Assembly (NCBI RefSeq): GCF_000215995.1
Contig: NC_015680.1
Coordinates: 1,116,001 to 1,180,000, forward strand
Direction of reading: 5' to 3'
Length of the DNA stretch: 64,000 nt
From: Pyrococcus yayanosii CH1
Lineage (GTDB): Archaea > Methanobacteriota_B > Thermococci > Thermococcales > Thermococcaceae
Both the position numbers and the translations under genes were made by a program. This document shows positions 1 to 64,000 of this stretch, piece after piece. Every line of letters begins with the position of its first letter. Position 1 is the first letter of the stretch. Below the pieces are notes generated by a model that saw only the letters and a program-made list of their open reading frames with translations, made no database searches and was not told the origin of the DNA.

Positions 1-149
1 AGCTTATCTTTCTTATAAGCCTGCTGTAGTTCCCTGAAAGCCAGTAGTTAATCGACTCTATACTTGGTGGGACTGGTGTGTGGGTTGAGTAGAACTCAAA
101 AAAGTCCGATTTGCCCCCATACTCAGTTAAAAGGTTCAGAAACTCCTGC
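1..149 (-). pseudogene. Out-of-frame continuation of the M61-like gene
   Basis: On the minus strand the reading frame stays open from position 149 to the window edge, one frame away from the gene that stops at 150. It reads NVSRQEFLNLLTEYGGKSDF, then FFEFYSTHTPVP and further residues. Its start joins cleanly to the upstream protein (LRIRK) if one A is removed from a run of seven A (T at 159-165 on the plus strand). The GG-x-DFF-x-FY pattern is what M1/M61 peptidase-like proteins carry near their C-terminus. I infer that this is the displaced C-terminal part of the same protein. The end lies outside the window. Confidence 0.6.
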
Positions 150-1685
150 CTAGAAACATTTTTTTCTAATCCTGAGCTTGCTGACAAAATCCTTGAAGGC
201 TTGGCTGACAAAGAAGTTCTCAACGTATGGTAGTGAGAGGTAAGGTGTGTATTCGGGATTTCCTTTGTTAGCTTCAATGTCAATGAAGGCATAGAACATC
301 GCTGGAGGCATTTCATGGTTTAGGACAAAGAACTTCACGGTGTCCTCGAAGTCATCGAAGTAATTTTTCCGTTCGTAGTCGTAGACGTCAAGATCAAAAC
401 TGTATATAGCGTTCCTATCAACATTTGCACCAATTTCCTCCACGATATCCAAGAACTCATCGAGCGAAATTGTGGTGTATTGATATCTCGACAGAGCCTC
501 TGCATAGGCATCTGCAAGTGTTTTCCCGACCTTATTTAATTGTCTTTCAAGGTAAACAGCCATAACGTATTCATAAAGATATGTGCGAACCTGCTCAATG
601 TACTTATCCTCGGGCGACCAGCGCTTTAACCTATCCCTGCCCCCGCGCATGTAGAGAAGATAATATAGATAATGGTGACCGAGATAACGTCTTTCCTTTG
701 TATACTCATATGCAAGGGTGAAGGAATAGTACATAGGAAATCCCTCACCAAATCCAAGAGACCTTCTTGGATCTCTTGAGTAAGTTTGGATGCCCAGAAT
801 TGAAATCCATGTGTGAACTATGTGGTGTGCTATGTGATCCTGCCTTACATTTTGATCAAAGTGCCAGAATCCCATCCAGTTTGGCGTTATATGAGCCAGT
901 CCGGTTATTGTGAATCTTTCAGGACTGGGATATCTAAACAGATCCTCCAATCTCTGAGTATAGAAAATAACCTCATTTAGGCTTTCTCTTGCGTCTTCAT
1001 CCAAAAGGACATCGCGTGTTATCAACGGAACCTGCTCAAGAAGTTTGTTATGAATAATACGGTGAGGCTTTTCAAATAAGACATACGTGTATATTCTGCC
1101 ATTGGAGGTCATCGAGTACTTGTATGTTACCTTTCCGGCAACAACGTTCATTCTCAAGAACTCTCTAAGCTTCGCGGTAATCTTGTTGTTTGTTTCCGGC
1201 TTTATTGGAGTGTACAGTTCCCAGCCTTTGGGAAGCAAGAATGTTATCTCCGCCGTCTCGTCAAGTAGATCCGGATAATAAATCAAGACATGCTCAAGCC
1301 CTATCGCCGCAAATCCTTCTGCAACTCCTGGATTTTTGTGGTAATTTTTGATAATCTCATACAAGTCATAATGAACGATGTATCGTATCTTGCAAACATT
1401 TTTAATCTTTTCAACTACCCAATCCTGAGATATTCTGCATCCTTCATAGCTTTTTAGTTCTATAGCCGCCCCAGGAGGCAACCAGCGGACTCCTAAGTGG
1501 ACAGAATCTTGGTACAGGGGTATCTCGGCGTCTATTACCAACTCCCGGCTCCTGTTGTTCACTGTAATTGTATACTTTATTATTCCATTAGATAGCTCTT
1601 TTGCCTCAACGCGAGACACTCCAAATTGGGATAAGTTGGGACAAACAAATAGTAGCACAATTAAAATAGCAAAGCCCTTCTTCAT
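150..1685 (-). CDS. Secreted M61-type peptidase-like protein with degenerate zinc motif, frameshifted at C-terminus
   Basis: The 511-residue product starts with a signal peptide (about residues 1-28). It has a beta-rich N-terminal part, then a segment around residues 284-320 shaped like the catalytic core of M61/M1 gluzincins. Where HExxH is expected the protein reads HHIVH (287-291), followed by TW and, 23 residues on, GFGEGF with the third-ligand-type Glu (314) and YY. The catalytic Glu is thus replaced by His, so ordinary peptidase activity is doubtful. The stop at 150 directly follows a seven-A run, and the next frame continues with plausible sequence, so the true C-terminus is probably displaced. 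GAGGTG lies about 8 bases before the ATG. The start overlaps the end of an upstream remnant frame by ATGA. Confidence 0.65.
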   Translation of the reverse strand: MKKGFAILIVLLFVCPNLSQFGVSRVEAKELSNGIIKYTITVNNRSRELVIDAEIPLYQDSVHLGVRWLPPGAAIELKSYEGCRISQDWVVEKIKNVCKIRYIVHYDLYEIIKNYHKNPGVAEGFAAIGLEHVLIYYPDLLDETAEITFLLPKGWELYTPIKPETNNKITAKLREFLRMNVVAGKVTYKYSMTSNGRIYTYVLFEKPHRIIHNKLLEQVPLITRDVLLDEDARESLNEVIFYTQRLEDLFRYPSPERFTITGLAHITPNWMGFWHFDQNVRQDHIAHHIVHTWISILGIQTYSRDPRRSLGFGEGFPMYYSFTLAYEYTKERRYLGHHYLYYLLYMRGGRDRLKRWSPEDKYIEQVRTYLYEYVMAVYLERQLNKVGKTLADAYAEALSRYQYTTISLDEFLDIVEEIGANVDRNAIYSFDLDVYDYERKNYFDDFEDTVKFFVLNHEMPPAMFYAFIDIEANKGNPEYTPYLSLPYVENFFVSQAFKDFVSKLRIRKKCF

Positions 1686-1960
1686 AGATTACCCACCTCT
1701 TTCCCATTTGTTAGTCTGAAACGGTATGCTCCTTCTTCATTATTCTCATCCCTCACCACCGATCTCGCTGAGCTCATAGGGTTTCGATCCAAAAGTATAA
1801 AACTTTTTCTCAGGTTCTCTAAAAGTCCCTCAAGTTCCGGGCAAAGATGCTTTGCCACGAGACCATAGCTCTTCTCCTAGCCGTAAGACAAATTGACTCC
1901 AATTTTCTCTCTAAATCCCTCAGGATTCCTCTCGCCCGGTTCTCCTTTATTTTTCGTTGT
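1682..1960 (-). pseudogene. Remnant reading frame with in-frame stop, upstream of the M61-like gene
   Basis: One minus-strand frame is open from 1960 to 1682 apart from a single TAG at 1877-1879. The residues look protein-like on both sides of it (for example FREKIGVNLSYG, stop, EKSYGLVAKHL, and later LLENLRKSFILLDRNP). It ends in TGA overlapping the ATG of the next gene (ATGA), a typical translationally coupled arrangement here. A 58-residue protein from GTG at 1858 is possible, but the sense-looking sequence upstream of the TAG favours a decayed gene. I do not recognise the family. Confidence 0.4.
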
Positions 1961-2016
1961 TTAGAATTTAGAGTGAATTGAGCATACCAAAAGTTTTTAA
2001 GCAGGAGGTGCCTAAA

Positions 2017-2334
2017 GTGGCCCTCTCAGACCATCTATTGCCTGGAGAAGATATAAGGTTCCAAAGCAAAAGCCTTGTGGAGTACGGTGGGAGCAGGTAC
2101 CAAGTCATTGTAACTAACAAGAGAATAATACTCTACGCTCAGAGGGGCTTGGTATTCAAAAGTGATGACGTGGTGACGTTTAAACTCGAGGATATTCAGG
2201 GAATCAAATATAAGGAGCAGGGAATAATTGGGAAAAAGGGAATCATTGAGATACATGCCAAGACTCTCGCCACGCTTTCTGGACCAGCTTCTGAGATGAA
2301 GGCCCTTTATCAACAACTTCTTGGATTCTTATAG
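2017..2334 (+). CDS. Small PH-like domain protein
   Basis: The roughly 105-residue protein has the pattern of prokaryotic PH-like (YokE/bPH) domains: LLPGEDI, a conserved TNKRIILY strand near residue 40, then IEIHAK and a C-terminal amphipathic helix (EMKALYQQLLGFL). I prefer the GTG at 2017 because GGAGGTG (2004-2010) lies 6 bases before it; an in-frame TTG at 1978 would add 13 residues. Such domains are often found on membrane-linked or regulatory proteins, but no function can be given. It is followed closely by a zinc-ribbon gene and may be cotranscribed with it. Confidence 0.65.
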   Translation: MALSDHLLPGEDIRFQSKSLVEYGGSRYQVIVTNKRIILYAQRGLVFKSDDVVTFKLEDIQGIKYKEQGIIGKKGIIEIHAKTLATLSGPASEMKALYQQLLGFL

Positions 2335-2355
2335 CATCTTGGGGGTGAAAGTGGG

Positions 2356-2550
2356 ATGGCTCTTGTATGTGCTATGTGCGGACGGAAAAAGAAACGTTTT
2401 GGTGGCCCGGCATTTTATCAGTGCAAGAACTGCGGTGCAGTATATTGTGCTGACTGCCTAAGGAAGTTTGGGCGGAAGGGAGGGTTCTTAGGCTTCGGAG
2501 CAAAACCCGCTTGTCCAAGATGCGGAAGCACCGAGTGGAGGAAAGTGTGA
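2356..2550 (+). CDS. Small zinc-ribbon protein
   Basis: This 64-residue protein has three Cys pairs: CAMCG near the N-terminus, CKNCG with CADC in the middle, and CPRCG near the end, suggesting two structural zinc sites in a basic protein (RKKKR, RKFGRKG). GGGGGTGA lies ahead of the ATG. Its role is unknown; small zinc ribbons of this kind in Thermococcales are usually nucleic-acid or protein adaptors. It sits 21 bases after the PH-like gene and before a poly-T tract, so the two probably form a short operon. Confidence 0.65.
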   Translation: MALVCAMCGRKKKRFGGPAFYQCKNCGAVYCADCLRKFGRKGGFLGFGAKPACPRCGSTEWRKV

Positions 2551-2565
2551 TAGTGCCCCTACACT

Positions 2566-2580
2566 CTTTTTTTCTTTTTT
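2566..2580 (+). terminator. Poly-T terminator after the zinc-ribbon gene
   Basis: Two T runs separated by one C (CTCTTTTTTTCTTTTTTC) follow the stop codon by about 17 bases with no strong hairpin. This is the usual archaeal oligo-T termination signal. Confidence 0.5.
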
Positions 2581-2635
2581 CTGTAACGAGACTGACAAGC
2601 CATTCAATGTTACCTAACAATGGCCTTAACTAAGT

Positions 2636-3427
2636 TCACATCAGAAGAATCACATACTGTCCCCAAACGAAGGCTATACTCGGCCAAGCCGGCACTTTGA
2701 TTAAGAAGTGAACCGCCACCATGTAGGCTATGAAAGAATAACTAGTCCACTTAGAGTTGTTGTCCGTTGGGACGACTGAGTTAAAGAAAGCACCTGCCCC
2801 CATAATTTTCAGGGCATTCTCAGGGGATACGACGAAATGCTCCAGAAGGTTGAGGTATACAAGCACAGGAAGTTCCAGGACAAGGGCAAGGAGAAATGCC
2901 ATGACCCTACGCCCAATGGGAGTTCCGACCATCGCTCGAATATGAGAGGTGTATAGGTCCCCTTCCCTGAGTCCATAGGGTGTGAAGTATGGAATTGTAA
3001 TGAACGCAAGAGATAGGGAAATGAAAGCTATGAACAATACTGGATTGAATTCGGGGTCTTTAAAGCCAATGTAATCGGCAACCACAAACTTCATCTCACC
3101 TTCATAGAACATGTCAAATATAAAGACCAAGAGGGAGAGCAGTATTGCATATCTACTGTCGATCAGGAAACCCTGAAAGCTCGTTCTGAATGCAAGTCGC
3201 TTGCTAATGGTCTTAATGGCCCATATCAAATACGGTCCAGTAAGCGCGACGAGAGAAGCGAGCTTCAGGGATACGCAGTGGAGAAAGGGGAACACAAAAG
3301 CCAGGGGAATCATTAGACCTGCAAAAACCGAGTCGAAGATAAGAAAAGTCGAGATCAAAATAGATAGCAGGGTGAGAAAAACTACAAGTATACTCTCTGA
3401 GAGGCGGGTTTTTATGAAGTGAACGGG
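2636..3427 (-). pseudogene. Polytopic membrane protein lacking a sound start
   Basis: About six hydrophobic segments are visible in a 240-residue stretch ending at 2636. The only in-frame start is TTG at 3358, which would fall inside the first membrane helix: the frame is open for another 23 codons upstream (to a TGA at 3428-3430) and encodes the beginning of that helix (SILVVFLTLLSILI), with no ATG or GTG. The frame begins exactly where the neighbouring pseudogene stops. I infer that the 5' end was lost in a deletion or rearrangement. The family is not recognised. If TTG is used after all, the product is 2636-3358. Confidence 0.5.
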
Positions 3428-3907
3428 TCAAAAGAAGAGTAATCTACCGTATTTCCCCTTGATATCTTTCAGGACGCCTTCTCCGGCACCGAGGAACATG
3501 CCCTCGCTGACTATTCCGCGGAAGTTAGCCGGCAGGGGTAGAGCTACTGCCACACGGTTGCCCTCCTTAACGGCAAGGTCGTTGGTGACAACCGTTATCG
3601 CCCTGTCGCCGATGTTCACGTTGGTAACATTGTGTTCAGGAAGAAGCGGACCTTAGCAACTGTCTCCTCGACCTTTTCGTGCTCGCTCTTATCCGCCAAG
3701 CTGATGAACTTGTGGTGTCAGCCTTCTCCGCCCAAAGCCTCGCTTCTCTTTCAAAGCTTTCATCTGCGGTGTCTCAGTTAACTCCTTCGGATCGAGGTGG
3801 CTGTACCTAATCTTCCCTATCTCTGGAATCATCTCCTTCGCCAGCTGAATCGCTCCCTTCTTGTTCCATGTCCCAATAGTGCCCGGTTTGACCACCATCA
3901 GACACAA
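3428..3907 (-). pseudogene. Broken archaeal EMAP-type tRNA-binding protein
   Basis: Fragments of one protein lie in successive frames. The first (from 3907) ends near MKALKEK. The next frame reads SEALGGEG, a TGA, then [18 protein letters not shown] and [10 protein letters not shown]. The third gives [21 protein letters not shown] and [16 protein letters not shown], the tRNA-binding OB fold (EMAPII/Trbp111-like). From memory of the family, roughly 40 residues are missing between the second and third pieces and the C-terminus is cut short. At least a frameshift, a premature TGA (probably from TGG), an internal deletion and a 3' truncation are present, so it is dead. Confidence 0.7.
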
Positions 3908-3978
3908 TAAAAGGGAAGACAGCTCTAATGTTAAAAATTAAAAATCTAGTCGATGATAGGGAATTCGGAGGCGATAGC

Positions 3979-4878
3979 ATGGATCTCGCCAAAGAGATCC
4001 TCAGGCTTAAGGAGGATAGGAATGCCATAATCCTAGCCCACAACTATCAGCTCCCCGAGATACAGGATATCGCCGACTTCGTGGGGGACAGCCTCGAGTT
4101 GGCGAGAAAGGCCGTGGATGTTGAGGCTGACGTGATAGTCTTCGCGGGCGTTGACTTTATGGCCGAAACAGCCAAAATACTCAACCCGGACAAAATCGTC
4201 CTTCTCCCGACGAAAAGAGCTACCTGTGCCATGGCCAACATGCTGAAGGTGAGGCATATCCTTGAGGCCAAAGCTAAGTATCCAGACGCCCCCGTCGTTC
4301 TATACGTGAATAGCACGGCCGAGGCGAAAGCCTACGCCGACGTAACGGTAACATCAGCCAACGCCGCCAAGATAGTAGCCAAGCTCGACTCGGACGTCGT
4401 GATTTTCGGCCCCGACAAGAACCTCGCCCACTACGTCGCTAAGGTCACGGGCAAGAAAGTAATTCCGATACCTCCTAACGGCCACTGCTACGTGCACAGG
4501 AAGTTCACCCTTGAGGACGTGGAGAGGACCAGGAAGCTGTACCCTCAGGCAAGGCTAATGGTCCACCCTGAATGCGACCCGGCGGTCCAAGATAGAGCAG
4601 ACATAATCGTCTCGACTGGCGGAATGGTCAGGAGGGCCTGCGAGCACAACAAGTGGGTCGTCTTTACCGAGCGGGAGATGGTCTACAGGCTAAGTAAGCT
4701 GTACCCAGGGAAAAAGTTCTACCCCGCGAGAGATGATGCAGTCTGCATGGGCATGAAGGCCATAACGCTTAGGCACATCTACGAGTCCCTCAGGGACATG
4801 AAGTACAAGGTGGAGGTGCCCGAGGAGATAGCGAAGAAAGCAAGGAAGGCCATCGAACGGATGCTGGAGATGAGCTAA
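3979..4878 (+). CDS. nadA: Quinolinate synthase A
   Basis: NadA condenses iminoaspartate with dihydroxyacetone phosphate to quinolinate, using a [4Fe-4S] cluster. The 299-residue length matches the family. Recognisable elements are [20 protein letters not shown] near the N-terminus, ATCAMAN with the first cluster Cys, NGHCYVH with the second, the HPEC segment, [10 protein letters not shown], and a C-terminal DDAVCMGMK with the last cluster Cys. The ATG at 3979 is preceded by GGAGG at 3967-3971; an earlier in-frame ATG at 3928 lacks a ribosome site. nadC follows after 53 bases, making a NAD biosynthesis operon; the aspartate-oxidising partner is not in the window. Confidence 0.95.
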
Positions 4879-4931
4879 AAGGAAAAATTTCGTGAGCACT
4901 TCATTCAAGCTCAACAAGGTGGGATAGTGCC

Positions 4932-5768
4932 ATGGTTCCCCTGGATTATCTCCTCCGCTTCATCAAGGAGGACGCCCCCTTCGGCGACGTTACGAGCGAG
5001 GCCATTATACCAGAAAACATGAGGGCAAAGGCGGTTGTAATAGCTAAGCAGGACGGCGTGATAGCGGGCGTCGAAGAGGCCAAAGCTTTGTTCGAGCACT
5101 TCGGCGTCAAGGTGAAGGTTAAGAAAAGGGACGGTGAGGAGGTGAAGAAGGGCGACGTAATCCTTGAGCTGGAAGGCAACGCCCGAGCAATCCTCCTCGT
5201 CGAGAGGACGGCCCTAAATGTGATGGGGAGGATGAGCGGGATAGCCACCCAGACGAGAAGGCTCGTCGAGAAGGTAAGAAAGGTCAACCCAAAGATAATG
5301 GTGGCGGGGACGAGGAAGAGCCTTCTTAGGCTAATAGACAAGAGGGCAATAATTATAGGGGGCGGAGAACCTCACCGCTTCTCCCTAAGCGATGCTATCC
5401 TAATTAAGGACAACCACTTAGCTTTAGTTCCGCTGGAGGAAGCGATAAAGAGGGCGAAGGCCTTCAGCGTTTACAAGGTCGTCGAAGTAGAGGTCGAGAA
5501 CCTGGAGGACGCCCTGAGGGCTGCAAGGGCGGGAGCGGATGTTATTATGCTCGACAACATGAGACCCGAGGAAGTTGCAGAAGTCATCGAGGCCCTGAGG
5601 AAGGAGGGCCTACGCGAGCGCGTTAAACTCGAGGTCAGCGGCGGGATAACGGAGGATAACATAACCGAGTACGCCCGCTTGGATGTGGACGTCATAAGCC
5701 TCGGTGCCTTAACTCACTCCGTGAAGAACTTCGACGTGAGCTTGGAGATTGTCGGGCGGTTGGTATGA
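4932..5768 (+). CDS. nadC: Quinolinate phosphoribosyltransferase
   Basis: NadC converts quinolinate and PRPP to nicotinate mononucleotide, CO2 and pyrophosphate. The 278-residue protein has the family signatures: the N-terminal EDAPFGDVTSEA, VERTALNVMGRMSGIATQT, AGTRKS, the GGGEPHRFSLSDAILIKDNH active-site stretch, VEVEVENLEDA, and the barrel end LEVSGGI and DVISLGALTHS. It lies 53 bases after nadA and is the second step of the same pathway. Confidence 0.96.
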   Translation: MVPLDYLLRFIKEDAPFGDVTSEAIIPENMRAKAVVIAKQDGVIAGVEEAKALFEHFGVKVKVKKRDGEEVKKGDVILELEGNARAILLVERTALNVMGRMSGIATQTRRLVEKVRKVNPKIMVAGTRKSLLRLIDKRAIIIGGGEPHRFSLSDAILIKDNHLALVPLEEAIKRAKAFSVYKVVEVEVENLEDALRAARAGADVIMLDNMRPEEVAEVIEALRKEGLRERVKLEVSGGITEDNITEYARLDVDVISLGALTHSVKNFDVSLEIVGRLV

Positions 5769-5845
5769 TTACGTAATACTCCATGTTGATCTTACGAAAG
5801 ATTTTTAAAGAAATCAAAGCATGATATGAGTTGGAGAGGTATAAG

Positions 5846-6031
5846 ATGAATACGAAAAGACGTAAGTTCTACGGTGTCTGGTGGATTGTACTTGCTATAA
5901 TAATGTATTCTTGCGGCCCATATACGTATGTGGGGCTGAATGGCGTTAAGATATCCTGCTATTGCAAGTGTGCAAGTAGAGAAGGAGGCCCGCCCGTACC
6001 AACAGCCATAATATTGAGAGACGCCACATGA
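5846..6031 (+). CDS. Small cysteine-rich membrane or secreted peptide
   Basis: This 61-residue peptide has a basic start (MNTKRRK), one hydrophobic segment (about residues 10-24) ending in MYSC, which loosely resembles a lipobox, and a short Cys-containing tail (CYCKC) ending in a GGPP turn and a hydrophobic stretch. The ATG is preceded by GGAGAGGT and by a TATA-like TTTTTAAA near 5800. It is the first gene of a run ending in an ABC ATPase (7954-8562). It could be a precursor handled by that exporter, or a small accessory membrane protein; no homologue comes to mind. Confidence 0.5.
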   Translation: MNTKRRKFYGVWWIVLAIIMYSCGPYTYVGLNGVKISCYCKCASREGGPPVPTAIILRDAT

Positions 6032-6052
6032 CAACGCTACGGGGGGTTTACC

Positions 6053-6313
6053 ATGAGAACCCTCCGCCTGCTATCATTTTTGTTTTCAACATTATGTCTC
6101 ACGCTCGTGCTTCACCCCACCTTACTTCTCATATTGGCAGTTTATTCAGCAACTCATGAAGTGAAGCTACCTGGGGAGGGCCTTCTGTTCACAGTATCGA
6201 GATTGGCCTCCTATTCTGTAAGTGTCAAGGGAACGGCGCTCTCATGGGCGCTTGTGGCTTTCGTTTCAGCCCTTATGTCATACAAGCTTGTTAGGAGGCT
6301 GAGAATAGAATGA
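6053..6313 (+). CDS. Small two-helix membrane protein of ABC cluster 1
   Basis: The 86 residues contain a signal-like first hydrophobic segment (5-30) and a second one (about 62-78), ending in a basic cytoplasmic tail (KLVRRLRIE). GGGGGG lies before the ATG. It overlaps the next gene by ATGA, so the two are translationally coupled. The function is unknown; it probably belongs to the membrane part of the export complex. Confidence 0.6.
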   Translation: MRTLRLLSFLFSTLCLTLVLHPTLLLILAVYSATHEVKLPGEGLLFTVSRLASYSVSVKGTALSWALVAFVSALMSYKLVRRLRIE

Positions 6314-7509
6314 AGAGAGCCCACCTAAGCCTAATAACCTTTCATATGAAGCTCCTTCTGCTGGACTTTCGATATCTCGTCTTAATACTCTCATTCATAT
6401 CAACGGCCATGTATCTTCAATGTAAAGGTTTACTGCTCCCACTGAACACTCCCGAGGACCGTGCTTTCACGTACCTATTCTTCTCCCCCGTTGTCATACT
6501 TCTTTCAATGAACTTCCGTCCCGAAAAGTTTGGAAAAATATTTGGGTTTATTCCAAAAACGATATTAATAGAACTCTTGAAGACGCTCATCAGCTTCGTC
6601 TCAATACTCCCGATATACATATCGCTACTACTCATGACGTCAAAGCCCGTCTCTATTGTCGCCCTAATTCTTCTGTCAAGTTTCCTCTTTTCCACGTTTA
6701 CCTACCCCTCTTTCAGACTTGTGGCATTTATTGTCGGTCTTTGTTTAGCCTTTTTGGACTCTTTAGCAATGCTGGCATCTTATCTTGGGATAGCTATCTT
6801 GGTGTTTATTGGGCCCAAAGTGTACGAAAGAATTATCGACGTGTACTTCCTTGCCAGTTTCTACACAACGACGTTGGGAAGGCTACCTCGCCTTCTTATC
6901 TTCCTTGCTGGCATTGCGATAGGCTCCTTAGTAGGCTACGTATCTAACTCTGGATGTTTAGTCGTTTATGGCCCGGTTTCTTTCTACCCAGCTTGTCCTC
7001 CCGACTTCTTTGTTTTGCCCAACTTTTCTTGGCTGTCAATCCTTATTACTGCACTTGGCACGGTACTCTTCCTCGTGAACACCCTCCTCTGGAAATTGTT
7101 GCTCATTCCCGACGCTTACCTTGACTCCTACTTTACCTACCTCCACAAGCTCGTTCCGGAAGGTTACCTGAGGAGATCCTCAAAAGAGCTCTTACTCTAT
7201 GGAGCCTCGCTCCTGACAATATTCTCGTTTTATGTTCCTAGCTTTCTAATGGATACCCTACCTCCCCAAGATATCGTTGAAGTGGCATTCCAGTTGGCAT
7301 TTTTCAGAACTATCCTTGTGGCCGTGCTTCCAAACATCGAGAAAGACGTATCCTTCACACTTTACTTAAGCCTCACATTCCTCCCATACTTCCTACCAAA
7401 GCCCCCTATGATTGAGAAAACTGCCGCTAAAGCCTTTGCCACATTGCTTATCCTGTCAATTCTACCATTAATATGTCATGTCAGAATGAGCGGAGGTAGG
7501 GGTACATGA
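6310..7509 (+). CDS. Polytopic membrane protein, candidate ABC-2-type permease
   Basis: This 399-residue protein has around ten predicted hydrophobic segments and few charged residues. It has no recognisable motif, but its position (coupled to a small membrane protein in front, overlapping another behind, and the ATPase at the end of the run) suggests it is the main channel subunit. Longer loops occur around residues 215-235 (Cys-containing) and 265-300. The start ATG lies in the ATGA overlap. Confidence 0.65.
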   Translation: MKRAHLSLITFHMKLLLLDFRYLVLILSFISTAMYLQCKGLLLPLNTPEDRAFTYLFFSPVVILLSMNFRPEKFGKIFGFIPKTILIELLKTLISFVSILPIYISLLLMTSKPVSIVALILLSSFLFSTFTYPSFRLVAFIVGLCLAFLDSLAMLASYLGIAILVFIGPKVYERIIDVYFLASFYTTTLGRLPRLLIFLAGIAIGSLVGYVSNSGCLVVYGPVSFYPACPPDFFVLPNFSWLSILITALGTVLFLVNTLLWKLLLIPDAYLDSYFTYLHKLVPEGYLRRSSKELLLYGASLLTIFSFYVPSFLMDTLPPQDIVEVAFQLAFFRTILVAVLPNIEKDVSFTLYLSLTFLPYFLPKPPMIEKTAAKAFATLLILSILPLICHVRMSGGRGT

Positions 7510-7964
7510 AAGCATGTCAAGCAAATTCAATCTTTGACTTTGTTAAAATTTTAACGCTTTACATTGGCTATGTCGTGGCAATCTTGGGGAGTGTTTTATT
7601 AGTTATAGCGGCGATTGCTGTCGGTTCTGGAGTTATTGGGATGACGTATGTAAGATGTTATGTGCAATTTGTTGCTTTTCGGGTTCTCTTCCCTATTATT
7701 GTATCAATGTACGTGCACGAACTGTTCCAATATTTGCCAATAAACGCACAAGTTGTAATATACCGAGAGAGAATGGCATTTGTATGGAGGCCAATGATTG
7801 AAGTGTCCCAAAACAGGCTATATGTTTCCACCTTGCTTGGAATACTTGGTCCCTTTCTGATAGGCCTATTCCTGCTGGTATCTAACAATGGCCTCGAAGC
7901 ATTACCATTCTTAGCTATTTCACTCTCACCGATTTTAGGGAAGGTGATGGAGGATGGGCCTTGA
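7506..7964 (+). CDS. Membrane protein of ABC cluster 1
   Basis: The 152-residue protein has about four hydrophobic segments, two in each half, with a polar loop between (about residues 78-105). It overlaps the preceding gene by 4 bases and the ATPase gene by 11 bases, a sign that the gene products are made together. I do not recognise the family; it may be an additional permease subunit. Confidence 0.6.
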   Translation: MKACQANSIFDFVKILTLYIGYVVAILGSVLLVIAAIAVGSGVIGMTYVRCYVQFVAFRVLFPIIVSMYVHELFQYLPINAQVVIYRERMAFVWRPMIEVSQNRLYVSTLLGILGPFLIGLFLLVSNNGLEALPFLAISLSPILGKVMEDGP

Positions 7965-8562
7965 GCTGAAAGAGCTCTCTGTCGGTTATGATAGGAATCT
8001 CCCAATTCTTCAGGACATAGGGTTGAGGATTGAGAAGGGGGAAGCAGCCAACTTTTATGGATATAATGGCATAGGAAAGACAACCCTGCTAAAAACTGTG
8101 GCAACGTTCATTAGGCCATTGAAGGGTCAAATCCTCTATGAGGGGAAACCAATAACGAATTTCAGGAGGAGGATATTTTTCCTCCCGGAGACTGTGGATG
8201 TCCCCAGCAGGGTGACCCCGATAGAATACGTAAGGGCCGTTGCGAGCCTTTATGGAACCAGAGTTGATGAAAATAGGGCGTTGAAGGCCCTCAAAACCGT
8301 CGGCGTCGCAACTCCAAGGGTTCCGCTTGGGAAGCTCTCACAAGGCATGAAAAGGAGGGTCCAGCTCTCCGCTTCCCTCCTTGTTGAAGCCGAAATATTC
8401 GTCCTAGACGACCCACTCGTGGCGGTGGATGAAGAATCAAAACACGAGCTCCTCCAGACTATCCTGGAGAGCCTCAAAGAGAAAGGCGTTGTGATAATGT
8501 CCTCGCGCGAAAAACTCCCCTACTGCGAACTAAACGTCGACCTCAAGGAGTTCAGAAGGTAA
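7954..8562 (+). CDS. ABC transporter ATPase with altered catalytic residues
   Basis: This 202-residue protein is a bare nucleotide-binding domain. The Walker A (GYNGIGKTT, about 30-38) and the signature LSQGMKRR are good. Walker B reads VLDDP where LDEP is normal, so the catalytic Glu is Asp, and the switch-loop His is replaced (SSREK instead of a SSH-type sequence). Hydrolysis may therefore be slow, or the protein may work as a dimer with another ATPase, for example that of the neighbouring cluster. It closes the run starting at 5846 and is followed by a T-run. Confidence 0.85.
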   Translation: MGLELKELSVGYDRNLPILQDIGLRIEKGEAANFYGYNGIGKTTLLKTVATFIRPLKGQILYEGKPITNFRRRIFFLPETVDVPSRVTPIEYVRAVASLYGTRVDENRALKALKTVGVATPRVPLGKLSQGMKRRVQLSASLLVEAEIFVLDDPLVAVDEESKHELLQTILESLKEKGVVIMSSREKLPYCELNVDLKEFRR

Positions 8563-8605
8563 AGCAAAAACTATCCCCTCTAGAGAGGCCAGTGTATATG
8601 CGGAG

Positions 8606-8613
8606 ATTTTTTT
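8606..8613 (+). terminator. Oligo-T terminator after ABC cluster 1
   Basis: Eight T residues follow the ATPase stop codon by about 44 bases and precede a separate promoter, so clusters 1 and 2 are probably separate transcription units. Confidence 0.5.
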
Positions 8614-8701
8614 TACTTATTAATGTAGTAGTATATTTTTAACTAAATTTTTCAGCTTTAAACTAAACGAGGAAGATTTACGCACTATTAACCAACAAAC
8701 A

Positions 8702-8745
8702 AAAGATTTATATACTATCGTTGAAGACAACTCTTGAGGGAGGTG
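8702..8745 (+). promoter_or_regulatory. Promoter and ribosome site of ABC cluster 2
   Basis: A strong TATA box (TTTATATAC, 8707-8715) with an A-rich BRE in front lies about 30 bases ahead of a full Shine-Dalgarno (GGGAGGTGA) serving the ATG at 8748. The 185 bases from 8563 hold this promoter, the upstream T-run and AT-rich sequence; nothing else was seen. Confidence 0.65.
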
Positions 8746-8747
8746 AC

Positions 8748-9269
8748 ATGAAGAGGTTCAGCAGTCTGTTGATAATACTTCTAGTCGGGATGGCCATCTG
8801 GACTAGTCCAGCCATGGGGTATTCTCACGTAAGTAGTGCCATTCTTGGAAAGTTCGTCGACACGGCAGACAGCGTGTCATACGCAGACATATCTATCACC
8901 GGCGGGTACGGGAGCGCCTATCTTACGTTCAAGGTGGTGATTTCTGGGGATTATGGAGCCGCTGCCGGAGCAGCATCAGGATATAATGTTATGATACTCC
9001 CGAATGGGGATGTAACGTTCAGCCCAATGTATCTACTTCAGGTGAGGAGTAAGGACTACGATGGAATCGAGAAGAATGTTAAGTACTTCAAGACATGCTA
9101 CTGGTTAAAGAAGGCCAGCTATAGGACCAGCTATGGGTATAGAGTTGATGCAGTGGCATATATAAGTGTGGAAAGAAAAATAGAGCACGCCCTTTGGTTT
9201 GATTCTATTGAGCGCGTAATATACAACCCCTACGCCGATGTAGGCGGTAACGTTTACATCCACATGTGA
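8748..9269 (+). CDS. Secreted hypothetical protein of ABC cluster 2
   Basis: The 173-residue product begins with a clear signal peptide (MKRFSSLLIILLVGMAIW, cleavage near AMG-YSH). The mature part is rich in Gly, Ala, Ser and Tyr, with alternating beta-strand pattern, for example around ITGGYGSAYLTF and GDYGAAAGAASGYN. No catalytic motif is visible. Being the first gene after a strong promoter and in front of permease and ATPase genes, it is either the cargo or an extracellular partner of the exporter. Confidence 0.6.
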   Translation: MKRFSSLLIILLVGMAIWTSPAMGYSHVSSAILGKFVDTADSVSYADISITGGYGSAYLTFKVVISGDYGAAAGAASGYNVMILPNGDVTFSPMYLLQVRSKDYDGIEKNVKYFKTCYWLKKASYRTSYGYRVDAVAYISVERKIEHALWFDSIERVIYNPYADVGGNVYIHM

Positions 9270-9281
9270 GGGGGAAGATTT

Positions 9282-10142
9282 GTGAGGAAAGTTTACTTTG
9301 TTTTCGCTTTTTCCCTTTTGTTGCTACTCCCCGCACTGGCCGCGAGCAGTGCCCTACAAGATGATGATAAGTGCAAAATAACGGGAAAAATAATGGTGAC
9401 GGCACTTAATCAGACCGATTCCCACACTTACAAGACCGTTCCGTTTGTTGTTTCTGGGGCTAGGGGAAATGTCGTTTACGAAGGTGATGTCAGGATAATA
9501 GAATGTCGGGATTTGGGAAGCTCAGTAAACGTCACCGTGGAGCTCACCGTGACTGAAAGAGATGAAGACCTTCGCCAATTAATTGACCTACACTATCTCA
9601 ATCCAAAAATAGCCAACAAAAAATTCATGTTCAACTTCATCGTTGACAAGAGAACCAACACGTTCGAGCTCAACGGGACAAGGGTTTTGTTCCCGTTCTA
9701 CCTCTTCAAGGGCGATGACTTTAGACCCTTCCACATCTTTGAGTTCCTCAAGATGGAAAAGGAGAACAGGATAAACGCCTATTTAGGGGATAACACCAAG
9801 GTCATCATACGTGATGCAGTAATCCTTAAATCAACAAGGGACTTCACGTACGTTTTCTGCTCTGGGAGCATTACGGGAAACATAACCTGCGAGGATCCTG
9901 TGCCTGTGCGATATACAGAGCTCGTGACGAAATCTTCGTACGTTGCTGGAGCGAATCTGCTGTATCCCAGAGACCCCTTTGGACTGCACGATGGGCCTGT
10001 TCTACTGGGCTTTCAGCTAATACCCTCGGACGAAATCATAGAGGTGCTGAAGGCCAGCGATTCTACAAACAAAATCTTCTGGGTTGTCCCCGTTGGAATC
10101 TCTGCTGGAATTGGGCTGCTAATCCTGAGGAGAAGGAGGTAA
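9282..10142 (+). CDS. Secreted, C-terminally anchored hypothetical protein
   Basis: This 286-residue protein has a signal peptide (about 1-22), a long extracellular beta-rich domain, and a C-terminal helix (about 262-282) followed by RRRR, the layout of a protein anchored from the outside. Two Cys lie close together in CSGSITGNITC and might form a disulfide. It starts with GTG after GAGGGGGA, 12 bases behind the preceding secreted gene. The permease gene follows after 5 bases. The family is not recognised. Confidence 0.6.
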   Translation: MRKVYFVFAFSLLLLLPALAASSALQDDDKCKITGKIMVTALNQTDSHTYKTVPFVVSGARGNVVYEGDVRIIECRDLGSSVNVTVELTVTERDEDLRQLIDLHYLNPKIANKKFMFNFIVDKRTNTFELNGTRVLFPFYLFKGDDFRPFHIFEFLKMEKENRINAYLGDNTKVIIRDAVILKSTRDFTYVFCSGSITGNITCEDPVPVRYTELVTKSSYVAGANLLYPRDPFGLHDGPVLLGFQLIPSDEIIEVLKASDSTNKIFWVVPVGISAGIGLLILRRRR

Positions 10143-10147
10143 GGAGA

Positions 10148-10939
10148 ATGAAGCACATAGCCCTTGAAATCAGATCAAATCCAGGAATCATCGCCCTGAT
10201 GGTTCTGGCTCCTTCCCTGATTTTGTACGTTGCATGGAATGTGTTTCTTAACCTTGACATGCCAAGCGATGGTGGAGCCGAACTTGCAAAAGCCGTTCCC
10301 TCCTTCGAAGTAGAGAGAGCCCTTTCTGAACTCCAAGCCTCTTTAGGATCATTCATTCAAGATGTTGCAATTGAACAGTCGGAAGCCTTCGGCAGAGGCA
10401 TTAAAACGACCCTCATCGGGGTATTTCTTGTGATGTCAATCCTCACCGCCCTAACCTTCGGAAAGGCTATCTCGACTGGAACGATAATCCATGACATAGG
10501 TCTCGTAAGGGATAGGAGAAAGGTGTTCATCTTCAGGCTGGCACCTCTCATCATCTACTCCATCCTTCTAGCCTCTATTTTAACCATAGGCTTGGCCTCT
10601 ATCTTCCCGCTTACGGGTGTAGATGCCACAAAGTCCGACATTATGAATCTGCTCATAGCTCTTATGCTCTCTTCCTTCTGGGGAATTTTCCTATCGGCGA
10701 TTTTGAGTACCACATCCAAGGAGTACGCATATTCAATCTTGGGCTCTTTCGCCGTAGCCGGTATTTTCCTCGCAATAGAAGACGTTGGAGAGGTCCTTTT
10801 TCCTTTCTTCAAGCTCCTTATCTGGCTCTCGAGTTCAGGACAAGAGCCCATGGGTTCCTGGGCGACAATCGGCCTTTCGCTCTTTATCCTCTCTCCTGCC
10901 CTGGCACTAAGAACGTTTGAAAGGGGGGATTACTATTGA
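10148..10939 (+). CDS. ABC-2-type permease of cluster 2
   Basis: The 263-residue protein has about six hydrophobic segments with a large external loop after the first (about 40-85), the typical ABC-2 layout. The cytoplasmic stretch around GLVRDRRKVFIFRLAPL resembles the coupling region of such permeases. GAGGTAAGG precedes the ATG. It overlaps the next gene by TTGA, and the ATPase gene is the last of the operon. Confidence 0.75.
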   Translation: MKHIALEIRSNPGIIALMVLAPSLILYVAWNVFLNLDMPSDGGAELAKAVPSFEVERALSELQASLGSFIQDVAIEQSEAFGRGIKTTLIGVFLVMSILTALTFGKAISTGTIIHDIGLVRDRRKVFIFRLAPLIIYSILLASILTIGLASIFPLTGVDATKSDIMNLLIALMLSSFWGIFLSAILSTTSKEYAYSILGSFAVAGIFLAIEDVGEVLFPFFKLLIWLSSSGQEPMGSWATIGLSLFILSPALALRTFERGDYY

Positions 10940-11352
10940 GGAAAGGTCTCTGGATTGTTTTCATGGCGTCAGCTGTGCTATTTGCCCTAACGCTCTCAGG
11001 CCTCTTTTATCAGGCCTCAAAAGAGAATGTGAAGATAAAATTCCTTACTTTTGCGAACGAGCATGGTCCGTATCCCCTTTATTCAGTCTGCATGAAGGAG
11101 ACCATCCTCCCCTTTGCTGGCGAATATACGATAGAGGGGCCCAATGCAACAGTGATAACTGCCGAGGGAAAGTTCAATGAAAGCTTCACGACAAAGCTTA
11201 GAGGAGTTGGAGTCACGGCGGTGCTAAGAAAGGATGGAGAAACTGTCATCACATTAAAACCAAGGGTAAAATTCCCGCTCCTCAACCTGGCCACAATAGT
11301 AGTGATAGGAGGTGTCGTGGGCTATGCTCTTAGAGTGCTCAAACTTGAGTAA
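10936..11352 (+). CDS. Two-helix membrane protein of ABC cluster 2
   Basis: The 138-residue protein has an N-terminal membrane helix (about 5-24), an extracellular domain of about 85 residues, and a C-terminal helix (LLNLATIVVIGGVVGYAL). It starts with TTG overlapping the permease stop (TTGA), with AAGGGGGGA in front. Its end overlaps the start of the ATPase gene by 29 bases. It may be an accessory subunit that holds cargo at the outer face. Confidence 0.6.
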   Translation: MRKGLWIVFMASAVLFALTLSGLFYQASKENVKIKFLTFANEHGPYPLYSVCMKETILPFAGEYTIEGPNATVITAEGKFNESFTTKLRGVGVTAVLRKDGETVITLKPRVKFPLLNLATIVVIGGVVGYALRVLKLE

Positions 11353-12097
11353 GTCATATGGGAGTGTCAAGGCACTCGACAACGTGAGCTTCACTCTCGA
11401 AAAGGGCCTCTCCTTTATTCTCGGCCCTAACGGTAGCGGAAAGACAACCTTCATCAAGATAGTTAGCAACATAATAACCCCCGATTCGGGGGAGATAATG
11501 ATACTCGGAAAGCACTACCTTGACCTTAAACCTAGCGAGATAGCTTTTTCATTTGAAAAAACGGTGTTTCCGCCTTCGGTCAGGGTCATTGACTGTCTCC
11601 ACGCGGTTGGGGAGCTTCGGGGAAACGACAACACCGATGAGATAATTTCGCTCTTCGACCTCGAAAGTGTTAAGACGAAAAAATTCCGCGAACTTTCTCA
11701 GGGTTACAAGAGGAGATTTTTGGTTGCGAGCGCCTTTGTTGGCTTTCCAGATGTCGTTTTCTTGGATGAACCCTTCAGCAACGTCGACATAGTGGCAAAA
11801 AAGAAGATGATGGAAACATTCATCGAACTTAGAAAAGAGATTAACATAGTCGTCGTTTCCCACGTCTTTACGAACCTCAGCGAACTCGACAGCCTCGTGG
11901 TGCTATACAACGGTAAGGTCATGAAGAACCTAGGTAAAGATAAGTTACGTGAAATCCACGGATTTAAAGCGGTATTTGAGGATGGAACAGTTGTTATTAA
12001 CGACGTGGAAAAGGTAAACCGACTAATTTTCTCCGGTAAGCGGCTGACCTCAATTGAACCACTATCCCTCGAGAGATGGCTCATGGAACTGTTTTAG
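11324..12097 (+). CDS. ABC transporter ATPase of cluster 2
   Basis: All nucleotide-binding motifs are present in this 257-residue protein: GPNGSGKTT (Walker A, about 31-39), LSQGYKRR (signature), VVFLDEP (Walker B with the catalytic Glu), SNVD (D-loop) and VVSH (switch His). The last 60 residues form a C-terminal extension typical of ABC-2 exporters. The ATG at 11324 lies inside the preceding gene. In contrast with the ATPase at 7954-8562, this one looks fully competent. Confidence 0.9.
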   Translation: MLLECSNLSKSYGSVKALDNVSFTLEKGLSFILGPNGSGKTTFIKIVSNIITPDSGEIMILGKHYLDLKPSEIAFSFEKTVFPPSVRVIDCLHAVGELRGNDNTDEIISLFDLESVKTKKFRELSQGYKRRFLVASAFVGFPDVVFLDEPFSNVDIVAKKKMMETFIELRKEINIVVVSHVFTNLSELDSLVVLYNGKVMKNLGKDKLREIHGFKAVFEDGTVVINDVEKVNRLIFSGKRLTSIEPLSLERWLMELF

Positions 12098-12137
12098 CTG
12101 TCTAAAGAGGCTACAAGAAATTTGAATTCAAGAGTTC

Positions 12138-12215
12138 TGGGGCCGGGGCCGGGATTTGAACCCGGGCTACGGGATCCACAGTCCCGTGTGCTAGACCAGG
12201 CTACACCACCCCGGC
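12138..12215 (-). tRNA. tRNA-His (anticodon GUG)
   Basis: On the minus strand the acceptor GCCGGGG (12209-12215) pairs with CCCCGGC (12142-12148), followed by C73 and a genome-encoded CCA (12138-12140). The anticodon loop reads CUGUGGA with GUG. The T arm is CCGGG-UUCAAAU-CCCGG. The base just before the 5' end is G, opposite C73, as expected for the His identity G-1. Confidence 0.95.
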
Positions 12216-12348
12216 CGCGCTCAGCCTTAGCTTCTGGGATATATTTATAAAGTTTTCGCCAGAATCCCGGAAAGAAGGCCCCTGGAAACGCTTAACCTTT
12301 GAAACCGCTCTTAGGAATGACTTCAGAAATCTCCGGGAGGAAAATAGG

Positions 12349-12954
12349 ATGAAGGCTAAGAGGGAAGCCCTCCTGGGCCTTTTGAGAGCCATTGAGGAAG
12401 GCAAGGTTGACGAGGACATAATATATCTGCTCCTCCTCATTAACTCCATAAAGGGCGTCTACACGACCTCTTCCTGTTCGGGGAGGATAGGTATCATAGA
12501 GGAGCCCGCCCTCGGTGCTAAACCTCTCTCTCGCTGGCTTGTCAAGGTTCACAGGCCCCTGACCTTCGAGGAGGCGAAAGAAGCCCTAATGAGGGCAGAG
12601 AGGGGGCTGATATTCCTCAAGAGCCAGCCACCCATATTCCACGTTGTCTCTGAGAATCTCGAAATCGCGAAGAAGGTTCACGCCCTCGGTCTCGCCTCGG
12701 GCTTCAAATACACAACCTTCAAGGCCATATCAAGCCGCTATCTGGTCGAGATAAACGGAACCGAGTACCTAACGGTGCCCCTTGGGAGGGATGGGAAGGT
12801 CTTCGTGGACGATGAATATCTTCTCTTCGCCCTTGAGGTAGGAAACGAGATGCTGAGGAGAAGCAAGGAGCGGCTTCCCCGCCTTGAGGAGAACTTCAGA
12901 AAGCTAAAGGAGGAGCTGGGGGAGGACGAGCTCTTCAGAAAGCTCACCAGGTGA
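12349..12954 (+). CDS. taw3: Wyosine-derivative tRNA methyltransferase Taw3/TYW3
   Basis: The 201-residue protein fits TYW3, which methylates N4 of the tricyclic wyosine precursor at position 37 of tRNA-Phe. The hallmark is TTSSCSGRI near residue 42, preceded by VDEDIIYLLLLIN; later come the FLKSQPPIFHV and ASGFKYTTF segments. GGGAGG precedes the ATG by 8 bases. It converges on the RaSEA gene, with an 11-base overlap of the 3' ends; both act on tRNA. Confidence 0.88.
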   Translation: MKAKREALLGLLRAIEEGKVDEDIIYLLLLINSIKGVYTTSSCSGRIGIIEEPALGAKPLSRWLVKVHRPLTFEEAKEALMRAERGLIFLKSQPPIFHVVSENLEIAKKVHALGLASGFKYTTFKAISSRYLVEINGTEYLTVPLGRDGKVFVDDEYLLFALEVGNEMLRRSKERLPRLEENFRKLKEELGEDELFRKLTR

Positions 12955-13960
12955 TAAGCTGCCAGTCGAGGAGGCCTGTCGCTGTAATGTAAGCCCACTC
13001 CCTCATGCATTCATGCTCAATATCTAAGTGCTTGACATCCTGTGTCGTCGAAAAACGTCTTATCGCCCTAGCCACTTCTCTGTCACATAGGCCGCAGTTG
13101 TGAGGTCCTCTCGGTGAACCGGCCCCGACAGGGTCGCAGAGGAACCTTTTCTCCGGGAACTTTTCCTTCGCCCATTTCAGCACCTCGATGACGCTCCAGA
13201 GCCAAGGTGGCCTGTATTCATTCCTATCCCAAAGCCTTTCGTAGATGGTTCCCTTCTGGATGTTGGTAAGGTTTATGGAGAATGTGTCGGTATAAGGAGC
13301 AGCCCTCTCTATGCTCGCCTTGATGTCCTCAATGGCGTCCTTCTCCCCCAGGAACGCCGGCTTAAAGAGCAGGTAAGTCTTGACGAACGCGCCTGCCCCT
13401 CTTATTCTCTCGCTCGCCCTCACGAAGTCCTCGAAAGTGTTCCCCTTGTTTATGGAAACATCTGCCACGTCATCGTTGGCCGTTTCAAGGCCTATAGCAA
13501 CTTCAAAGTGCTTCCCCTCTACCCTCTTAGCTAGTTCCCTCACCCACTCCTCCCTCACGAGCTCGCTCCTGGTCTCTACCACTACCTCATAAACGTTGTC
13601 CAGCTCCGCGATGGCCTCGAATATCTTGTGCCTCGTCTCCCTCCCGACCTCAGCCGAGTCAAAGAAAGAGCCAGAGGTGAATATCCTGACGGCGAAGCGG
13701 CCCTCCTTTCCCCGTATCTTATCGAGTGCCTCCAAGAAATGGCCAAATATCCTCTCCTGGCTCGTCTCCTTCGGGGCCTGAGCCGGGTAGGAGCACATGT
13801 AGCAGGCCTTACCGAACCGGTAACGATAGCAACCTATCGTGGGCAGGATCACGAAGAGAACCTTCCCGGGCTCGCCAGCTACATTGTCCTCGCTCACCCA
13901 GTACATTCCAACACCCGATTCCCTTAAGGAACGCCGCTTAAAAGGGTTGCCATTGACCAT
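12944..13960 (-). CDS. raSEA: Archaeosine synthase radical SAM subunit RaSEA
   Basis: The 338-residue protein is an Elp3-like radical SAM enzyme. Near residue 45 it has GCYRYRFGKACYMCSYPAQ, supplying the cluster cysteines in the spacing typical of this family. Then come IFTSGSFFD, VVETRSE and AIGLETANDDV, typical barrel strands; a C-terminal CGLCDREVARAI segment holds more cysteines. RaSEA works with ArcS to convert the lysine adduct of preQ0-tRNA into archaeosine. I chose the ATG at 13960 (MVNGNPFKRR) because upstream residues do not look like the family. Confidence 0.85.
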   Translation of the reverse strand: MVNGNPFKRRSLRESGVGMYWVSEDNVAGEPGKVLFVILPTIGCYRYRFGKACYMCSYPAQAPKETSQERIFGHFLEALDKIRGKEGRFAVRIFTSGSFFDSAEVGRETRHKIFEAIAELDNVYEVVVETRSELVREEWVRELAKRVEGKHFEVAIGLETANDDVADVSINKGNTFEDFVRASERIRGAGAFVKTYLLFKPAFLGEKDAIEDIKASIERAAPYTDTFSINLTNIQKGTIYERLWDRNEYRPPWLWSVIEVLKWAKEKFPEKRFLCDPVGAGSPRGPHNCGLCDREVARAIRRFSTTQDVKHLDIEHECMREWAYITATGLLDWQLITW

Positions 13961-14019
13961 AGGCCTTCGTGTCCACTTGGATGACCTACACTCACAGGCA
14001 TTAAGGCATGTGATGGGCA

Positions 14020-14238
14020 ATGGACATACTTGAAACACTCCTCAACATCATTGCTCTGGGCTCTTTTGCCATGGTTATTGTGCCCCTTGTCCTCGTGCTT
14101 GGCACACGGCATCTTCCCCAACCACTTCTCCCGAATCCGGCGATCCTCCTGCCTATAGGTCTCATCCTACTCGTAGCGGCCCGGCACTTCCTCAGCGAAT
14201 GGTACGGCAAGGTGCCCATCTACGTTGTCGAGGAGTGA
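14020..14238 (+). CDS. Small two-helix membrane protein
   Basis: This 72-residue protein has two hydrophobic helices (about 6-28 and 40-55) and a short tail ending VPIYVVEE. It diverges from the RaSEA gene with a 59-base gap. Its function is unknown. Confidence 0.5.
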   Translation: MDILETLLNIIALGSFAMVIVPLVLVLGTRHLPQPLLPNPAILLPIGLILLVAARHFLSEWYGKVPIYVVEE

Positions 14239-14304
14239 CCCTTTCCCCCTTTTTCTTACCACAAAATTTAACCGAGCAGATACCCTTATTCTCCCGGTGG
14301 TAGC

Positions 14305-14883
14305 ATGGGACTGCTCGAGGACAAGGCACTGGTAGAGGCAGCCCTCTTTGTGGCCGGACGACCCCTGAGCCTGAAGGAGCTCTCGAAGGCCCTTGGCATA
14401 AAATCGCTCGAATACTTGGAGAAGCTGATAGAACTTATAGCGAGCGAGTATGAGGAAAGGAAGAGCGCGATCGAAGTAGTAAAGGTCCTCGGAGACAAGT
14501 GGGTTATGCAGTTGAAACAAGAGTACTCCCAGAAGGTCATCCACTTAATGCCCAAACCCGAGCTCAGGGCTGGCGAGCTGAAAACATTGGCGCTCATCGC
14601 TTACCTTCAGCCCGTTGAGCAGAGCAAGATAATAAAGCTACGCGGAAGCCAGGCCTACGAGCACATAAAGAAGCTCCTTGAGATGGGCTTGATTTATGCG
14701 GAGCCCTACGAGAGGACCAAACTCCTTGGCACAACGCAGAAGTTCGCCGAGCTCTACGGCTTCCCCGAGAATGATCCCGAGCTAATCAAGGAAGCCTTCA
14801 AGAAGGTAATACATTCAGAGTATGCTGACCTGATGGAAAAAATCGAAAAGAACAACCGAAAAGACAAAAGAGAAGAAGCTTAA
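14305..14883 (+). CDS. scpB: Segregation and condensation protein B
   Basis: The 192-residue protein has the ScpB pattern: ALVEAALFVAGRPLSLKELSKALGI (first winged helix), a second one with LALIAYLQPVEQSKIIKLRGS-type sequence in the middle, and the closing LGTTQKFAELYGF. ScpB dimers bind ScpA and the SMC ATPase to organise the chromosome. A GGTGG ribosome site precedes the ATG. ScpA is not next to it. Confidence 0.9.
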   Translation: MGLLEDKALVEAALFVAGRPLSLKELSKALGIKSLEYLEKLIELIASEYEERKSAIEVVKVLGDKWVMQLKQEYSQKVIHLMPKPELRAGELKTLALIAYLQPVEQSKIIKLRGSQAYEHIKKLLEMGLIYAEPYERTKLLGTTQKFAELYGFPENDPELIKEAFKKVIHSEYADLMEKIEKNNRKDKREEA

Positions 14884-14907
14884 GGGAGCGAAGCCGGAAT
14901 TCTTCCC

Positions 14908-15873
14908 TCATCCCTCCCTGTAAGTGAACGTCCCGTTGTAGATTCCGACCCCGGTGTATAGACCAAAGACCGCATATCCATCTTCGTTAACATGTCCCCA
15001 GCCGGGAATCACATGGCACAGGCAGTTAGGATCATAGGGAAAAATCTTATCAAAGATGACCTCCGTCCCGCTAAAGATTAAAACCCGGCCAAAAGCAGGA
15101 GACCCGTCCCCCTGCGGCTGCTCGAATCCCAGAATTGTATAGTTTCCCGCCGACGACACGAAAACGTTCCTCTTTGGCCATGGATTTTCGCCGAGGCTTA
15201 GTTTTTTGATGAGCCCTTGCTTGCCAAATATATAAACGAAATCATCACCAACCCAGCGCCTGACAAAAGACATCTCACGAGGTGCTGAATAAATCTCAAC
15301 GACAAAAAGATAATTGCTGGTGTTAGAAATAAGAATTTGAGGATAACTTAAACCCTCTTTACTGGACATTTCCGACCCGTAATTGATAGTCCAATAGTAA
15401 TAGTAAGGGTGTTTTAGCTCATAACTCCACAACAATTTCCCCTCATAACTACATACAACCAAGCGCTTTACATTCACTGTAATTATTTTGTTTAAGACCG
15501 TTACATTAGTCTCATATCTAGTTATATTCACAATGACAAAGGGAACGTTCATGGTCCTTGTATCCTCAATAGATGCCACGAATCCCCAGGTAAAGAAGTA
15601 AGCACTGGATGAGTTTATCCTGTACGTTTTCCCATCCCCTACTTTAACGTAATAACCCCTAACCCTTATGTACAATCCTTTATTTTCTACAGCCCGCAAT
15701 ACTACTGTGCCGTCAAATTTACCAATGACTTCAAAGTTTTCCTCGTTGACTTTCACTAGAGCCATAAGAGGACACTTATCATTTGAACTTCCTTTGTTAG
15801 TCCAGTCTGAGTATGCTACAAAAACCATTAGGACGAAAGCAATAAGGGAAAATACAAGAAGGCTTCTTTTCAT
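14908..15873 (-). CDS. Membrane-anchored extracellular hypothetical protein
   Basis: The 321-residue protein has an N-terminal signal or anchor helix (about 5-23) and an extracellular beta-rich domain with many Tyr, Asn and Thr, including several N-glycosylation sequons (for example NITR, NVTV, NTSN). No enzymatic motif is visible. The ATG at 15873 overlaps the stop of the preceding gene (ATGA), so it is coupled to it. AT-richer codon use than the housekeeping neighbours marks it as accessory. Confidence 0.6.
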   Translation of the reverse strand: MKRSLLVFSLIAFVLMVFVAYSDWTNKGSSNDKCPLMALVKVNEENFEVIGKFDGTVVLRAVENKGLYIRVRGYYVKVGDGKTYRINSSSAYFFTWGFVASIEDTRTMNVPFVIVNITRYETNVTVLNKIITVNVKRLVVCSYEGKLLWSYELKHPYYYYWTINYGSEMSSKEGLSYPQILISNTSNYLFVVEIYSAPREMSFVRRWVGDDFVYIFGKQGLIKKLSLGENPWPKRNVFVSSAGNYTILGFEQPQGDGSPAFGRVLIFSGTEVIFDKIFPYDPNCLCHVIPGWGHVNEDGYAVFGLYTGVGIYNGTFTYREG

Positions 15874-16730
15874 CCCCACTCCCCCACTCCTTCAAGTCTT
15901 TCCTGGTGATATATATTTGAATATAAAGTTAAGGAAATCCCTGTTTCGCTACCTCCTCCGAAAGATCTACTTGATAACCATGGGTATTGAGAATAAAAAG
16001 GAAATCCTGCAAGTACTTTTATTTTCTGACCAATAATCTTGTAGAGCCCTCCATCCTGATCATCAGGGTAACTATGTATCTCGTCGGACGGCCACGAATC
16101 TATTGAAGGGTAGTAAGTAGCCTCGCTCCATAGTTCAAACTTAATGTATCCTGACTCTACAGGAGAATTATCGAAGTAAACCGTTGTTTGATCTCTCCTT
16201 ATCCAATCAGCATATCCCTGAATAAAGTACTTTACATGGATCTTTTCAATTTCACTAGCTGTTATTCCGTACTCTCTAGCAAGATAACTAAGTATCCAAT
16301 CTTTTACGCTAAAACGGTCTCTATATGTCGTCCATATGAATGTGTAAACCGTTCCATCGTACAAAATCGCTGAAGCGTACGTTCCCACAAAATAACCCGA
16401 TCTAAAATATAACGTTGCAGGGTCTCGACGCTTATTGGTAATTTTATTCCCATAGTAATCATAGATATTATCTATTGTCCAAGTGGGGGGATCACTAATA
16501 TATAGTGGGGATACTAGGCTCTTTAATTCCTCCCCAAGTATTACTTTCGTTAATTCAGTAGCAGTATTGAAATCGAGGTCTATCCCTTTCATTTTTGCTA
16601 TTTTTTCAAGATCAATACCCTCTTTCTTAGCAAAATCTATTAGGAGCTCCTTTATACCCTCGTAAGACATACGCTTCATCGTCTTCCATGTGTACTCACT
16701 CAGATAGTTAAAGAACTCTCTCATGTCCAC
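15870..16730 (-). CDS. C-terminal part of a frameshifted secreted protein
   Basis: The 286 residues from ATG at 16730 have no known domain. The same frame remains open back to 16775 and reads SLNFGHYTFAEENGVD before that ATG, so the ATG is probably internal. The upstream short gene (16741-17001) supplies a signal peptide and overlaps in another frame. The two join if one GA unit is added to the GA repeat at 16771-16777. A helical region rich in Lys and Glu (about 15-70) is followed by a Tyr- and Trp-rich beta region. Followed by ATGA coupling to the next gene. Confidence 0.55.
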   Translation of the reverse strand: MDMREFFNYLSEYTWKTMKRMSYEGIKELLIDFAKKEGIDLEKIAKMKGIDLDFNTATELTKVILGEELKSLVSPLYISDPPTWTIDNIYDYYGNKITNKRRDPATLYFRSGYFVGTYASAILYDGTVYTFIWTTYRDRFSVKDWILSYLAREYGITASEIEKIHVKYFIQGYADWIRRDQTTVYFDNSPVESGYIKFELWSEATYYPSIDSWPSDEIHSYPDDQDGGLYKIIGQKIKVLAGFPFYSQYPWLSSRSFGGGSETGISLTLYSNIYHQERLEGVGEWG

Positions 16731-16740
16731 GCCATTCTCT

Positions 16741-17001
16741 TCAGCAAACGTATAGTGCCCGAAGTTTAAGCTCTCTCAAACCAAAATGCTCCACCTCCAC
16801 TGTAAACGTTTGATTACCAACACGCACCTCCTTAACCTCAGTAAACCCCCTAAGTGGAAGGGTAAGCATCGTACTCCCCATGCGTAATTCCACCATTCCT
16901 TCCATGTTGTTCTTATCGCTTGGTGCTCCCGCAACCACAATTCCTATCACTGCTCCCAAAACTAACAACCCCCACAGTAATTCGAGTATCTTCCTCCCCA
17001 T
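16741..17001 (-). CDS. N-terminal part of the same frameshifted secreted protein
   Basis: This 86-residue frame starts with MGRKILELLWGLLVLGAVIG, a signal peptide, and continues with beta-strand-like segments (VELRMGSTMLTLPL, VGNQTFTVEVEHFGL). After the GAGAGAG repeat its last 12 residues no longer look natural (basic, ending VC), while the other frame reads well. I infer a two-base loss in the repeat. Upstream, 17002-17256 is AT-rich and holds promoters for both directions and nothing else that I see. Confidence 0.6.
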   Translation of the reverse strand: MGRKILELLWGLLVLGAVIGIVVAGAPSDKNNMEGMVELRMGSTMLTLPLRGFTEVKEVRVGNQTFTVEVEHFGLRELKLRALYVC

Positions 17002-17212
17002 AGTTAGTACCCCCTACGAGATTTTACACATTATACTTATGAAAACTTACATATTATAAGTTTTATTGTTGTCTTAAACATTCTAAACCAGTGTTTAACA
17101 TTGTTTTTTGATGTCAAAGTTACGATAATGCGAGGGGATTCGGACACTAACCCACAGCCTCTTCCTAAACGAAGAGCTCCAGCCTCTCATTCAGGTTTAA
17201 AGCATCGTATGT

Positions 17213-17258
17213 CCAAAAACTTAAATACCTCAACTCCAGCATTACTATTCAGGTGAGT
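17213..17258 (+). promoter_or_regulatory. Promoter of the RPA operon
   Basis: CTTAAATAC (17220-17228), with purine-rich BRE-like sequence before it, lies about 25 bases ahead of CAGGTGAG, the ribosome site for the ATG at 17263. The transcript probably has a short leader. Confidence 0.5.
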
Positions 17259-17262
17259 GGTT

Positions 17263-18330
17263 ATGGGCGTGCTTACCAAAGAGGACATCGTCGAAAGAAT
17301 CCGACAGATTAAAAATATGAGCCCGCAGGAGATTGAAGCTAAAATCTGGGAACTTATGAAAGAACATAACATTTCTGAACATGCTGCCGCCTTACTGCTC
17401 GCCGAAGAACTCGGGGTTTCTCTCAGCGAAGGCGGAGCACTCATGAAGATAGGGGACCTCGTCCCCGGAATGACCGACGTCAACATAGTGGGGAGAGTCA
17501 TAAAGAAGTACCCGCCCAGGGAGTACACGAAGAGGGACGGGAGCGTCGGAAGGGTAGCCAGCCTTATAATCTACGATGACACCGGCAGGGCAAGGGTCGT
17601 TCTCTGGGACGGAAAGGTCGGCGAGTACTATGAAAAGGTTCAGATCGGGGACATCGTCAAGGTTCTGGACGCCCAAGTACGGGAGAGCCTTTCAGGCCTG
17701 CCGGAGCTACACGTGAACTTCAGGGCGAGGTTGATAATAAATCCCGATGACCCGAGGGTTGAGGACATACCTCCCCTTGAGGCCGTGAAGATAGCCACCT
17801 ACACGAGGAGACCCATAAAAGAGCTCAGCGACGGCGACAGGTTCGTGGAGGTAAGGGGAACTATAGCCAAGATATACAGGGTCCTAGTCTACGACGCCTG
17901 CCCAGAGTGCAAGCGAAAGGTAGATTATGACCCCGGAATGAACGTCTGGATATGCCCAGAGCACGGTGAGGTTCAGGCAATGAAGATAACCATACTCGAC
18001 TTTGGCATCGATGATGGAACCGGCTACATAAGGGCCACCCTCTTTGGCGACGACGCGGAGGAGCTCTTGGGAGTGGGGGCGGAGGAGATAGCGGAGAGGC
18101 TCAAGGAGCTTGAGGGGATGGGAAGCACCCTTAAGGAGGCTGCAAGGAAGCTCGCCGAGGAGGAATTCTACAGGCTCGTAGGCAGGGAGATAATCGTCAG
18201 GGGCAACGTAGTCGAGGACAGGTTCCTGGGCCTAATCCTCAGGGCCTCAAGCTGGGAGGAGGTCGACTATACGAGGGAGATCGCAAGGGCGAGAGAGGAG
18301 CTCAGAAAAGTCCTGAAGGAGGTGCTCTGA
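17263..18330 (+). CDS. rpa41: Replication protein A, 41-kDa subunit
   Basis: The 355-residue protein is the large subunit of the archaeal heterotrimeric single-strand DNA-binding protein. An N-terminal helical region (to about 60) is followed by OB folds (VNIVGRVIKKYPPREY with VASLIIYDDTG; RFVEVRGTIAKIYRVLVY) and a zinc ribbon (CPECKRKV, then CPEHGE, C-x2-C and C-x2-H) within the last OB fold. The C-terminus is charged and helical. Next to it are the 14- and 32-kDa subunits, as in Pyrococcus. RPA coats single strands and stimulates Hjc and recombination. Confidence 0.95.
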   Translation: MGVLTKEDIVERIRQIKNMSPQEIEAKIWELMKEHNISEHAAALLLAEELGVSLSEGGALMKIGDLVPGMTDVNIVGRVIKKYPPREYTKRDGSVGRVASLIIYDDTGRARVVLWDGKVGEYYEKVQIGDIVKVLDAQVRESLSGLPELHVNFRARLIINPDDPRVEDIPPLEAVKIATYTRRPIKELSDGDRFVEVRGTIAKIYRVLVYDACPECKRKVDYDPGMNVWICPEHGEVQAMKITILDFGIDDGTGYIRATLFGDDAEELLGVGAEEIAERLKELEGMGSTLKEAARKLAEEEFYRLVGREIIVRGNVVEDRFLGLILRASSWEEVDYTREIARAREELRKVLKEVL

Positions 18331-18331
18331 A

Positions 18332-18691
18332 ATGGAGGTTACGGTGAGAAGAAGAAGGCCGGCGGTAGAGAAGAAAATTGCCGAGATAAACGAGAACGAT
18401 ACGCGGGTCTCGCTAATTGGCAGGGTCATAAAGGTCGACAAGCTCGAATATATGTTCTGGCTTGATGACGGGACGGGCGTCGCGGTAATCGAGAGCGAGG
18501 CCGAGCTCCCCAAGGTTGGACAGACGGTGAGGGTCATAGGGAGGGTAATAAGGAACGAAGAAATCCATATATACGCGGAGGTCGTCCAGGACTTCAGCGA
18601 TGCTGACTTGGAGGCTCTCGAAGAGATTAGGGAGCTGGAGAGGAAGGCCCTGCCCAGGCTCGAAAACGAACTTGTGTGGTGGTCTGAATGA
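18332..18691 (+). CDS. rpa14: Replication protein A, 14-kDa subunit
   Basis: A single OB fold makes up the 119 residues: ISLI-type strand (TRVSLIGRVIKVD), FWLDDGTGVAVIESEA and VRVIGRVIRNEEI. This subunit joins the 41- and 32-kDa subunits. It starts one base after the stop of rpa41 and overlaps rpa32 by ATGA. Confidence 0.93.
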   Translation: MEVTVRRRRPAVEKKIAEINENDTRVSLIGRVIKVDKLEYMFWLDDGTGVAVIESEAELPKVGQTVRVIGRVIRNEEIHIYAEVVQDFSDADLEALEEIRELERKALPRLENELVWWSE

Positions 18692-19500
18692 AGAAGCGCT
18701 TACCCGCAACTCGGGTTTACATCAGGGATATCCTCGAAGGCTTTTTCGTAAGGAGCGAGGGAGATTTTGAGCCCAACTATCTAATAACAAGAGACGCTCG
18801 CAAGATATACAGGGCAAAGATCGTGGGAACGGTCGTCAGAGAACCGGTCATAGCCGAGGACGAGACCTATGGGAAGTTTCAAGTGGATGATGGCACCGGG
18901 GTTATCTGGGTGCTCGGCTTCAGGGACGACACAAAGTTCGCGAAGCTCGTGAAGAAGGGCGATCTTGTCCAGATAATAGGCAAGATAGCGGAGTGGAGGG
19001 ACGACAAGCAGATACTCGTGGAAGGCGTCGCTAAGGTTCACCCCAACATGTGGATACTCCACCGCTACGAGGCACTTAAGGAAAAAGTTGAGCACGTTAA
19101 AAAGGCTAGGATAGCTTTTGAGCTTTACAACCAGTACGGCATAACGGCCAAGGCTAGGGTCATAGCCAAGAACAAGGGAATCCCCGAGGAACTCTTGGAA
19201 ACGATAGACGAGCTCTACGCCATAATGATGGAGCAGAGGGCAAGCCTTGAAGAGCCCGTCGAGGAGTTCATAGAGGAGGAACTTGATGAAGGGAGAGAAG
19301 AGAACGAGGAGCTTGAAAGGGCCAAGAAGGACATCCTTGAGCTCCTAAGGAACAAGAAGACAGCTCTCTCACGGAAGTATATTTTGAAGAAGCTGGGGGA
19401 CAAGTACGACGAAGAGACGATAGAGGACGCCTTAGCCGAGCTGCTCGTGGATGGCGAGATATACGAGCCAGAGGCTGGCTACTACAAGCTTCTCGAGTAG
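18688..19500 (+). CDS. rpa32: Replication protein A, 32-kDa subunit
   Basis: The 270 residues contain an OB fold (YRAKIVGTVVREPV, FQVDDGTGVIWVLGF, VQIIGKIAEW), a linker rich in Glu (about 190-215), and a C-terminal winged helix (ALSRKYILKKLGDKY, LLVDGEIYEPEAGYYK), the RPA32 layout used for partner binding. It ends the RPA operon. Confidence 0.94.
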   Translation: MKKRLPATRVYIRDILEGFFVRSEGDFEPNYLITRDARKIYRAKIVGTVVREPVIAEDETYGKFQVDDGTGVIWVLGFRDDTKFAKLVKKGDLVQIIGKIAEWRDDKQILVEGVAKVHPNMWILHRYEALKEKVEHVKKARIAFELYNQYGITAKARVIAKNKGIPEELLETIDELYAIMMEQRASLEEPVEEFIEEELDEGREENEELERAKKDILELLRNKKTALSRKYILKKLGDKYDEETIEDALAELLVDGEIYEPEAGYYKLLE

Positions 19501-19550
19501 GCCCCAAACTTTAAGTATTTTCTCGCCTAAGATTGCTTGGTGATGAGACT

Positions 19551-20204
19551 ATGGAGCAAGGCCAAGCCAACCAGCTCGTAAATAAGTTCGTTGTCTCCCT
19601 TACAGAGGGCAAAATACTTGGTTACGTTACCGACATAAACGTTGAGGTAGAGGGGAACCAATTCTACTTTATCCTCAAAATGAAATCCTTAGAGAACCTC
19701 TCAAGGGGAGAGTTTCATCCAAGCATGTTCTCCTCCGAGAATAAGCTGAAGATCAAGCCTACTGACATCGTTAACGTCGGGCCCGACGTCATAATCCTCG
19801 GAGATGGGAAAGTTCCGCCCTTGAGGGAAGTGGAAAGGCTCGCCCAGATAGCGGAGGAGTACAACTCCCTAGTCAAAGAGCTCGAGCTCAAGGAGAGAGA
19901 AATAGAGCGACTCAAGGAGGAGAATAAAAACCTCGAAAGGGAGATTGAAGAACTCAGGAGGAAGCTGAAGAGGCTCCAGATAATAGAGGACGACTTCGGC
20001 CACCTCAAGGAGCAGTTGCTCAAGCAGGAGGGCCAGCTGGAAATGGCCCGTGAGTACATAAAGCTCCTTGAGGGCCTCAGGCACGATATAGACGCCATGA
20101 AGGCCAATATAGAAACCCTCATGTCCGGATACATAGAGGATACCGTCAGGAGAATAGTGAACGAGGAGCTAAACGCAAGGGGGCTCAAAAAGACGATACT
20201 TTAG
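19551..20204 (+). CDS. Coiled-coil protein with PRC-barrel-like N-terminus
   Basis: The first 80 or so residues of this 217-residue protein have a beta-barrel-like pattern (VTDINVEVEGNQFYFILKM, then VGPDVIILG), suggesting a PRC-barrel-like fold. Residues about 85-165 form an unbroken coiled coil of Glu, Lys and Leu heptads, followed by a short helical tail. A TTTAAG-type TATA element and GGTGA precede the ATG. Its position after the RPA operon suggests, but does not show, a chromosome-related role. Its stop overlaps that of the Sec61-beta gene by 4 bases. Confidence 0.6.
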   Translation: MEQGQANQLVNKFVVSLTEGKILGYVTDINVEVEGNQFYFILKMKSLENLSRGEFHPSMFSSENKLKIKPTDIVNVGPDVIILGDGKVPPLREVERLAQIAEEYNSLVKELELKEREIERLKEENKNLEREIEELRRKLKRLQIIEDDFGHLKEQLLKQEGQLEMAREYIKLLEGLRHDIDAMKANIETLMSGYIEDTVRRIVNEELNARGLKKTIL

Positions 20205-20371
20205 CCGAATATCTGAGGGCCGAACACGTGGAGGAATATCTCCACCGCTATGAAAACGAGGACTATTGCGACCGCCCCCTTTGGGCTAACCTTTATTGCC
20301 TTCGTATCCTCGTCGAAAAACCTCATGAGACCGGCTCCCGTTGGTGGTAGAGTAGTTTTCTCCTTCGCCAT
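20201..20371 (-). CDS. secG: Preprotein translocase subunit Sec61-beta
   Basis: Translation of the minus strand gives a 56-residue protein starting MAKEKTTLPPTGAGLMRFFD, then DTKAIKVSPKGAVAIVLVFI and a short tail. This is the archaeal Sec61-beta pattern: a cytosolic N-terminus with the G-x-G-L-x-R-F-F-D/E box and a single membrane helix near the end. AGGGGAGGTAAC sits just before the ATG and a reverse TATA (CTTTTATATTC, 20398-20409) lies upstream. It supports the SecY channel. Confidence 0.93.
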   Translation of the reverse strand: MAKEKTTLPPTGAGLMRFFDEDTKAIKVSPKGAVAIVLVFIAVEIFLHVFGPQIFG

Positions 20372-20452
20372 GTTACCTCCCCTGATAGGGTGGGGAGTCG
20401 AATATAAAAGGTTTTCCCAAAGCTTATAACCGTCCGGCCCCGATAATTATCG

Positions 20453-20527
20453 CCCCGGGGAAACCGCGGGGGAGTAGCTTAGGCCTTAGCCGGGCCATGA
20501 CTCCCCTTCGCTCCCCCGGGGTACATC
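20453..20527 (+). ncRNA. Candidate box H/ACA guide RNA
   Basis: This GC-rich stretch stands between two genes. CCCCGGGG (20453-20460) pairs with CCCCGGGG (20514-20521); inside, GGGGAGU pairs with ACUCCCC, leaving a two-sided internal loop (AAACCGC and UUCGCU) like a pseudouridylation pocket. AUGA beside the upper stem fits a K-turn, and UACAUCA follows the lower stem, giving the ACA box (20523-20525). A TATA box (GCTTATAACC, 20422-20431) lies 22-30 bases before the 5' end, on the right strand. A perfect palindrome CGATAATTATCG (20441-20452) sits just in front. Confidence 0.6.
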
Positions 20528-22781
20528 ACTCTTCGTCCTCCCTATAAGGTGCCGTTATAACCTTCCTTATTTCCCTCGCGATCTTCTCACCTATTCCCTC
20601 CACCTGCATAAGCTCAGCGACACTGGCCGTGAAGACCCTCTCAACGCTCCCAAAGTGTCTTAGCAGCCTCCGGGCAAGGGTTGCGGAGACGTAAGGTAGG
20701 CCCTCAACTATGAGCCTCTGCCTCTCGGCCAACGTCAGGGCCTTCTTCTCGCTCCTCAGCCTCACATCCTTCTTCCTCTCCTCTTGCTCCCTCCTCGCTA
20801 TCAGGAATATGAACTGGGCAGTCTCCTCCGGGGAATACGAGAAGAGCACCGGAACACCGAAGTCAACCGTCACGGCCGCAAGCGCCCCCCTTATGGCGTT
20901 GGGGTGGACGTTCCTTATACCGTAGAGCTGGCCTTCCACTATGAGAAGAGGTCTTGGATACGCATCTTTGAGCCTTTTGACTTGGTCGAAGAGGCGACCG
21001 TCGATTATTGACTGGAGGAAGTCGTTGGCTGATTTCCTCTCTATGCCGACGTCTTCGCTTACGACATAGTCGGCGACGTCAAGAGTCTTAACCTCAATCT
21101 TAAGGCCCAGCTCCTTTAGCTTCTTCACTACGGGGCTCTTAAGCTCCCTGCTATCCACGTAAACTATGATGCCCCGGCCCCTCCTCTCCTCAACCTTCCA
21201 CGCCTCCTCTCCCCTCTCCTCCTTCTCAGAAGGTTTCACGAAGACCTCCAAAGAAGTCTGCCTTTCCCTCCTGAGCATTTCGTTCACCCTCTTTATCGTC
21301 TCGACCATGAGTCTCTCTTTCTGCCGGGAGCTCCAGTAGTAAGCTTCATCCCGGGTTCCACGGGCCATCAGGATTACCACCCGTCCTGGCTTGTGTCTCC
21401 CTGTTCTCCCTCTCCTCTGAACGCTCCTTATAGCAGAAGGAACGGGCTCGTAGAAGACGACCATGTCAACCTCAGGAACGTCAAGGCCCTCTTCGCCAAC
21501 GCTTGTAGCAACTAAAACGTTAAAGTCTCCCCTCGCGAAGGCATCCAAGATCGCCTTCTGCTCCCTCTGGCTCATTCCCCTATCCCCTTCTCGACTCGCT
21601 TGCCCCACGAAGCGCCTAGCCTTTAGACCCATCCTTGAAAGCTCTTCTACGAGCTTCTTTGCAGTCTCCCTGTAGTTCGTGAAGACTATAACCTTCGATG
21701 CCCGCTTTTTATCTAGTTGCTCCCTCAGGAGCTCCTTGAGCTTGTCTATCTTCGGATGGTCGAGGCCAAGTTCTCTAGCCTGTACGAGTAGTGATATCGC
21801 CTTCTTCATCCTCATATCCCGGAATAGCTCCCTACTGGCCTTTATTCTCCCGGCTTTGGCTTCTTCGTAGAGTTTTTTCAGGTAAACCCTGAGGGCGGAA
21901 AGACCCTGCGTCTCCAGAAGCTCTATGGCGTGGTGAAGCTTTAGGGCCATGGCATGGTAGAGAAGAAGCCGCCCGAGGTCGTGGTTGCCCTTGGCAATTT
22001 CCTCACCTATTATCTGGCCGGCCCTGAGGACCTCCTTCTTGGGGAGGTCGGGCGATGGCGAATCTATAAGGCCAGCCTCCGCTAGGGGCCTTAGGGCGTC
22101 CTGGAGCATGTCGCGGAGAAGCTTCCTGACTTCTTTATATAGGGGAGGGAGCTCGACCTTCACCCACTCGAACTTAATCCCATGGACGTAAGGCCTGACG
22201 TCCGGAGAATCCTCAGTCCTAACCTCCACATGCTCTATGCCAAGGTTCCTTATGACTTCCATTATCTTCTCCTCACTGCTACCGGGGGAAGCTGTAAGCC
22301 CGATTACGAGGGGATTCCTCGCCTGCCTCCTGTACTCCTTCGCTATAAAGACGTAGGCGTAATTGCCGACTGCCCTGTGAGCCTCATCGAACACGAGCAG
22401 AGACACGTCCTCAAGGTTTATCCTTCCAGTGAGAAGGTCGTTCTCAACCGTCTGCGGGGTCGCAACGATTACTTTCGCCCTCGCCCAGGCTCTCGCCCTC
22501 TCCTCCGGCCCCATCTCGCCTGTGAGGGCTACCACCTTCTCAGGGGGAAGATTAAAGAGCCGCCTAAAGCTCTCGGCGTGCTGGAGAACGAGGGGTTTCG
22601 TCGGTGCGAGCATAAGGACCTTACCGCCATACTTTGAGAGCCTGTAGTCGGCTATCATCATGGCTATCAGGGTCTTGCCGAGGCCGGTCGGAAGGACTAT
22701 CAGGCAGTTACGCTCCTTGCACCGTGCGTAGATGACCTCCTGGTAAAGGCGGGGTTGGATTAAGTCTTTGCGGAGGAGCAT
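20526..22781 (-). CDS. hef: Hef helicase-nuclease for stalled replication forks
   Basis: Hef cleaves and remodels stalled or branched forks (XPF/FANCM relative). The 751-residue protein has an SF2 helicase half: LIVLPTGLGKT (Walker A), LVFDEAHRAV (DEAH), LVIGLTASPGS, IVFTNYRETA, and QRRGRTGR (motif VI). A linker leads to an XPF nuclease half with VYVDSRE, DVGIERKSANDF (ERKxxxD) and LTLAERQRLIVEGLP. Two helix-hairpin-helix motifs end the protein (LRHFGSVERVF, VEGIGEKIAREI). Length is close to the Pyrococcus protein and no intein is present. Confidence 0.97.
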   Translation of the reverse strand: MLLRKDLIQPRLYQEVIYARCKERNCLIVLPTGLGKTLIAMMIADYRLSKYGGKVLMLAPTKPLVLQHAESFRRLFNLPPEKVVALTGEMGPEERARAWARAKVIVATPQTVENDLLTGRINLEDVSLLVFDEAHRAVGNYAYVFIAKEYRRQARNPLVIGLTASPGSSEEKIMEVIRNLGIEHVEVRTEDSPDVRPYVHGIKFEWVKVELPPLYKEVRKLLRDMLQDALRPLAEAGLIDSPSPDLPKKEVLRAGQIIGEEIAKGNHDLGRLLLYHAMALKLHHAIELLETQGLSALRVYLKKLYEEAKAGRIKASRELFRDMRMKKAISLLVQARELGLDHPKIDKLKELLREQLDKKRASKVIVFTNYRETAKKLVEELSRMGLKARRFVGQASREGDRGMSQREQKAILDAFARGDFNVLVATSVGEEGLDVPEVDMVVFYEPVPSAIRSVQRRGRTGRHKPGRVVILMARGTRDEAYYWSSRQKERLMVETIKRVNEMLRRERQTSLEVFVKPSEKEERGEEAWKVEERRGRGIIVYVDSRELKSPVVKKLKELGLKIEVKTLDVADYVVSEDVGIERKSANDFLQSIIDGRLFDQVKRLKDAYPRPLLIVEGQLYGIRNVHPNAIRGALAAVTVDFGVPVLFSYSPEETAQFIFLIARREQEERKKDVRLRSEKKALTLAERQRLIVEGLPYVSATLARRLLRHFGSVERVFTASVAELMQVEGIGEKIAREIRKVITAPYREDEE

Positions 22782-22811
22782 CGATGAATCTCCTCATGGA
22801 AGTTAATAAAA

Positions 22812-23579
22812 TCATCGGAGGGCCTCAAGGATTATCTTGAGGAGCTCCTCGCTGTTGACGGCCACTATGTCTATCCTATCGGTGGCACTAAAGCTGATCT
22901 TTAGCTCTCTTCCCTCTGCATCCCTGACGAGGGCCCCTGCCTCTCTCGCGATTATAATGCCTGCAGCCACGTCAGTCGGCCTCACGTATCTCCTTACATC
23001 AACGACGGCATCGAGCCTGCCGGAGGCAAGATAAGCCAGCTCAAGTGCTATCGCACCAAGCGTTCTCGTCCTCTTAACCCTGCGAATTAACTCTCCTCCC
23101 CTTTCCCTTGTGTAAAAGCTTATCGAGGCCTTTCCATCGAACTTCCTGACCCTTATCCTTCTTCCATTCAGATACGCCCCCCTGCCAGGTATTCCTTCGT
23201 AGAAGCGCTCCACTATGGGCTCGTATATGAAGGCGTATATCGGCCCTTCCTTCTCGAACACCGCCATACTAACAGCGAAAAAAGGTATTCCGGAGATGAA
23301 GTTATAGGAACCATCCAGCGGATCAACTATGACAGTATAGTCGCTCCCCTCGTTTAATACACCCGTCTCCTCCGTAACCACGTTTACACCCAGCTCTCCC
23401 AGGTAACCCAGGATGATGTCCTCAGCCACCCTATCGACGAGCTTCGTCTCATCCCCGCTCGGCCCCCTTCCCACGAGCTTTCCGGCCTCTGGACTCCCGA
23501 AAAGGGGCATTACGGTTTCCTCGAAGGCGCTCACTATGTCAAAGGCAACCTTCCTCCACCATTTAGCTTCCAATTTCAC
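22812..23579 (-). CDS. suhB: Inositol monophosphatase/fructose-1,6-bisphosphatase
   Basis: The 255-residue protein belongs to the Mg-dependent phosphatase family with dual IMPase/FBPase activity in archaea. Motifs are VTEETG (metal Glu), IVDPLDGSYNF (DPxDGxxxF), and RPTDVAAGIIIAREAGA (the DxAAG metal and sugar site). It may serve di-myo-inositol phosphate synthesis or gluconeogenesis. It overlaps the DUF63 gene by 4 bases. Confidence 0.92.
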   Translation of the reverse strand: MKLEAKWWRKVAFDIVSAFEETVMPLFGSPEAGKLVGRGPSGDETKLVDRVAEDIILGYLGELGVNVVTEETGVLNEGSDYTVIVDPLDGSYNFISGIPFFAVSMAVFEKEGPIYAFIYEPIVERFYEGIPGRGAYLNGRRIRVRKFDGKASISFYTRERGGELIRRVKRTRTLGAIALELAYLASGRLDAVVDVRRYVRPTDVAAGIIIAREAGALVRDAEGRELKISFSATDRIDIVAVNSEELLKIILEALR

Positions 23580-24376
23580 ACCCCCATGAGCATTCTGAGG
23601 AGGTTCCGGGTTCCGGGGGCAAATCCAAGGATGAATATGACCATCCTTACGAAGTCCAGCAACTCCTTGTCCTCCCCCTCCCTCTCAAGCTCTCTCATCA
23701 GCCAGAGGGCCACGTAAAGAACGGTAAACTTGAGAGGATACATTACGGCCGCAGTCCCCGTGAGGGCCATGAGGAATCTAGGGAGAACGTGTTGCTCCCA
23801 GTAATTCATGAAGTCGACACCAACGAACGTCGTAGTGGCATCGTAGAAGTGGACGTAGAAGAGGTAACTGTTCTCTCTCACAAGGGAAAGCTTCTTTGAA
23901 AGAGCATAAACTGCAAGCTCTGCCACGGCGAGGGCGGGTAGAAAGTACTTAAGGACGGCCCAGTTAAAGTCAACATCTCCCCTCGCGAGGAGGGCCGCGA
24001 GATCAACGGCTACGAGACCCCAGCCGAACCAGAGAAATACCCTCCTCCAGTCCTCAAAGAGCCTATGGGTTACAAGGAGGGCCGAGAAAGTTATGACGAA
24101 GACTAAAAAGTATATGCCCGGCGATACTGTGAGGTAAGTTCGAGGATAGACGCCAGCATCTGTAAGGGCTCTCGTGAAGGCTCCAAAGACCATGTAGGGG
24201 ATTAGGGCCCTGAAGAAGGCGTTATCGTATTTTATACCGAGCCTATTGAGGACCCTGTAAACGAAGAGCGTGGCAACGCCCAGGATGATCGCGTAGGTGA
24301 GGGTGTTCACGACGTTGTAGCCGGTGTTATATCTTATTGGGTCTATGAAGTACCGCTGAAAAAACTCCTCCAGCAT
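23576..24376 (-). CDS. DUF63 family membrane protein
   Basis: The 266-residue protein has about seven or eight hydrophobic segments. The N-terminus FFQRYFIDPIRYNTGYNVVN, FRALIPYMVFGAFTRALTDAG and YVHFYDATTTFVGVDF are family-typical in archaea. Function is unknown. It precedes, and is coupled to, the IMPase gene. Confidence 0.85.
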   Translation of the reverse strand: MLEEFFQRYFIDPIRYNTGYNVVNTLTYAIILGVATLFVYRVLNRLGIKYDNAFFRALIPYMVFGAFTRALTDAGVYPRTYLTVSPGIYFLVFVITFSALLVTHRLFEDWRRVFLWFGWGLVAVDLAALLARGDVDFNWAVLKYFLPALAVAELAVYALSKKLSLVRENSYLFYVHFYDATTTFVGVDFMNYWEQHVLPRFLMALTGTAAVMYPLKFTVLYVALWLMRELEREGEDKELLDFVRMVIFILGFAPGTRNLLRMLMGV

Positions 24377-24432
24377 TTCACCACCGGGGAGAAATTGGGA
24401 GAAAGGGTTAAAGGTTTTATGGAAAAGGGAAA

Positions 24433-26631
24433 TCAGAACTGCGGGCAGATGTCCTTCTCGGTCGGGGGCTCTGGGTTAAGGCCCTTCCTCTGGCGTATCT
24501 GCCTGATGATGTTGATGGCCAGCTCGTTGGGCACCTTCTTGAAGCCCGCGTGCTCGGTGCTCCAGAGGGCCCTTCCGCTGGTGGCACTCCTGATTGCCCC
24601 GGCGAATCCGAACATCTCCGCAACTGGAGCCTCGGCGATTATGGTCATCACCTCACCCTCCTGCCTCATGTCCACGAGCTGACCGCGCCTCTGGCTGATC
24701 TCCCTGCTGACGGCGCCCATGTACTCGTAGGGTATGTTGATGATAACCTTCTGGTAGGGCTCGTAGAGAACTGGACCGGCCTTCATCATTGCACAGTGGA
24801 TGGCAGTCCTGATTGCCGGATAGATCTGGGCCGGACCCCTGTGAACGTTGTCCTCGTGAACCTGAGCGTCGATGAGCCTGACGATGACCTTCATGACTGG
24901 CTCCTTAGCGAGCGGACCCTCGTCCATGGCCTGGTGGAATCCATCTATGAGCAGGTCCATAACCTCATTAAGGTACTGGATACCCTTGGTGTTGTCGAGG
25001 AACATGTTGCCGTTGTAAATGTCCACAATGCCCCTCGCAATATCGTAGTCCATGCCAAGCTCGGCAAGCTTCTTGGCAGTCTCCTTCGGGTTCTTGATGC
25101 GGCCCTCGGGTATTATGCCCTCCTTGATAGCGTTGTAAATCTCGTCGGGCATTGGCTCGACGACTATATAGAACCTGTTGTGCTTGTTCGGGCTCTTGCC
25201 TTCGACCATCGGGCTGGCCTTAGTTATGCTCTCCCTGTAAACGACTATTGGCTCGGAGACCTCTATATCGATGCCCCAGTCGCGCTTGAGCTTGTGAAGC
25301 TTGACCTCAAGGTGGAGCTCACCCATACCGCTAAGGAGGTGCTGGCCAGTTTCTTCGTCGATCTTGACGTGGAGCGTGGGATCTTCCTTAGCGAGCTGCC
25401 TGAGTGCTTCAATGAGCCTTGGCAGGTCTTTAACGTTCTTGGCCTCTATAGCCACGGTGACGACGGGCTCGCTGACGTAGTGAAGAGCCTCAAACGGTTC
25501 GATGGGCTCCTCGGAGACCGTCTCACCGGCCATGGCATCCCTTAGACCCGTAACGGCGACGATGTTTCCGGCTGGAACGGCCTCCATGTTTATCCTCTCG
25601 GGACCCATGTAGATGCCAACCTGCTGAATCCTAGCCTTCCTCTTGCCCGTTATCAGATAGACCTCCTGGCCGGTCCTAACAGTTCCGCTCCAGACACGAC
25701 CGGTAGCAACTTCACCAGCGTGCTTGTCGATGATTATCTTCGTGACGACCATGACCATCTTGCCCTTCGGGTCGCAGTTGAGCATGGCCTGGCCTATCTC
25801 GCTGTTGATGTCACCCTGCCAGAGGTGCGGAATCCTGTACTTCTGGGCCTCGATGGGGCTGGGTAGGTGCCTGACGACCATATCGAGAACCACTACGTGG
25901 AGCGGTGCCTTTTGCCTGAGGGCCTTGTTGTCTCCCTTTAGAGTTAGGTCTATTATCTCGTTGAACGTGACCCCGGTCCTCTTCATGAAGGGAACGCTGA
26001 GGGCCCAGTTGTAGTATGCACTACCGAAGGCGACGCTACCGTCCTCAACCCTCACCATCCACTTCTTCTTGTACTCCTCGGGGGCATACCTCTGGATGAG
26101 CCTGTTAATGTCGGTGATTATCTTAGCGAAGCGCTCCATCATCTGCTGGGGCGTGAGCTTGAGCTCCCTTATCAGGCGATCCACCTTGTTTATGAAGAGA
26201 ACAGGCTTGACGTACTCCCTGAGAGCCTGCCTAAGGACGGTTTCAGTCTGGGGCATAACACCCTCGACGGCATCGACGACGATGATTGCACCATCGATGG
26301 CTCTCATAGCCCTAGTAACGTCACCGCCGAAGTCAACGTGACCCGGAGTGTCGATGAGGTTGATAAGGTAGTCCTTGCCCTCGTAGTTGTGGACCATCGA
26401 AACGTTGGCCGCGTTGATTGTAATTCCTCTCGCCTGCTCCTGCTCGTCAAAATCTAAAACGAGCTGCTTTCCGGCAAGCTCTTCGCTTATCATTCCCGCT
26501 CCTGCCAGCAGGTTGTCGCTCAGCGTAGTCTTACCGTGGTCAATGTGAGCGGCGATACCCATGTTCCTTATCCTCTCGGGCTGCAGCATGAGCTCCTTAA
26601 TCTTGGCAATCATCTCCTCTCTACGACCCAT
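24433..26631 (-). CDS. fusA: Translation elongation factor EF-2
   Basis: The 732-residue GTPase moves tRNA and mRNA through the ribosome. It has [15 protein letters not shown] (G1), the RGITI switch, [12 protein letters not shown] (G3), NKVDR (G4), domain II to V sequence, and [14 protein letters not shown] with the His expected to become diphthamide. The reverse TATA (ATTTATAA, 26668-26675) is well placed and highly expressed codon choice is evident. Confidence 0.98.
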
Positions 26632-26801
26632 CTATACCACCCCTCGGCACACACTTTCGGGGCCCCGTTATAAATCTTTCCCAAACGCCGTCAGTGTGTC
26701 GAGGAGGAGCAGAGAAGTAGAAAGACCACCACAAGGATGGAGCAAGACCTAAGGCCGACCTCCATGGACATCGTGGAGAATTGAAATAATGAAAGAAGGG
26801 T

Positions 26802-28094
26802 TCAGAAGAAGGGGTTCCTGAACTTCTTACCGGCGTAGACGGCAACGCCCTCGAGCTCCTCCTCTATGCGGATGAGCTGGTTGTACTTAGCGTTCCTGTC
26901 GCTTCTGGCCGGTGCACCGGTCTTTATCTGACCCGCATTGAGGGCAACGGCCAAATCTGCTATCGTCGCATCCTCGGTCTCGCCGGAGCGGTGCGAAACT
27001 ACCACGCCGTAACCGGCCCTGAAGGCAGTGTAAGCTGCGTCCATTGCCTCGCTCAGCGTTCCAATCTGGTTGACCTTGAGTAGGAGAGCGTTGGCGGCCC
27101 CCATCTGGATGCCCTTCCTGAGCCTCTTCGGGTTGGTAACGAAGAGGTCATCGCCGACTATCTGAACCTTGTCCCCGAGCTCCTTGGTAATGAGAGCAAA
27201 GCCCTCGAAGTCCTCCTCGTAGAGGGGGTCCTCGATGGAGACTATCGGATAAGCCGAGATAAGCTCCTTGTAAAGGTCTATGAGCTCCTCTCTGGTGTAC
27301 TCCTTGCCCGAGACCACGTACTTACCGGTGTCAGGGTGGTAGAATTCCGTCGAGGCGGCGTCTATTGCAAGGGCTATCTCGTCGCCCGGCTTGTAGCCGG
27401 CCTCCTCTATCGCCTTGACGAGAACTTCAAGAGGCTCTCTGACGTCGCTCATGGGCGGTGCAAAGCCGCCCTCGTCACCGACGTTGACGGCGAGCTTGCC
27501 GTACTTTTCGGCAAGAATGCCCTTGAGGGTGTGGTAGGTCTCGCTTATCCACCTGATTGCCTCCCTGAAAGAGTCAGCCCCTATGGGCATTATCATGAAC
27601 TCCTGGAAGTCGAGCTCGTTTCCGGCGTGAACACCTCCATTTATGACGTTGCTCAGGGGTACTGGAAGGATGTAGGCGTTGACCCCCCCAATGTACTGGT
27701 AGAGCGGAAGGCCGAGGGAATTAGCGGCCGCCTTGGCAACGGCGAGAGAAACCGCGAGAATCGCGTTGGCACCGAGGTTACTCTTGTTCTCGGTTCCGTC
27801 AAGCTCGAGAAGGAGGGTGTCAATCTCCCTCTGCCACCTCACATCCATTCCGATAAGCTCAGGGGCAATTATCTTGTTGACATTCTCAACGGCCCTCCTG
27901 ACGCCCTTACCGCGGTAGCGCTTTCCACCATCGCGAAGCTCAAGGGCCTCGTGGGTTCCAGTGCTCGCTCCGCTGGGCACAGCCGCTCTTCCCATGCTTA
28001 TCGGCGTGTACACGTCGACCTCGACGGTGGGGTTGCCCCTGCTATCAAGTATCTCCCTGGCCACGACGGATGTAATCTCAAAGGGGTTCTCCAT
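26802..28094 (-). CDS. eno: Enolase
   Basis: The 430-residue protein interconverts 2-phosphoglycerate and phosphoenolpyruvate. Signature stretches are [54 protein letters not shown] and [16 protein letters not shown], with [17 protein letters not shown] near the end. I use the ATG at 28094 (MENPFE), preceded by GGTGATG; 28103 is an alternative 3 codons upstream. Confidence 0.97.
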
Positions 28095-28136
28095 GGCCAT
28101 CACCCGGGGTGGTATCGACCCTAACCTTAAAAAATC

Positions 28137-28700
28137 CTATGGCCTAAGCTTGAAGCCCAGCTCGACGAGCTTGAAGATTACCTCGATGGGCAGGCCAACG
28201 ACGTTGTAGTAGTCACCCCGAATCCATTCCACGAGAAGACCGCCCTTTCCCTGTATTCCGTAAGCTCCGGCCTTATCCCTCCACTCCCCCGTCGAGAGGT
28301 ACCAGTTTATGAGAAGGTGTGAAAGGGCTCTGAACTTAACCTCCGTCCTCGAGAAGCCCTCAATTATCTTTCCGCCGTGGACTATGCAGTAGCCCGTTAT
28401 GACTTCATGGACCCTGCCGCTGAGCCTCTCGAGCATTTTCCTAGCCTCGTCCTCGTCTCTCGGCTTCCCGAGGATTTCCCCGTCTATCACTACCACCGTG
28501 TCAGCCCCGACGACCGTATGCCCCAATCCCATCTTTTCCGCAACTTTCATAGCCTTCCTCCGGGCAACCTCAACCGCGTGTTTTTCAGGTGTCTTGGCGT
28601 AGCTTTCCTCGCCGACGCCGCTCGGGACGACGATGAAGTCCTCGAAGAACTTGGCGAGAATTTCCCTCCTCCTCGGACTCGCGGAGGCAAGCACCAGCAT
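28137..28700 (-). CDS. maf: Maf-type nucleoside triphosphate pyrophosphatase
   Basis: The 187-residue protein has the Maf motifs SASPRRREIL at the N-terminus and VVGADTVVVIDGEILGKP, followed by LSGRVHEVITGY. Maf proteins hydrolyse modified or non-canonical nucleotides to monophosphates. It follows enolase in the same direction of the minus strand, its stop 42 bases before the enolase ATG. Confidence 0.93.
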   Translation of the reverse strand: MLVLASASPRRREILAKFFEDFIVVPSGVGEESYAKTPEKHAVEVARRKAMKVAEKMGLGHTVVGADTVVVIDGEILGKPRDEDEARKMLERLSGRVHEVITGYCIVHGGKIIEGFSRTEVKFRALSHLLINWYLSTGEWRDKAGAYGIQGKGGLLVEWIRGDYYNVVGLPIEVIFKLVELGFKLRP

Positions 28701-28725
28701 TCCACCACCCGGAGGTAGGTGGGCG

Positions 28726-28830
28726 ATAACGTTTTAAAGACATCGACATCAGGGGAGCATGCAGTGGTCATCGCGCACGGCTCGGGGGTCTCCGAGAAGG
28801 AACCCACCGGGCCTCGTGGAGGTGAGGGAA
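28726..28830 (+). promoter_or_regulatory. Promoter and long structured leader of L44e
   Basis: TTTTAAAG (28731-28738) is a TATA box, placing transcription start near 28757. The resulting leader of about 75 bases is long for this genome and GC-rich, with a hairpin CTCGG-GGGTCT-CCGAG and a ribosome site GGAGGTGAG at its end. It may hold a regulatory structure or small RNA; no known class is recognised. Confidence 0.4.
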
Positions 28831-29115
28831 ATGAAGTACCCAAAGCAGATAAGAACTTACTGCCCGTTCTGTAAGAAGCACACGATTCACAAGGTTGAGA
28901 GGGTCAAGAAGAGGCCAAGGAGTGAGCTTAGTGCTGGTCAGAGGCGCTTCAGGAGGGTACTCAAGGGCTACGGAGGATTCCCAAGGCCAAAGCCTGAGGG
29001 TAGGGAGAAGCCCGTCAAGAAGCTCGACCTTAGGTTCAGATGTACCGTCTGCGGGAAGGCCCACACAAGGGGAGAGGGCTTCAGGGTTAAGAAATTCGAG
29101 CTCGTTGAGGTGTGA
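28831..29115 (+). CDS. rpl44e: Ribosomal protein L44e
   Basis: The 94-residue zinc-binding protein has CPFCKKHT near the N-terminus and [10 protein letters not shown] near the end (two CxxC), with the basic YGGFPRPKP stretch between. It belongs to the 50S subunit near the E site. The ATG at 28831 is set by GAGGTGAGG. S27e follows after 3 bases. Confidence 0.97.
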
Positions 29116-29118
29116 GCC

Positions 29119-29316
29119 ATGACGCTCCCTAAGGGGCTCATTCCAATGCCCCGCTCCCGCTTCCTGAGAGTCAAGTGCATCGACTGCGGCAACGAGCAAA
29201 TAGTCTTCAGCCACCCGGCAACTAGAGTCAGGTGCCTCGTCTGCGGTGCCACCCTCGTGGAGCCCACGGGTGGCAAAGGCATAGTGAAGGCCAAAATACT
29301 AGAGGTCCTCGAGTGA
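29119..29316 (+). CDS. rps27e: Ribosomal protein S27e
   Basis: This 65-residue 30S protein has the C4 zinc finger [16 protein letters not shown] and the basic N-terminal RSRFLRVKC. Together with L44e it forms a two-gene operon; this pairing is typical of archaea. Confidence 0.97.
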
Positions 29317-29317
29317 T

Positions 29318-29767
29318 TCAGAGCTCCAGCGTGATTTCCGCATAACTCCTCGGGTCTTCCCAGACCCTAACCCTCACCCTCTTCACATTCTTCCCCGCCC
29401 TTTCAACAATCCTCTCAGCGAACCACTCCGCAATAAGCTCCGCCGTCGCATTCGGCTTGTCAAGTATCACGACCTCCCCCTCCGGTAGCTCAAGCCTCTT
29501 CCCGTTCTTCTCCACGATAATCACGCCATCCTTCCTCCCAACGACCCAGTCCCGACTCACGAGTATCCTGTGGTCTAAATGCTTCACGAGGGAGCTCAGG
29601 TGGTTGAAATCGAAAATCATCCCGCTTTCATTCAGCTCGCCCCAAATCTCCACCTCGACCCTGTAAGTGTGGCCGTGGATTCTTAGGCACTTGCTCTCGT
29701 AGGGCAGAGACAGAAAATGACTGGTGTCGAACTCCTTCGCCCAGTATATCTTTCGCGTAACTCCCAT
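29318..29767 (-). CDS. queD: 6-pyruvoyl/6-carboxy-tetrahydropterin synthase homologue
   Basis: The 149-residue T-fold protein has CLRIHGHTYRVEVEIWG (the CxxxHGH zinc and catalytic stretch), GMIFDFNHLSSLVKHLDH, and PNATAELIAEWF. In the archaeosine route QueD makes 6-carboxy-tetrahydropterin, the precursor of preQ0, which would fit the RaSEA gene of this window. A pterin function remains possible. The ATG at 29767 (MGVTRK) fits the family better than 29779. It converges on S27e with a 1-base gap. Confidence 0.85.
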   Translation of the reverse strand: MGVTRKIYWAKEFDTSHFLSLPYESKCLRIHGHTYRVEVEIWGELNESGMIFDFNHLSSLVKHLDHRILVSRDWVVGRKDGVIIVEKNGKRLELPEGEVVILDKPNATAELIAEWFAERIVERAGKNVKRVRVRVWEDPRSYAEITLEL

Positions 29768-29837
29768 GATGGCACCCATGAGGTGTTGGTGTTAAAGTTT
29801 AAAAGTGCCCCGGCCGACTCCATCTCGGGTGCGCACG

Positions 29838-31058
29838 ATGATACTCCAGGTTGCCCTGGATCTAACGGACATAGAGCAAGCCATTTCTATCGCAGAGAAG
29901 GCCGCTCGCGGTGGCGCTCACTGGCTCGAGGTTGGAACGCCTCTTATTAAGAAAGAGGGAATGCGTGCGGTAGAGCTCATGAAGCGCCGCTTTCCCGACA
30001 GAAAGATCGTGGCCGACCTCAAGACGATGGACACAGGAGCCCTTGAAGTAGAGATGGCCGCCCGCCATGGCGCTGATGTAGTTTCCATCCTTGGCGTCGC
30101 CGACAACAAGACGATAAAGGACGCCCTCGCCGTTGCCAGGAAGTACGGCGTTAAGGTAATGGTTGACCTCATTGGTGTCAAGGACAAGGTCAAGAGGGCC
30201 AAGGAGCTTGAGAAGATGGGCGTCCACTACATACTCGTCCATACGGGTATAGACGAGCAGGCTCAAGGGAAGAGCCCCCTCGAAGACCTCGAAAAGGTCG
30301 TCAAGGCCGTAAAGGTTCCAGTTGCAGTTGCGGGCGGGCTGAACCTTGAGACGATTCCGAAGGTCATAGAGCTCGGAGCAACCATAGTCGTCGTTGGGAG
30401 TGCCATAACGAAGGCCAAGGATCCGGAGGAAGTCACCAGGAAGATTATTGACCTCTTCTGGGGCGAGTACATGAAAACGATAAGGAAGGCCATGCATGAC
30501 ATCACGGAGCATATCGATGAGGTGGCTGAAAAGCTCAAGCTCGATGAAGTCCGGGGAATGATTGACGCCATGATAGGGGCCAACAAGATATTCATCTACG
30601 GTGCCGGGAGGAGTGGTCTCGTTGGAAAGGCCTTTGCCATGAGGCTCATGCACCTCGACTTCAACGTCTACGTGGTAGGCGAGACGATAACACCGGCCTT
30701 CGAACCCGGGGACTTGCTCATAGCCATCAGCGGTTCGGGCGAGACCAAGACGATAGTTGACGCGGCCGAGATAGCGAAACAACAGGGTGGAAAGGTCGTG
30801 GCCATAACATCCTATAAGGACTCGACCCTTGGCCGTCTGGCCGACGTCGTCGTTGAGATACCGGGTAGAACAAAGACAGATGTCCCCACCGACTACATAG
30901 CGAGGCAGATGCTGACCCAGTACAAGTGGACGGCTCCTATGGGAACACTCTTCGAGGACTCAACGATGGTATTTCTCGACGGTGTCATAGCGCTCCTCAT
31001 GGCTACCTTCCAGAAGACCGAAAAGGACATGAAAAGGAAGCACGCAACGCTTGAGTGA
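29838..31058 (+). CDS. hps-phi: Bifunctional hexulose-6-phosphate synthase/isomerase
   Basis: The 406-residue fusion joins hexulose-6-phosphate synthase (about 1-210) with 6-phospho-3-hexuloisomerase (about 220-406). The first part is an OMP-decarboxylase-like barrel: LQVALDL, IVADLKTMD, VAVAGGLNLETI, IVVVGSAIT. The second is a SIS domain: YGAGRSGLVGKAFAMRL, ISGSGETK. In Thermococcales the pair runs in reverse to make ribulose 5-phosphate and formaldehyde from fructose 6-phosphate, replacing the pentose pathway. The fused form is known from Pyrococcus. Confidence 0.96.
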   Translation: MILQVALDLTDIEQAISIAEKAARGGAHWLEVGTPLIKKEGMRAVELMKRRFPDRKIVADLKTMDTGALEVEMAARHGADVVSILGVADNKTIKDALAVARKYGVKVMVDLIGVKDKVKRAKELEKMGVHYILVHTGIDEQAQGKSPLEDLEKVVKAVKVPVAVAGGLNLETIPKVIELGATIVVVGSAITKAKDPEEVTRKIIDLFWGEYMKTIRKAMHDITEHIDEVAEKLKLDEVRGMIDAMIGANKIFIYGAGRSGLVGKAFAMRLMHLDFNVYVVGETITPAFEPGDLLIAISGSGETKTIVDAAEIAKQQGGKVVAITSYKDSTLGRLADVVVEIPGRTKTDVPTDYIARQMLTQYKWTAPMGTLFEDSTMVFLDGVIALLMATFQKTEKDMKRKHATLE

Positions 31059-31063
31059 TCCCC

Positions 31064-31810
31064 ATGCCTCCCAACCCCATTTTTGTGGGCATAGGGGGAG
31101 CTGGAATAAGAGTGGTCTGGGGAATCAGGGGGCCCTTCCGCAAGCTTTCCATAGATACCTCCGGCTACATCTTCAACAGGAGGATACTCATCGAGAAGAT
31201 AAGAGAGGTCTTCGGAACCCTAGAGAAGGGAAGCCACCTCTGGCTAATCTTTGAGGACAAGGAGATAAACATTGAGATAGTGGAGCACATCATTGACAGC
31301 ACTCCTTCAGACGTCATCAGACTAGCTTACATCCTGAGCCCGGGGAAGGAGCTCGTTTTTGAGGAAAAACCTCCGTGGGCTCTAAATTTCGAGACCGTTT
31401 TTTATGACTCCCTCTGGGAGTACCTGAGTGGGAAGGAGAAAAAGCCCCTCTGGCAGGCCTACAACGAGGCCGCAATTTCATTAGGCGACATGTTCACCAA
31501 GCTCTACGGTTACCTCGCAGGCAACATGCTCGTGAACGTGGACTACGCCGACTTCTTGGAGATGGTTAGGGGGGGCAACGTAGGAATACTCCGGCTCCTC
31601 CAGAGGGTTGACTTCGAGTGGCACTGGGGAGTCTGGGAGAGAGGCCTCATAAACATCATGGCCGGGAGGGGGGTTCCTCTCAGGGACGTTCACGAAATCC
31701 TCAGGAGGTTCCAGGAGATTCTCAAGGAGAAGGACATAATCTGGGGAGTCAGAACGGACGATGGCTTCAAAGGACTCGAGATCCTCGCCCTCCTGGTGAG
31801 GAAATGGTGA
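31064..31810 (+). CDS. FtsZ/tubulin-like protein without the GTP signature motif
   Basis: The 248-residue protein begins FVGIGGAGIRVVWGI, matching the GVGGAGxN start of FtsZ, then SIDTSG where FtsZ has the (A/I)NTD strand end. Further on, residues about 130-175 (LWQAYNEAAISLGDMFTKLY, then LVNVDYADFLEMVRGG) follow FtsZ's NEAF-x-A-D ... GLVNLDFADV-x-x-VM-x-GG well, and GLINIMAGRGVPLRDVHEI resembles the C-domain ALVNITGG strand. The GGGTG(S/T)G loop is absent; the middle is shortened. I infer a tubulin-superfamily relative unlikely to hydrolyse GTP normally. It follows HPS-PHI by 5 bases and overlaps a HAD gene. Confidence 0.55.
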   Translation: MPPNPIFVGIGGAGIRVVWGIRGPFRKLSIDTSGYIFNRRILIEKIREVFGTLEKGSHLWLIFEDKEINIEIVEHIIDSTPSDVIRLAYILSPGKELVFEEKPPWALNFETVFYDSLWEYLSGKEKKPLWQAYNEAAISLGDMFTKLYGYLAGNMLVNVDYADFLEMVRGGNVGILRLLQRVDFEWHWGVWERGLINIMAGRGVPLRDVHEILRRFQEILKEKDIIWGVRTDDGFKGLEILALLVRKW

Positions 31811-32448
31811 GGGTTATACTCTTCGACATAGACGGAACGCTCCTCTCCGAGCGACCGCTCGTAATGCTGTTCCTCCCCCAGGTTTACGCCGAAATAGCCA
31901 GGCGTATGGGCGTGAGCAGAGGAGAGGCTAGGAGGATTTTTCTCCGCGAGGTGGAGAGGAGGCATGGAACCTACGAGTGGCACGACTGGAACTTCTTCTT
32001 CAAGCTCTTCGGACTTTCCCTCCGCTTCGAGGAGCTCCTGAAAAAGTATCCCCACAAAATTGAGGTCTTTCCCGGCGTGCAGGAGACTCTCAAGCAGCTC
32101 TCCAAAGAGTACAAGCTCGGCATCGTGACGAGCGGTCCGGAATATCAGAGGCTAAAGTTGAGGCTGGCTGGCCTCTTAGAATTCTTCGACGCTGTGGTAA
32201 CCCGGGACGATGCTCATGCCATCAAGCCTGAGCCAAGGATATTTCTGACGGCGCTTAAGGCCCTTAATGCAAAGCCGGAGGAAACAGTAATGGTTGGTGA
32301 TAGCCTCGAGCAGGACATATTGGGGGCAAAGGCTCTTGGAATGAGGGCCGTTTGGGTTAACAGAGAGGGGGAAAAAGGTTATAACCTGCCCGATGCAGAG
32401 ATAAAAACGTTCTCGGAGCTCCCGAAAGTGTTGGGGTGGTTGCAATGA
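31804..32448 (+). CDS. HAD-superfamily hydrolase
   Basis: The 214-residue protein has all HAD motifs: ILFDIDGTLL (nucleophile Asp), VTSGPEY (motif II), IKPEPRIF (Lys), and VMVGDSLEQDILGAKALG (motif IV). A helical cap lies between residues 20 and 85, as in type I phosphatases acting on small phosphate esters. It overlaps its neighbours on both sides, so it is part of the 31-33 kb operon. The substrate is unknown. Confidence 0.88.
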   Translation: MVRVILFDIDGTLLSERPLVMLFLPQVYAEIARRMGVSRGEARRIFLREVERRHGTYEWHDWNFFFKLFGLSLRFEELLKKYPHKIEVFPGVQETLKQLSKEYKLGIVTSGPEYQRLKLRLAGLLEFFDAVVTRDDAHAIKPEPRIFLTALKALNAKPEETVMVGDSLEQDILGAKALGMRAVWVNREGEKGYNLPDAEIKTFSELPKVLGWLQ

Positions 32449-32627
32449 GGAAAGTGTTCGAGAAGGAGGGGATTTTTATCGAGTACACCGAGAATGTTGT
32501 GAAGACCGCCAGGAATGACGAGATAATCCACCGGTCGGAGAGCCCCACGAGACTCTGGTGGGAGTTGAAGGAGGCGATAAAGGGTAAGAGGGTGAAGATA
32601 ATAGTTTACGAGGTTGATGAGGAGTGA
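32445..32627 (+). CDS. Conserved small protein of unknown function
   Basis: This 60-residue protein has a KEGIFIEYTENVVKTARNDE stretch followed by SPTRLWWELKEAIKGKRVKI and a strand. It starts at ATG overlapping the HAD stop (ATGA) and ends overlapping the next gene (GTGA), so it is certainly translated in series. I know of no function. Confidence 0.65.
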   Translation: MRKVFEKEGIFIEYTENVVKTARNDEIIHRSESPTRLWWELKEAIKGKRVKIIVYEVDEE

Positions 32628-33421
32628 TTGCCCACCTGATAGCGACGGACGTTGGCGGCAGAGGTATCGGAAGGATATATCCCGAATACAGGGTTAGGGA
32701 AGGGGACTATCTAGAAAGGGCTGCTCAGCTCGTGCTCAAAAACCTAAAACGGATTCTCATAGTGGCAGACTTCCCAATACCTCCCACCATGCTCCCTGAG
32801 ACGGATGGACCACCGGGGGCTCTCGCTCTTGCCTTCGCCATCGAGGAGCTGGGTGGCAGGGCAGACATCCTGACGGGTGAGAGAACGGCAAAGGCTATTT
32901 CCCGCTTCTACGAGCACGTCAAGACTGAGCTCCCAAATCCCTCCCGCTACTCCCTCCTTATAAGCGTCGAAACTCCCGGGAGGGCTAGGGATGGAAGGTA
33001 CTATTCAATGTCGGGCCTTGAGATAAAAGTTCGGCCCTACGATGGCCTATTCATCGAGGCCCGCAGGCTGGGAATACCTACAATTGGGGTTGGAGACGGT
33101 GGGAACGAGATAGGGATGGGTAAGATAAGGGGCCTCATAGACGACCGCTTCGCTTCCGTCGTAGAGACGAAAGAGCTCATAATAGCGGGCGTTTCCAACT
33201 GGGGAGCCTACGGACTTGTGGGCCAGCTCTCCCTCATGGAAGGCAGGGGCCTTCTCGGGGACTTCAACGAGGAGATAATTCTTAAGGCCCTTGTGGAGGA
33301 GGGACTTATAGACGGCATCCTGAAGAGGCCCGCCCTCAGCGTGGACGGCCTTTCCCTTGAGCTCCATACTCGGTTTCTTGGCCTACTCCAGGCTATCGTG
33401 AAGGCTAAGCTTTCCCTCTGA
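32624..33421 (+). CDS. DUF4392/D-glutamate cyclase-like domain protein
   Basis: The 265-residue protein resembles the archaeal and mitochondrial D-glutamate cyclase-like C-terminal domain (DUF4392). Motifs include ATDVGGRGIGRIYPEY, ILIVADFPIPPTMLPETDGP, the ETPGRARDGRYYSM segment, and GVGDGGNEIGMGKI. The substrate is not known in archaea. It starts at GTG in a GTGA overlap and its end overlaps the opposing HD gene by 17 bases. Confidence 0.75.
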   Translation: MIAHLIATDVGGRGIGRIYPEYRVREGDYLERAAQLVLKNLKRILIVADFPIPPTMLPETDGPPGALALAFAIEELGGRADILTGERTAKAISRFYEHVKTELPNPSRYSLLISVETPGRARDGRYYSMSGLEIKVRPYDGLFIEARRLGIPTIGVGDGGNEIGMGKIRGLIDDRFASVVETKELIIAGVSNWGAYGLVGQLSLMEGRGLLGDFNEEIILKALVEEGLIDGILKRPALSVDGLSLELHTRFLGLLQAIVKAKLSL

Positions 33422-34019
33422 GCTCCATCTTAAGCCTCTTGAGGAATTCTTCCGTGAACCTATGTCTCTCTTCCGCGATCCTCCTAGCGGTCTCCGTATA
33501 CATGAGATTCCTGAGCTTTAGAATCTTCTCCTCAAAGTGCCTTATAGAGTCCCACATGCCCCTCCTATGCTCTCCCGAATACATAAAGACCCTCGCAATG
33601 CCGATAGCGCCAATGGCATCCAGCTTGTCGGCATCGCTGAGGATTTTTGCTTCAAGGGTTCTCGGTTTTAGGCTACCAGAGAAGCGGTGAGCCTCTATCG
33701 CGTGGGCCACTTTCTCGGCCTTCGAATATCCGAGGCTCCCGAGGAACTGTCTCGCTATCCTAGCCCCCTCGGCCGCATGATCTTCGATTTTCCCGGCATC
33801 CTCGAGAGGCCTTGCTATGTCGTGGAGTATGGCCGCAAGGGCTACTACCTCCAACTCCGCTCCCTCTTCCCTTCCAATCCTCAGGGCAAGCCTCAGGACC
33901 CTCTCCGTGTGCTCAAGTCCATGGCTTCCCTCTCCGAGGCTCTGCCTCGCCATCTCACATGCCCTACTCACGATCTCGTTCACTTCCCCCAGGAACTCCT
34001 TAACGACCCCCTCCAGCAT
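33405..34019 (-). CDS. HD-domain phosphohydrolase
   Basis: The 204-residue protein has SHGLEHTERVLRLALRIG (first His), AAILHDIARP (HD) and ILSDADKLDAIGAIGIARVF (distal Asp), the YedJ/PF01966 pattern of metal-dependent phosphohydrolases. The substrate may be a nucleotide. Its promoter overlaps that of the divergent GNAT gene. Confidence 0.85.
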   Translation of the reverse strand: MLEGVVKEFLGEVNEIVSRACEMARQSLGEGSHGLEHTERVLRLALRIGREEGAELEVVALAAILHDIARPLEDAGKIEDHAAEGARIARQFLGSLGYSKAEKVAHAIEAHRFSGSLKPRTLEAKILSDADKLDAIGAIGIARVFMYSGEHRRGMWDSIRHFEEKILKLRNLMYTETARRIAEERHRFTEEFLKRLKMELRGKA

Positions 34020-34078
34020 GGCCCGCCCCGAAGAAAATCTGCCAAACCGTTAAAAACCTTCCCGAGAAGCTTAAGACG

Positions 34079-34561
34079 ATGGAGAAGATTAAAATAGAGA
34101 GGCTCAGGGAGCTCGATGAGAAAACGTTGAGAAGGCTCGTGGAGGTCTATATGAGGGGTTACGAGGGCCTGGAAGAGTATGGAGGTGAGGGGGAGGATTA
34201 CGCCCGCAAGTACATCCTCTGGTGCTGGAAGAGGGCTCCAGACGGCTTCTTTGTGGCCAAGGCGGGGAACGAGATAGTCGGATTCATAGTCTGCGATAGG
34301 GATTGGTTTAGCAAGTACGAAGGGAGGGTAGTTGGAGCCATCCACGAATTCGTAGTTGACAAGAGCTGGCAGGGTAAGGGGATAGGAAAGAAGCTACTGA
34401 AGACGTGCATCGATTTCCTTTCCAAACACAACGATAGGATAGAGCTCTGGGTAGGGGAGAAGAACGAGAGTGCTATGAAGCTCTACGAGCGCCATGGATT
34501 CCGAAAGATTGGAAAGAGCGGCATATGGGTTAGGATGATTAGGGATGGGCAAAATTTATAA
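34079..34561 (+). CDS. GNAT-family N-acetyltransferase
   Basis: The 160-residue protein has a GNAT fold with the acetyl-CoA loop SWQGKGIGKKLLKTC (about 97-111), followed by LWVGEKNESAMKLYERHGF, typical of RimI-like enzymes. The substrate is unknown. It ends just before the tRNA-Arg gene. Confidence 0.85.
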   Translation: MEKIKIERLRELDEKTLRRLVEVYMRGYEGLEEYGGEGEDYARKYILWCWKRAPDGFFVAKAGNEIVGFIVCDRDWFSKYEGRVVGAIHEFVVDKSWQGKGIGKKLLKTCIDFLSKHNDRIELWVGEKNESAMKLYERHGFRKIGKSGIWVRMIRDGQNL

Positions 34562-34586
34562 GCGGGCTTCCTCACCATCTTCCGGA

Positions 34587-34663
<77 letters not shown>

Positions 34664-34908
34664 GAAACGCGTTTTTAAAATTTCGTGTACCCTGTTTCCT
34701 TTGATTTGTCCTCTCTAAGCGTTTGAGACGAAAGGGTAGTCGAGAAAGCTTCAATCTAGGTGTGTTGCTCTGACAGTATTGTTTAAATAAATTATTGAGC
34801 TTTGTTAACTTCCTGTTCAAAACAATCACCTAAATGCCCCTGGGAAAAAAGTTATATTGCCACGCCGTTTAAATATGTATCAGAGCGTTTAAACTGGAGG
34901 GCTGGCAG
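34664..34908 (+). promoter_or_regulatory. Intergenic region with paired CGTTTAAA boxes
   Basis: The AT-rich 245 bases after the tRNA contain no convincing gene. Close to the next start, CGTTTAAA occurs at 34866-34873 and again at 34886-34893, exactly 20 bases apart (about two helical turns). The first includes a possible TATA element (TTTAAATA). GGAGGGCTGG is the ribosome site for the ATG at 34909. The spaced repeats may be an operator of the winged-helix regulator that follows. Confidence 0.4.
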
Positions 34909-35490
34909 ATGGCAAAGAAAGTGAAAGTAATCACAGACCCCGAAGTCATCAAGATAATGCTCGAGGACACGAGGAGGAAGATACTCCAACTCCTCAGAAG
35001 CAGGGAGATGACGATTTCCCAGCTCAGCGAAATACTCGGAAAGACTCCCCAGACGATCTATCACCACATCGAGAAGCTCAAAGAAGCTGGTCTAGTTGAG
35101 GTGAAGAGGACCGAAATGAAGGGCAACCTCGTCGAGAAGTACTACGGGAGAACGGCTGACGTGTTCTACATAAACCTTTACCTCGGAGATGAGGAGCTTC
35201 GATACCTTGCCCGTTCGAGGTTGAAGACTAAGCTTGAGATATTCAGAGCCCTCGGCTACGAGTTCAACGACGATGAGATACTCAACGTAATGGATAAGCT
35301 TCTCGAGAAAGAGCATGAGTACAAAATGAAGGTTTCGAAATATATAGAGGAAAATGAAGAAAAGCTTAGTGAGTTCTCAAACGAGGACATAATACACGCC
35401 GTCGAGTGGCTCGCAATGGCCGAGATTGGCCGCGATGAAGAATATATAGAACTCTTGAGGCAGCTCGGAAAAATCCTGAAGAAGGGATAA
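34909..35490 (+). CDS. ArsR-like winged-helix regulator
   Basis: The 193-residue protein has an N-terminal winged helix (DTRRKILQLLRSREMTISQL, then LGKTPQTIYHHIEKLKEAGLVE) with a helical C-terminal half (about 85-190) that probably mediates dimerisation. The length and sequence resemble the Pyrococcus ArsR homologue of known structure. No metal-binding Cys pattern is present. Downstream come DUF211 and a second similar regulator in one operon. Confidence 0.85.
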   Translation: MAKKVKVITDPEVIKIMLEDTRRKILQLLRSREMTISQLSEILGKTPQTIYHHIEKLKEAGLVEVKRTEMKGNLVEKYYGRTADVFYINLYLGDEELRYLARSRLKTKLEIFRALGYEFNDDEILNVMDKLLEKEHEYKMKVSKYIEENEEKLSEFSNEDIIHAVEWLAMAEIGRDEEYIELLRQLGKILKKG

Positions 35491-35493
35491 GAG

Positions 35494-35799
35494 ATGGCAA
35501 GGGGAATAAGGCTCCTCGTGCTCGACGTCCTGAAGCCCCACCAGCCCATGGTCACGGAATTGGCCTTGGGCCTCAGCGAGCTTGAAGGAGTCGAAGGTGT
35601 CAACATAACCCTCGTTGAAATAGATAAGGAAACTGAAAACGTCAAGATAACAATCGTGGGCGACAACCTTGACTATGAGGAGATCGTCAGGACAATTGAG
35701 GAGTTCGGAGGCGTAGTGCACAGTATAGACATGGTAGCGGCCGGAAAGAGAATAGTAGAGGAGGGAGAGACACCACAAGACAAGTTAGAGGAGTTCTGA
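35494..35799 (+). CDS. DUF211 family protein
   Basis: The 101-residue protein has the family pattern: GIRLLVLDVLKPHQPMVTEL, EGVEGVNITLVEIDKETENV, GDNLDYEEIVRTIEEFGGVV, and HSIDMVAAGK. DUF211 proteins form ferredoxin-like folds, with no known function. The gene lies 3 bases after one regulator and 1 base before another. Confidence 0.88.
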   Translation: MARGIRLLVLDVLKPHQPMVTELALGLSELEGVEGVNITLVEIDKETENVKITIVGDNLDYEEIVRTIEEFGGVVHSIDMVAAGKRIVEEGETPQDKLEEF

Positions 35800-35800
35800 A

Positions 35801-36361
35801 ATGAGGGACGTTTTAATTATAACCGATGTCGAGCGAGCCAAGATTATCATCGAACCCACCAGGCTAAAGATACTGGAGATGCTCCGAAATCACCCAATGA
35901 CGATATCAGAGCTGAGTAAGGCCCTTGGGAAGGACAAATCCACCATATACAGGCACATCAAGGTCCTCGAGAGGGCAGATCTAGTTGAGGAAATAGACAG
36001 GATCGGAAACGAGAGCGTGTACGCTAGGACGGCCAGGGTTTTTCTTATCAAGGTCGAATCTTCCGGAGATATCGAGGAGTTCAGAAGAAGCTACCTAAGA
36101 ATGGAGGCCTCTAGAATAGCGGAAATACTTGAAGCCTCAGGCCTGAAAATCACGGATAAGAAAAGGTTTGTAGAGGTCCTTGAGAATGTCTTTGATGCAA
36201 TAGAAGTGGAATCCCTGCCTATAATAGAGAAGATCTCCAAAAATAATGTCAAAATAGATGAGATAGAGCTCTTTCACCTTCTGAATTTTCTGACGCTACT
36301 CGCATCCCCAAGACACGTGAAAGAGGCCGAAGAGCTGCGCCGTCTCATTAGGGAGGAGTAA
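35801..36361 (+). CDS. Second winged-helix regulator of the operon
   Basis: The 186-residue protein resembles the regulator at 34909 in layout: IIEPTRLKILEMLRNHPMTI, LSKALGKDKSTIYRHIKVLE, then a helical C-terminal half with less similarity. It is therefore probably a distant paralogue. The gene ends just before an inverted repeat and the promoter of the acyl-CoA synthetase subunit, making it a candidate regulator of that gene. Confidence 0.82.
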   Translation: MRDVLIITDVERAKIIIEPTRLKILEMLRNHPMTISELSKALGKDKSTIYRHIKVLERADLVEEIDRIGNESVYARTARVFLIKVESSGDIEEFRRSYLRMEASRIAEILEASGLKITDKKRFVEVLENVFDAIEVESLPIIEKISKNNVKIDEIELFHLLNFLTLLASPRHVKEAEELRRLIREE

Positions 36362-36362
36362 A

Positions 36363-36397
36363 TGGACATATTGTCCAATTGAGAAAATTTTATAAAT
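36363..36397. promoter_or_regulatory. Inverted repeat and TATA box before the acyl-CoA synthetase gene
   Basis: TGGACA-TAT-TGTCCA (36363-36377) is a perfect inverted repeat directly after the regulator stop codon. A strong TATA box (TTTATAAATT, 36388-36397) follows 11 bases later. The repeat would overlap or flank the BRE, where bound protein could either block or activate initiation. Confidence 0.5.
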
Positions 36398-36427
36398 TTA
36401 AAAAGCTCGCCTACAAAGGTGATAGAA

Positions 36428-37837
36428 ATGACGGGCAATCTAAACTTCCTCTTTTATCCTAAGAGCGTTGCCGTGATAGGAGCATCACACGTCCAAGGAA
36501 AGATCGGAAACGCCATAATGCGCTCTATAACGAGGAGCTTCAACGGGAAGGTCTACGCCGTGAACGTCAAGGGTGGAGAGATAGAGGTCAACGGGAAGAA
36601 ATTCCCCGTCTATAAAAGCATCAAGGATATTCCTGATGACGTTGACGTGGCAGTCATAGCAGTCCCCGCCCGCTTCGTTCCCGACGTTATCGACGAGTGT
36701 GGTGAGAAAGGCGTCAAAGGGGCAGTCATTATCTCCGCGGGCTTTAAGGAGGCCGGGAGGGCTGACCTCGAGGAAGAACTCGTCAAGAGGGCCCGGAAGT
36801 GGGGCATAAGGATCGTGGGGCCCAACTGCCTCGGCGTCACGAACCTTGAGAACGGCTTTGACTGTACTTTCAACCCACCCGAGAGGCAGGCAAGGCCCCC
36901 GTTCGGCCCGATAGCCTTCATGAGCCAGAGTGGTGCCTTCGGTGCCGCAATCCTTGACTGGGCCGCGAGACACGAGGTTGGAATGAGCAAGTTCATAAGC
37001 CTAGGCAACATGGCCGACCTCGACGAGAGCGACTTCATGCTCTACCTTAAAGACGACCCCAAGACAAAGGTCATAACCGCCTATCTGGAGGGCGTTAAAG
37101 ACGGGAGGAAGTTTTTCAACGCCGCCAAGGAGACTACCAAGGTCAAGCCCGTCATAATCCTGAAGAGCGGTCGCACCGAAGCAGGAGCTAAGGCTGCTGC
37201 ATCTCACACGGGTTCCCTCGCCGGCTCATACGCCATCTACAAGGCCGCCTTCGAGCAGGCGGGCGTCCTTGAGGCCAGAAGCATGAGGCAACTCTTCAAT
37301 TACGCCAAGGCCCTTGCTATGCAGAAGCCCGCGGAAGGTGACCAGATAGCTATCGTTACAAACGGTGGTGGAGCGGGCGTCATGATGAGCGACGGCCTTC
37401 TGGAAAGGGGTATGAGGCTTGCAGAGCTCAGTGAAGCTACGAATGAGAAGTTCAAGAAGGCGATAGAGGAGGGCAAGCTCCCGGAGCACATGAGCTATAG
37501 GAACCCGATAGATATCATCGGCGATGCTCCATCGAGCCGCTACGAGATTGCTATGAGGTTCGCCCTTGAGGATCCAAACGTTGACCTGCTCGTCGTGATA
37601 GCCCTCTTCCAGAGTCCAGCCCTCGACGAGGGCATCGTGGACGTCATGGAGAGGATGCAGGAGTACGGAAAGCCCATAATCTTTGTGGCTCCCGGAGGCA
37701 GATATCCAGAGGAGATGGCTAGGAGAATCGAGAAGAAAGGAGTCCCAGTATTCGAGACCGTCGAGGACGGCGTTGACGCCGCATTCGCCCTTGTAAAATA
37801 TGGAAAGTACCTGAAAGAGCTCAAGGAAGGGGTCTGA
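36428..37837 (+). CDS. acdA: ADP-forming acetyl/acyl-CoA synthetase, alpha subunit
   Basis: The 469-residue subunit starts with a CoA-binding domain (FYPKSVAVIGASHVQGKIGN) and ends with two succinyl-CoA ligase-like domains. IVGPNCLGV and AFMSQSGAFGA are conserved. KAAASHTGSLAGS carries the His that becomes phosphorylated. The enzyme turns acetyl-CoA, ADP and phosphate into acetate and ATP during sugar or peptide fermentation. The beta subunit is not adjacent, as usual for Thermococcales. GGTGAT precedes the ATG at 36428. Its end overlaps DUF835 by 17 bases. Confidence 0.93.
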   Translation: MTGNLNFLFYPKSVAVIGASHVQGKIGNAIMRSITRSFNGKVYAVNVKGGEIEVNGKKFPVYKSIKDIPDDVDVAVIAVPARFVPDVIDECGEKGVKGAVIISAGFKEAGRADLEEELVKRARKWGIRIVGPNCLGVTNLENGFDCTFNPPERQARPPFGPIAFMSQSGAFGAAILDWAARHEVGMSKFISLGNMADLDESDFMLYLKDDPKTKVITAYLEGVKDGRKFFNAAKETTKVKPVIILKSGRTEAGAKAAASHTGSLAGSYAIYKAAFEQAGVLEARSMRQLFNYAKALAMQKPAEGDQIAIVTNGGGAGVMMSDGLLERGMRLAELSEATNEKFKKAIEEGKLPEHMSYRNPIDIIGDAPSSRYEIAMRFALEDPNVDLLVVIALFQSPALDEGIVDVMERMQEYGKPIIFVAPGGRYPEEMARRIEKKGVPVFETVEDGVDAAFALVKYGKYLKELKEGV

Positions 37838-38885
37838 ACTCCCTTTCTAGTATCTTCATTTGCCTATCTTCAAGGGCCTTCGGGTTCACCACGAGTACCA
37901 TTGTGCCTCCGTTGCTCAGGGCAATGTCTCTAACGTTAAGCAGGAACTTCATGGCCGGCTCAAAGCCGTTTTCTAGTATCAAGTATTCAAGAGAATCGAG
38001 ATAAATGGCATTGTAGCCTATTCTGAAGGCCTTAGCTATGAGATCAGTGAGCACATCTATTTTCGTGGGGGATATAGTGTAAGTTGATTCGCCAACTTGA
38101 CCGTCTCTAACCTTAGTCAGCCAGTAGATAAGGGAAGAGTTGGTAACTTTAGGGGGGCTTCTCGTTATAATGATGGGTGTGAAGTTACTTATGAAGGAAA
38201 GGGCGGCTTTTCTGTTCTCAGTATAGTAAGCTCCTGGCTCCACTTTGCCCGTCTTCACAACCCTTGGCCTCGTGATAGAGTAATAAGCGAAACCCAGTGC
38301 TCCTACAGCGGCAATCGTCCTAAAGATGAAAGCCGCAAAGAATGCATACGTAGCCCAAGGCATGGGCCTTGTGATTGGGTATGTGAGGTTTATCGCGCCG
38401 AGAAGGAAAAGACCAAGGGGGAATAGGGCATCGAGAAAGCGCTCGCTACCCACGACGTATCGCTTAAGGACGTAGGCAATGTATATCATCGATAGTCCGT
38501 AGAAAAGGGAGGGGAGCGAATACTTAATGGCAAAGCTCTCTATCTCGCCAGTTCCAAGGAGGAAGAGCCAAAGATACGCGGTAATGAGGAGCCCGGCCAT
38601 TAGCAAGACGTGTCTAAATTCAGTTTTTCCGTACCTGAGATGAAAGCCAGCCCAGCAAATCATCCACGCCACGAGGAAATTTGGAATCGCACTGAGCACA
38701 TCGTATCCATATACTACCCTCAGGCCAAGGGGTTCAAGAATGTATCTCTCGACGGCAAGAGCGTCTATTAAGAAGGCCGTCGCCAAGAGAGCCCATCCCT
38801 TCTCCCTAGTTCTATAGGCCTTATAAGCGGCCACAGAGAAGAGTATCCACCTAGAAAGGAAATTTAGACAGGCAATCAGAGTCAT
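37821..38885 (-). CDS. DUF835 membrane protein
   Basis: The 354-residue protein has about seven hydrophobic helices (to about 205), and a C-terminal cytosolic DUF835 domain (about 225-354) with IIITRSPP, AIYLDSLEYLILENGFEPAMKFL and GGTMVLVVNPKALE. DUF835 looks like a degenerate NTP-binding fold and is common in Thermococcales. It overlaps the nucleotidyltransferase gene by 4 bases and lies at the end of that operon. Confidence 0.85.
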   Translation of the reverse strand: MTLIACLNFLSRWILFSVAAYKAYRTREKGWALLATAFLIDALAVERYILEPLGLRVVYGYDVLSAIPNFLVAWMICWAGFHLRYGKTEFRHVLLMAGLLITAYLWLFLLGTGEIESFAIKYSLPSLFYGLSMIYIAYVLKRYVVGSERFLDALFPLGLFLLGAINLTYPITRPMPWATYAFFAAFIFRTIAAVGALGFAYYSITRPRVVKTGKVEPGAYYTENRKAALSFISNFTPIIITRSPPKVTNSSLIYWLTKVRDGQVGESTYTISPTKIDVLTDLIAKAFRIGYNAIYLDSLEYLILENGFEPAMKFLLNVRDIALSNGGTMVLVVNPKALEDRQMKILEREFRPLP

Positions 38886-40141
38886 CTCTTCATCACCACC
38901 TTCTCTTGCTTAACGACAACTAGGGTGTTAGGTGGGACGTTCTTATCAACTATCACGCCAGGCCCAACGAAGGAGTTGCTCCCTATCTTCCTTCCCGGAT
39001 ATATGGAGACGTTTATGCCAACCTTGACATTGTGCCCAATTATCGCGCCCAGTTTCCTCCTTCCGCTGTCCTCAAGCTCCCCCTTAACCTCAACCTTGAC
39101 TGTGGCGTTGTCGTGTCTAAGATTTGCGGTTATCGTTCCGGCACCAAGGTTCGTGTTCTCACCTATTATCGAATCCCCAACGTAGTTAAGGTGCGGCGCG
39201 TTGCTGTTATCCATTATGATGGAGTTCTTGACCTCCACGGCGTTTCCTATATGGCAGTTATCTCCTATGCTCGTACAGGGCCTTATTAGGCAGTTGGGTC
39301 CTATCAGGCAGTCCCTCCCTATTTTCACGGGTCCTATTATGTAGGCCCCGCTCTTTACCACGGTGCCTTCCCCTATTTCAACGGGGGGAACTATCACGGC
39401 CCCCTCTTCAACTTTCCCACGGATGTCGTGCCTGAGCCTGTTCTTGAGCAGGTACTCGTTGAGCTCCAACAGATTCCAGGGCCTGCCGATGTCGTTCCAA
39501 TAACCGTCATAAGCGTAGCAAACCACTTTCTTTCCATCACCTATAATCAGGTTGATGGTATCGGTTATCTCATACTCGCCCCTATCGCTGGCCTCTGTTA
39601 CTTCAATGTATTCGAAGATGTCAGGCCTGAAGATGTACAAGCCGAGGTTAGCAAACCCCCTGACAGGACCAGGCTTTTCCTTTATAGCCCTAACGACCAC
39701 CCCATTTGCCTCCACGAGCCCAAAATGGCTGAGATCCTCAAACTCCTTCACGACGAGAGCAGCATCAGCTCTCTCCTTCCTGAAGACGTGGAGGAGCCCC
39801 TTCACGGCCTCAGGCTCGAAGTATATGTCCCCGTTCACAGCGAAGAACTCCTCTCCTTCCACGTAATCCTTTGCGGAGTATATTGCCTTTGCGGTCCCCT
39901 CCCCCTCAACCTGCTCGACGTAGGTTATCGGCTTGCCCCTGAACTCGTCACCGAGGAGCTCGATGACCTTTTCCTTCATGTATTTGACAATGATTATAAA
40001 CTCGTCAACGAATGGTTCGAGGTTCTCAAGGATGTACTCTATTATTGGTCTGTTGGCGACCTTGAGAATTACCTTCGGCCTGTCGTCGGTGAGGGGCCTC
40101 AATCTTTCACCCTTTCCAGCCGCGAGTATCACAGCCTTCAT
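38882..40141 (-). CDS. glmU: Bifunctional sugar-1-phosphate nucleotidyltransferase/acetyltransferase
   Basis: The 419-residue protein has an N-terminal nucleotidyltransferase domain (VILAAGKGERLRPLTDDRPK, then FFAVNGDIYFE and GYWNDIGRPWNLL) and a C-terminal left-handed beta-helix with hexapeptide repeats (IGRDCLIGPNCLIRP, IGDNCHIGN, VGDSIIGENTNLGAGT). This is the archaeal GlmU-like layout making UDP-GlcNAc; glucose or other sugars are possible. The ATG at 40141 overlaps the UppP-like stop by 4 bases. Confidence 0.9.
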   Translation of the reverse strand: MKAVILAAGKGERLRPLTDDRPKVILKVANRPIIEYILENLEPFVDEFIIIVKYMKEKVIELLGDEFRGKPITYVEQVEGEGTAKAIYSAKDYVEGEEFFAVNGDIYFEPEAVKGLLHVFRKERADAALVVKEFEDLSHFGLVEANGVVVRAIKEKPGPVRGFANLGLYIFRPDIFEYIEVTEASDRGEYEITDTINLIIGDGKKVVCYAYDGYWNDIGRPWNLLELNEYLLKNRLRHDIRGKVEEGAVIVPPVEIGEGTVVKSGAYIIGPVKIGRDCLIGPNCLIRPCTSIGDNCHIGNAVEVKNSIIMDNSNAPHLNYVGDSIIGENTNLGAGTITANLRHDNATVKVEVKGELEDSGRRKLGAIIGHNVKVGINVSIYPGRKIGSNSFVGPGVIVDKNVPPNTLVVVKQEKVVMKR

Positions 40142-40812
40142 ATCACCACCCCCAGGAGCCAACCAATAACTGCTATCATACCAAACACCAGTCTAAAGCC
40201 GGGGGAACCTGTCTTATCTGCGAGTAGAAAGAGCAAATGTATTGTCATGACACCAGCGAGGAAGGAGGCCACCATCGAGAGCAGGGCAGATGGTAAGGGA
40301 GGCTCGCACGTTCCAGCCAGCATACTGCCCATAATGTAGGGGATGGACACTAGAAGGGACAGTCTAAGGGCTTTCTTAGCCTCAATCCCCCTAAGCAGGA
40401 GCATCCCGAGAACGAGGGCCATCCTCGAGGCTCCAGGAAGCACGGCCATCCCCTGGGCAACACCAACGATGAAGGCCTCCATGAATCCCAGCTCCCCATC
40501 AGTGGTCCTCCTCCATGTCAGCAGAATTGCGACTCCAATGAGGAAGTTCAGGATCGCCAAGTTTGGAAACTCGGTGAGCTTCAGAAGCGGAAGACCTATG
40601 AGGGCCGTGAAGAGGGTTGCATAGACAAAGAACTTCTCCTCCTCCCCGAACCGTCCCCTAATGATGTTGAGGAGCAGGAACCCAAAGTCATAGCGGAGGT
40701 AATAGAGAACCGCGAATAGTGCCCCAAACTGGAGGACAAGGGAATGATTCTCCGGCGCCTCCACCGGAAGCCACGTAAGGACCCCTTGAAGGATTGTGTT
40801 TCCAATGGCCAT
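40138..40812 (-). CDS. UppP/BacA-like polyprenyl-diphosphatase homologue
   Basis: The 224-residue membrane protein shows the UppP layout: the N-terminal ILQGVLTWLPVEAPENHSL where UppP has EGLTEFLPVSSTGH, and LPGASRMALVLGMLL where it has PGxSRS. About seven hydrophobic segments are present. The second Glu of the first motif is Thr here and the SS pair is changed, although the PG-x-SR and a His remain. It may recycle the polyprenyl carrier used for glycans; activity is uncertain. It heads the operon with the sugar nucleotidyltransferase. Confidence 0.75.
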   Translation of the reverse strand: MAIGNTILQGVLTWLPVEAPENHSLVLQFGALFAVLYYLRYDFGFLLLNIIRGRFGEEEKFFVYATLFTALIGLPLLKLTEFPNLAILNFLIGVAILLTWRRTTDGELGFMEAFIVGVAQGMAVLPGASRMALVLGMLLLRGIEAKKALRLSLLVSIPYIMGSMLAGTCEPPLPSALLSMVASFLAGVMTIHLLFLLADKTGSPGFRLVFGMIAVIGWLLGVVI

Positions 40813-40860
40813 GTTACCACACTACAGTAATTACCCGAAAGGTTGAAAATAAATGTTTCG

Positions 40861-41700
40861 TCAGAGGGAAAGTATGTCGGGAACAAGGCTTATCTTCGAG
40901 ACGGGTGTTGGAATAGAGTTCGTAACTGCGAGCTCGTCAACGGCTTTACTCACCCTCTCTATCGCCCCCTCCGCAAAAACACCGTGCGTCGCCGCTACGA
41001 ATATTCTTCTGGCACCCATCTCCCTGAGCAGGTTCGCGGCCTTAATCATGGTACCTCCCGTGCTTATGATGTCGTCCACTATGAGCACGTTCCTACCGGC
41101 CACGTCAACGTCGACTGGCCTCATCTGGATCTCCGTGGGGGATATACGCCTCTTCTCAAAGTGGCTGTATTCAAGGCCGAGCCTTTCGGCGACGGCCTTA
41201 GCTCTCTCCAGGGCACCCCTATCCGGTGCCAAGACCACTCCGTCACCGAGCTTCTCCCCGAAGTACTCCGCGATTGCCCTGGCCGGCGAGAGGTTCAGGG
41301 CCTTTCCAGGGAAGAACCTCAGAGTCTCAGGATTGTGCAGGTCAAAGACGTAGAGCTCGTCGTAGTAGAGACCCAGAGCCCTCATAACGGCCCTGATGCT
41401 TATTGGCTCTCCATCCTTCGTAACCCTGTCCTGCCTGCTGTAGGCGAGGTAAGGCACGACGAGGCGGAGCTTCTTAAAGCCCTTCTCTCTGAGAGCGTCT
41501 CCAAGAATCAGGGCCTCAACGATACGCTCGTCCTGGGGCGCGAAGGTGGACTGGACGACGAGGGCCTCCTTCCCCTCACCGAGGACGCGCACGTACTTCT
41601 CCCCGTCCGGAAACTTCCTTATTTCGACGTCGAGGACTCTACCACCGAGCCTCCTTATCTCCTCCTCAAGGTGCTTGGCACCGCTCCCTATCACAATCAT
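40861..41700 (-). CDS. prs: Ribose-phosphate pyrophosphokinase
   Basis: The 279-residue protein makes PRPP from ribose 5-phosphate and ATP. Key parts are [31 protein letters not shown] (catalytic), [10 protein letters not shown] (metal), [13 protein letters not shown], and [19 protein letters not shown] (PRPP loop). It provides PRPP for NadC and nucleotide synthesis. It lies 11 bases after the DUF1614 gene, probably in one operon with it. Confidence 0.95.
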
Positions 41701-41711
41701 GCTCCCACCCC

Positions 41712-42407
41712 CTACACCAGCAACACGGCGACTATGCCCGCGAGGAAGACACCGTCAAAGGTTCCGGCACCTCCTATGCTGACCATGGGAGCACCGAGCT
41801 CTTTAAATTTGTTCCAGTTCATCAGGTCCGCCCCTATAAGCGTTCCAAGGGTTCCGCTGATGTAAGCCACGGCGGGCCGGTTCACGTCAAAGAGCATAGC
41901 CAAGCTCACGGCCGTCAGGGGAGGAATAAAGAAGGGGACTGCGATACCCATTCCCCTCACAGGCCTCGAAAAGGAGTGAACTATCAGGGAGGCAACGACA
42001 ACGGATAGGGCAAGCCTGAGGAGAAGGGCAACGTTGTATTCAGCCGCAGCCCTACCTATTATGTACAGGGACACACTCAGCGGTATAAGGGCCCCTCCAA
42101 GGTTCACGGCCACGACAGTCCTACCCTCACCCACGTCAACGTAAGGAATTGGATACGTTATCCCGAATACTGTGACCTCCCTTATCCGGAGAACCGGAAC
42201 CAGTGACCTTATCTCACCGACCGGAATGTTAATGAAGCTGCCAAGAAGGGAAGCAAAGAAGAGTGTGTAGGCAACGGTGGATGGTATGCCTAGCTTTGAG
42301 AAGGCCCCCGCGATCGTTCCCGCGAAGAGGATGAGGAGGATAGGAAGGAGAATCAGGAAGAGGATGAACAGCGGCAGGGTAAGGGGGGAGAAGAGGAGCC
42401 TCCTCAA
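41712..42407 (-). CDS. DUF1614 membrane protein
   Basis: The 231-residue protein has about six to seven hydrophobic segments. [42 protein letters not shown] and [16 protein letters not shown] followed by [12 protein letters not shown] mark the family. Its role is unknown. It overlaps the ASCH gene by 4 bases. Confidence 0.88.
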
Positions 42408-42757
42408 TACTGGAACCCCCTGAGGTTAACCCACACCTGGGCTCCCGGGGGAACTGCCACATCCCGCGGGTGCTCGAATTTTTCGGGGTTGGCAAGCACC
42501 CAAGCGTATAGCTTCTTGCCGTTTGAGTACCTCTTGAGGAATTCGTAGCTGGCTAGATGTTTGTCCTCATGCTCTACGAGCTCCTCGGGAGTAAAGGGCC
42601 CCAGGACGTCCACAAGCTCCACGGTTCCAAGTGCCTTTCTTCCGGAGATTATCACAATCCGCCCTCTAATCCTCGTAGAGTTCTTTCTAATCTCCCAGAC
42701 CTTCCTCCCTTCCACTATCCAGCTCGCGTAGGGTTCCCTCACTATCAGCCCCTTCAT
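42404..42757 (-). CDS. ASCH-domain protein
   Basis: The 117-residue protein begins MKGLIVREPYASWIVEGRKV, then WEIRKNSTRIRGRIVIISG, with the usual ASCH pattern of a ligand-binding PUA-like barrel. RNA or nucleoside binding has been shown or suggested for relatives. It is the first gene of the operon with DUF1614 and prs. Confidence 0.85.
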   Translation of the reverse strand: MKGLIVREPYASWIVEGRKVWEIRKNSTRIRGRIVIISGRKALGTVELVDVLGPFTPEELVEHEDKHLASYEFLKRYSNGKKLYAWVLANPEKFEHPRDVAVPPGAQVWVNLRGFQY

Positions 42758-42867
42758 GCCATCCCCGGGGAATATGGGAGTAGAGGTTTATAAATTCAAC
42801 TTATGATGCCAAGCCAAGGGCTTTCGGAGGATAATATTGGACAGAAGCGAACGAAGAGATAAAAGGT

Positions 42868-43128
42868 TCACTTTATCTGCTCGAGGGCACCGAGAACCTC
42901 CCAGATTATCGTCCTGGTGTGGAGAGGCATGTTCGGATCCTCACTTATCTCCTCAAGTATCGCTATAGCGTCGGCCGCCCTGACGGCGGGCTCCTTACTC
43001 CTATCCATGAGGGCCTCTATCGCCTGCTCAGCGGCCCTCCTTATGTTCCTGGGAACGACGGTGTCCTGAACGACCTGGTCGCGGAGAACCTGAATTATCT
43101 GGTTAATCCTCTCTTCGACGTCGCTCAT
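42868..43128 (-). CDS. UPF0147 family protein
   Basis: The 86-residue all-helical protein has VVPRNIRRAAEQAIEALMD, RAADAIAILEEISEDPNMP and LHTRTIIWEVLGALE. It is widespread in archaea, with no function known. The ATG at 43128 (MSDVEE) is preceded by GGTGAT; an upstream ATG at 43143 is less likely. Confidence 0.9.
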   Translation of the reverse strand: MSDVEERINQIIQVLRDQVVQDTVVPRNIRRAAEQAIEALMDRSKEPAVRAADAIAILEEISEDPNMPLHTRTIIWEVLGALEQIK

Positions 43129-43208
43129 ACCTATCACCCCCAATCATTTACCCATGGTAACTAAACCCCCATAGGGAATAAGGAAGAATATAGCTAAAAG
43201 CTTTTCGT

Positions 43209-44282
43209 TTAATCCCCGGGGGAAGTTCCCGCCTCCCCGCCCATCGGGACGAGGCCCAATTTATTGGCCAGATATATCACGAGTGGCAGGACTATGAAGG
43301 CCATGAGGTCTCCGGTGTCCCCGGCTACCCCAAGGACACTGACGAAGTCTCCGACACCTGAGAGATAAACGACCAGCGGCGGAATGACTGTGAGGACCCA
43401 CGCCAGCTTCCTGTTAACTCTCAGGTACTCCTCGACATTGCTGAGCTGGGCCAGCCCAATCCCAATGTAGCTAGTCGTTATGGCGAAGAGGGGAATAAGG
43501 TTGCCCAAGATTAGGCCCGTCCTACCGTAAAGCTTCTCCAAGGCTTGAGTGGCAATCTGGGGCGTATCTTGGCCGAAGACGAGCAGGAAGGAAGCCATGA
43601 ACAATGCGTAGATGACGGTCGGGATTATGAAGGCCCATGTAAGGAGCCTCTTCGTCTCCTCATAGCTCCCGAGCCCCTTGTAAACGTCCGGGATTACCGT
43701 GTGGCAACCGAGGGCAAAGATAGACACACCGACAATTGCCCAGAGTCCCTCACCGCTCATGTAGAGAGCGTTCTCGAGCCTCCCCTTGGGGAGGAGCATG
43801 ACTGCAACCACGAGGAAGAGTATAAGCATGAAAAAGCTCATAATAAGCTCGCTCTTCCCGCTCGCCTCTAGGCCCAAGTATATCACAAGGGAGGCAAGAG
43901 CCCAGAAGATTATGGCTCCAAGGGTCTCGCTGATTCCGAAGAGACTCGAGAAGACACTGCCCATGCCGGCTATGTAAGCGAGAAGGGCCCCGAAGCTCAT
44001 TATTGTGACGCTCACGAACATCAGAACACCGCCACCACGGCCTAAGGCCTTCTTAGCTATCGTGCTGAGCTGGGCCCCATTCATCCTCGCGGAAAAATCT
44101 AAGACTATCCTCGCGGAAAAATCTAAGACTATCCTCGCGGTGAAGAGCATGAGAAGCATCACAGCCACTAGAACAGCCAGAGCTGGAATTAAACCAACGC
44201 TCTTCGCGGCGTAAGGTAGCCCGAGGACTCCCGCCCCTATCTGAGTTCCCACGAGGATTGCCAAGGCCTCACCCCTCTTCAT
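43209..44282 (-). CDS. Aromatic amino-acid permease-like transporter with internal duplication
   Basis: The 357-residue protein belongs to the APC superfamily, tryptophan/tyrosine permease type: LVGTQIGAGVLGLPYAAKSVG at the N-terminus and FALGCHTVIPDVYKGLGS in the middle, with about ten helices. After the second helix the sequence ARIVLDFS occurs twice in a row, due to an exact 24-base repeat. The insertion may be at the end of the helix or in the following loop. The substrate is probably an aromatic or branched amino acid. Confidence 0.85.
   Translation of the reverse strand: MKRGEALAILVGTQIGAGVLGLPYAAKSVGLIPALAVLVAVMLLMLFTARIVLDFSARIVLDFSARMNGAQLSTIAKKALGRGGGVLMFVSVTIMSFGALLAYIAGMGSVFSSLFGISETLGAIIFWALASLVIYLGLEASGKSELIMSFFMLILFLVVAVMLLPKGRLENALYMSGEGLWAIVGVSIFALGCHTVIPDVYKGLGSYEETKRLLTWAFIIPTVIYALFMASFLLVFGQDTPQIATQALEKLYGRTGLILGNLIPLFAITTSYIGIGLAQLSNVEEYLRVNRKLAWVLTVIPPLVVYLSGVGDFVSVLGVAGDTGDLMAFIVLPLVIYLANKLGLVPMGGEAGTSPGD
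44083..44140. repeat. 24-base tandem duplication inside the permease gene
   Basis: The unit at 44083-44106 is repeated exactly at 44107-44130 and begins a third time with ATCCTCGCGG (44131-44140). The copies are identical and the length keeps the reading frame (8 residues). Identity with no drift suggests a recent event. Confidence 0.9.
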
Positions 44283-44486
44283 CCAACCACCCCAATCGAC
44301 GATAAGCTTTCGGACCTAATACGCTTTGCCGTTAGAAAAATTAGGACTTAGATGAATTTTATCCATACGCTCGAATGCATACATGAACACTGAAGAACGG
44401 AATGTTGCACCCAGAGGCTGAAAAATTTTCAAAACTCAGGACCAAAAATCGAAGCGACTACCAGAGAAAAAGGACAAGGAGTCGGT

Positions 44487-45641
44487 TCACCTTCTCAGCG
44501 GCTCCGGGATTGCCTCATTCCATTTCTCCTGGGCCAACTTCCCAGTGTACTTGAACTTCTCAACGAGCTTTTCCGCTTTTTCCCTTCTCCTCTGGTGCTC
44601 CTTCAGGAACTCCTGGACCCTCTGGATTAGGTAGCGCTTGCACTCCCCACACATGAGGGCGCCAGCCTTACAGGCGTGGTAGCGCTCCATGAGCTTTTTG
44701 TCATCTTCCTCAAAGAATATCTCGAGCCACTTGAAGACAACACACTTCTCGGGGTTTCCGCCCTTCTCCCTCTGTTCCTTCAGCGTCGGCTGGCCACCGG
44801 TGAGGGCAAACCTCCATATCTTCCTACCGGCATCCTCCGGGTCATCCGTCAGGTATATTGCCGTCTCGGGCTTGCTGGCACTCATCTTGCCCTCAAGCCC
44901 CGTCAACGGCGGAACGAACTTGCTGTGAAGTGCCGCCGTCTTATAGTAGCCGAGGCTCTCCGCGAAGTCCCTCTGGAGCCTCCAGTAGGGATCCTGGTCT
45001 ATGGCCGCTGGAATCAGACAGCGTCTCTTCTCGAAGAAGGTTGGAGCGGCCTGTATCGCCGGATAGAAAATCATCCCAATCTTGCTCTGCTCGGTGAAGC
45101 CGAAAACTGCTTTTGCCATCGAGAAGTTTATTTTTTTGGCTATCGGAATAGCCATCTCATAGATCTTCGTGAACTCGCTGTTCTGGAAGATGAAGGTCTT
45201 GTCAGGATCGAAGCCGACGGCTATAATGTCAAGGATGTTCTGGTAGGCCCAGCGCTTGGTGTCCTCAAAGGTTAGCTTGTCCTTGAAGAGGAACTTCTCG
45301 TCGTCCGTTATCTGGATGTAGAGGTTAACTCCAAACTTCTTCTGGAGCCATTTGGTGGCGAAGAACGGGATTATGTGGCCTATGTGCATGGGACCACTCG
45401 GACCCCTCCCCGTGTAGAGGAAAAAGCCCCTGCCGCTCTCGTAGTCGTTGAGAACCTTGTCGTAGTCCCTATGGGAGAAAAAGAAGCGCCTCCTGAAGTA
45501 TATAGGAAGTTCACCCCCTGTTAGTTCGGCCGTTCTCTTAAGCAACTCCTCCGTCAACGGACTGGTTCCGAACTGCTCTATCAGCTTGTCGTAGTCCACT
45601 AACCCTTCAACGTCCCAAGGCGTAACCTTAAACTCAGCCAT
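44487..45641 (-). CDS. trpS: Tryptophanyl-tRNA synthetase
   Basis: The 384-residue class I synthetase has GPSGPMHIGH (HIGH), QITDDEKFLF, AIDQDPYWRLQRDFAE, LTGLEGKMSASKPETAIYL (KMSAS), and a C-terminal HACKAGALMCGECKRYL region, the archaeal/eukaryotic TrpRS pattern. The ATG at 45641 (MAEFK) is preceded by GGGGAGGTG. Confidence 0.95.
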   Translation of the reverse strand: MAEFKVTPWDVEGLVDYDKLIEQFGTSPLTEELLKRTAELTGGELPIYFRRRFFFSHRDYDKVLNDYESGRGFFLYTGRGPSGPMHIGHIIPFFATKWLQKKFGVNLYIQITDDEKFLFKDKLTFEDTKRWAYQNILDIIAVGFDPDKTFIFQNSEFTKIYEMAIPIAKKINFSMAKAVFGFTEQSKIGMIFYPAIQAAPTFFEKRRCLIPAAIDQDPYWRLQRDFAESLGYYKTAALHSKFVPPLTGLEGKMSASKPETAIYLTDDPEDAGRKIWRFALTGGQPTLKEQREKGGNPEKCVVFKWLEIFFEEDDKKLMERYHACKAGALMCGECKRYLIQRVQEFLKEHQRRREKAEKLVEKFKYTGKLAQEKWNEAIPEPLRR

Positions 45642-45823
45642 CCAAAACACCTCCCCTAGACGTGAAACCCCAGATTAGGCTAGAGCAGAAGAGGGAAATC
45701 TCACCAAGGCCAAAGGCAACCACCGAACATGGTTGGGAAAATGGTGGGGGAGGATTTAAAGTTTTTGGCCAACCGATAGGTATTTAATCGTGGACGCCCA
45801 AGATAATTTGGAGGTGATTCTCT

Positions 45824-46135
45824 ATGAACTCCGAGGTCGTGAAGGAGTTTTTGGAGGACATCGGCGCAGACTACATCGAGCTTGAGGGGGAAATTCACCT
45901 CGAGCCTCAAGTCTTCTATGAGGTCTGGAAGTTCGTGGGTGAGCCCGAGCTCAAGACCTATGTCATTGAGGACGAGGTCGTGGAGCCTGGCGAGTACGAT
46001 CCCCCCGAAATGAAATACACCGACGTCAAGAAGGTTAAGATTAAGAAAGTTTACTTCGAGACACTTGATGGTGTAAGGGTTGTCACCGATTATTCTGAGT
46101 TCCAGAAGATACTGAAGGAGATGAAGGGGGGCTAA
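45824..46135 (+). CDS. Conserved Thermococcales protein of unknown function
   Basis: The 103-residue acidic protein has EVVKEFLEDIGADYIELEGEIH at the N-terminus and a beta-rich middle. GGAGGTGAT before the ATG and TTTAATCG-type promoter sequence before it support expression. I recall similar proteins only in this order. Its end overlaps the opposing regulator by 4 bases. Confidence 0.7.
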   Translation: MNSEVVKEFLEDIGADYIELEGEIHLEPQVFYEVWKFVGEPELKTYVIEDEVVEPGEYDPPEMKYTDVKKVKIKKVYFETLDGVRVVTDYSEFQKILKEMKGG

Positions 46136-47070
46136 AATTCCAAGATGGAGCGATAGCCGCTCCCATCTTCTTTTACCATCCTTGAGTACCTAGTGCTCAT
46201 GTGCCTGTGGTTTAGCTCCCTGAACATGTCCAGATAGCCTATGGCCATCTTCTCCACGTACTGACCAAACTCCAGTATCTTCCCTCCCATATCCTCCTTA
46301 GAAGAGAAGTACCACTCAACGAAGTATCCTCTTGGACTAAGAACTCCTATCTGTATCTCCATATCACCGAACCTCTGGAAGAAGTCCTCTGGGAGCTCTT
46401 CGGCTATTCCGACAAAGGATCTGTCGTAAACGTCCTGAACGTTGTCTATGTAGGCATAGAAACCTTGGATTATACCATCCTCAATCAGACGTTTAATCAT
46501 GAACTTTATCGTCGGCCTGCTTCTCCCAAGTCTCCTCTCGAGCTCTTTCATGGGTGTCCTCGCGTCTATCTTCAGGATGTCCAGCAGGAGGGCATACTCG
46601 TAGGAATACCGCCATCTTCCAAACTTCACTTCTTTGCCTTTTTCCATCGGGTAGGCCCAGACCTCATAGTATTCAAAATCATTCGAGTACTTGGAGAGCA
46701 ACTCTGGGATATACTTCTCTTGATCAACCGGGATGTGAAGTATGGCGTTCAGGCCGTTCTTGAAGCCGAAGATAGGTGTCACGTGAACCACGAAAGGGTT
46801 CCTGAGCATCTCCTCAGCCTTCATCCTAAGCTCAACCTTTGGGACCGAGAGAAAGGCTACGTAGCTTTTGAGACCAAGCTTCGTTATATTGTACATTGCA
46901 TTGACGAAGACGTACCTGCCATAGTATCTGTCGTAGAGCCTCTTGAGCCTGTGGTACTCGATGCCCTCTATATCCGCTATCCTTTTTAAGCTCTCCCTCG
47001 GATATTTGTTGAGAAGCTCAGCCAACCATTCGAGCTCTTCGAGGTTTACTCGCCCCTTATCTTGGGCCAT
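46132..47070 (-). CDS. Double winged-helix regulator, Lrp-like
   Basis: The 312-residue protein has two DNA-binding-like segments: LNKYPRESLKRIADIEGIEY with HRLKRLYDRYYGRYV near the N-terminus, and LLLDILKIDARTPMKELERRLG with RSRPTIKFMIKRLIEDGII near residue 180. The parts between may be Lrp-type RAM-like folds. The ATG at 47070 is preferred, since upstream in-frame sequence is not protein-like. The target is unknown; the adenosine-kinase-like gene diverges from it. Confidence 0.75.
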   Translation of the reverse strand: MAQDKGRVNLEELEWLAELLNKYPRESLKRIADIEGIEYHRLKRLYDRYYGRYVFVNAMYNITKLGLKSYVAFLSVPKVELRMKAEEMLRNPFVVHVTPIFGFKNGLNAILHIPVDQEKYIPELLSKYSNDFEYYEVWAYPMEKGKEVKFGRWRYSYEYALLLDILKIDARTPMKELERRLGRSRPTIKFMIKRLIEDGIIQGFYAYIDNVQDVYDRSFVGIAEELPEDFFQRFGDMEIQIGVLSPRGYFVEWYFSSKEDMGGKILEFGQYVEKMAIGYLDMFRELNHRHMSTRYSRMVKEDGSGYRSILEF

Positions 47071-47125
47071 CGGGCATCGGTAAAATTTTATTTCCAGCCA
47101 CCTAAAACGGTTACGGTGGTGGGCC

Positions 47126-47614
47126 ATGGTGAGGATAGAAGTCGTTGACATCGAGAAGCCCGAGGGCGTCGAGGTTATAATAGGGCAGGGGAATTTCTCG
47201 ATATTCACGGTGGACGACCTTGCGAGGGCCCTGCTGACGACGGTCCCGGGCATAAAGTTTGGCATCGCTATGAACGAGGCCAAGCCCCAGCTCACCCGCT
47301 ACACCGGCAACGACGAGGAACTGGAGAAGCTGGCTGCCAAGAATGCCCTGAAGATAGGAGCGGGCCACGTCTTTGTGATCCTCATGAAGAACGCCTACCC
47401 AATAAACGTCCTCAACACGATAAAGAACCACCCGGCAGTTACCATGATTTACGGGGCCAGCGAGAATCCCTTCCAGGTGATAGTTGCGGAGACTGAGCTC
47501 GGCAGAAGTGTTTTGGGGATCGTTGATGGCAAAGCCGCCACAAAAATCGAGACCGAGGAGCAGAAGAGAGAAAGGAGAGAGCTCGTCGAGAAGATAGGCT
47601 ACAAGATAGACTGA
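47126..47614 (+). CDS. Adenosine-specific kinase (DUF355)
   Basis: The 162-residue protein matches the archaeal adenosine-specific kinase family: GQGNFSIFTVDDLARALLTT, PGIKFGIAMNEAKPQLTRYT, GNDEELEKLAAKNALKIGAG, HPAVTMIYGASENPFQVIVAE and GRSVLGIVDG. The function derives from a structural genomics homologue and should be taken as tentative. It is followed 9 bases later by the XTP pyrophosphatase. Confidence 0.85.
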   Translation: MVRIEVVDIEKPEGVEVIIGQGNFSIFTVDDLARALLTTVPGIKFGIAMNEAKPQLTRYTGNDEELEKLAAKNALKIGAGHVFVILMKNAYPINVLNTIKNHPAVTMIYGASENPFQVIVAETELGRSVLGIVDGKAATKIETEEQKRERRELVEKIGYKID

Positions 47615-47623
47615 GGGACCAGT

Positions 47624-48178
47624 ATGCGCATCTTCTTTATTACCTCCAATCCGGGAAAGGTCAGAGAGGCCGCCACATATCTACAGCCCCTGGGAATAGA
47701 GATTGTCCAGAGAAAAGTGCCCTACCCAGAGGTTCAGGCGGAGAGCCTTGAGGAAGTAGTGAAGTTCGGCCTTGAATGGCTCTCCGAGAGAATTGAAGGG
47801 CCATTTTTCATAGAGGACTCGGGTCTCTTCATAGAGGCCCTTCGAGGCTTCCCGGGAGTTTATTCTGCCTACGTTTTCAAGACGATAGGGAACGAGGGAA
47901 TACTAAAGCTCATGGAAGGCATTGAGGAAAGAGATGCCCACTTCAAGAGCGTCATAGGGTATTGGGACGGAAAAGCATACATATTTACGGGCATTGTGAA
48001 AGGAAGTATAGCAACGGAGGCTAGAGGGGGCGGAGGCTTTGGCTTTGACCCTATCTTTATCCCCAACGGCTTCTCAAAAACGTTCGCCGAAATGACGACC
48101 AAGGAAAAGAACGCCATATCGCATAGGGGTAAAGCGTTGAAGGCATTCTCAGAGTGGCTAAAAGAAAACCTTAAATAA
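47624..48178 (+). CDS. rdgB: XTP/dITP diphosphatase
   Basis: The 184-residue Ham1/RdgB protein cleans the nucleotide pool of deaminated purines. Motifs are [14 protein letters not shown] (SNxxK), [21 protein letters not shown], and [15 protein letters not shown] with SHRGKAL at the end. It forms an operon with the adenosine-kinase-like gene. Confidence 0.95.
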
Positions 48179-48237
48179 TGAATGAATGTCAATGAACCTA
48201 ACCTGAGTAGAAACAAAGCGTCAAAAGGGTGGGGGCT

Positions 48238-48690
48238 ATGTCTGAGATCCTCGACGAAATTGACAAGCGATTGCTCGAAGAGCTAAAGAGGAACGCCAGG
48301 GAGAACATAGCCTCCCTCAGCAAGAAGCTCGGAATTCCAAGGACAACAGTCCATTACCGCATCAAGAGGCTCATAGAAGAGGGCATAATAGAGAGGTTCA
48401 CTATAAAGCCCAACTACAAGAAGCTCAATCTCGGCACGACTGCATTCATTCTCGTCCGCTACGATCCCGACTCCGGCCTCACCCAAAGGGAAGTAGCCGA
48501 GCAGATAGCTAAAATTCCAGGCGTTTACGAAGTTCATATAATAGCGGGTGAGTGGGACCTCCTTATCAAGGTCAGGGCGCCCAGCGCCGAGGATATAGGG
48601 AAAATAGTTATAGACAAGCTCAGAGAGATAAAGGGTGTCGGCCAAACTGTCACGATGGTGAGCTTCGTAACTGTAAAGGAGGAGCTCTAA
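48238..48690 (+). CDS. Lrp/AsnC family regulator
   Basis: The 150-residue protein has a winged helix (LDEIDKRLLEELKRNARENI, LSKKLGIPRTTVHYRIKRLI) and a RAM ligand-binding domain (YEVHIIAGEWDLLIKVRAPS, GVGQTVTMVSFVTVKE). The ligand is probably an amino acid. The ATG at 48238 is preferred over GTG at 48229. Confidence 0.92.
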   Translation: MSEILDEIDKRLLEELKRNARENIASLSKKLGIPRTTVHYRIKRLIEEGIIERFTIKPNYKKLNLGTTAFILVRYDPDSGLTQREVAEQIAKIPGVYEVHIIAGEWDLLIKVRAPSAEDIGKIVIDKLREIKGVGQTVTMVSFVTVKEEL

Positions 48691-48693
48691 GGG

Positions 48694-48745
48694 CGATGAT
48701 CGGCGTTCTCCTTTCTGATTAAATGATGAAGCGAGGTTGGGTGAG
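48694..48745 (+). ncRNA. Possible box C/D guide RNA
   Basis: Between the Lrp gene and the methyltransferase gene the plus strand reads GCGATGA (C-like), 15 bases, CTGA (D'), TTAA, ATGATGA (C'), 11 bases and GTGA (D-like). The order fits a C/D guide RNA, but the first and last boxes deviate from consensus and the first guide is long. It may be chance. Confidence 0.25.
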
Positions 48746-48749
48746 CCCC

Positions 48750-49940
48750 ATGACGAAGGTCATAGTCGATGCACAGGCCGCGAGGGCTATAGGGAAGGGT
48801 GCTATGATAGTCTTCAAGAAGGGCGTCGTGAGGGTAGAGGGAGAGATCAGGCCAGGAGACATAGTGGAGGTCTACACGAGGGGCGGGAAGTTCCTGGGAA
48901 AGGGATTCGCGAACCCCAACTCTAACATAATGGTCCGCATAGTGACGAAGGACAAGGACGTTGAGATAAACAAGGAGCTGTTCCGCGAGCGCATAAGGAA
49001 AGCCAACGAGTACAGGAAGAAGGTCCTCCGGTACGGAAACGTCTACAGGATGGTCTACGGCGAGGCTGACTACCTGCCAGGCCTGATAGTGGACAGGTTC
49101 AATGATATAGCCTCCCTCCAGATTTCCAGCGCCGGCATGGAGCGGTTCAAGATGGACGTGGCCGAGGCCATCATGGAGATCGAGCCAGGGATAGAAACCG
49201 TCTTCGAGAAGAACACGGGACGGAGCAGGAGGAGGGAAGGCCTACCGGAGATAGAGCGCGTTCTCCTCGGAAAGGAGAAGTACCGCACGGTAATCGAGGA
49301 GGGGCGGGCAAAGTTCATAGTCGACATGAGGGGGCAGAAGACGGGCTTCTTCCTCGACCAGAGGGAGAACAGGTTAGCCCTTGAAAAGTGGGTAAGACCG
49401 GGAGATAGGATCCTCGACGTCTTCACTTACACAGGTGGCTTCGCAATACACGCGGCCATAGCTGGTGCTGATGAGGTTATAGCCATAGACAAGTCCCCAA
49501 GGGCTATAGAGACTGCCAAGGAGAACGCGAAGCTGAACGGCGTCGAAGACAGGATTAAGTTCATCGTGGGGAGTGCATTTGAGGAAATGGAGAAGCTGAT
49601 GAAGAGAGGGGAGAAGTTCGACATCGTGATACTCGATCCGCCAGCCTTCGTCCAGCACGAGAAGGACCTGAAGGCAGGCCTCAGGGCGTACTTCAACGTG
49701 AACTTCGCCGGCCTGAACCTCGTTAAGGATGGTGGAATACTGGTGACCTGCTCCTGCTCCCAGCACGTAGATCTCCAGGCATTCAAGGACATGATAATAG
49801 CGGCGGCCGCAAAGGCCGGCAAGTTCCTCAAAATGCTTGAACCCTATAGAACGCAGGCTCCCGATCACCCGATACTCATGGCTTCTAAGGATACCGAGTA
49901 CCTCAAGTGCCTCTTTCTCTACGTAGAGGATATGCGCTAG
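48750..49940 (+). CDS. rlmI: SAM-dependent rRNA cytosine methyltransferase, RlmI-like
   Basis: The 396-residue protein has an N-terminal PUA domain (to about 70), an EEHEC-like central domain with YGEADYLPGLIVDRF, and a Rossmann methyltransferase (LDVFTYTGGFAIHAAIAGAD, VIAIDKSPRAIE, FDIVILDPPAF, LVTCSCSQH). It resembles RlmI/YccW m5C methyltransferases of 23S rRNA, including a Pyrococcus structure of the same length. The ATG at 48750 gives that length. Confidence 0.9.
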   Translation: MTKVIVDAQAARAIGKGAMIVFKKGVVRVEGEIRPGDIVEVYTRGGKFLGKGFANPNSNIMVRIVTKDKDVEINKELFRERIRKANEYRKKVLRYGNVYRMVYGEADYLPGLIVDRFNDIASLQISSAGMERFKMDVAEAIMEIEPGIETVFEKNTGRSRRREGLPEIERVLLGKEKYRTVIEEGRAKFIVDMRGQKTGFFLDQRENRLALEKWVRPGDRILDVFTYTGGFAIHAAIAGADEVIAIDKSPRAIETAKENAKLNGVEDRIKFIVGSAFEEMEKLMKRGEKFDIVILDPPAFVQHEKDLKAGLRAYFNVNFAGLNLVKDGGILVTCSCSQHVDLQAFKDMIIAAAAKAGKFLKMLEPYRTQAPDHPILMASKDTEYLKCLFLYVEDMR

Positions 49941-50386
49941 CGGACTATCATCACCGGTGGCTCTATCAGACCGACGACCTCCTCCAGGAGAGAACCTATC
50001 CTTGTCTTTCCGCTCTTCCCATAGGCCCCCATCACCACGAGGTCATACTTACCTGAATTGACCTCCTCCAGTATCTTATCCTTCGCCGAGCCTTCCACTA
50101 TCTTGAAGGAGCAGTTTATACCCTCCCTACGGCCGAGCTCAAGTAAGGTTGTGAGGACCTCCTTGACGCTCTTCTTCATGTCCTTCCAAATGGTCTCTTC
50201 GAACCGCCTTATATTCTCAAGGTTCTCGCTCCTCATGCTCAGATGAAAAGCCAAAGCCTTAGCTTCCCTCCTGTCGAGGACTGAGTAGAGCACTACCTTG
50301 GCATTCTTCCTCTTCGCGACGGAAAAGGCGTAGAGGGCAGCTTTCTGGCTCCACTTAGACCCGTCAACAAGCACGAGTATTCTCAT
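49937..50386 (-). CDS. Universal stress protein
   Basis: The 149-residue UspA-like protein starts MRILVLVDGSKWSQKAALYA and ends with DLVVMGAYGKSGKTRIGSLL and EPPVMIVR, the ATP-binding pattern (G-x2-G-x-G-S like). The start may be GTG at 50395, overlapping the transporter stop, or ATG at 50386. It is coupled to the transporter gene and probably senses energy or adenylate state for it. Confidence 0.88.
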   Translation of the reverse strand: MRILVLVDGSKWSQKAALYAFSVAKRKNAKVVLYSVLDRREAKALAFHLSMRSENLENIRRFEETIWKDMKKSVKEVLTTLLELGRREGINCSFKIVEGSAKDKILEEVNSGKYDLVVMGAYGKSGKTRIGSLLEEVVGLIEPPVMIVR

Positions 50387-50391
50387 CTTCC

Positions 50392-51657
50392 TCACCCGTA
50401 CCTAACCAGTATCATTAGCGAGCCCAAGCCCACCGTTGCAAGCATTATGAGCATGCCAATCTTAAGGAAGTCTATGAAGCTAATCCTAATGCCTTCCCTG
50501 TAAGCTATACCGAGGACGACAACATTCGCACTGGCACCGATGGCAGTTCCGTTTCCACCTAGGCATGCTCCTAAGCTCAGGGCCCACCATAAGGGGTAGA
50601 TGTTCAAGACTGACCCCATGCTCTTTATAAGGGGTATCATTGTGGCCGTTAGAGGTATGTTATCCACTACCGCCGAAGCCACAGCAGAAAACCAGGCCAC
50701 GAGGAGTATGGCCTCATCTTCACTCCTTACGTGAGAGGTCAACAATAATGCAAGGCTGTCTATTATTCCGGTTTCGACGAGAGCTCCAACGACTATGAAG
50801 AGGCCCCCAAAGAAGAAAAGCGTCGCCCATTCAACCTTTTCAAGAGCATGCTCCGGCGAGATTCCGCTCCAGAGAAGGAGAAGAGATGCCCCAGCCAGTG
50901 CCACAACAGCGAGCTCTATCTTGAACAAATCGTGAAGAAAGAAACCTAATATCACGAGCCCAAGCACAATCACTGACTTCTTGAAGAGGACTGGGTCCTT
51001 TATTACCTCCTTCTCGTCAAGGGTCATGAGCCTATCGAGGGCCTTCTCTTTCCCGACACCGATATCTTTTCTATATATTAGCCAGATTATCAAAATCATG
51101 AGGCCAAGGTCTACCGTTGCTATAGGCCCCATGTTCACGAGGAACTCATTGAAGCTGAGCCCTGCCGCGGAGCCTATCATTATGTTGGGTGGGTCCCCCA
51201 CAAGGGTTGCGGTTCCCCCTATATTAGAGGCAAATATCTCCGAGAGCAGGAAGGGGATAGGATTAACACCCATCCGCCTCGTTATGTAGAGGAGCATGGG
51301 TGTTAAGAGCAGAACCGTTGTTACATTGTCAAGAAAAGCACTTACAACCGCCGTAGCTATTGAAAAGAAAAGGAGAACTTTTATAGGATTTCCTCCCGAG
51401 AGCTTGGCGGTTTTTATTGCGAGATACTCAAAGAGGCCGCTCTCCCGTGAAACGTTCACTATTACCATCATGCCCGCCAGGAGGAGTATCGTGTTAAAAT
51501 CGAGGTACTCAGGAACTTTCTCCCAAGGAACTATGCCTAGTATCATGATTATAGATGCCCCCACCATTGCCGCAACCGTTCTATGGATCCTTTCACTAAC
51601 TATTGCTATATAAACTACCACGAACACTGCTATAGCTACGGCTTCCTGCGTTATCAT
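50392..51657 (-). CDS. ArsB/NhaD/SLC13-type anion or ion transporter
   Basis: The 421-residue membrane protein has the ion transporter superfamily pattern: two halves each with helices and a re-entrant loop, here FLDNVTTVLLLTPMLLYITRR with GGTATLVGDPPNIMIGSAAG in the first half, and VVDNIPLTATMIPLIK with SLGACLGGNGTAIGASANVV in the second. Substrates in the family include arsenite, sodium/proton, citrate and other anions; which one applies cannot be told. USP-type genes lie on both sides. Confidence 0.88.
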   Translation of the reverse strand: MITQEAVAIAVFVVVYIAIVSERIHRTVAAMVGASIIMILGIVPWEKVPEYLDFNTILLLAGMMVIVNVSRESGLFEYLAIKTAKLSGGNPIKVLLFFSIATAVVSAFLDNVTTVLLLTPMLLYITRRMGVNPIPFLLSEIFASNIGGTATLVGDPPNIMIGSAAGLSFNEFLVNMGPIATVDLGLMILIIWLIYRKDIGVGKEKALDRLMTLDEKEVIKDPVLFKKSVIVLGLVILGFFLHDLFKIELAVVALAGASLLLLWSGISPEHALEKVEWATLFFFGGLFIVVGALVETGIIDSLALLLTSHVRSEDEAILLVAWFSAVASAVVDNIPLTATMIPLIKSMGSVLNIYPLWWALSLGACLGGNGTAIGASANVVVLGIAYREGIRISFIDFLKIGMLIMLATVGLGSLMILVRYG

Positions 51658-51670
51658 TTGCACCACCTGG

Positions 51671-52225
51671 TCAGTATAGTATAACGGGCTTTGAAACGTT
51701 CTGCATTATACGCAACACCACCGTGCTTACGGGATGTGTTTTAGTAGTCTCAGCCCCGTAATGCCTTGATAGAACTATGAGGTCAAAGTTTTCGGAAATC
51801 TCCTCAACAACTTCACTCTTGCTTCCGAATAGGAGCCTCGTTCTTCCAATCAAGCCGAGTCTAGAAAGGGCCCAGCCAACGCTCTCAAGGAGCCTCCTTC
51901 CGGTCTCTTCCTCACGCTCCCTGAAGAGCTTTGCCTCCTCCTTGCCTATCGTCTCCTCTATCAGCCTGCAGATCTCACCGTCTATAACGTAGACGACTTC
52001 AACCTCGGCATGTGGATACGCGGAGAGAATCTCGTAAACGCCTTCGGGAACCTTCTTAACGTACCTGTCGAGAGGCAGGAGGATGGAATTGACGTTTGGG
52101 ATTGAAAGCTCCTCCTTAGTTAGAAGAAACTCCCTATAAGCTTTCGCTATCTCCTCGTACCTGTTCCCCGCGATGTTCTTGAACTTCCTCAGTATCAAGT
52201 CAGGAAACAACCCCAACGAGGCCAC
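51671..52225 (-). CDS. USP-like protein with N-terminal extension
   Basis: The 184-residue protein has about 45 helical residues, then SILLPLDRYVKKVPEGVYEI, a GxxxxV strand, and an end FDLIVLSRHYGAETTKTHPV and VLRIMQNVSKPVILY that follows the universal stress fold. The ATP-binding Gly pattern is not kept. The start at 52225 (GTG) is uncertain. It lies 13 bases before the transporter start and probably belongs to one operon. Confidence 0.7.
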   Translation of the reverse strand: MASLGLFPDLILRKFKNIAGNRYEEIAKAYREFLLTKEELSIPNVNSILLPLDRYVKKVPEGVYEILSAYPHAEVEVVYVIDGEICRLIEETIGKEEAKLFREREEETGRRLLESVGWALSRLGLIGRTRLLFGSKSEVVEEISENFDLIVLSRHYGAETTKTHPVSTVVLRIMQNVSKPVILY

Positions 52226-52258
52226 CAGCTTTGAAGTTGAAAAATAAGGCGGGGCGAT

Positions 52259-52411
52259 TCACTTCTTCCACTCGGTGTAGCCGCAACGACCGCAGGCCCA
52301 GCGATCCCCGTGGTCAGCCATGAAGACACCGGGACCGCAACGTGGACAGAACCTGTTCTTCCTTATGACCTTACCGTCCTTAACTTCGTAGAGCTTCCAC
52401 TTCTGTCCCAT
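52259..52411 (-). CDS. rps27ae: Ribosomal protein S27ae
   Basis: The minus strand encodes 50 residues: [20 protein letters not shown], then [20 protein letters not shown], then [10 protein letters not shown]. The two CxxC pairs form the zinc finger of S27ae (as in the eukaryotic ubiquitin-fused protein). It follows the S24e gene by 1 base in the same operon. It was missing from simple long-ORF calling because it is short. Confidence 0.97.
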
Positions 52412-52412
52412 A

Positions 52413-52712
52413 TCACTCACCCTCCTCCTTCTGTATGAGCCCGTCCCTTATTAGGATGTACTTGGGTTCTATGTAGAGCATCCTCTCCTTGCTGTCGTAG
52501 GCCTTGGCGTAACCCTTGCTAACATAGCTTCCGAAGTAGCTCCTAATGTACTGTATGACCGTCGTCTCGGGGTTAAGGTCGAGCATTGCCACGAGCTTGC
52601 CCTTGACATCCTTCCTGCTCGGGGTCGGTTCGCCTGGGTGATATATCTCGAAGTATATCTCCTTCCTGCCTATAAGCTTGTTCTCCTTGATTTCCGTAAT
52701 CCTAATCTCCAT
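52413..52712 (-). CDS. rps24e: Ribosomal protein S24e
   Basis: The 99-residue 30S protein has the pattern [42 protein letters not shown] and a [18 protein letters not shown] segment. Its start overlaps the dephospho-CoA kinase gene by 11 bases. Confidence 0.96.
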
Positions 52713-53238
52713 CGCGAACCACCTCCATCCTCCTCATTATCTCCGCGCACCTGCGCTTGCATTCGGGGATGACCTTTATAAGTACTATCCCTTCACGGGG
52801 CTGACCGTAAACCACCAAGGTTCCAGGGGAGGCGTAGAGGACGGCAGGTATGGTCGCTAGATCCTCTTCTCCTCCAACAATTATGTAAACCCTCTTGCCC
52901 CTCCCGACGAGCTCGTAGGCTTTCCTTATGGCCTCTAGCAGCTCCTTAGTAATCGTGCCGGGCGGGTTCTGAACGGTTATCACCACGGCATCAGGCTCTA
53001 TGTCTGGCTTGTAGTCCCTGCGCTCTGTTCTGTGGTCGTAGATGGCGATGGAGGGCTTAACACCAAGCTTTAAAACATTTTCCGTAACGACATCCCCAAC
53101 CGTTACAAGGTTTCGAGCCCGAGCTAGCCTCTCCCTCACCTTAAGGTAGGGGCCCGGGATCGGGCCCCGGATGAGCTCTCCCAAAGGCCTCTTTAGCTCT
53201 CCCCTAAGCTCAGGGGGAAGCCTGAATAGGACTGTCAT
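52702..53238 (-). CDS. GTP-dependent dephospho-CoA kinase
   Basis: The 178-residue DUF359 protein carries out the last step of CoA synthesis in Thermococcales, phosphorylating dephospho-CoA with GTP. Recognisable are [52 protein letters not shown] and [18 protein letters not shown] with YGQPREGIV. It starts one base inside the Spt4 stop and lies in the transcription-ribosome operon. Confidence 0.93.
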
Positions 53239-53423
53239 CAGCGCACCCGTATAGCGTACTTGCCCGGAGCCTTTGCCCCAAGCCTCTTCGCTATCTCGGA
53301 ATTCTCAACGTCGAGGATTATGACGAGATCGAACCACTCCTCACTGAGATCCTTGCTCCCACAAATCGGACAGCGATCCTCCATCGTGATGTAGTGGCAA
53401 TTCCTGCAGGCCTTCTCCGTCAC
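53238..53423 (-). CDS. spt4: Transcription elongation factor Spt4
   Basis: The 61-residue protein has CRNCHYI and CPICGSKDLSEEW, a zinc finger of two CxxC, and an alpha-beta end IILDVENSEIAKRLG. It pairs with Spt5 on RNA polymerase. It overlaps the Rpo7 gene by 4 bases. Confidence 0.96.
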   Translation of the reverse strand: MTEKACRNCHYITMEDRCPICGSKDLSEEWFDLVIILDVENSEIAKRLGAKAPGKYAIRVR

Positions 53424-53986
53424 TTCTTACCCTCCTTCTCTTTCCTCTTCTCCTTCTCAATCCAATCGAACTTTCCGAGGCCAGGTTGCCTCATGGTCAG
53501 GCCTATCTTGTTCTCCCTTATGATGCGGCTCTTATCGCTGATTGCTATGATTCTAGCCCTGACCTCGTCCCCTACCTTGAGGAGGTACTTCTTCTCCTTT
53601 CCAACGAACTGCTTGTTCCTCTCGTCGAAAACGACGTAATCATCCATGAGCTGGGAGATGTGAACCAGACCGTCCATGGGGCCTATCCTGATGAAGGCAC
53701 CGAAGGGAGCCGCGTCAACGACAATGCCCTCCACGACTTCATGCATCTCAGGCTTCCAGACGAGAACGTCAAAGACGGCTTCGTGGTAAGTGGCCCCATC
53801 CCCCGGGACTATTATTCCATCTCCGACCTCTTTTACTTCAAGGATTGCCAAGATAACGCCGTCGTCCCTGTCGTAGGTGCCCTCGTAAGTCTCCCTGAGG
53901 ACTATCTTGGCGGCCTCCTTGGGATCCATAGTGAACATCCTCGGAGGAATCCTGACAACGTCCTTGACCGTCACGAGCTTGTACAT
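53420..53986 (-). CDS. rpo7: RNA polymerase subunit Rpo7 (E')
   Basis: The 188-residue subunit has an N-terminal tip domain (YKLVTVKDVVRIPPRMF, with YDRDDGVILAILEV) and an S1 RNA-binding domain (VEGIVVDAAPFGAFIRIGPM, DGLVHISQLMDD). With Rpo4 it forms the stalk of the polymerase. It starts the operon Rpo7, Spt4, dephospho-CoA kinase, S24e and S27ae. Confidence 0.97.
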   Translation of the reverse strand: MYKLVTVKDVVRIPPRMFTMDPKEAAKIVLRETYEGTYDRDDGVILAILEVKEVGDGIIVPGDGATYHEAVFDVLVWKPEMHEVVEGIVVDAAPFGAFIRIGPMDGLVHISQLMDDYVVFDERNKQFVGKEKKYLLKVGDEVRARIIAISDKSRIIRENKIGLTMRQPGLGKFDWIEKEKRKEKEGKK

Positions 53987-54015
53987 TCCTCAACCCCCGC
54001 AAAAAGAGTGAAAGA

Positions 54016-54549
54016 TCACTTGGCCCCAAACTTTTCCTTGTAGAGCTCGATTGCCCTTAGGATTTCCCTCTTTGCAACCTCGGCGTTCTCCCAGCCCTCG
54101 ACTATTATCTCCTTGCCCTGGAGCTCCTTGTAGCGCTTGAAGAAGTGGGCTATCTCATCGAGGAATGCCTTGGGAACGTCGTCGATATCCTTCCAGTCCT
54201 TGAAGTAGGGATCCTCGACCGGAACGGCCAGGACCTTGTAATCCTTGTCGCCGCTGTCTATCATCTTGAAGAGCCCTATGGGCCTCGCCTCGACGATGGT
54301 AAGTGGGTAAACGGGCTCTCTCATGATGACCATGATATCGAATGGATCATCATCGTCATACCAAGTTCTTGGGATTATGCCATAATCCACTGGATAGAAG
54401 AACGGACTGTAGAGCACTCTATCAAGCTTTAGAAGTCCGGTCTTCTTATCGAGCTCATATTTGTTCCTGCTGCCCTTGGGTATCTCTATGAGGGCGTAAA
54501 CGACCTCGGGAACGTCCGGTCCGGGCTCAAGGTCATGGAACGGGTTCAT
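54016..54549 (-). CDS. ppa: Inorganic pyrophosphatase
   Basis: The 177-residue class I enzyme has [39 protein letters not shown], and [17 protein letters not shown], containing the metal-binding Asp and Glu residues. It drives biosynthetic reactions by removing pyrophosphate. The ATG at 54549 (MNPFHDL) fits the family length. Confidence 0.96.
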
Positions 54550-54620
54550 GGCTACCACCCCGGCTGCTTTTTCGAGAACTCATAAAAGTTTTCCTGCACT
54601 AAGCTGGAGGGGGAGCACTT

Positions 54621-55466
54621 TTAAAGTTGTCGGCCGAGCTCCTCCCACTTCCTCTTCATCAGCAGGGCATCTCCTTCTACGTTCGGGCTCTCGCTTATGA
54701 CGACCCCCTTGACGCGGAATTCCTTTAAGATCCTCAACAGGTCCTCCCACCTCAGATCGCTCTCCTGCAGGTTCAAATGCCTCCTTTCTCCCTTGTCCGT
54801 GTATTCTATACCACTCATGTGGATGTGCATGTTATCGAGGGCCTCCTTCCCCAGTTCCCCCTCGATGAGGGCCAGCATCTCCCGCCACTCCTCAGGAGAG
54901 TTGCAACGACCTGTCCTAGCGTGGGCATGGGCAAAGTCTATAGCAGGAAGAACCATCTCGATGTCCTGGCTCAGCCTTATCAACTCTCTAAGGTCACCAA
55001 ACTGAACTGGCTTTCCTGTGAGTTCTGGCCTTATCCAGACCTTTACACCTCTGTCTTGGAGCTCCCTGACAATATCTCGCAGAGCATCCTTAATCCTCTT
55101 GTAAACAACTTCCGGCGGCTGTTTCATGTAGTAACCTGCATGGAAGACGAGGCTCCATCCCCCCGCCTCATGAAGCCTCTCGGCACTCTGGATTATCCTA
55201 GCTTTGCTAATCTCTACCTTGGACTTCTCCATTGCATTGAGGTTTATGTAGTAGGGGGCGTGGGCCGTGAGTAGAACGTCGTTTTTTCTGGCCACATACT
55301 TTATCTTCTTAGCTAGCTCGGGTTTTATGTTTACCCCCCGCACAAACTCCAACTCCATTGCATCGAGACCAAGCTCCCTAACCCGTTCTATTCCTTTTAT
55401 CGTCGAGGGCTTTGGGGTCGAGAGGGGAATGCCAGCCGTGCCGAAGCGGAGCCTCTCAGCTTTCAT
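54621..55466 (-). CDS. Endonuclease IV-like TIM-barrel protein
   Basis: The 281-residue protein has the AP endonuclease 2/endonuclease IV pattern: LDAMELEFVRG, LLTAHAPYYINLNA, LVFHAGYYMK, IRPELTGKP, LPAIDFAHAHARTG, MHIHMSGIEY, and VVISESP. The His, Asp and Glu metal ligands are kept. In Pyrococcus such proteins are annotated as endonuclease IV; a sugar isomerase activity cannot be excluded. The ATG at 55466 (MKAERL) is preferred. Confidence 0.85.
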   Translation of the reverse strand: MKAERLRFGTAGIPLSTPKPSTIKGIERVRELGLDAMELEFVRGVNIKPELAKKIKYVARKNDVLLTAHAPYYINLNAMEKSKVEISKARIIQSAERLHEAGGWSLVFHAGYYMKQPPEVVYKRIKDALRDIVRELQDRGVKVWIRPELTGKPVQFGDLRELIRLSQDIEMVLPAIDFAHAHARTGRCNSPEEWREMLALIEGELGKEALDNMHIHMSGIEYTDKGERRHLNLQESDLRWEDLLRILKEFRVKGVVISESPNVEGDALLMKRKWEELGRQL

Positions 55467-55551
55467 ACCTACCACGAGAACCTTTTAGGCGCCCCTAAAT
55501 TTAAACCTTTGGAGCATAAGCCTTAAATCGTCCTCCACGTAATGGACTACG

Positions 55552-55860
55552 GTGGTGAGGGTGATAATTATCGAGTTCTCGGTCGTCCCCCTCGGGGAGC
55601 TCAGCCTGAGCCGCTACGTTGCCGAGATCATAAAGCTTCTTAAAGAGAAGGGAGTCAAGCATCAGCTCACCCCCATGGGGACCATAATCGAAGTTTCGAG
55701 CATCGAAGAGGGGTTTAAGATAATCGCGGAGGCCCACGAGCTCATGTTCAAGCTCGGCGCCAAGAGGGTGCTCACAAACATCAAGATAGACGACAGAAGA
55801 GACAAGGAAAGGGGGATGGAAGACAAGGTTCGGTCCGTCCTCGAGAAGGTGGTTGAATGA
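55552..55860 (+). CDS. MTH1187-type thiamine-binding protein (DUF77)
   Basis: The 102-residue ferredoxin-fold protein shows IEFSVVPLGELSLSRYVAEI, KHQLTPMGTIIEVSS and KRVLTNIKIDDRRD, the MTH1187/YkoF-like pattern. Homologues bind thiamine or its parts. It starts at GTG (55552 or 55555) and overlaps the DUF373 gene by 4 bases. Confidence 0.88.
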   Translation: MVRVIIIEFSVVPLGELSLSRYVAEIIKLLKEKGVKHQLTPMGTIIEVSSIEEGFKIIAEAHELMFKLGAKRVLTNIKIDDRRDKERGMEDKVRSVLEKVVE

Positions 55861-57005
55861 GGGTCCTCATCCTCGCGATAGACAGGGACGACGACTTCGG
55901 AGTGAAGGCAGATGTTAGGGGGCCTGTCATCGGTAGGGATGCCTGCGTGAAGGCCGCCCTGAAGCTCAGCCTCGCCGACCCGGAGGACAGTGATGCCAAC
56001 GTCCTCTATGCCGCCGTGAAGCTCTACGACGAGCTTAAGGGGAAGGGGGAGTTCGACGAGGTGGGAGTTGCCCTCATAACAGGTCATCCCGACGTCGGAG
56101 TTAAGAGCGATCTTGAGCTTGGCAGGCAGCTTGAGGAAGTTCTCAAGAAGTTTCCTGCGGACGGTGTCATAACTGTAACCGACGGCGCGGAGGACGAGCA
56201 GGTATTTCCCCTTATATCCTCCCGGGTCCCCATAATTAGCACTAGAAGGGTTGTCGTCAAGCAGAGCCCGGGTATAGAAACAACATACTACGTGATAGCG
56301 CGCTACGTTAGGGAGATACTCAGCGACCCCGAGGCATCGAAGATCCTCCTCGGAATCCCGGGCATGATAGTCCTGCTCTATGGCCTCGCTAGGCTTATCT
56401 CAATCAAGTACCCCCCGAGCGCCCAGATAGTCTCCTCAGCAGTGACAGGCTTCGTAATGCTCCTCGTCGGCGGCTATTTCTTTGCCAAGGGTTTTGGCAT
56501 TAGGGTATCCCTCAGGGAGAGCATAACCAAAGGATTCATAACTTTCATTTCCGTGGTAACAGGCCTCCTCGTGATAACCGCCGGAGCGATAAACGTCTAT
56601 CTTAGGCTGGAGGATATCGCCCTTGAGATGATTGGAGGGCAACCCGGTAGTGAGCTCATAGCTCTCCTGATATTCCTCAATGCCGTTAATTCGACGTTCA
56701 TTCTCGGTTTGGCCATAATGGTGGGCGGAAAGATAATCCAAGGATACCTACGCAGGGATTACCACCTCTGGTACTACGTGACGGGCCTAGTGATGCTCCC
56801 AGCCTTCTGGAAAGTTGTAGACCTTATGACCAAATACTCGAATCCCCTTATCACCCTTGAAAGGATCGAAATTGTCGAGGGAATCACCGTTATAGCTCTT
56901 GATATAGGATTGAGCATTCTCTTAGGCGCTTACCTTAGGGAAAGACTCAAGAGGTGGGTGGCAGGAGAAAATGAAAGAATTCAACCAGAGCGGCGCCTCC
57001 AGTAG
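55857..57005 (+). CDS. DUF373 membrane protein
   Basis: The 382-residue protein has a soluble N-terminal part (VLILAIDRDDDFGVKADVRG, GVALITGHPDVGVKSD, VTDGAEDEQVFPLISSRVPI) and about six membrane helices from residue 165 onward. The first part may bind a metal or phosphate via its Asp residues. It is widespread in archaea with no known function. Its end overlaps the opposing CARDB gene by 25 bases. Confidence 0.88.
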   Translation: MRVLILAIDRDDDFGVKADVRGPVIGRDACVKAALKLSLADPEDSDANVLYAAVKLYDELKGKGEFDEVGVALITGHPDVGVKSDLELGRQLEEVLKKFPADGVITVTDGAEDEQVFPLISSRVPIISTRRVVVKQSPGIETTYYVIARYVREILSDPEASKILLGIPGMIVLLYGLARLISIKYPPSAQIVSSAVTGFVMLLVGGYFFAKGFGIRVSLRESITKGFITFISVVTGLLVITAGAINVYLRLEDIALEMIGGQPGSELIALLIFLNAVNSTFILGLAIMVGGKIIQGYLRRDYHLWYYVTGLVMLPAFWKVVDLMTKYSNPLITLERIEIVEGITVIALDIGLSILLGAYLRERLKRWVAGENERIQPERRLQ

Positions 57006-59680
57006 ATGAGTATGCTCAGGACCAAGGCGAGAATGCCAGTTGCTACGGCAGTATTCCTCAGCTTCTCCTTCTCCTCGACGTTCTCCTGCACGGGCACCTC
57101 TATCGTGCCCTCAAAGATATAGACGTTGTCATCACCCTTCTCCCTGTCACCCACCGCCCTTATGCGGACCTGAATTGTATAGGTCTTGGGTATGGCGTTC
57201 TTACCGACCGTCAATGTTATCACGCCTTGGCCAGCCTGGCCCGGGTCGAGGTTACCAATGTAGTCCGTCCTCTTAACGAGGGTAAAGGGCTGGGAAGACC
57301 TCACGACGCCCTCTATGACGACGCTCTCAGCCTGCTCTCCTCCAACGTTCCTAACCGTTATGTAGACGTTAACATCCTCGCCCTGCGTAGGGGGTCTGTC
57401 AAACTTCACCTTCTCTATGACTATCCTTGGCTTCTCGGCCACTATTATCGGGAGCTCAAGCTGGAGCTTTCTCACCTCACCCGCAGGTCCCTTGTACGTG
57501 AGCTCGAGTGGGATGATGTATGTGCCCGCCTTCGCCCCATCATCCACGTTTATCCTGAAGCTTGCCCTGGCCGAATCCCCAGGCATTAGCGTTCCAATGT
57601 TTATTAACTGCTCGCTCGTCTCGCTAAGCTCGAAGGGGGGCTCAACAAGTGGTCTCAGTATTACATACCTCGCTACCCCGCTACCGATGTTCTCGACTTC
57701 GAAGGATACCTCGACGTTATCGGTCCCGGGCAGTACCCTCGAAGGCGAAGTAGAGACCTTTGACACTACAAGCATCTCTCTTCCCGTCACCTCTACGCCC
57801 ACGAGCCTCTCATCACTTATTTCTCTGTCATCTGGGGCCGAGAGATACTTCAGGGACACGCGAAGTGGATACACGCCATTCTCAAGTCTCTCGTTCGCCT
57901 TGAGTGTGAACTCAACCTTCAAGCTTTCGTTAGGCCTGATGATACTCCCATACCTGACGTTGTCCTCTCCTATGGGCAGAAAAGCCTGCACGTTCTCTCT
58001 TGCAAGCTCCTCCATTATCCTGTTGAGGGCCAAGGCAAGGTTCTCGCTGAGCTCTTGACTTCCCGTTATGGGCAAGTTGGAGAGGGCCGAGAGGTCAACC
58101 TTCTGAACATCTCTTCTCACAGAGACCTCGTAGGGGACGATCCTAACCTCGAGAGCCCTTGCATCACTCTCTCCAACGTTCTTTAGCTTCATGATAATTT
58201 TGAAGGTGTCCCCCGGCTCGACCTCCTTAGGATCAATCCTAACCTCCTCAATTTCTATAAACGCCGCCCTCCTCCTGATGACGGTTACTGAGAAGGTCAT
58301 CTCCTGCGTCTTCTCCTCGTTAGAGTTGCCTGAATAATACCTCAGCCTGAGCCTGAAGGTGTAGGTCCCCGTCTTCGTCGATTCAGCTACGTGAAGCCTG
58401 AAGGTGTGCTCGTATTCGCCCGCCGGGTTCACAAACTGGACAAAGAACTGGCCCGTCCCCTCAACAGGAATCACGGCGTTGTTCGAAAGCCCCTCAATCC
58501 TATCGATCACTAACTCTCCGAACACGTTCTTGGCTATATCCCTACCGGCGTTCCTCAGCCGGATGGTTAGGGAGAAATCCTCCCCGGGATGAACAATCCT
58601 AGGCCCTTTAATCTCTACAAGCTGAAAAGCGGCGTCTTCATCCCTGGCGACGGTCACTCCCGCAAAGTCGAAGAGCATCCTCCGCTCCATCTGATCGTCC
58701 TTAGTGTAGACGAAATAGACCACGGTAAGGTAGAGGGGATAAATTCCAGCCCTCGCGTTCTCGTTGACCTTGTAGCGAAAGGTCACGACCTTATCCTCTC
58801 CGGGCTCGAGGAAGTCGAAGTACTGGAAAGAGGTATGGGCAGGATAAAGGGCTCCCTGGGCGAGTCCAGTCTGGCTCAGGGTCTGGGGGATTATTGAGGC
58901 CGCTCCCTCCTCCCTGCTCTCCGGGATTACGGGGGTGGGCGATAGTATGACGGTTAAATACCTCACCTTCCTGGCCCCGATGTTCTTCAGGTGGACTTTC
59001 ACGTCAAAGACATCCCCCGGTCTAACAACCGTGGGAGTTTCTATGCTGGAAATAACAAGTCCCTGAACCATAGAGGCCCTCCATCCTGGGGGTCCGCTTA
59101 TACTCAGCTTGGCACCATTCGGATACACTAGCAAAGCGGTTATGTAAAGCTTGTTCCCCTTGTACTCAACCTCCATCGTCTCGTTCTCCCTGAGGGGTGT
59201 TAGGTAGGGAATTGGGTATGGCTTCATTATGTCCTCCACGGTCAAGCCAAGCTCCGGATGCTCCTCTATCGTCTTCACAACGGCCTCATAAATCTCAGCT
59301 GGAGATGCGGAGTTCAGCCAGAGGAGGAATTGAGCATACTCAATGGGATTGGAAACGTTGTAGCCAAGGGTCTCGGCCATCGCCATTAGGAAGGTCTCGT
59401 TTGAGAGGAGCTCCTGAATCTTAGCCTGGTCGGGCACCTCTATGACCCTGTACTCGAGATTTATCGGGTTGCCTTCCTCATCGAGGACTGCTATGAAGGC
59501 CACCCATTCTCCACTCGTGTAGTTCTTGTCCACGTTGCTCAGCACGACCGTGAGGGGACCTACGAGAACGTAGTCCCCCTTGTTGAGGTATCCCTCAAAG
59601 AGCAACGCGATATCCGTTCCGGCTACCGATATCGGGACGGTGAGAAGGAAGAGGATAAGGAGTGCCGCCCTAATCTTCAT
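56981..59680 (-). CDS. CARDB/S-layer-like surface protein of the RND cassette
   Basis: The 899-residue protein has a signal peptide (to about 20), a unique N-terminal part (to about 195), and then four or five immunoglobulin-like NEW3/CARDB repeats, recognisable by P-x-V-x-PGD-x-F-x-V and similar starts (PTVVRPGDVFDVKVHLKNIG, PRIVHPGEDFSLTIRLRNAG, IDPKEVEPGDTFKIIMKLKN). A C-terminal helix and RRR anchor it. The ATG at 59680 lies within the RND gene end, with AGGAGGTG before it. It is probably the outside partner of the exporter. Confidence 0.85.
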   Translation of the reverse strand: MKIRAALLILFLLTVPISVAGTDIALLFEGYLNKGDYVLVGPLTVVLSNVDKNYTSGEWVAFIAVLDEEGNPINLEYRVIEVPDQAKIQELLSNETFLMAMAETLGYNVSNPIEYAQFLLWLNSASPAEIYEAVVKTIEEHPELGLTVEDIMKPYPIPYLTPLRENETMEVEYKGNKLYITALLVYPNGAKLSISGPPGWRASMVQGLVISSIETPTVVRPGDVFDVKVHLKNIGARKVRYLTVILSPTPVIPESREEGAASIIPQTLSQTGLAQGALYPAHTSFQYFDFLEPGEDKVVTFRYKVNENARAGIYPLYLTVVYFVYTKDDQMERRMLFDFAGVTVARDEDAAFQLVEIKGPRIVHPGEDFSLTIRLRNAGRDIAKNVFGELVIDRIEGLSNNAVIPVEGTGQFFVQFVNPAGEYEHTFRLHVAESTKTGTYTFRLRLRYYSGNSNEEKTQEMTFSVTVIRRRAAFIEIEEVRIDPKEVEPGDTFKIIMKLKNVGESDARALEVRIVPYEVSVRRDVQKVDLSALSNLPITGSQELSENLALALNRIMEELARENVQAFLPIGEDNVRYGSIIRPNESLKVEFTLKANERLENGVYPLRVSLKYLSAPDDREISDERLVGVEVTGREMLVVSKVSTSPSRVLPGTDNVEVSFEVENIGSGVARYVILRPLVEPPFELSETSEQLINIGTLMPGDSARASFRINVDDGAKAGTYIIPLELTYKGPAGEVRKLQLELPIIVAEKPRIVIEKVKFDRPPTQGEDVNVYITVRNVGGEQAESVVIEGVVRSSQPFTLVKRTDYIGNLDPGQAGQGVITLTVGKNAIPKTYTIQVRIRAVGDREKGDDNVYIFEGTIEVPVQENVEEKEKLRNTAVATGILALVLSILIYWRRRSG

Positions 59681-61913
59681 TTTCAACACCTCCTAGCTTC
59701 CTCCCGAACTCGAGTTGGAGCAGGGCCGGAGTAACGAGGTAAGCCGAGAGCATCGAGGAGAATATTCCCACCGCTAAGACCTTTCCAAAGTCGTGGATGG
59801 CCGTGAGCTCGGCTGTCAAGAGGGAAAGAAAGCCACCGGCTGTCGTCAGGGCCCCCACGAGTATTGCAGGTCCTACACTTCCCATGGCTGTTATTATTGG
59901 GGCCCTGTTCCCCTCCCTAAGCTCTTCGAGGAAGCGGTGAGTTATGTGCATACCGTAGTCCACGCCAAGCCCTACGACCATGGAAACGACGCCCGCCAGT
60001 GTCTGAGTAAAAGGTATGCCAGCTAGCCCCATGTATCCTATCGTCCAAAGGGCTCCTAGGAACATGGGCATTAGCATGGCAAGGGCAACCGTAGGTCTCT
60101 TGAAGATAGCGAATACGACGAGAACCACTATGAGTGTCCCAACGGTCGAGATTCGATTAAGCTCATCGTTCACGAGGTTGTTGAGGACGTAGTTGAGATA
60201 GGCCTCCCCGGCGAGCCTTGCGGACACTCCTGGTGGAAAGTCCGCATTCTTAAGTTCCTCTTCAAAGTAGGCCATTATCTCGTTGAACACCTCCTGCCTG
60301 ACCCCCATAAAGTTGCCCTTCAGCCTTATCGTCGTCATGGAGTAGTCGTCGCTCACGAGGGAGGAGCCTTTGAGGACCTCCGCGATCTTTTCCTTGTCGT
60401 TCGGGATATATCCGTATTTCTCAATGACAACGTCAGCTATGCTCTCGGTCTCGAAGACGTTGTTCAGGCACGAGTCAGCCTTAATAGCCTCCTCAAACCT
60501 GTAGATGGCCCTTACTATGGTTGGATCTCTTACATCATCGGCTTTCACGAGTATTACAACTTCGTCCTGACCACCGAACTCCGACCGGATATCGCTCAGC
60601 GCTTCTATCTCAGGGAGCGTCGTGGGGATCATCTTCTCAAGCCTGACCTCCGTCGTCACGAGGGTAAAGCCGTAAATAGATAGGCCCGTTATGAGGCCGG
60701 CGACGAGGAGAGCACCCCACGGGGCCCTCTTTATGGCCCCGCCGAGGAACTCGAAGGCCCTTTTAATCCTCTCCGAGGTTCCCAGTCTCAGTCCCCCGCT
60801 TCTCCAACCCAGCCTTTTCCCTACCTCCTCCTCAAGGATTGCGACGGCAGGGGTCACGATGACGGCGTTCATTGCCGTAAGTCCAAGGCCCATAACGAGG
60901 GCCAAACTGAGCCGTCTCAGAGAGGGAAGGATTGATAGGGATAGCGCCAAAAAGCCGGCTATCGTCGTGAGAGCGGCCCCGAGCAAGGCCTTTCCAGTCT
61001 CAGCTATAGCTTCTTCCGCCGCTTCCTCGGGTGGCCTCCCCTTTGCCCTCTCCTCGTAGTAGCGGTTAGTCACGTGGACACCATAATCTATTCCCATCCC
61101 GATTATCATTGCCCCCACGGTGCTTGTGGCAAGGTCGAGGGGTATTCCGAGGAGTCCCATGAAGCCGAGGGTCATGATGACGCCGAATGTCAGTGGTATC
61201 AGGGGGACGAGCATCCTTATGGGGGAGCGATAGAAATAAATGAGTATCAGAACGACTATAACACCGGCAACGGCCATCGTCCTGTTCATGTCGGCCTGAA
61301 GCATCTCCAGTATTCGGTAGGTTATCCCGAGGTCCCCAGTCAGAACAGCCTCAACGCCCTCGGGAAAACCTGCCTTCTTGATATCTTCCAACATTTCTTT
61401 GTAAACCCGCACAAGAGCCTCTTGGTTACTTTCTCTGTTCAGTGTCACCACCACAAGGGTTGTCGAGTAATCCCGACTGACGAGGGAGCTCCTTGCATCC
61501 TCGGGAAGCATATCCAAGACGAACTTTGTCTCTTCGATAGTCCTCGGGAGCCTGCCCAGAACCTGAACGCAGATGTCAGCAATGCTAAAGGTATCCGTAA
61601 CGTACTCTCTCTCCATGAACCTCTGCTCAAGGTCATATATCGCCTTGATGACCCTTGGATCTCTTATATCGACTACGTCAGATCCAGTCCCTTTTATCCT
61701 CACGAGGACCAGAGCAGAGCCCCCGCTTCCAAACTCGTTCTGGAGAGTGTAATAGTCCTGGACAGCCTTCAGATCAGAGGGAAGTTGTTTAGAAAGGTCA
61801 CTTTCGAACTGGAGCTGAGACATACCATAAAAGGATAGGACTAGGAGGAAGAGCGTAACCAAGGCAAGGCTGTGCCTGTAAACCACTATTATCCTAGCGA
61901 GTCTCCGGAGCAT
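59670..61913 (-). CDS. RND/MMPL-superfamily exporter (HAE3-like)
   Basis: The 747-residue protein has 12 predicted helices in two halves, each with a large extracellular loop after the first helix. IIGMGIDYGVHVTNRYYEE and VVGLGVDYGMHITHRFLEE are the conserved GxxxDYG proton-relay helices of each half. The ATG at 61913 is preceded by GGGGGATC and by a palindrome and a TATA box. Relatives export hydrophobic compounds or lipids; the substrate is unknown here. It is coupled to the CARDB gene. Confidence 0.92.
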   Translation of the reverse strand: MLRRLARIIVVYRHSLALVTLFLLVLSFYGMSQLQFESDLSKQLPSDLKAVQDYYTLQNEFGSGGSALVLVRIKGTGSDVVDIRDPRVIKAIYDLEQRFMEREYVTDTFSIADICVQVLGRLPRTIEETKFVLDMLPEDARSSLVSRDYSTTLVVVTLNRESNQEALVRVYKEMLEDIKKAGFPEGVEAVLTGDLGITYRILEMLQADMNRTMAVAGVIVVLILIYFYRSPIRMLVPLIPLTFGVIMTLGFMGLLGIPLDLATSTVGAMIIGMGIDYGVHVTNRYYEERAKGRPPEEAAEEAIAETGKALLGAALTTIAGFLALSLSILPSLRRLSLALVMGLGLTAMNAVIVTPAVAILEEEVGKRLGWRSGGLRLGTSERIKRAFEFLGGAIKRAPWGALLVAGLITGLSIYGFTLVTTEVRLEKMIPTTLPEIEALSDIRSEFGGQDEVVILVKADDVRDPTIVRAIYRFEEAIKADSCLNNVFETESIADVVIEKYGYIPNDKEKIAEVLKGSSLVSDDYSMTTIRLKGNFMGVRQEVFNEIMAYFEEELKNADFPPGVSARLAGEAYLNYVLNNLVNDELNRISTVGTLIVVLVVFAIFKRPTVALAMLMPMFLGALWTIGYMGLAGIPFTQTLAGVVSMVVGLGVDYGMHITHRFLEELREGNRAPIITAMGSVGPAILVGALTTAGGFLSLLTAELTAIHDFGKVLAVGIFSSMLSAYLVTPALLQLEFGRKLGGVENED

Positions 61914-61926
61914 GAGGATCCCCCGG

Positions 61927-61950
61927 AACTTTCGGAAATTTCCGAAAGTT
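61927..61950. promoter_or_regulatory. Perfect 24-base palindromic operator
   Basis: The 12-base half AACTTTCGGAAA is followed directly by its exact complement TTTCCGAAAGTT. It lies between the minus-strand TATA (CACAATATAAAAC, 61949-61961) and the ATG of the exporter, so bound protein would cover the transcription start. The divergent regulator gene (61992) is the obvious binding partner. Confidence 0.8.
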
Positions 61951-61991
61951 TTATATTGTGAGAATTTTAAAAGGCTTTTGGTGTGGGTGGG

Positions 61992-62504
61992 ATGGGGGTT
62001 GAGGAGGCCAAGAGGATAGTCATGAAGAGCTTCGCGAACACGGCCCGAAGGTTTGGCCAGAGCGAGCTCCTCGGTTATATATATGGAGCCCTCTTCTTCT
62101 CCGATGAACCTCTTAGCCTTGCCGAGATAGCCGAGATTACCGGATACTCCCTTTCCCACGTGAGCTCAGCCATGAAGGTACTAGAGGGAGTCGGACTAGT
62201 CCAGAGGGTAAAGAAGCCCGGGGACAGAAAGGCCTATTTTGTGGCCACCAAAAGCTTTGGCGAGTGGAGAAGCGCAGCATTCTACAGCCGCCTCCTCAGG
62301 GACGTCGAGGAGACTCGGGAAAACCTCCTTAGAGCCTTAAAAGAACTGGAGGGAGAAGAGGAAAAAGATGCCGAGAGGATCAGAGAGAAACTAGAGAAGG
62401 CGCTTAGGAGGAATGAAACGGCGAGAAAGTTGCTCGCATTCTTAATGAGGTTCAGGGATGAGGAAGAGTTGTTAAAAGCCCTCGAAAGATGCCTCGAGGG
62501 CTGA
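61992..62504 (+). CDS. GbsR/MarR-family winged-helix regulator
   Basis: The 170-residue protein has a winged helix (GYIYGALFFSDEPLSLAEIA, GYSLSHVSSAMKVLEGVGLV, VKKPGDRKAYFVA wing) and a helical C-terminal part rich in Glu and Lys that probably dimerises. GGGTGGG lies before the ATG at 61992. It is divergent from the exporter gene, with an operator between them, and is likely its repressor. Confidence 0.88.
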   Translation: MGVEEAKRIVMKSFANTARRFGQSELLGYIYGALFFSDEPLSLAEIAEITGYSLSHVSSAMKVLEGVGLVQRVKKPGDRKAYFVATKSFGEWRSAAFYSRLLRDVEETRENLLRALKELEGEEEKDAERIREKLEKALRRNETARKLLAFLMRFRDEEELLKALERCLEG

Positions 62505-62558
62505 TCAGCCAGGAATCCGGTCATCACCACTCAGTATCGGATGGCGCTCATCACATCT
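62503..62558 (-). ncRNA. Box C/D guide RNA
   Basis: On the minus strand all four boxes are perfect and well spaced: C GTGATGA (62548-62554), guide of 13 bases, D' CTGA (62531-62534), spacer of 3, C' GTGATGA (62521-62527), guide of 12 bases, D CTGA (62505-62508). The guides are GCGCCATCCGATA and CCGGATTCCTGG. By the N+5 rule the methylated bases would be the G opposite the fifth guide base before each D box. Targets were not searched. It lies between the regulator stop and the RimI promoter. Confidence 0.85.
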
Positions 62559-62631
62559 GTTCCTTCTATCTTGGAATCCTTATATCGGTTTCGCTCCAAA
62601 GCTTATAAAACAGGGAGGAAGAGTTTAAAAC

Positions 62632-63141
62632 ATGGAAGAAACGGTGGTCAGGGACAAAAGGGCCCGGAAGAAGATACCCATTAATCTCGTCACAATTAGA
62701 CCGGCAAAACTCTTCGACATACCCTACATAATGAGGGTAGAGCACCTATCCTTCCGGGAGAAGTATCCGAGGGGAATATTCCTCACGTTCCTTGAGGCCA
62801 ATCCCGACACCTTCCTTGTGGCCGAGTACAATGGAAAGGTTATAGGCTACGTAATGGGTTACCTAAGGCCCGACATGGAGGGCCACATAATGAGCATAGC
62901 GGTCGACCCGGAGTACAGGGGGAACGGCATAGGAAAGGCCCTGATGATAGCCGTGATAGAGCGACTCCTCAAGAAGGGAGCCAGATGGATAGGGCTAGAA
63001 GTGAGGGTAAGTAACGAGAGAGCGATAAGACTCTACGAAAGGCTCGGCTTCCGGAAGGTCAAGCGAATTATAGGCTACTACTCAGATGGTGAAGATGCCT
63101 ATTATATGGTGCTCCCGGCCGAGGAGTGGAGGGGGAACTAA
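62632..63141 (+). CDS. rimI: N-terminal acetyltransferase, RimI/Ard1-like
   Basis: The 169-residue GNAT protein has FDIPYIMRVEHLSFREKYP, VIGYVMGYL, SIAVDPEYRGNGIGKALMIA (acetyl-CoA loop) and EVRVSNERAIRLYERLGFRK, the archaeal Ard1/RimI pattern. It probably acetylates protein N-termini. It ends on the first base of the endA ATG (TAATG). Confidence 0.9.
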   Translation: MEETVVRDKRARKKIPINLVTIRPAKLFDIPYIMRVEHLSFREKYPRGIFLTFLEANPDTFLVAEYNGKVIGYVMGYLRPDMEGHIMSIAVDPEYRGNGIGKALMIAVIERLLKKGARWIGLEVRVSNERAIRLYERLGFRKVKRIIGYYSDGEDAYYMVLPAEEWRGN

Positions 63142-63653
63142 TGAAGGAGCCAATAGAGTTCAGGCTAAGTGGCGACAGGGTCTTCAGCGAGAGAGAGAAG
63201 GCGATAAATCAGCTACACAACAACCGAGGCTACGGGGAGGTCATCGAGGGAAAGCTCTTCCTCTCGCTCGTCGAGGCGGCATACCTTTTGGAGAAGGGGA
63301 AGATAAGAGTACTGGATGGAGACAGGGAGCTCTCGCTTGAGGAGCTCTTTGATCTTGGTCGGAAGCGTGATGAGGACTTTGACGTGAAGTTTCTCGTTTA
63401 TAGGGATCTAAGGGAGAGGGGCTACATCGTTAAATCCGGCCTTAAGTTCGGCTCCCACTACCGCGTTTATAGGAGAGGATCAGAGCACTCGGACTGGCTC
63501 GTTTGGGTGGTGCGGGAGAACGCCAAGCTGAGCCCTAATGACATAACTGCCCGTATCAGAGTGGCCCACGGTGTCAGGAAGAGCATGGTTATGGCTGTGG
63601 TTGACGAGGATGGGGATGTAGTATATTACAGAATCGAGTGGGTGAAGTTTTAA
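63141..63653 (+). CDS. endA: tRNA-splicing endonuclease
   Basis: The 170-residue homodimeric enzyme cuts tRNA and rRNA introns at bulge-helix-bulge sites. The catalytic triad is visible: Tyr in LKFGSHYRVYRRG, His in SEHSDWLVWVV, Lys in HGVRKSMVMAV. The length equals that of Pyrococcus enzymes, supporting the ATG at 63141. Confidence 0.95.
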   Translation: MKEPIEFRLSGDRVFSEREKAINQLHNNRGYGEVIEGKLFLSLVEAAYLLEKGKIRVLDGDRELSLEELFDLGRKRDEDFDVKFLVYRDLRERGYIVKSGLKFGSHYRVYRRGSEHSDWLVWVVRENAKLSPNDITARIRVAHGVRKSMVMAVVDEDGDVVYYRIEWVKF

Positions 63654-63792
63654 CTTAAGGCTTAAATAGTGGTAAGGATTTCATGAACAAGCCTGTTTTC
63701 GGTAGCACTTATTGAGGGTGGCAACAATATGAACAAAGGCAGCCTTCTCCGAGCTGTCCCTTGGGAAAAGAGAAATAACCAGGTATTGAAAT
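63654..63792 (+). other. Region after endA with promoter-like signal and short frames
   Basis: GGCTTAAATAGTGG (about 63660-63673) resembles a promoter and GAGGGTGG (63714-63721) a ribosome site 7 bases before ATG at 63729. The frame that follows has only 36 codons (MNKGSLLRAVPWEK and a basic end, stop at 63839) and runs antisense into the DUF364 end. It may be the surviving start of a lost gene. No other feature was seen. Confidence 0.25.
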
Positions 63793-64000
63793 CTAAGGGG
63801 AGCAAACGTACTTCACACATCCCCTTTCGAAGGCCTTAAACGAGCCAAGTTTGAGGCCCAGAAGGGCTTTATTGATATCTACCGCCTTCATAGAGGCAAC
63901 GTGCGTCACTCCTGTATCTCTGAAAAACTCGGGGAGCAGTCCTCCAGTTGGGCCAACGAGGATGAACGTCTTGGCGTTTTTGCTCCTGTCAATGAGCATG
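63793..64000 (-). CDS. DUF364 protein, C-terminal part, cut by window edge
   Basis: The visible residues (TFILVGPTGGLLPEFFRDTG, VTHVASMKAVDINKALL, a closing Cys-containing tail) match the C-terminal domain of DUF364 proteins, which have been linked to heavy-metal chelation. The start lies to the right of the window. The ATG at 63999 is not necessarily the start. Confidence 0.7.
   Translation of the reverse strand, partial: MLIDRSKNAKTFILVGPTGGLLPEFFRDTGVTHVASMKAVDINKALLGLKLGSFKAFERGCVKYVCSP

Follow-up and report, generated by a model that had tools for sequence, protein, structure and literature searches.

A conserved FtsZ relative lacking a GTP site in Pyrococcus yayanosii and other Thermococcaceae

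The locus and its conservation

The genome of Pyrococcus yayanosii CH1, a single contig of 1,716,818 bases, encodes a 248-amino-acid protein between the genes for a bifunctional HPS-PHI protein and a HAD-type hydrolase. All positions given here refer to the window, that is, the whole stretch of 64,000 nucleotides that was analysed. The original prediction had placed an open reading frame here and quoted several motifs from its translation; the frame and every one of these motifs are present in the sequence, namely GIGGAG (residues 9–14), IDTSG (30–34), LVNVDYADFLEMVRGG (156–171) and LINIMAGRGVPLRDVHEI (195–212). Among the aligned members of the protein family, IDTSG occurs in the P. yayanosii copy only, and INPxxY is the commoner form. 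The features of the locus, all on the forward strand, are as follows:

29838–31058, + strand: upstream neighbour, bifunctional HPS-PHI; 5-nt gap to the 248-amino-acid gene; conserved context
31064–31810, + strand: gene for the 248-amino-acid FtsZ relative without a GTP site; open reading frame, family found in 89 of 94 genomes, FtsZ homology and predicted fold
31088–31105, + strand: T1-like GIGGAG, residues 9–14; Gly 9 and Gly 11 invariant, the Asn that follows in FtsZ lost
31253–31273, + strand: T4 site, residues 64–70; EDKEINI in place of GGGTGTG; N69 invariant
31448–31519, + strand: central helix H7, residues 129–152, from model and alignment; guanine-contacting Asp replaced
31535–31552, + strand: T7 catalytic motif NVDYAD, residues 158–163; N158, D160, A162 and D163 invariant
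31604–31639, + strand: short linker that replaces helix H9, residues 181–192, from model and alignment
31640–31807, + strand: S8-H10-S9-S10 of the FtsZ C-terminal domain, without the FtsZ tail
31804–32448, + strand: downstream neighbour, HAD-type hydrolase (TIGR02253); 7-nt overlap with the 248-amino-acid gene; conserved context

A whole-genome search recovered the family in 89 of 94 Thermococcaceae genomes, almost always as a single copy, and in 72 of the 74 genomes of good quality (at least 90% complete, no more than 5% contamination). Full-length members are 48–64% identical to the P. yayanosii copy, and the ratio of non-synonymous to synonymous substitution (dN/dS) lies between 0.02 and 0.14 in most of the closest pairs (median of 0.14 over 70 pairs). 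HPS-PHI is found upstream at all 25 loci for which the contig reaches that far, with an inserted gene in one, and the HAD gene is found downstream at all 26 loci that were compared. Because the family is so widespread, its dN/dS is low and its gene order is conserved, the open reading frame is a real, conserved gene, and an artefact or a pseudogene can be dismissed. The short gap, the overlap and the conserved order also fit the predicted co-transcription with HPS-PHI and HAD.

A separate scan of GTDB genomes returned only records of the Thermococcales type and one ordinary Prevotellaceae FtsZ, and thus no spread of the family beyond Thermococcales was found in that scan. One Thermococcaceae genome (G069) has an intact copy and a second copy that is broken by a stop codon. 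The HAD gene is followed in nearly all of the compared loci by a gene for a 63-amino-acid protein (32436–32627; 50–69% identical), which has no Pfam or NCBIfam match, and the same string of genes includes a match to the D-glutamate cyclase C-terminal domain (32624–33421; PF14336, 2e-61). The locus tag PF0219 belongs to the upstream PTPS gene.

Relationship to FtsZ

The original prediction assigned the protein to the tubulin/FtsZ superfamily, and both profile comparison and structure prediction bear this out. As a single sequence, the P. yayanosii protein matches FtsZ_C only weakly (E = 0.063), but a match to it is seen in 25 of 33 family members (best E = 4.7e-4). The family profile matches Methanocaldococcus jannaschii FtsZ among PDB chains in three colinear blocks (E = 2.3e-7), and its alignment by hhalign with the FtsZ1 and FtsZ2 proteins of the same class reaches a probability of 97.0% over 229 colinear columns (E = 8.2e-11), compared with no more than 0.8% for 20 column-shuffled control profiles and 2.1% for the family against the CetZ pair. 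On the last value an origin from CetZ was rejected. The C-terminal domain gives the strongest signal and the N-terminal domain aligns too, so similarity confined to a short Rossmann segment is excluded. The AlphaFold model (pLDDT of 85.2, pTM of 0.86) has the FtsZ fold, and not an unrelated one, with the FtsZ order of elements and H7 at residues 129–152; its best 50 matches among PDB structures are all FtsZ (E values from 1.3e-12 to 1.8e-10). Viral structures match less well, the best (6.8e-8) being a phage FtsZ, and a viral origin was rejected.

The protein falls below curated thresholds (PF12327, best score of 14 bits against a cut-off of 27; TIGR00065, 11.4 against 295), and PF00091 gave no match at the gene in a genome scan. 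Since the family lies below every curated cut-off, it has probably been overlooked in organisms that are intensively studied. No description of it was found in the open-access literature, a scope outside which preprints and subscription papers fall, and it is probably undescribed.

Besides this gene, the P. yayanosii genome encodes FtsZ1, FtsZ2, CetZ and SepF. FtsZ2 is the next match of the family profile in this genome (4.0e-9) and is, by profile score, a closer relative of the 248-amino-acid protein than is FtsZ1. In the SepF survey, in which FtsZ1 and FtsZ2 are described, an archaeal GID motif is said to bind SepF; the C termini of P. yayanosii FtsZ1 (L102; KLDLAEL) and FtsZ2 (L103; IFADFYEL) do not have this motif, and SepF is present.

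FtsZ proteins from two other taxonomic families of the same class are relevant to the origin of the protein. In the sister family f3, a second FtsZ (L031–L034 and L114–L117) has lost all GTP motifs and kept T7; it is plainly homologous to FtsZ (1.9e-28 against PDB chains). In family f4, a third FtsZ (L108 and L109) retains intact GTPase motifs and lacks a recognisable tail, L108 stopping directly after the core. Maximum-likelihood trees group the f3 protein with the 248-amino-acid family, on long branches, with support of 97.6/99 for 242 columns and 89.4/64 for 120 C-terminal columns, and in both trees this group adjoins the third FtsZ of f4. When either long branch is dropped from simpler trees, the other still falls beside the f4 protein, with modest support. 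Because the placement near the f4 protein holds whether or not a long branch is removed, it is likely that a third lineage of FtsZ lost its GTP site once, early on; long-branch attraction is the alternative explanation for the grouping. In a best-hit orthology test FtsZ1 slightly outscored the f3 protein in f3 genomes, and no operon shared by the 248-amino-acid gene and the f3 gene was found.

Lost and retained elements

Alignment with FtsZ1 and FtsZ2 of the same class shows which elements have been lost. GIGxxG of T1 is partly retained and its Asn has gone; the Asp of T2 is missing; both H2 and T3 have been deleted; in T4, GGGTGTG has become a sequence similar to EDKxxN; and T5 and T6 are replaced. 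In AFxxAD of H7, the guanine-contacting Asp is Ala, Ser, Thr or Gly in all members compared. The original prediction, which held that the GTP-binding loop was missing and the region around it shortened, is thus confirmed for the family as a whole, in which the loop is absent or replaced in every member compared; indeed, none of the GTP-contacting loops T2, T3, T4, T5 and T6 of FtsZ is intact in any of these members. The losses extend beyond those first noticed: helix H9 is deleted, and the protein ends after S10 without a C-terminal tail. On the basis of the alignments and the model, the protein is a GTP-site-dead variant of FtsZ, degenerate and tail-less.

Other elements are retained, including H7, S8, H10 and S9 with I/VIWG, and T7 (NxDxxD) is invariant in 33 of 33 aligned members. 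Conservation is 0.86 in T7 compared with a mean of 0.65, and the values of 0.94, 0.85 and 0.81 for S6, S7 and S10 argue that the rest of the protein is not simply decaying. The old GTP pocket has acquired new invariant residues (N69, P93, E96, P103, W105, D115 and S116). Invariant residues in the S6, T5 and T4 regions suggest an added function at the top face, and those surrounding the former pocket suggest that a ligand or partner has been gained; from the gene order, it is conceivable that such a ligand is a sugar phosphate.

Archaeal operon neighbours are often functionally unrelated, which weighs against a stronger version of this idea, in which the pocket would serve as a metabolite sensor, binding a different ligand (such as a sugar phosphate of HPS-PHI or HAD) that controls the action of the protein either on FtsZ or on those enzymes. 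The new invariant residues, the very high conservation of S6 and the conserved order with HPS-PHI and HAD speak for a sensor. However, no known ligand-binding motif was recognised in Pfam or NCBIfam, and the invariant T7 would go unexplained unless FtsZ were also a target; we consider a sensor unlikely.

It is similarly improbable, in our estimation, that the protein is a structural relic with a new role independent of FtsZ, as a scaffold or a partner of an enzyme, in which T7 is kept for folding between H7 and H8 and not for catalysis. The metabolic gene neighbourhood and the many invariant Trp and Tyr residues that are specific to the family are consistent with a relic, but neither this family nor the f3 protein shows any change at the three catalytic positions of T7, although the rest of the f3 sequence differs widely. 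In beta-tubulin, moreover, the catalytic T7 residue has been replaced where hydrolysis is no longer served; that the 248-amino-acid family keeps it so strictly speaks for catalysis on a neighbouring subunit.

A putative trans-acting activator and its known counterparts

The active site of FtsZ is a composite, in which the T7 Asn and two Asp of the top subunit act on the GTP of the subunit below, and T2, T3, T4 and H2 contact the T7 loop of the neighbour (PMC8936486). A subunit whose T7 is perfect but whose GTP site is lost could perform only the first half of this exchange, and we therefore propose that the 248-amino-acid protein docks through its T7 face on FtsZ1 or FtsZ2, stimulates their GTPase in trans and caps the filament. 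We give this reading, inferred from sequence and model, a probability of roughly one half. The original prediction had already raised the possibility that FtsZ filaments are capped or modulated; the invariance of the trans-acting T7 loop is a specific argument that it did not include. The T7 face would dock where FtsZ1 or FtsZ2 bears its GTP, the catalytic Asp residues would drive hydrolysis of the GTP of the docked subunit, and the altered top face would accept no further FtsZ and so would terminate the filament there; filaments would be shortened or turned over as a result. Lacking a tail to bind SepF, the membrane anchor, the protein would work from the cytoplasm. By a tentative assignment of polarity, the growing end of FtsZ filaments exposes T7 (PMC8936486), which would place the cap at the opposite end, where nucleotide is exposed, and would favour turnover there. 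A ligand or partner could be added at the remodelled old pocket.

The presence of both potential partners in the same genome and the parallel pattern of loss and retention in the f3 relative support an activator and cap. Against it, the gene adjoins genes of sugar metabolism and not of division, and the S6, T5 and T4 regions of the top face hold invariant residues of their own. Moreover, H9 is part of the C-terminal domain, so its absence may mean that the bottom face does not wholly match that of FtsZ. The retention of T7, H10 and S9, which are elements of the longitudinal face, might instead point to nucleotide-independent filaments of the protein itself or to a scaffold built along FtsZ filaments; however, the top face that should receive the next T7 is without T2, T3, T4 and H2, which make this contact in FtsZ (PMC8936486), and we regard such a polymer as very unlikely. 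A broader version of the activator and cap is a speculative extension to which we give little weight: an ancient third FtsZ lineage would have become a dedicated regulator in trans that keeps only the catalytic face, docks on the nucleotide face of FtsZ1 or FtsZ2, fires their GTPase and caps the filament there, while a new ligand in the former GTP pocket, perhaps a sugar phosphate, gates it and thereby couples sugar metabolism to division.

A near-universal, conserved FtsZ that has no known GTP-binding motifs and keeps the trans-catalytic loop would mean that the halves of the FtsZ active site have been separated in nature. To our knowledge, FtsZ relatives are generally treated as polymerising GTPases, and we know of few negative regulators of archaeal division, for which the protein is a candidate. 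It may also provide a heat-stable tool for asking which filament end governs turnover.

Archaeal FtsZ1 and FtsZ2 (PF00091 and PF12327; TIGR00065) have in common with the family the fold, the order of elements, H7, NxDxxD of T7 and S8-H10-S9 with IIWG; they differ in having the GTP motifs of T2–T6, the H7 Asp, H9 and the tail, and in their length (about 370–415 amino acids compared with 248). The f3 FtsZ is similar in its lost GTP motifs, its retained T7 and its lack of a tail, but it has full FtsZ length, H9 and an FtsZ_C match well above the cut-off, and its gene lies beside those for an RdgB-like protein and ribosomal protein S15 instead of HPS-PHI and HAD. Among proteins that might work in a comparable way, chloroplast ARC3 carries an FtsZ-like part, and MciZ is a small peptide that is no relative of FtsZ. 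ARC3 binds FtsZ1 and FtsZ2 and, as a negative regulator, inhibits their assembly (PMC5471200). It is, however, a large eukaryotic chimera with MORN repeats. MciZ caps FtsZ filaments (PMC8936486). It binds the bottom face of FtsZ, whereas the 248-amino-acid protein would bind the nucleotide face. CetZ, another superfamily member, occurs in the same genomes as the family, one in each Thermococcales genome, and a survey also reported that two strains carry a divergent member of the superfamily (PMC9856176). Unlike the family, CetZ keeps GGGTGAG and matches PF00091, and the profiles of the two show no similarity beyond the fold. Finally, FtsZl1 is likewise a divergent family of the superfamily that occurs alongside conventional FtsZ; it keeps a nucleotide core with T1 and T4, and its T6-H7 region and C-terminal domain were unrecognised (Makarova and Koonin 2010, PMC2875224). 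A retained core with T1 and T4 would be expected of a member of FtsZl1 or FtsZl2, and T4 is absent from the 248-amino-acid family, which, by the description of FtsZl1, is set apart as the reverse of that pattern.
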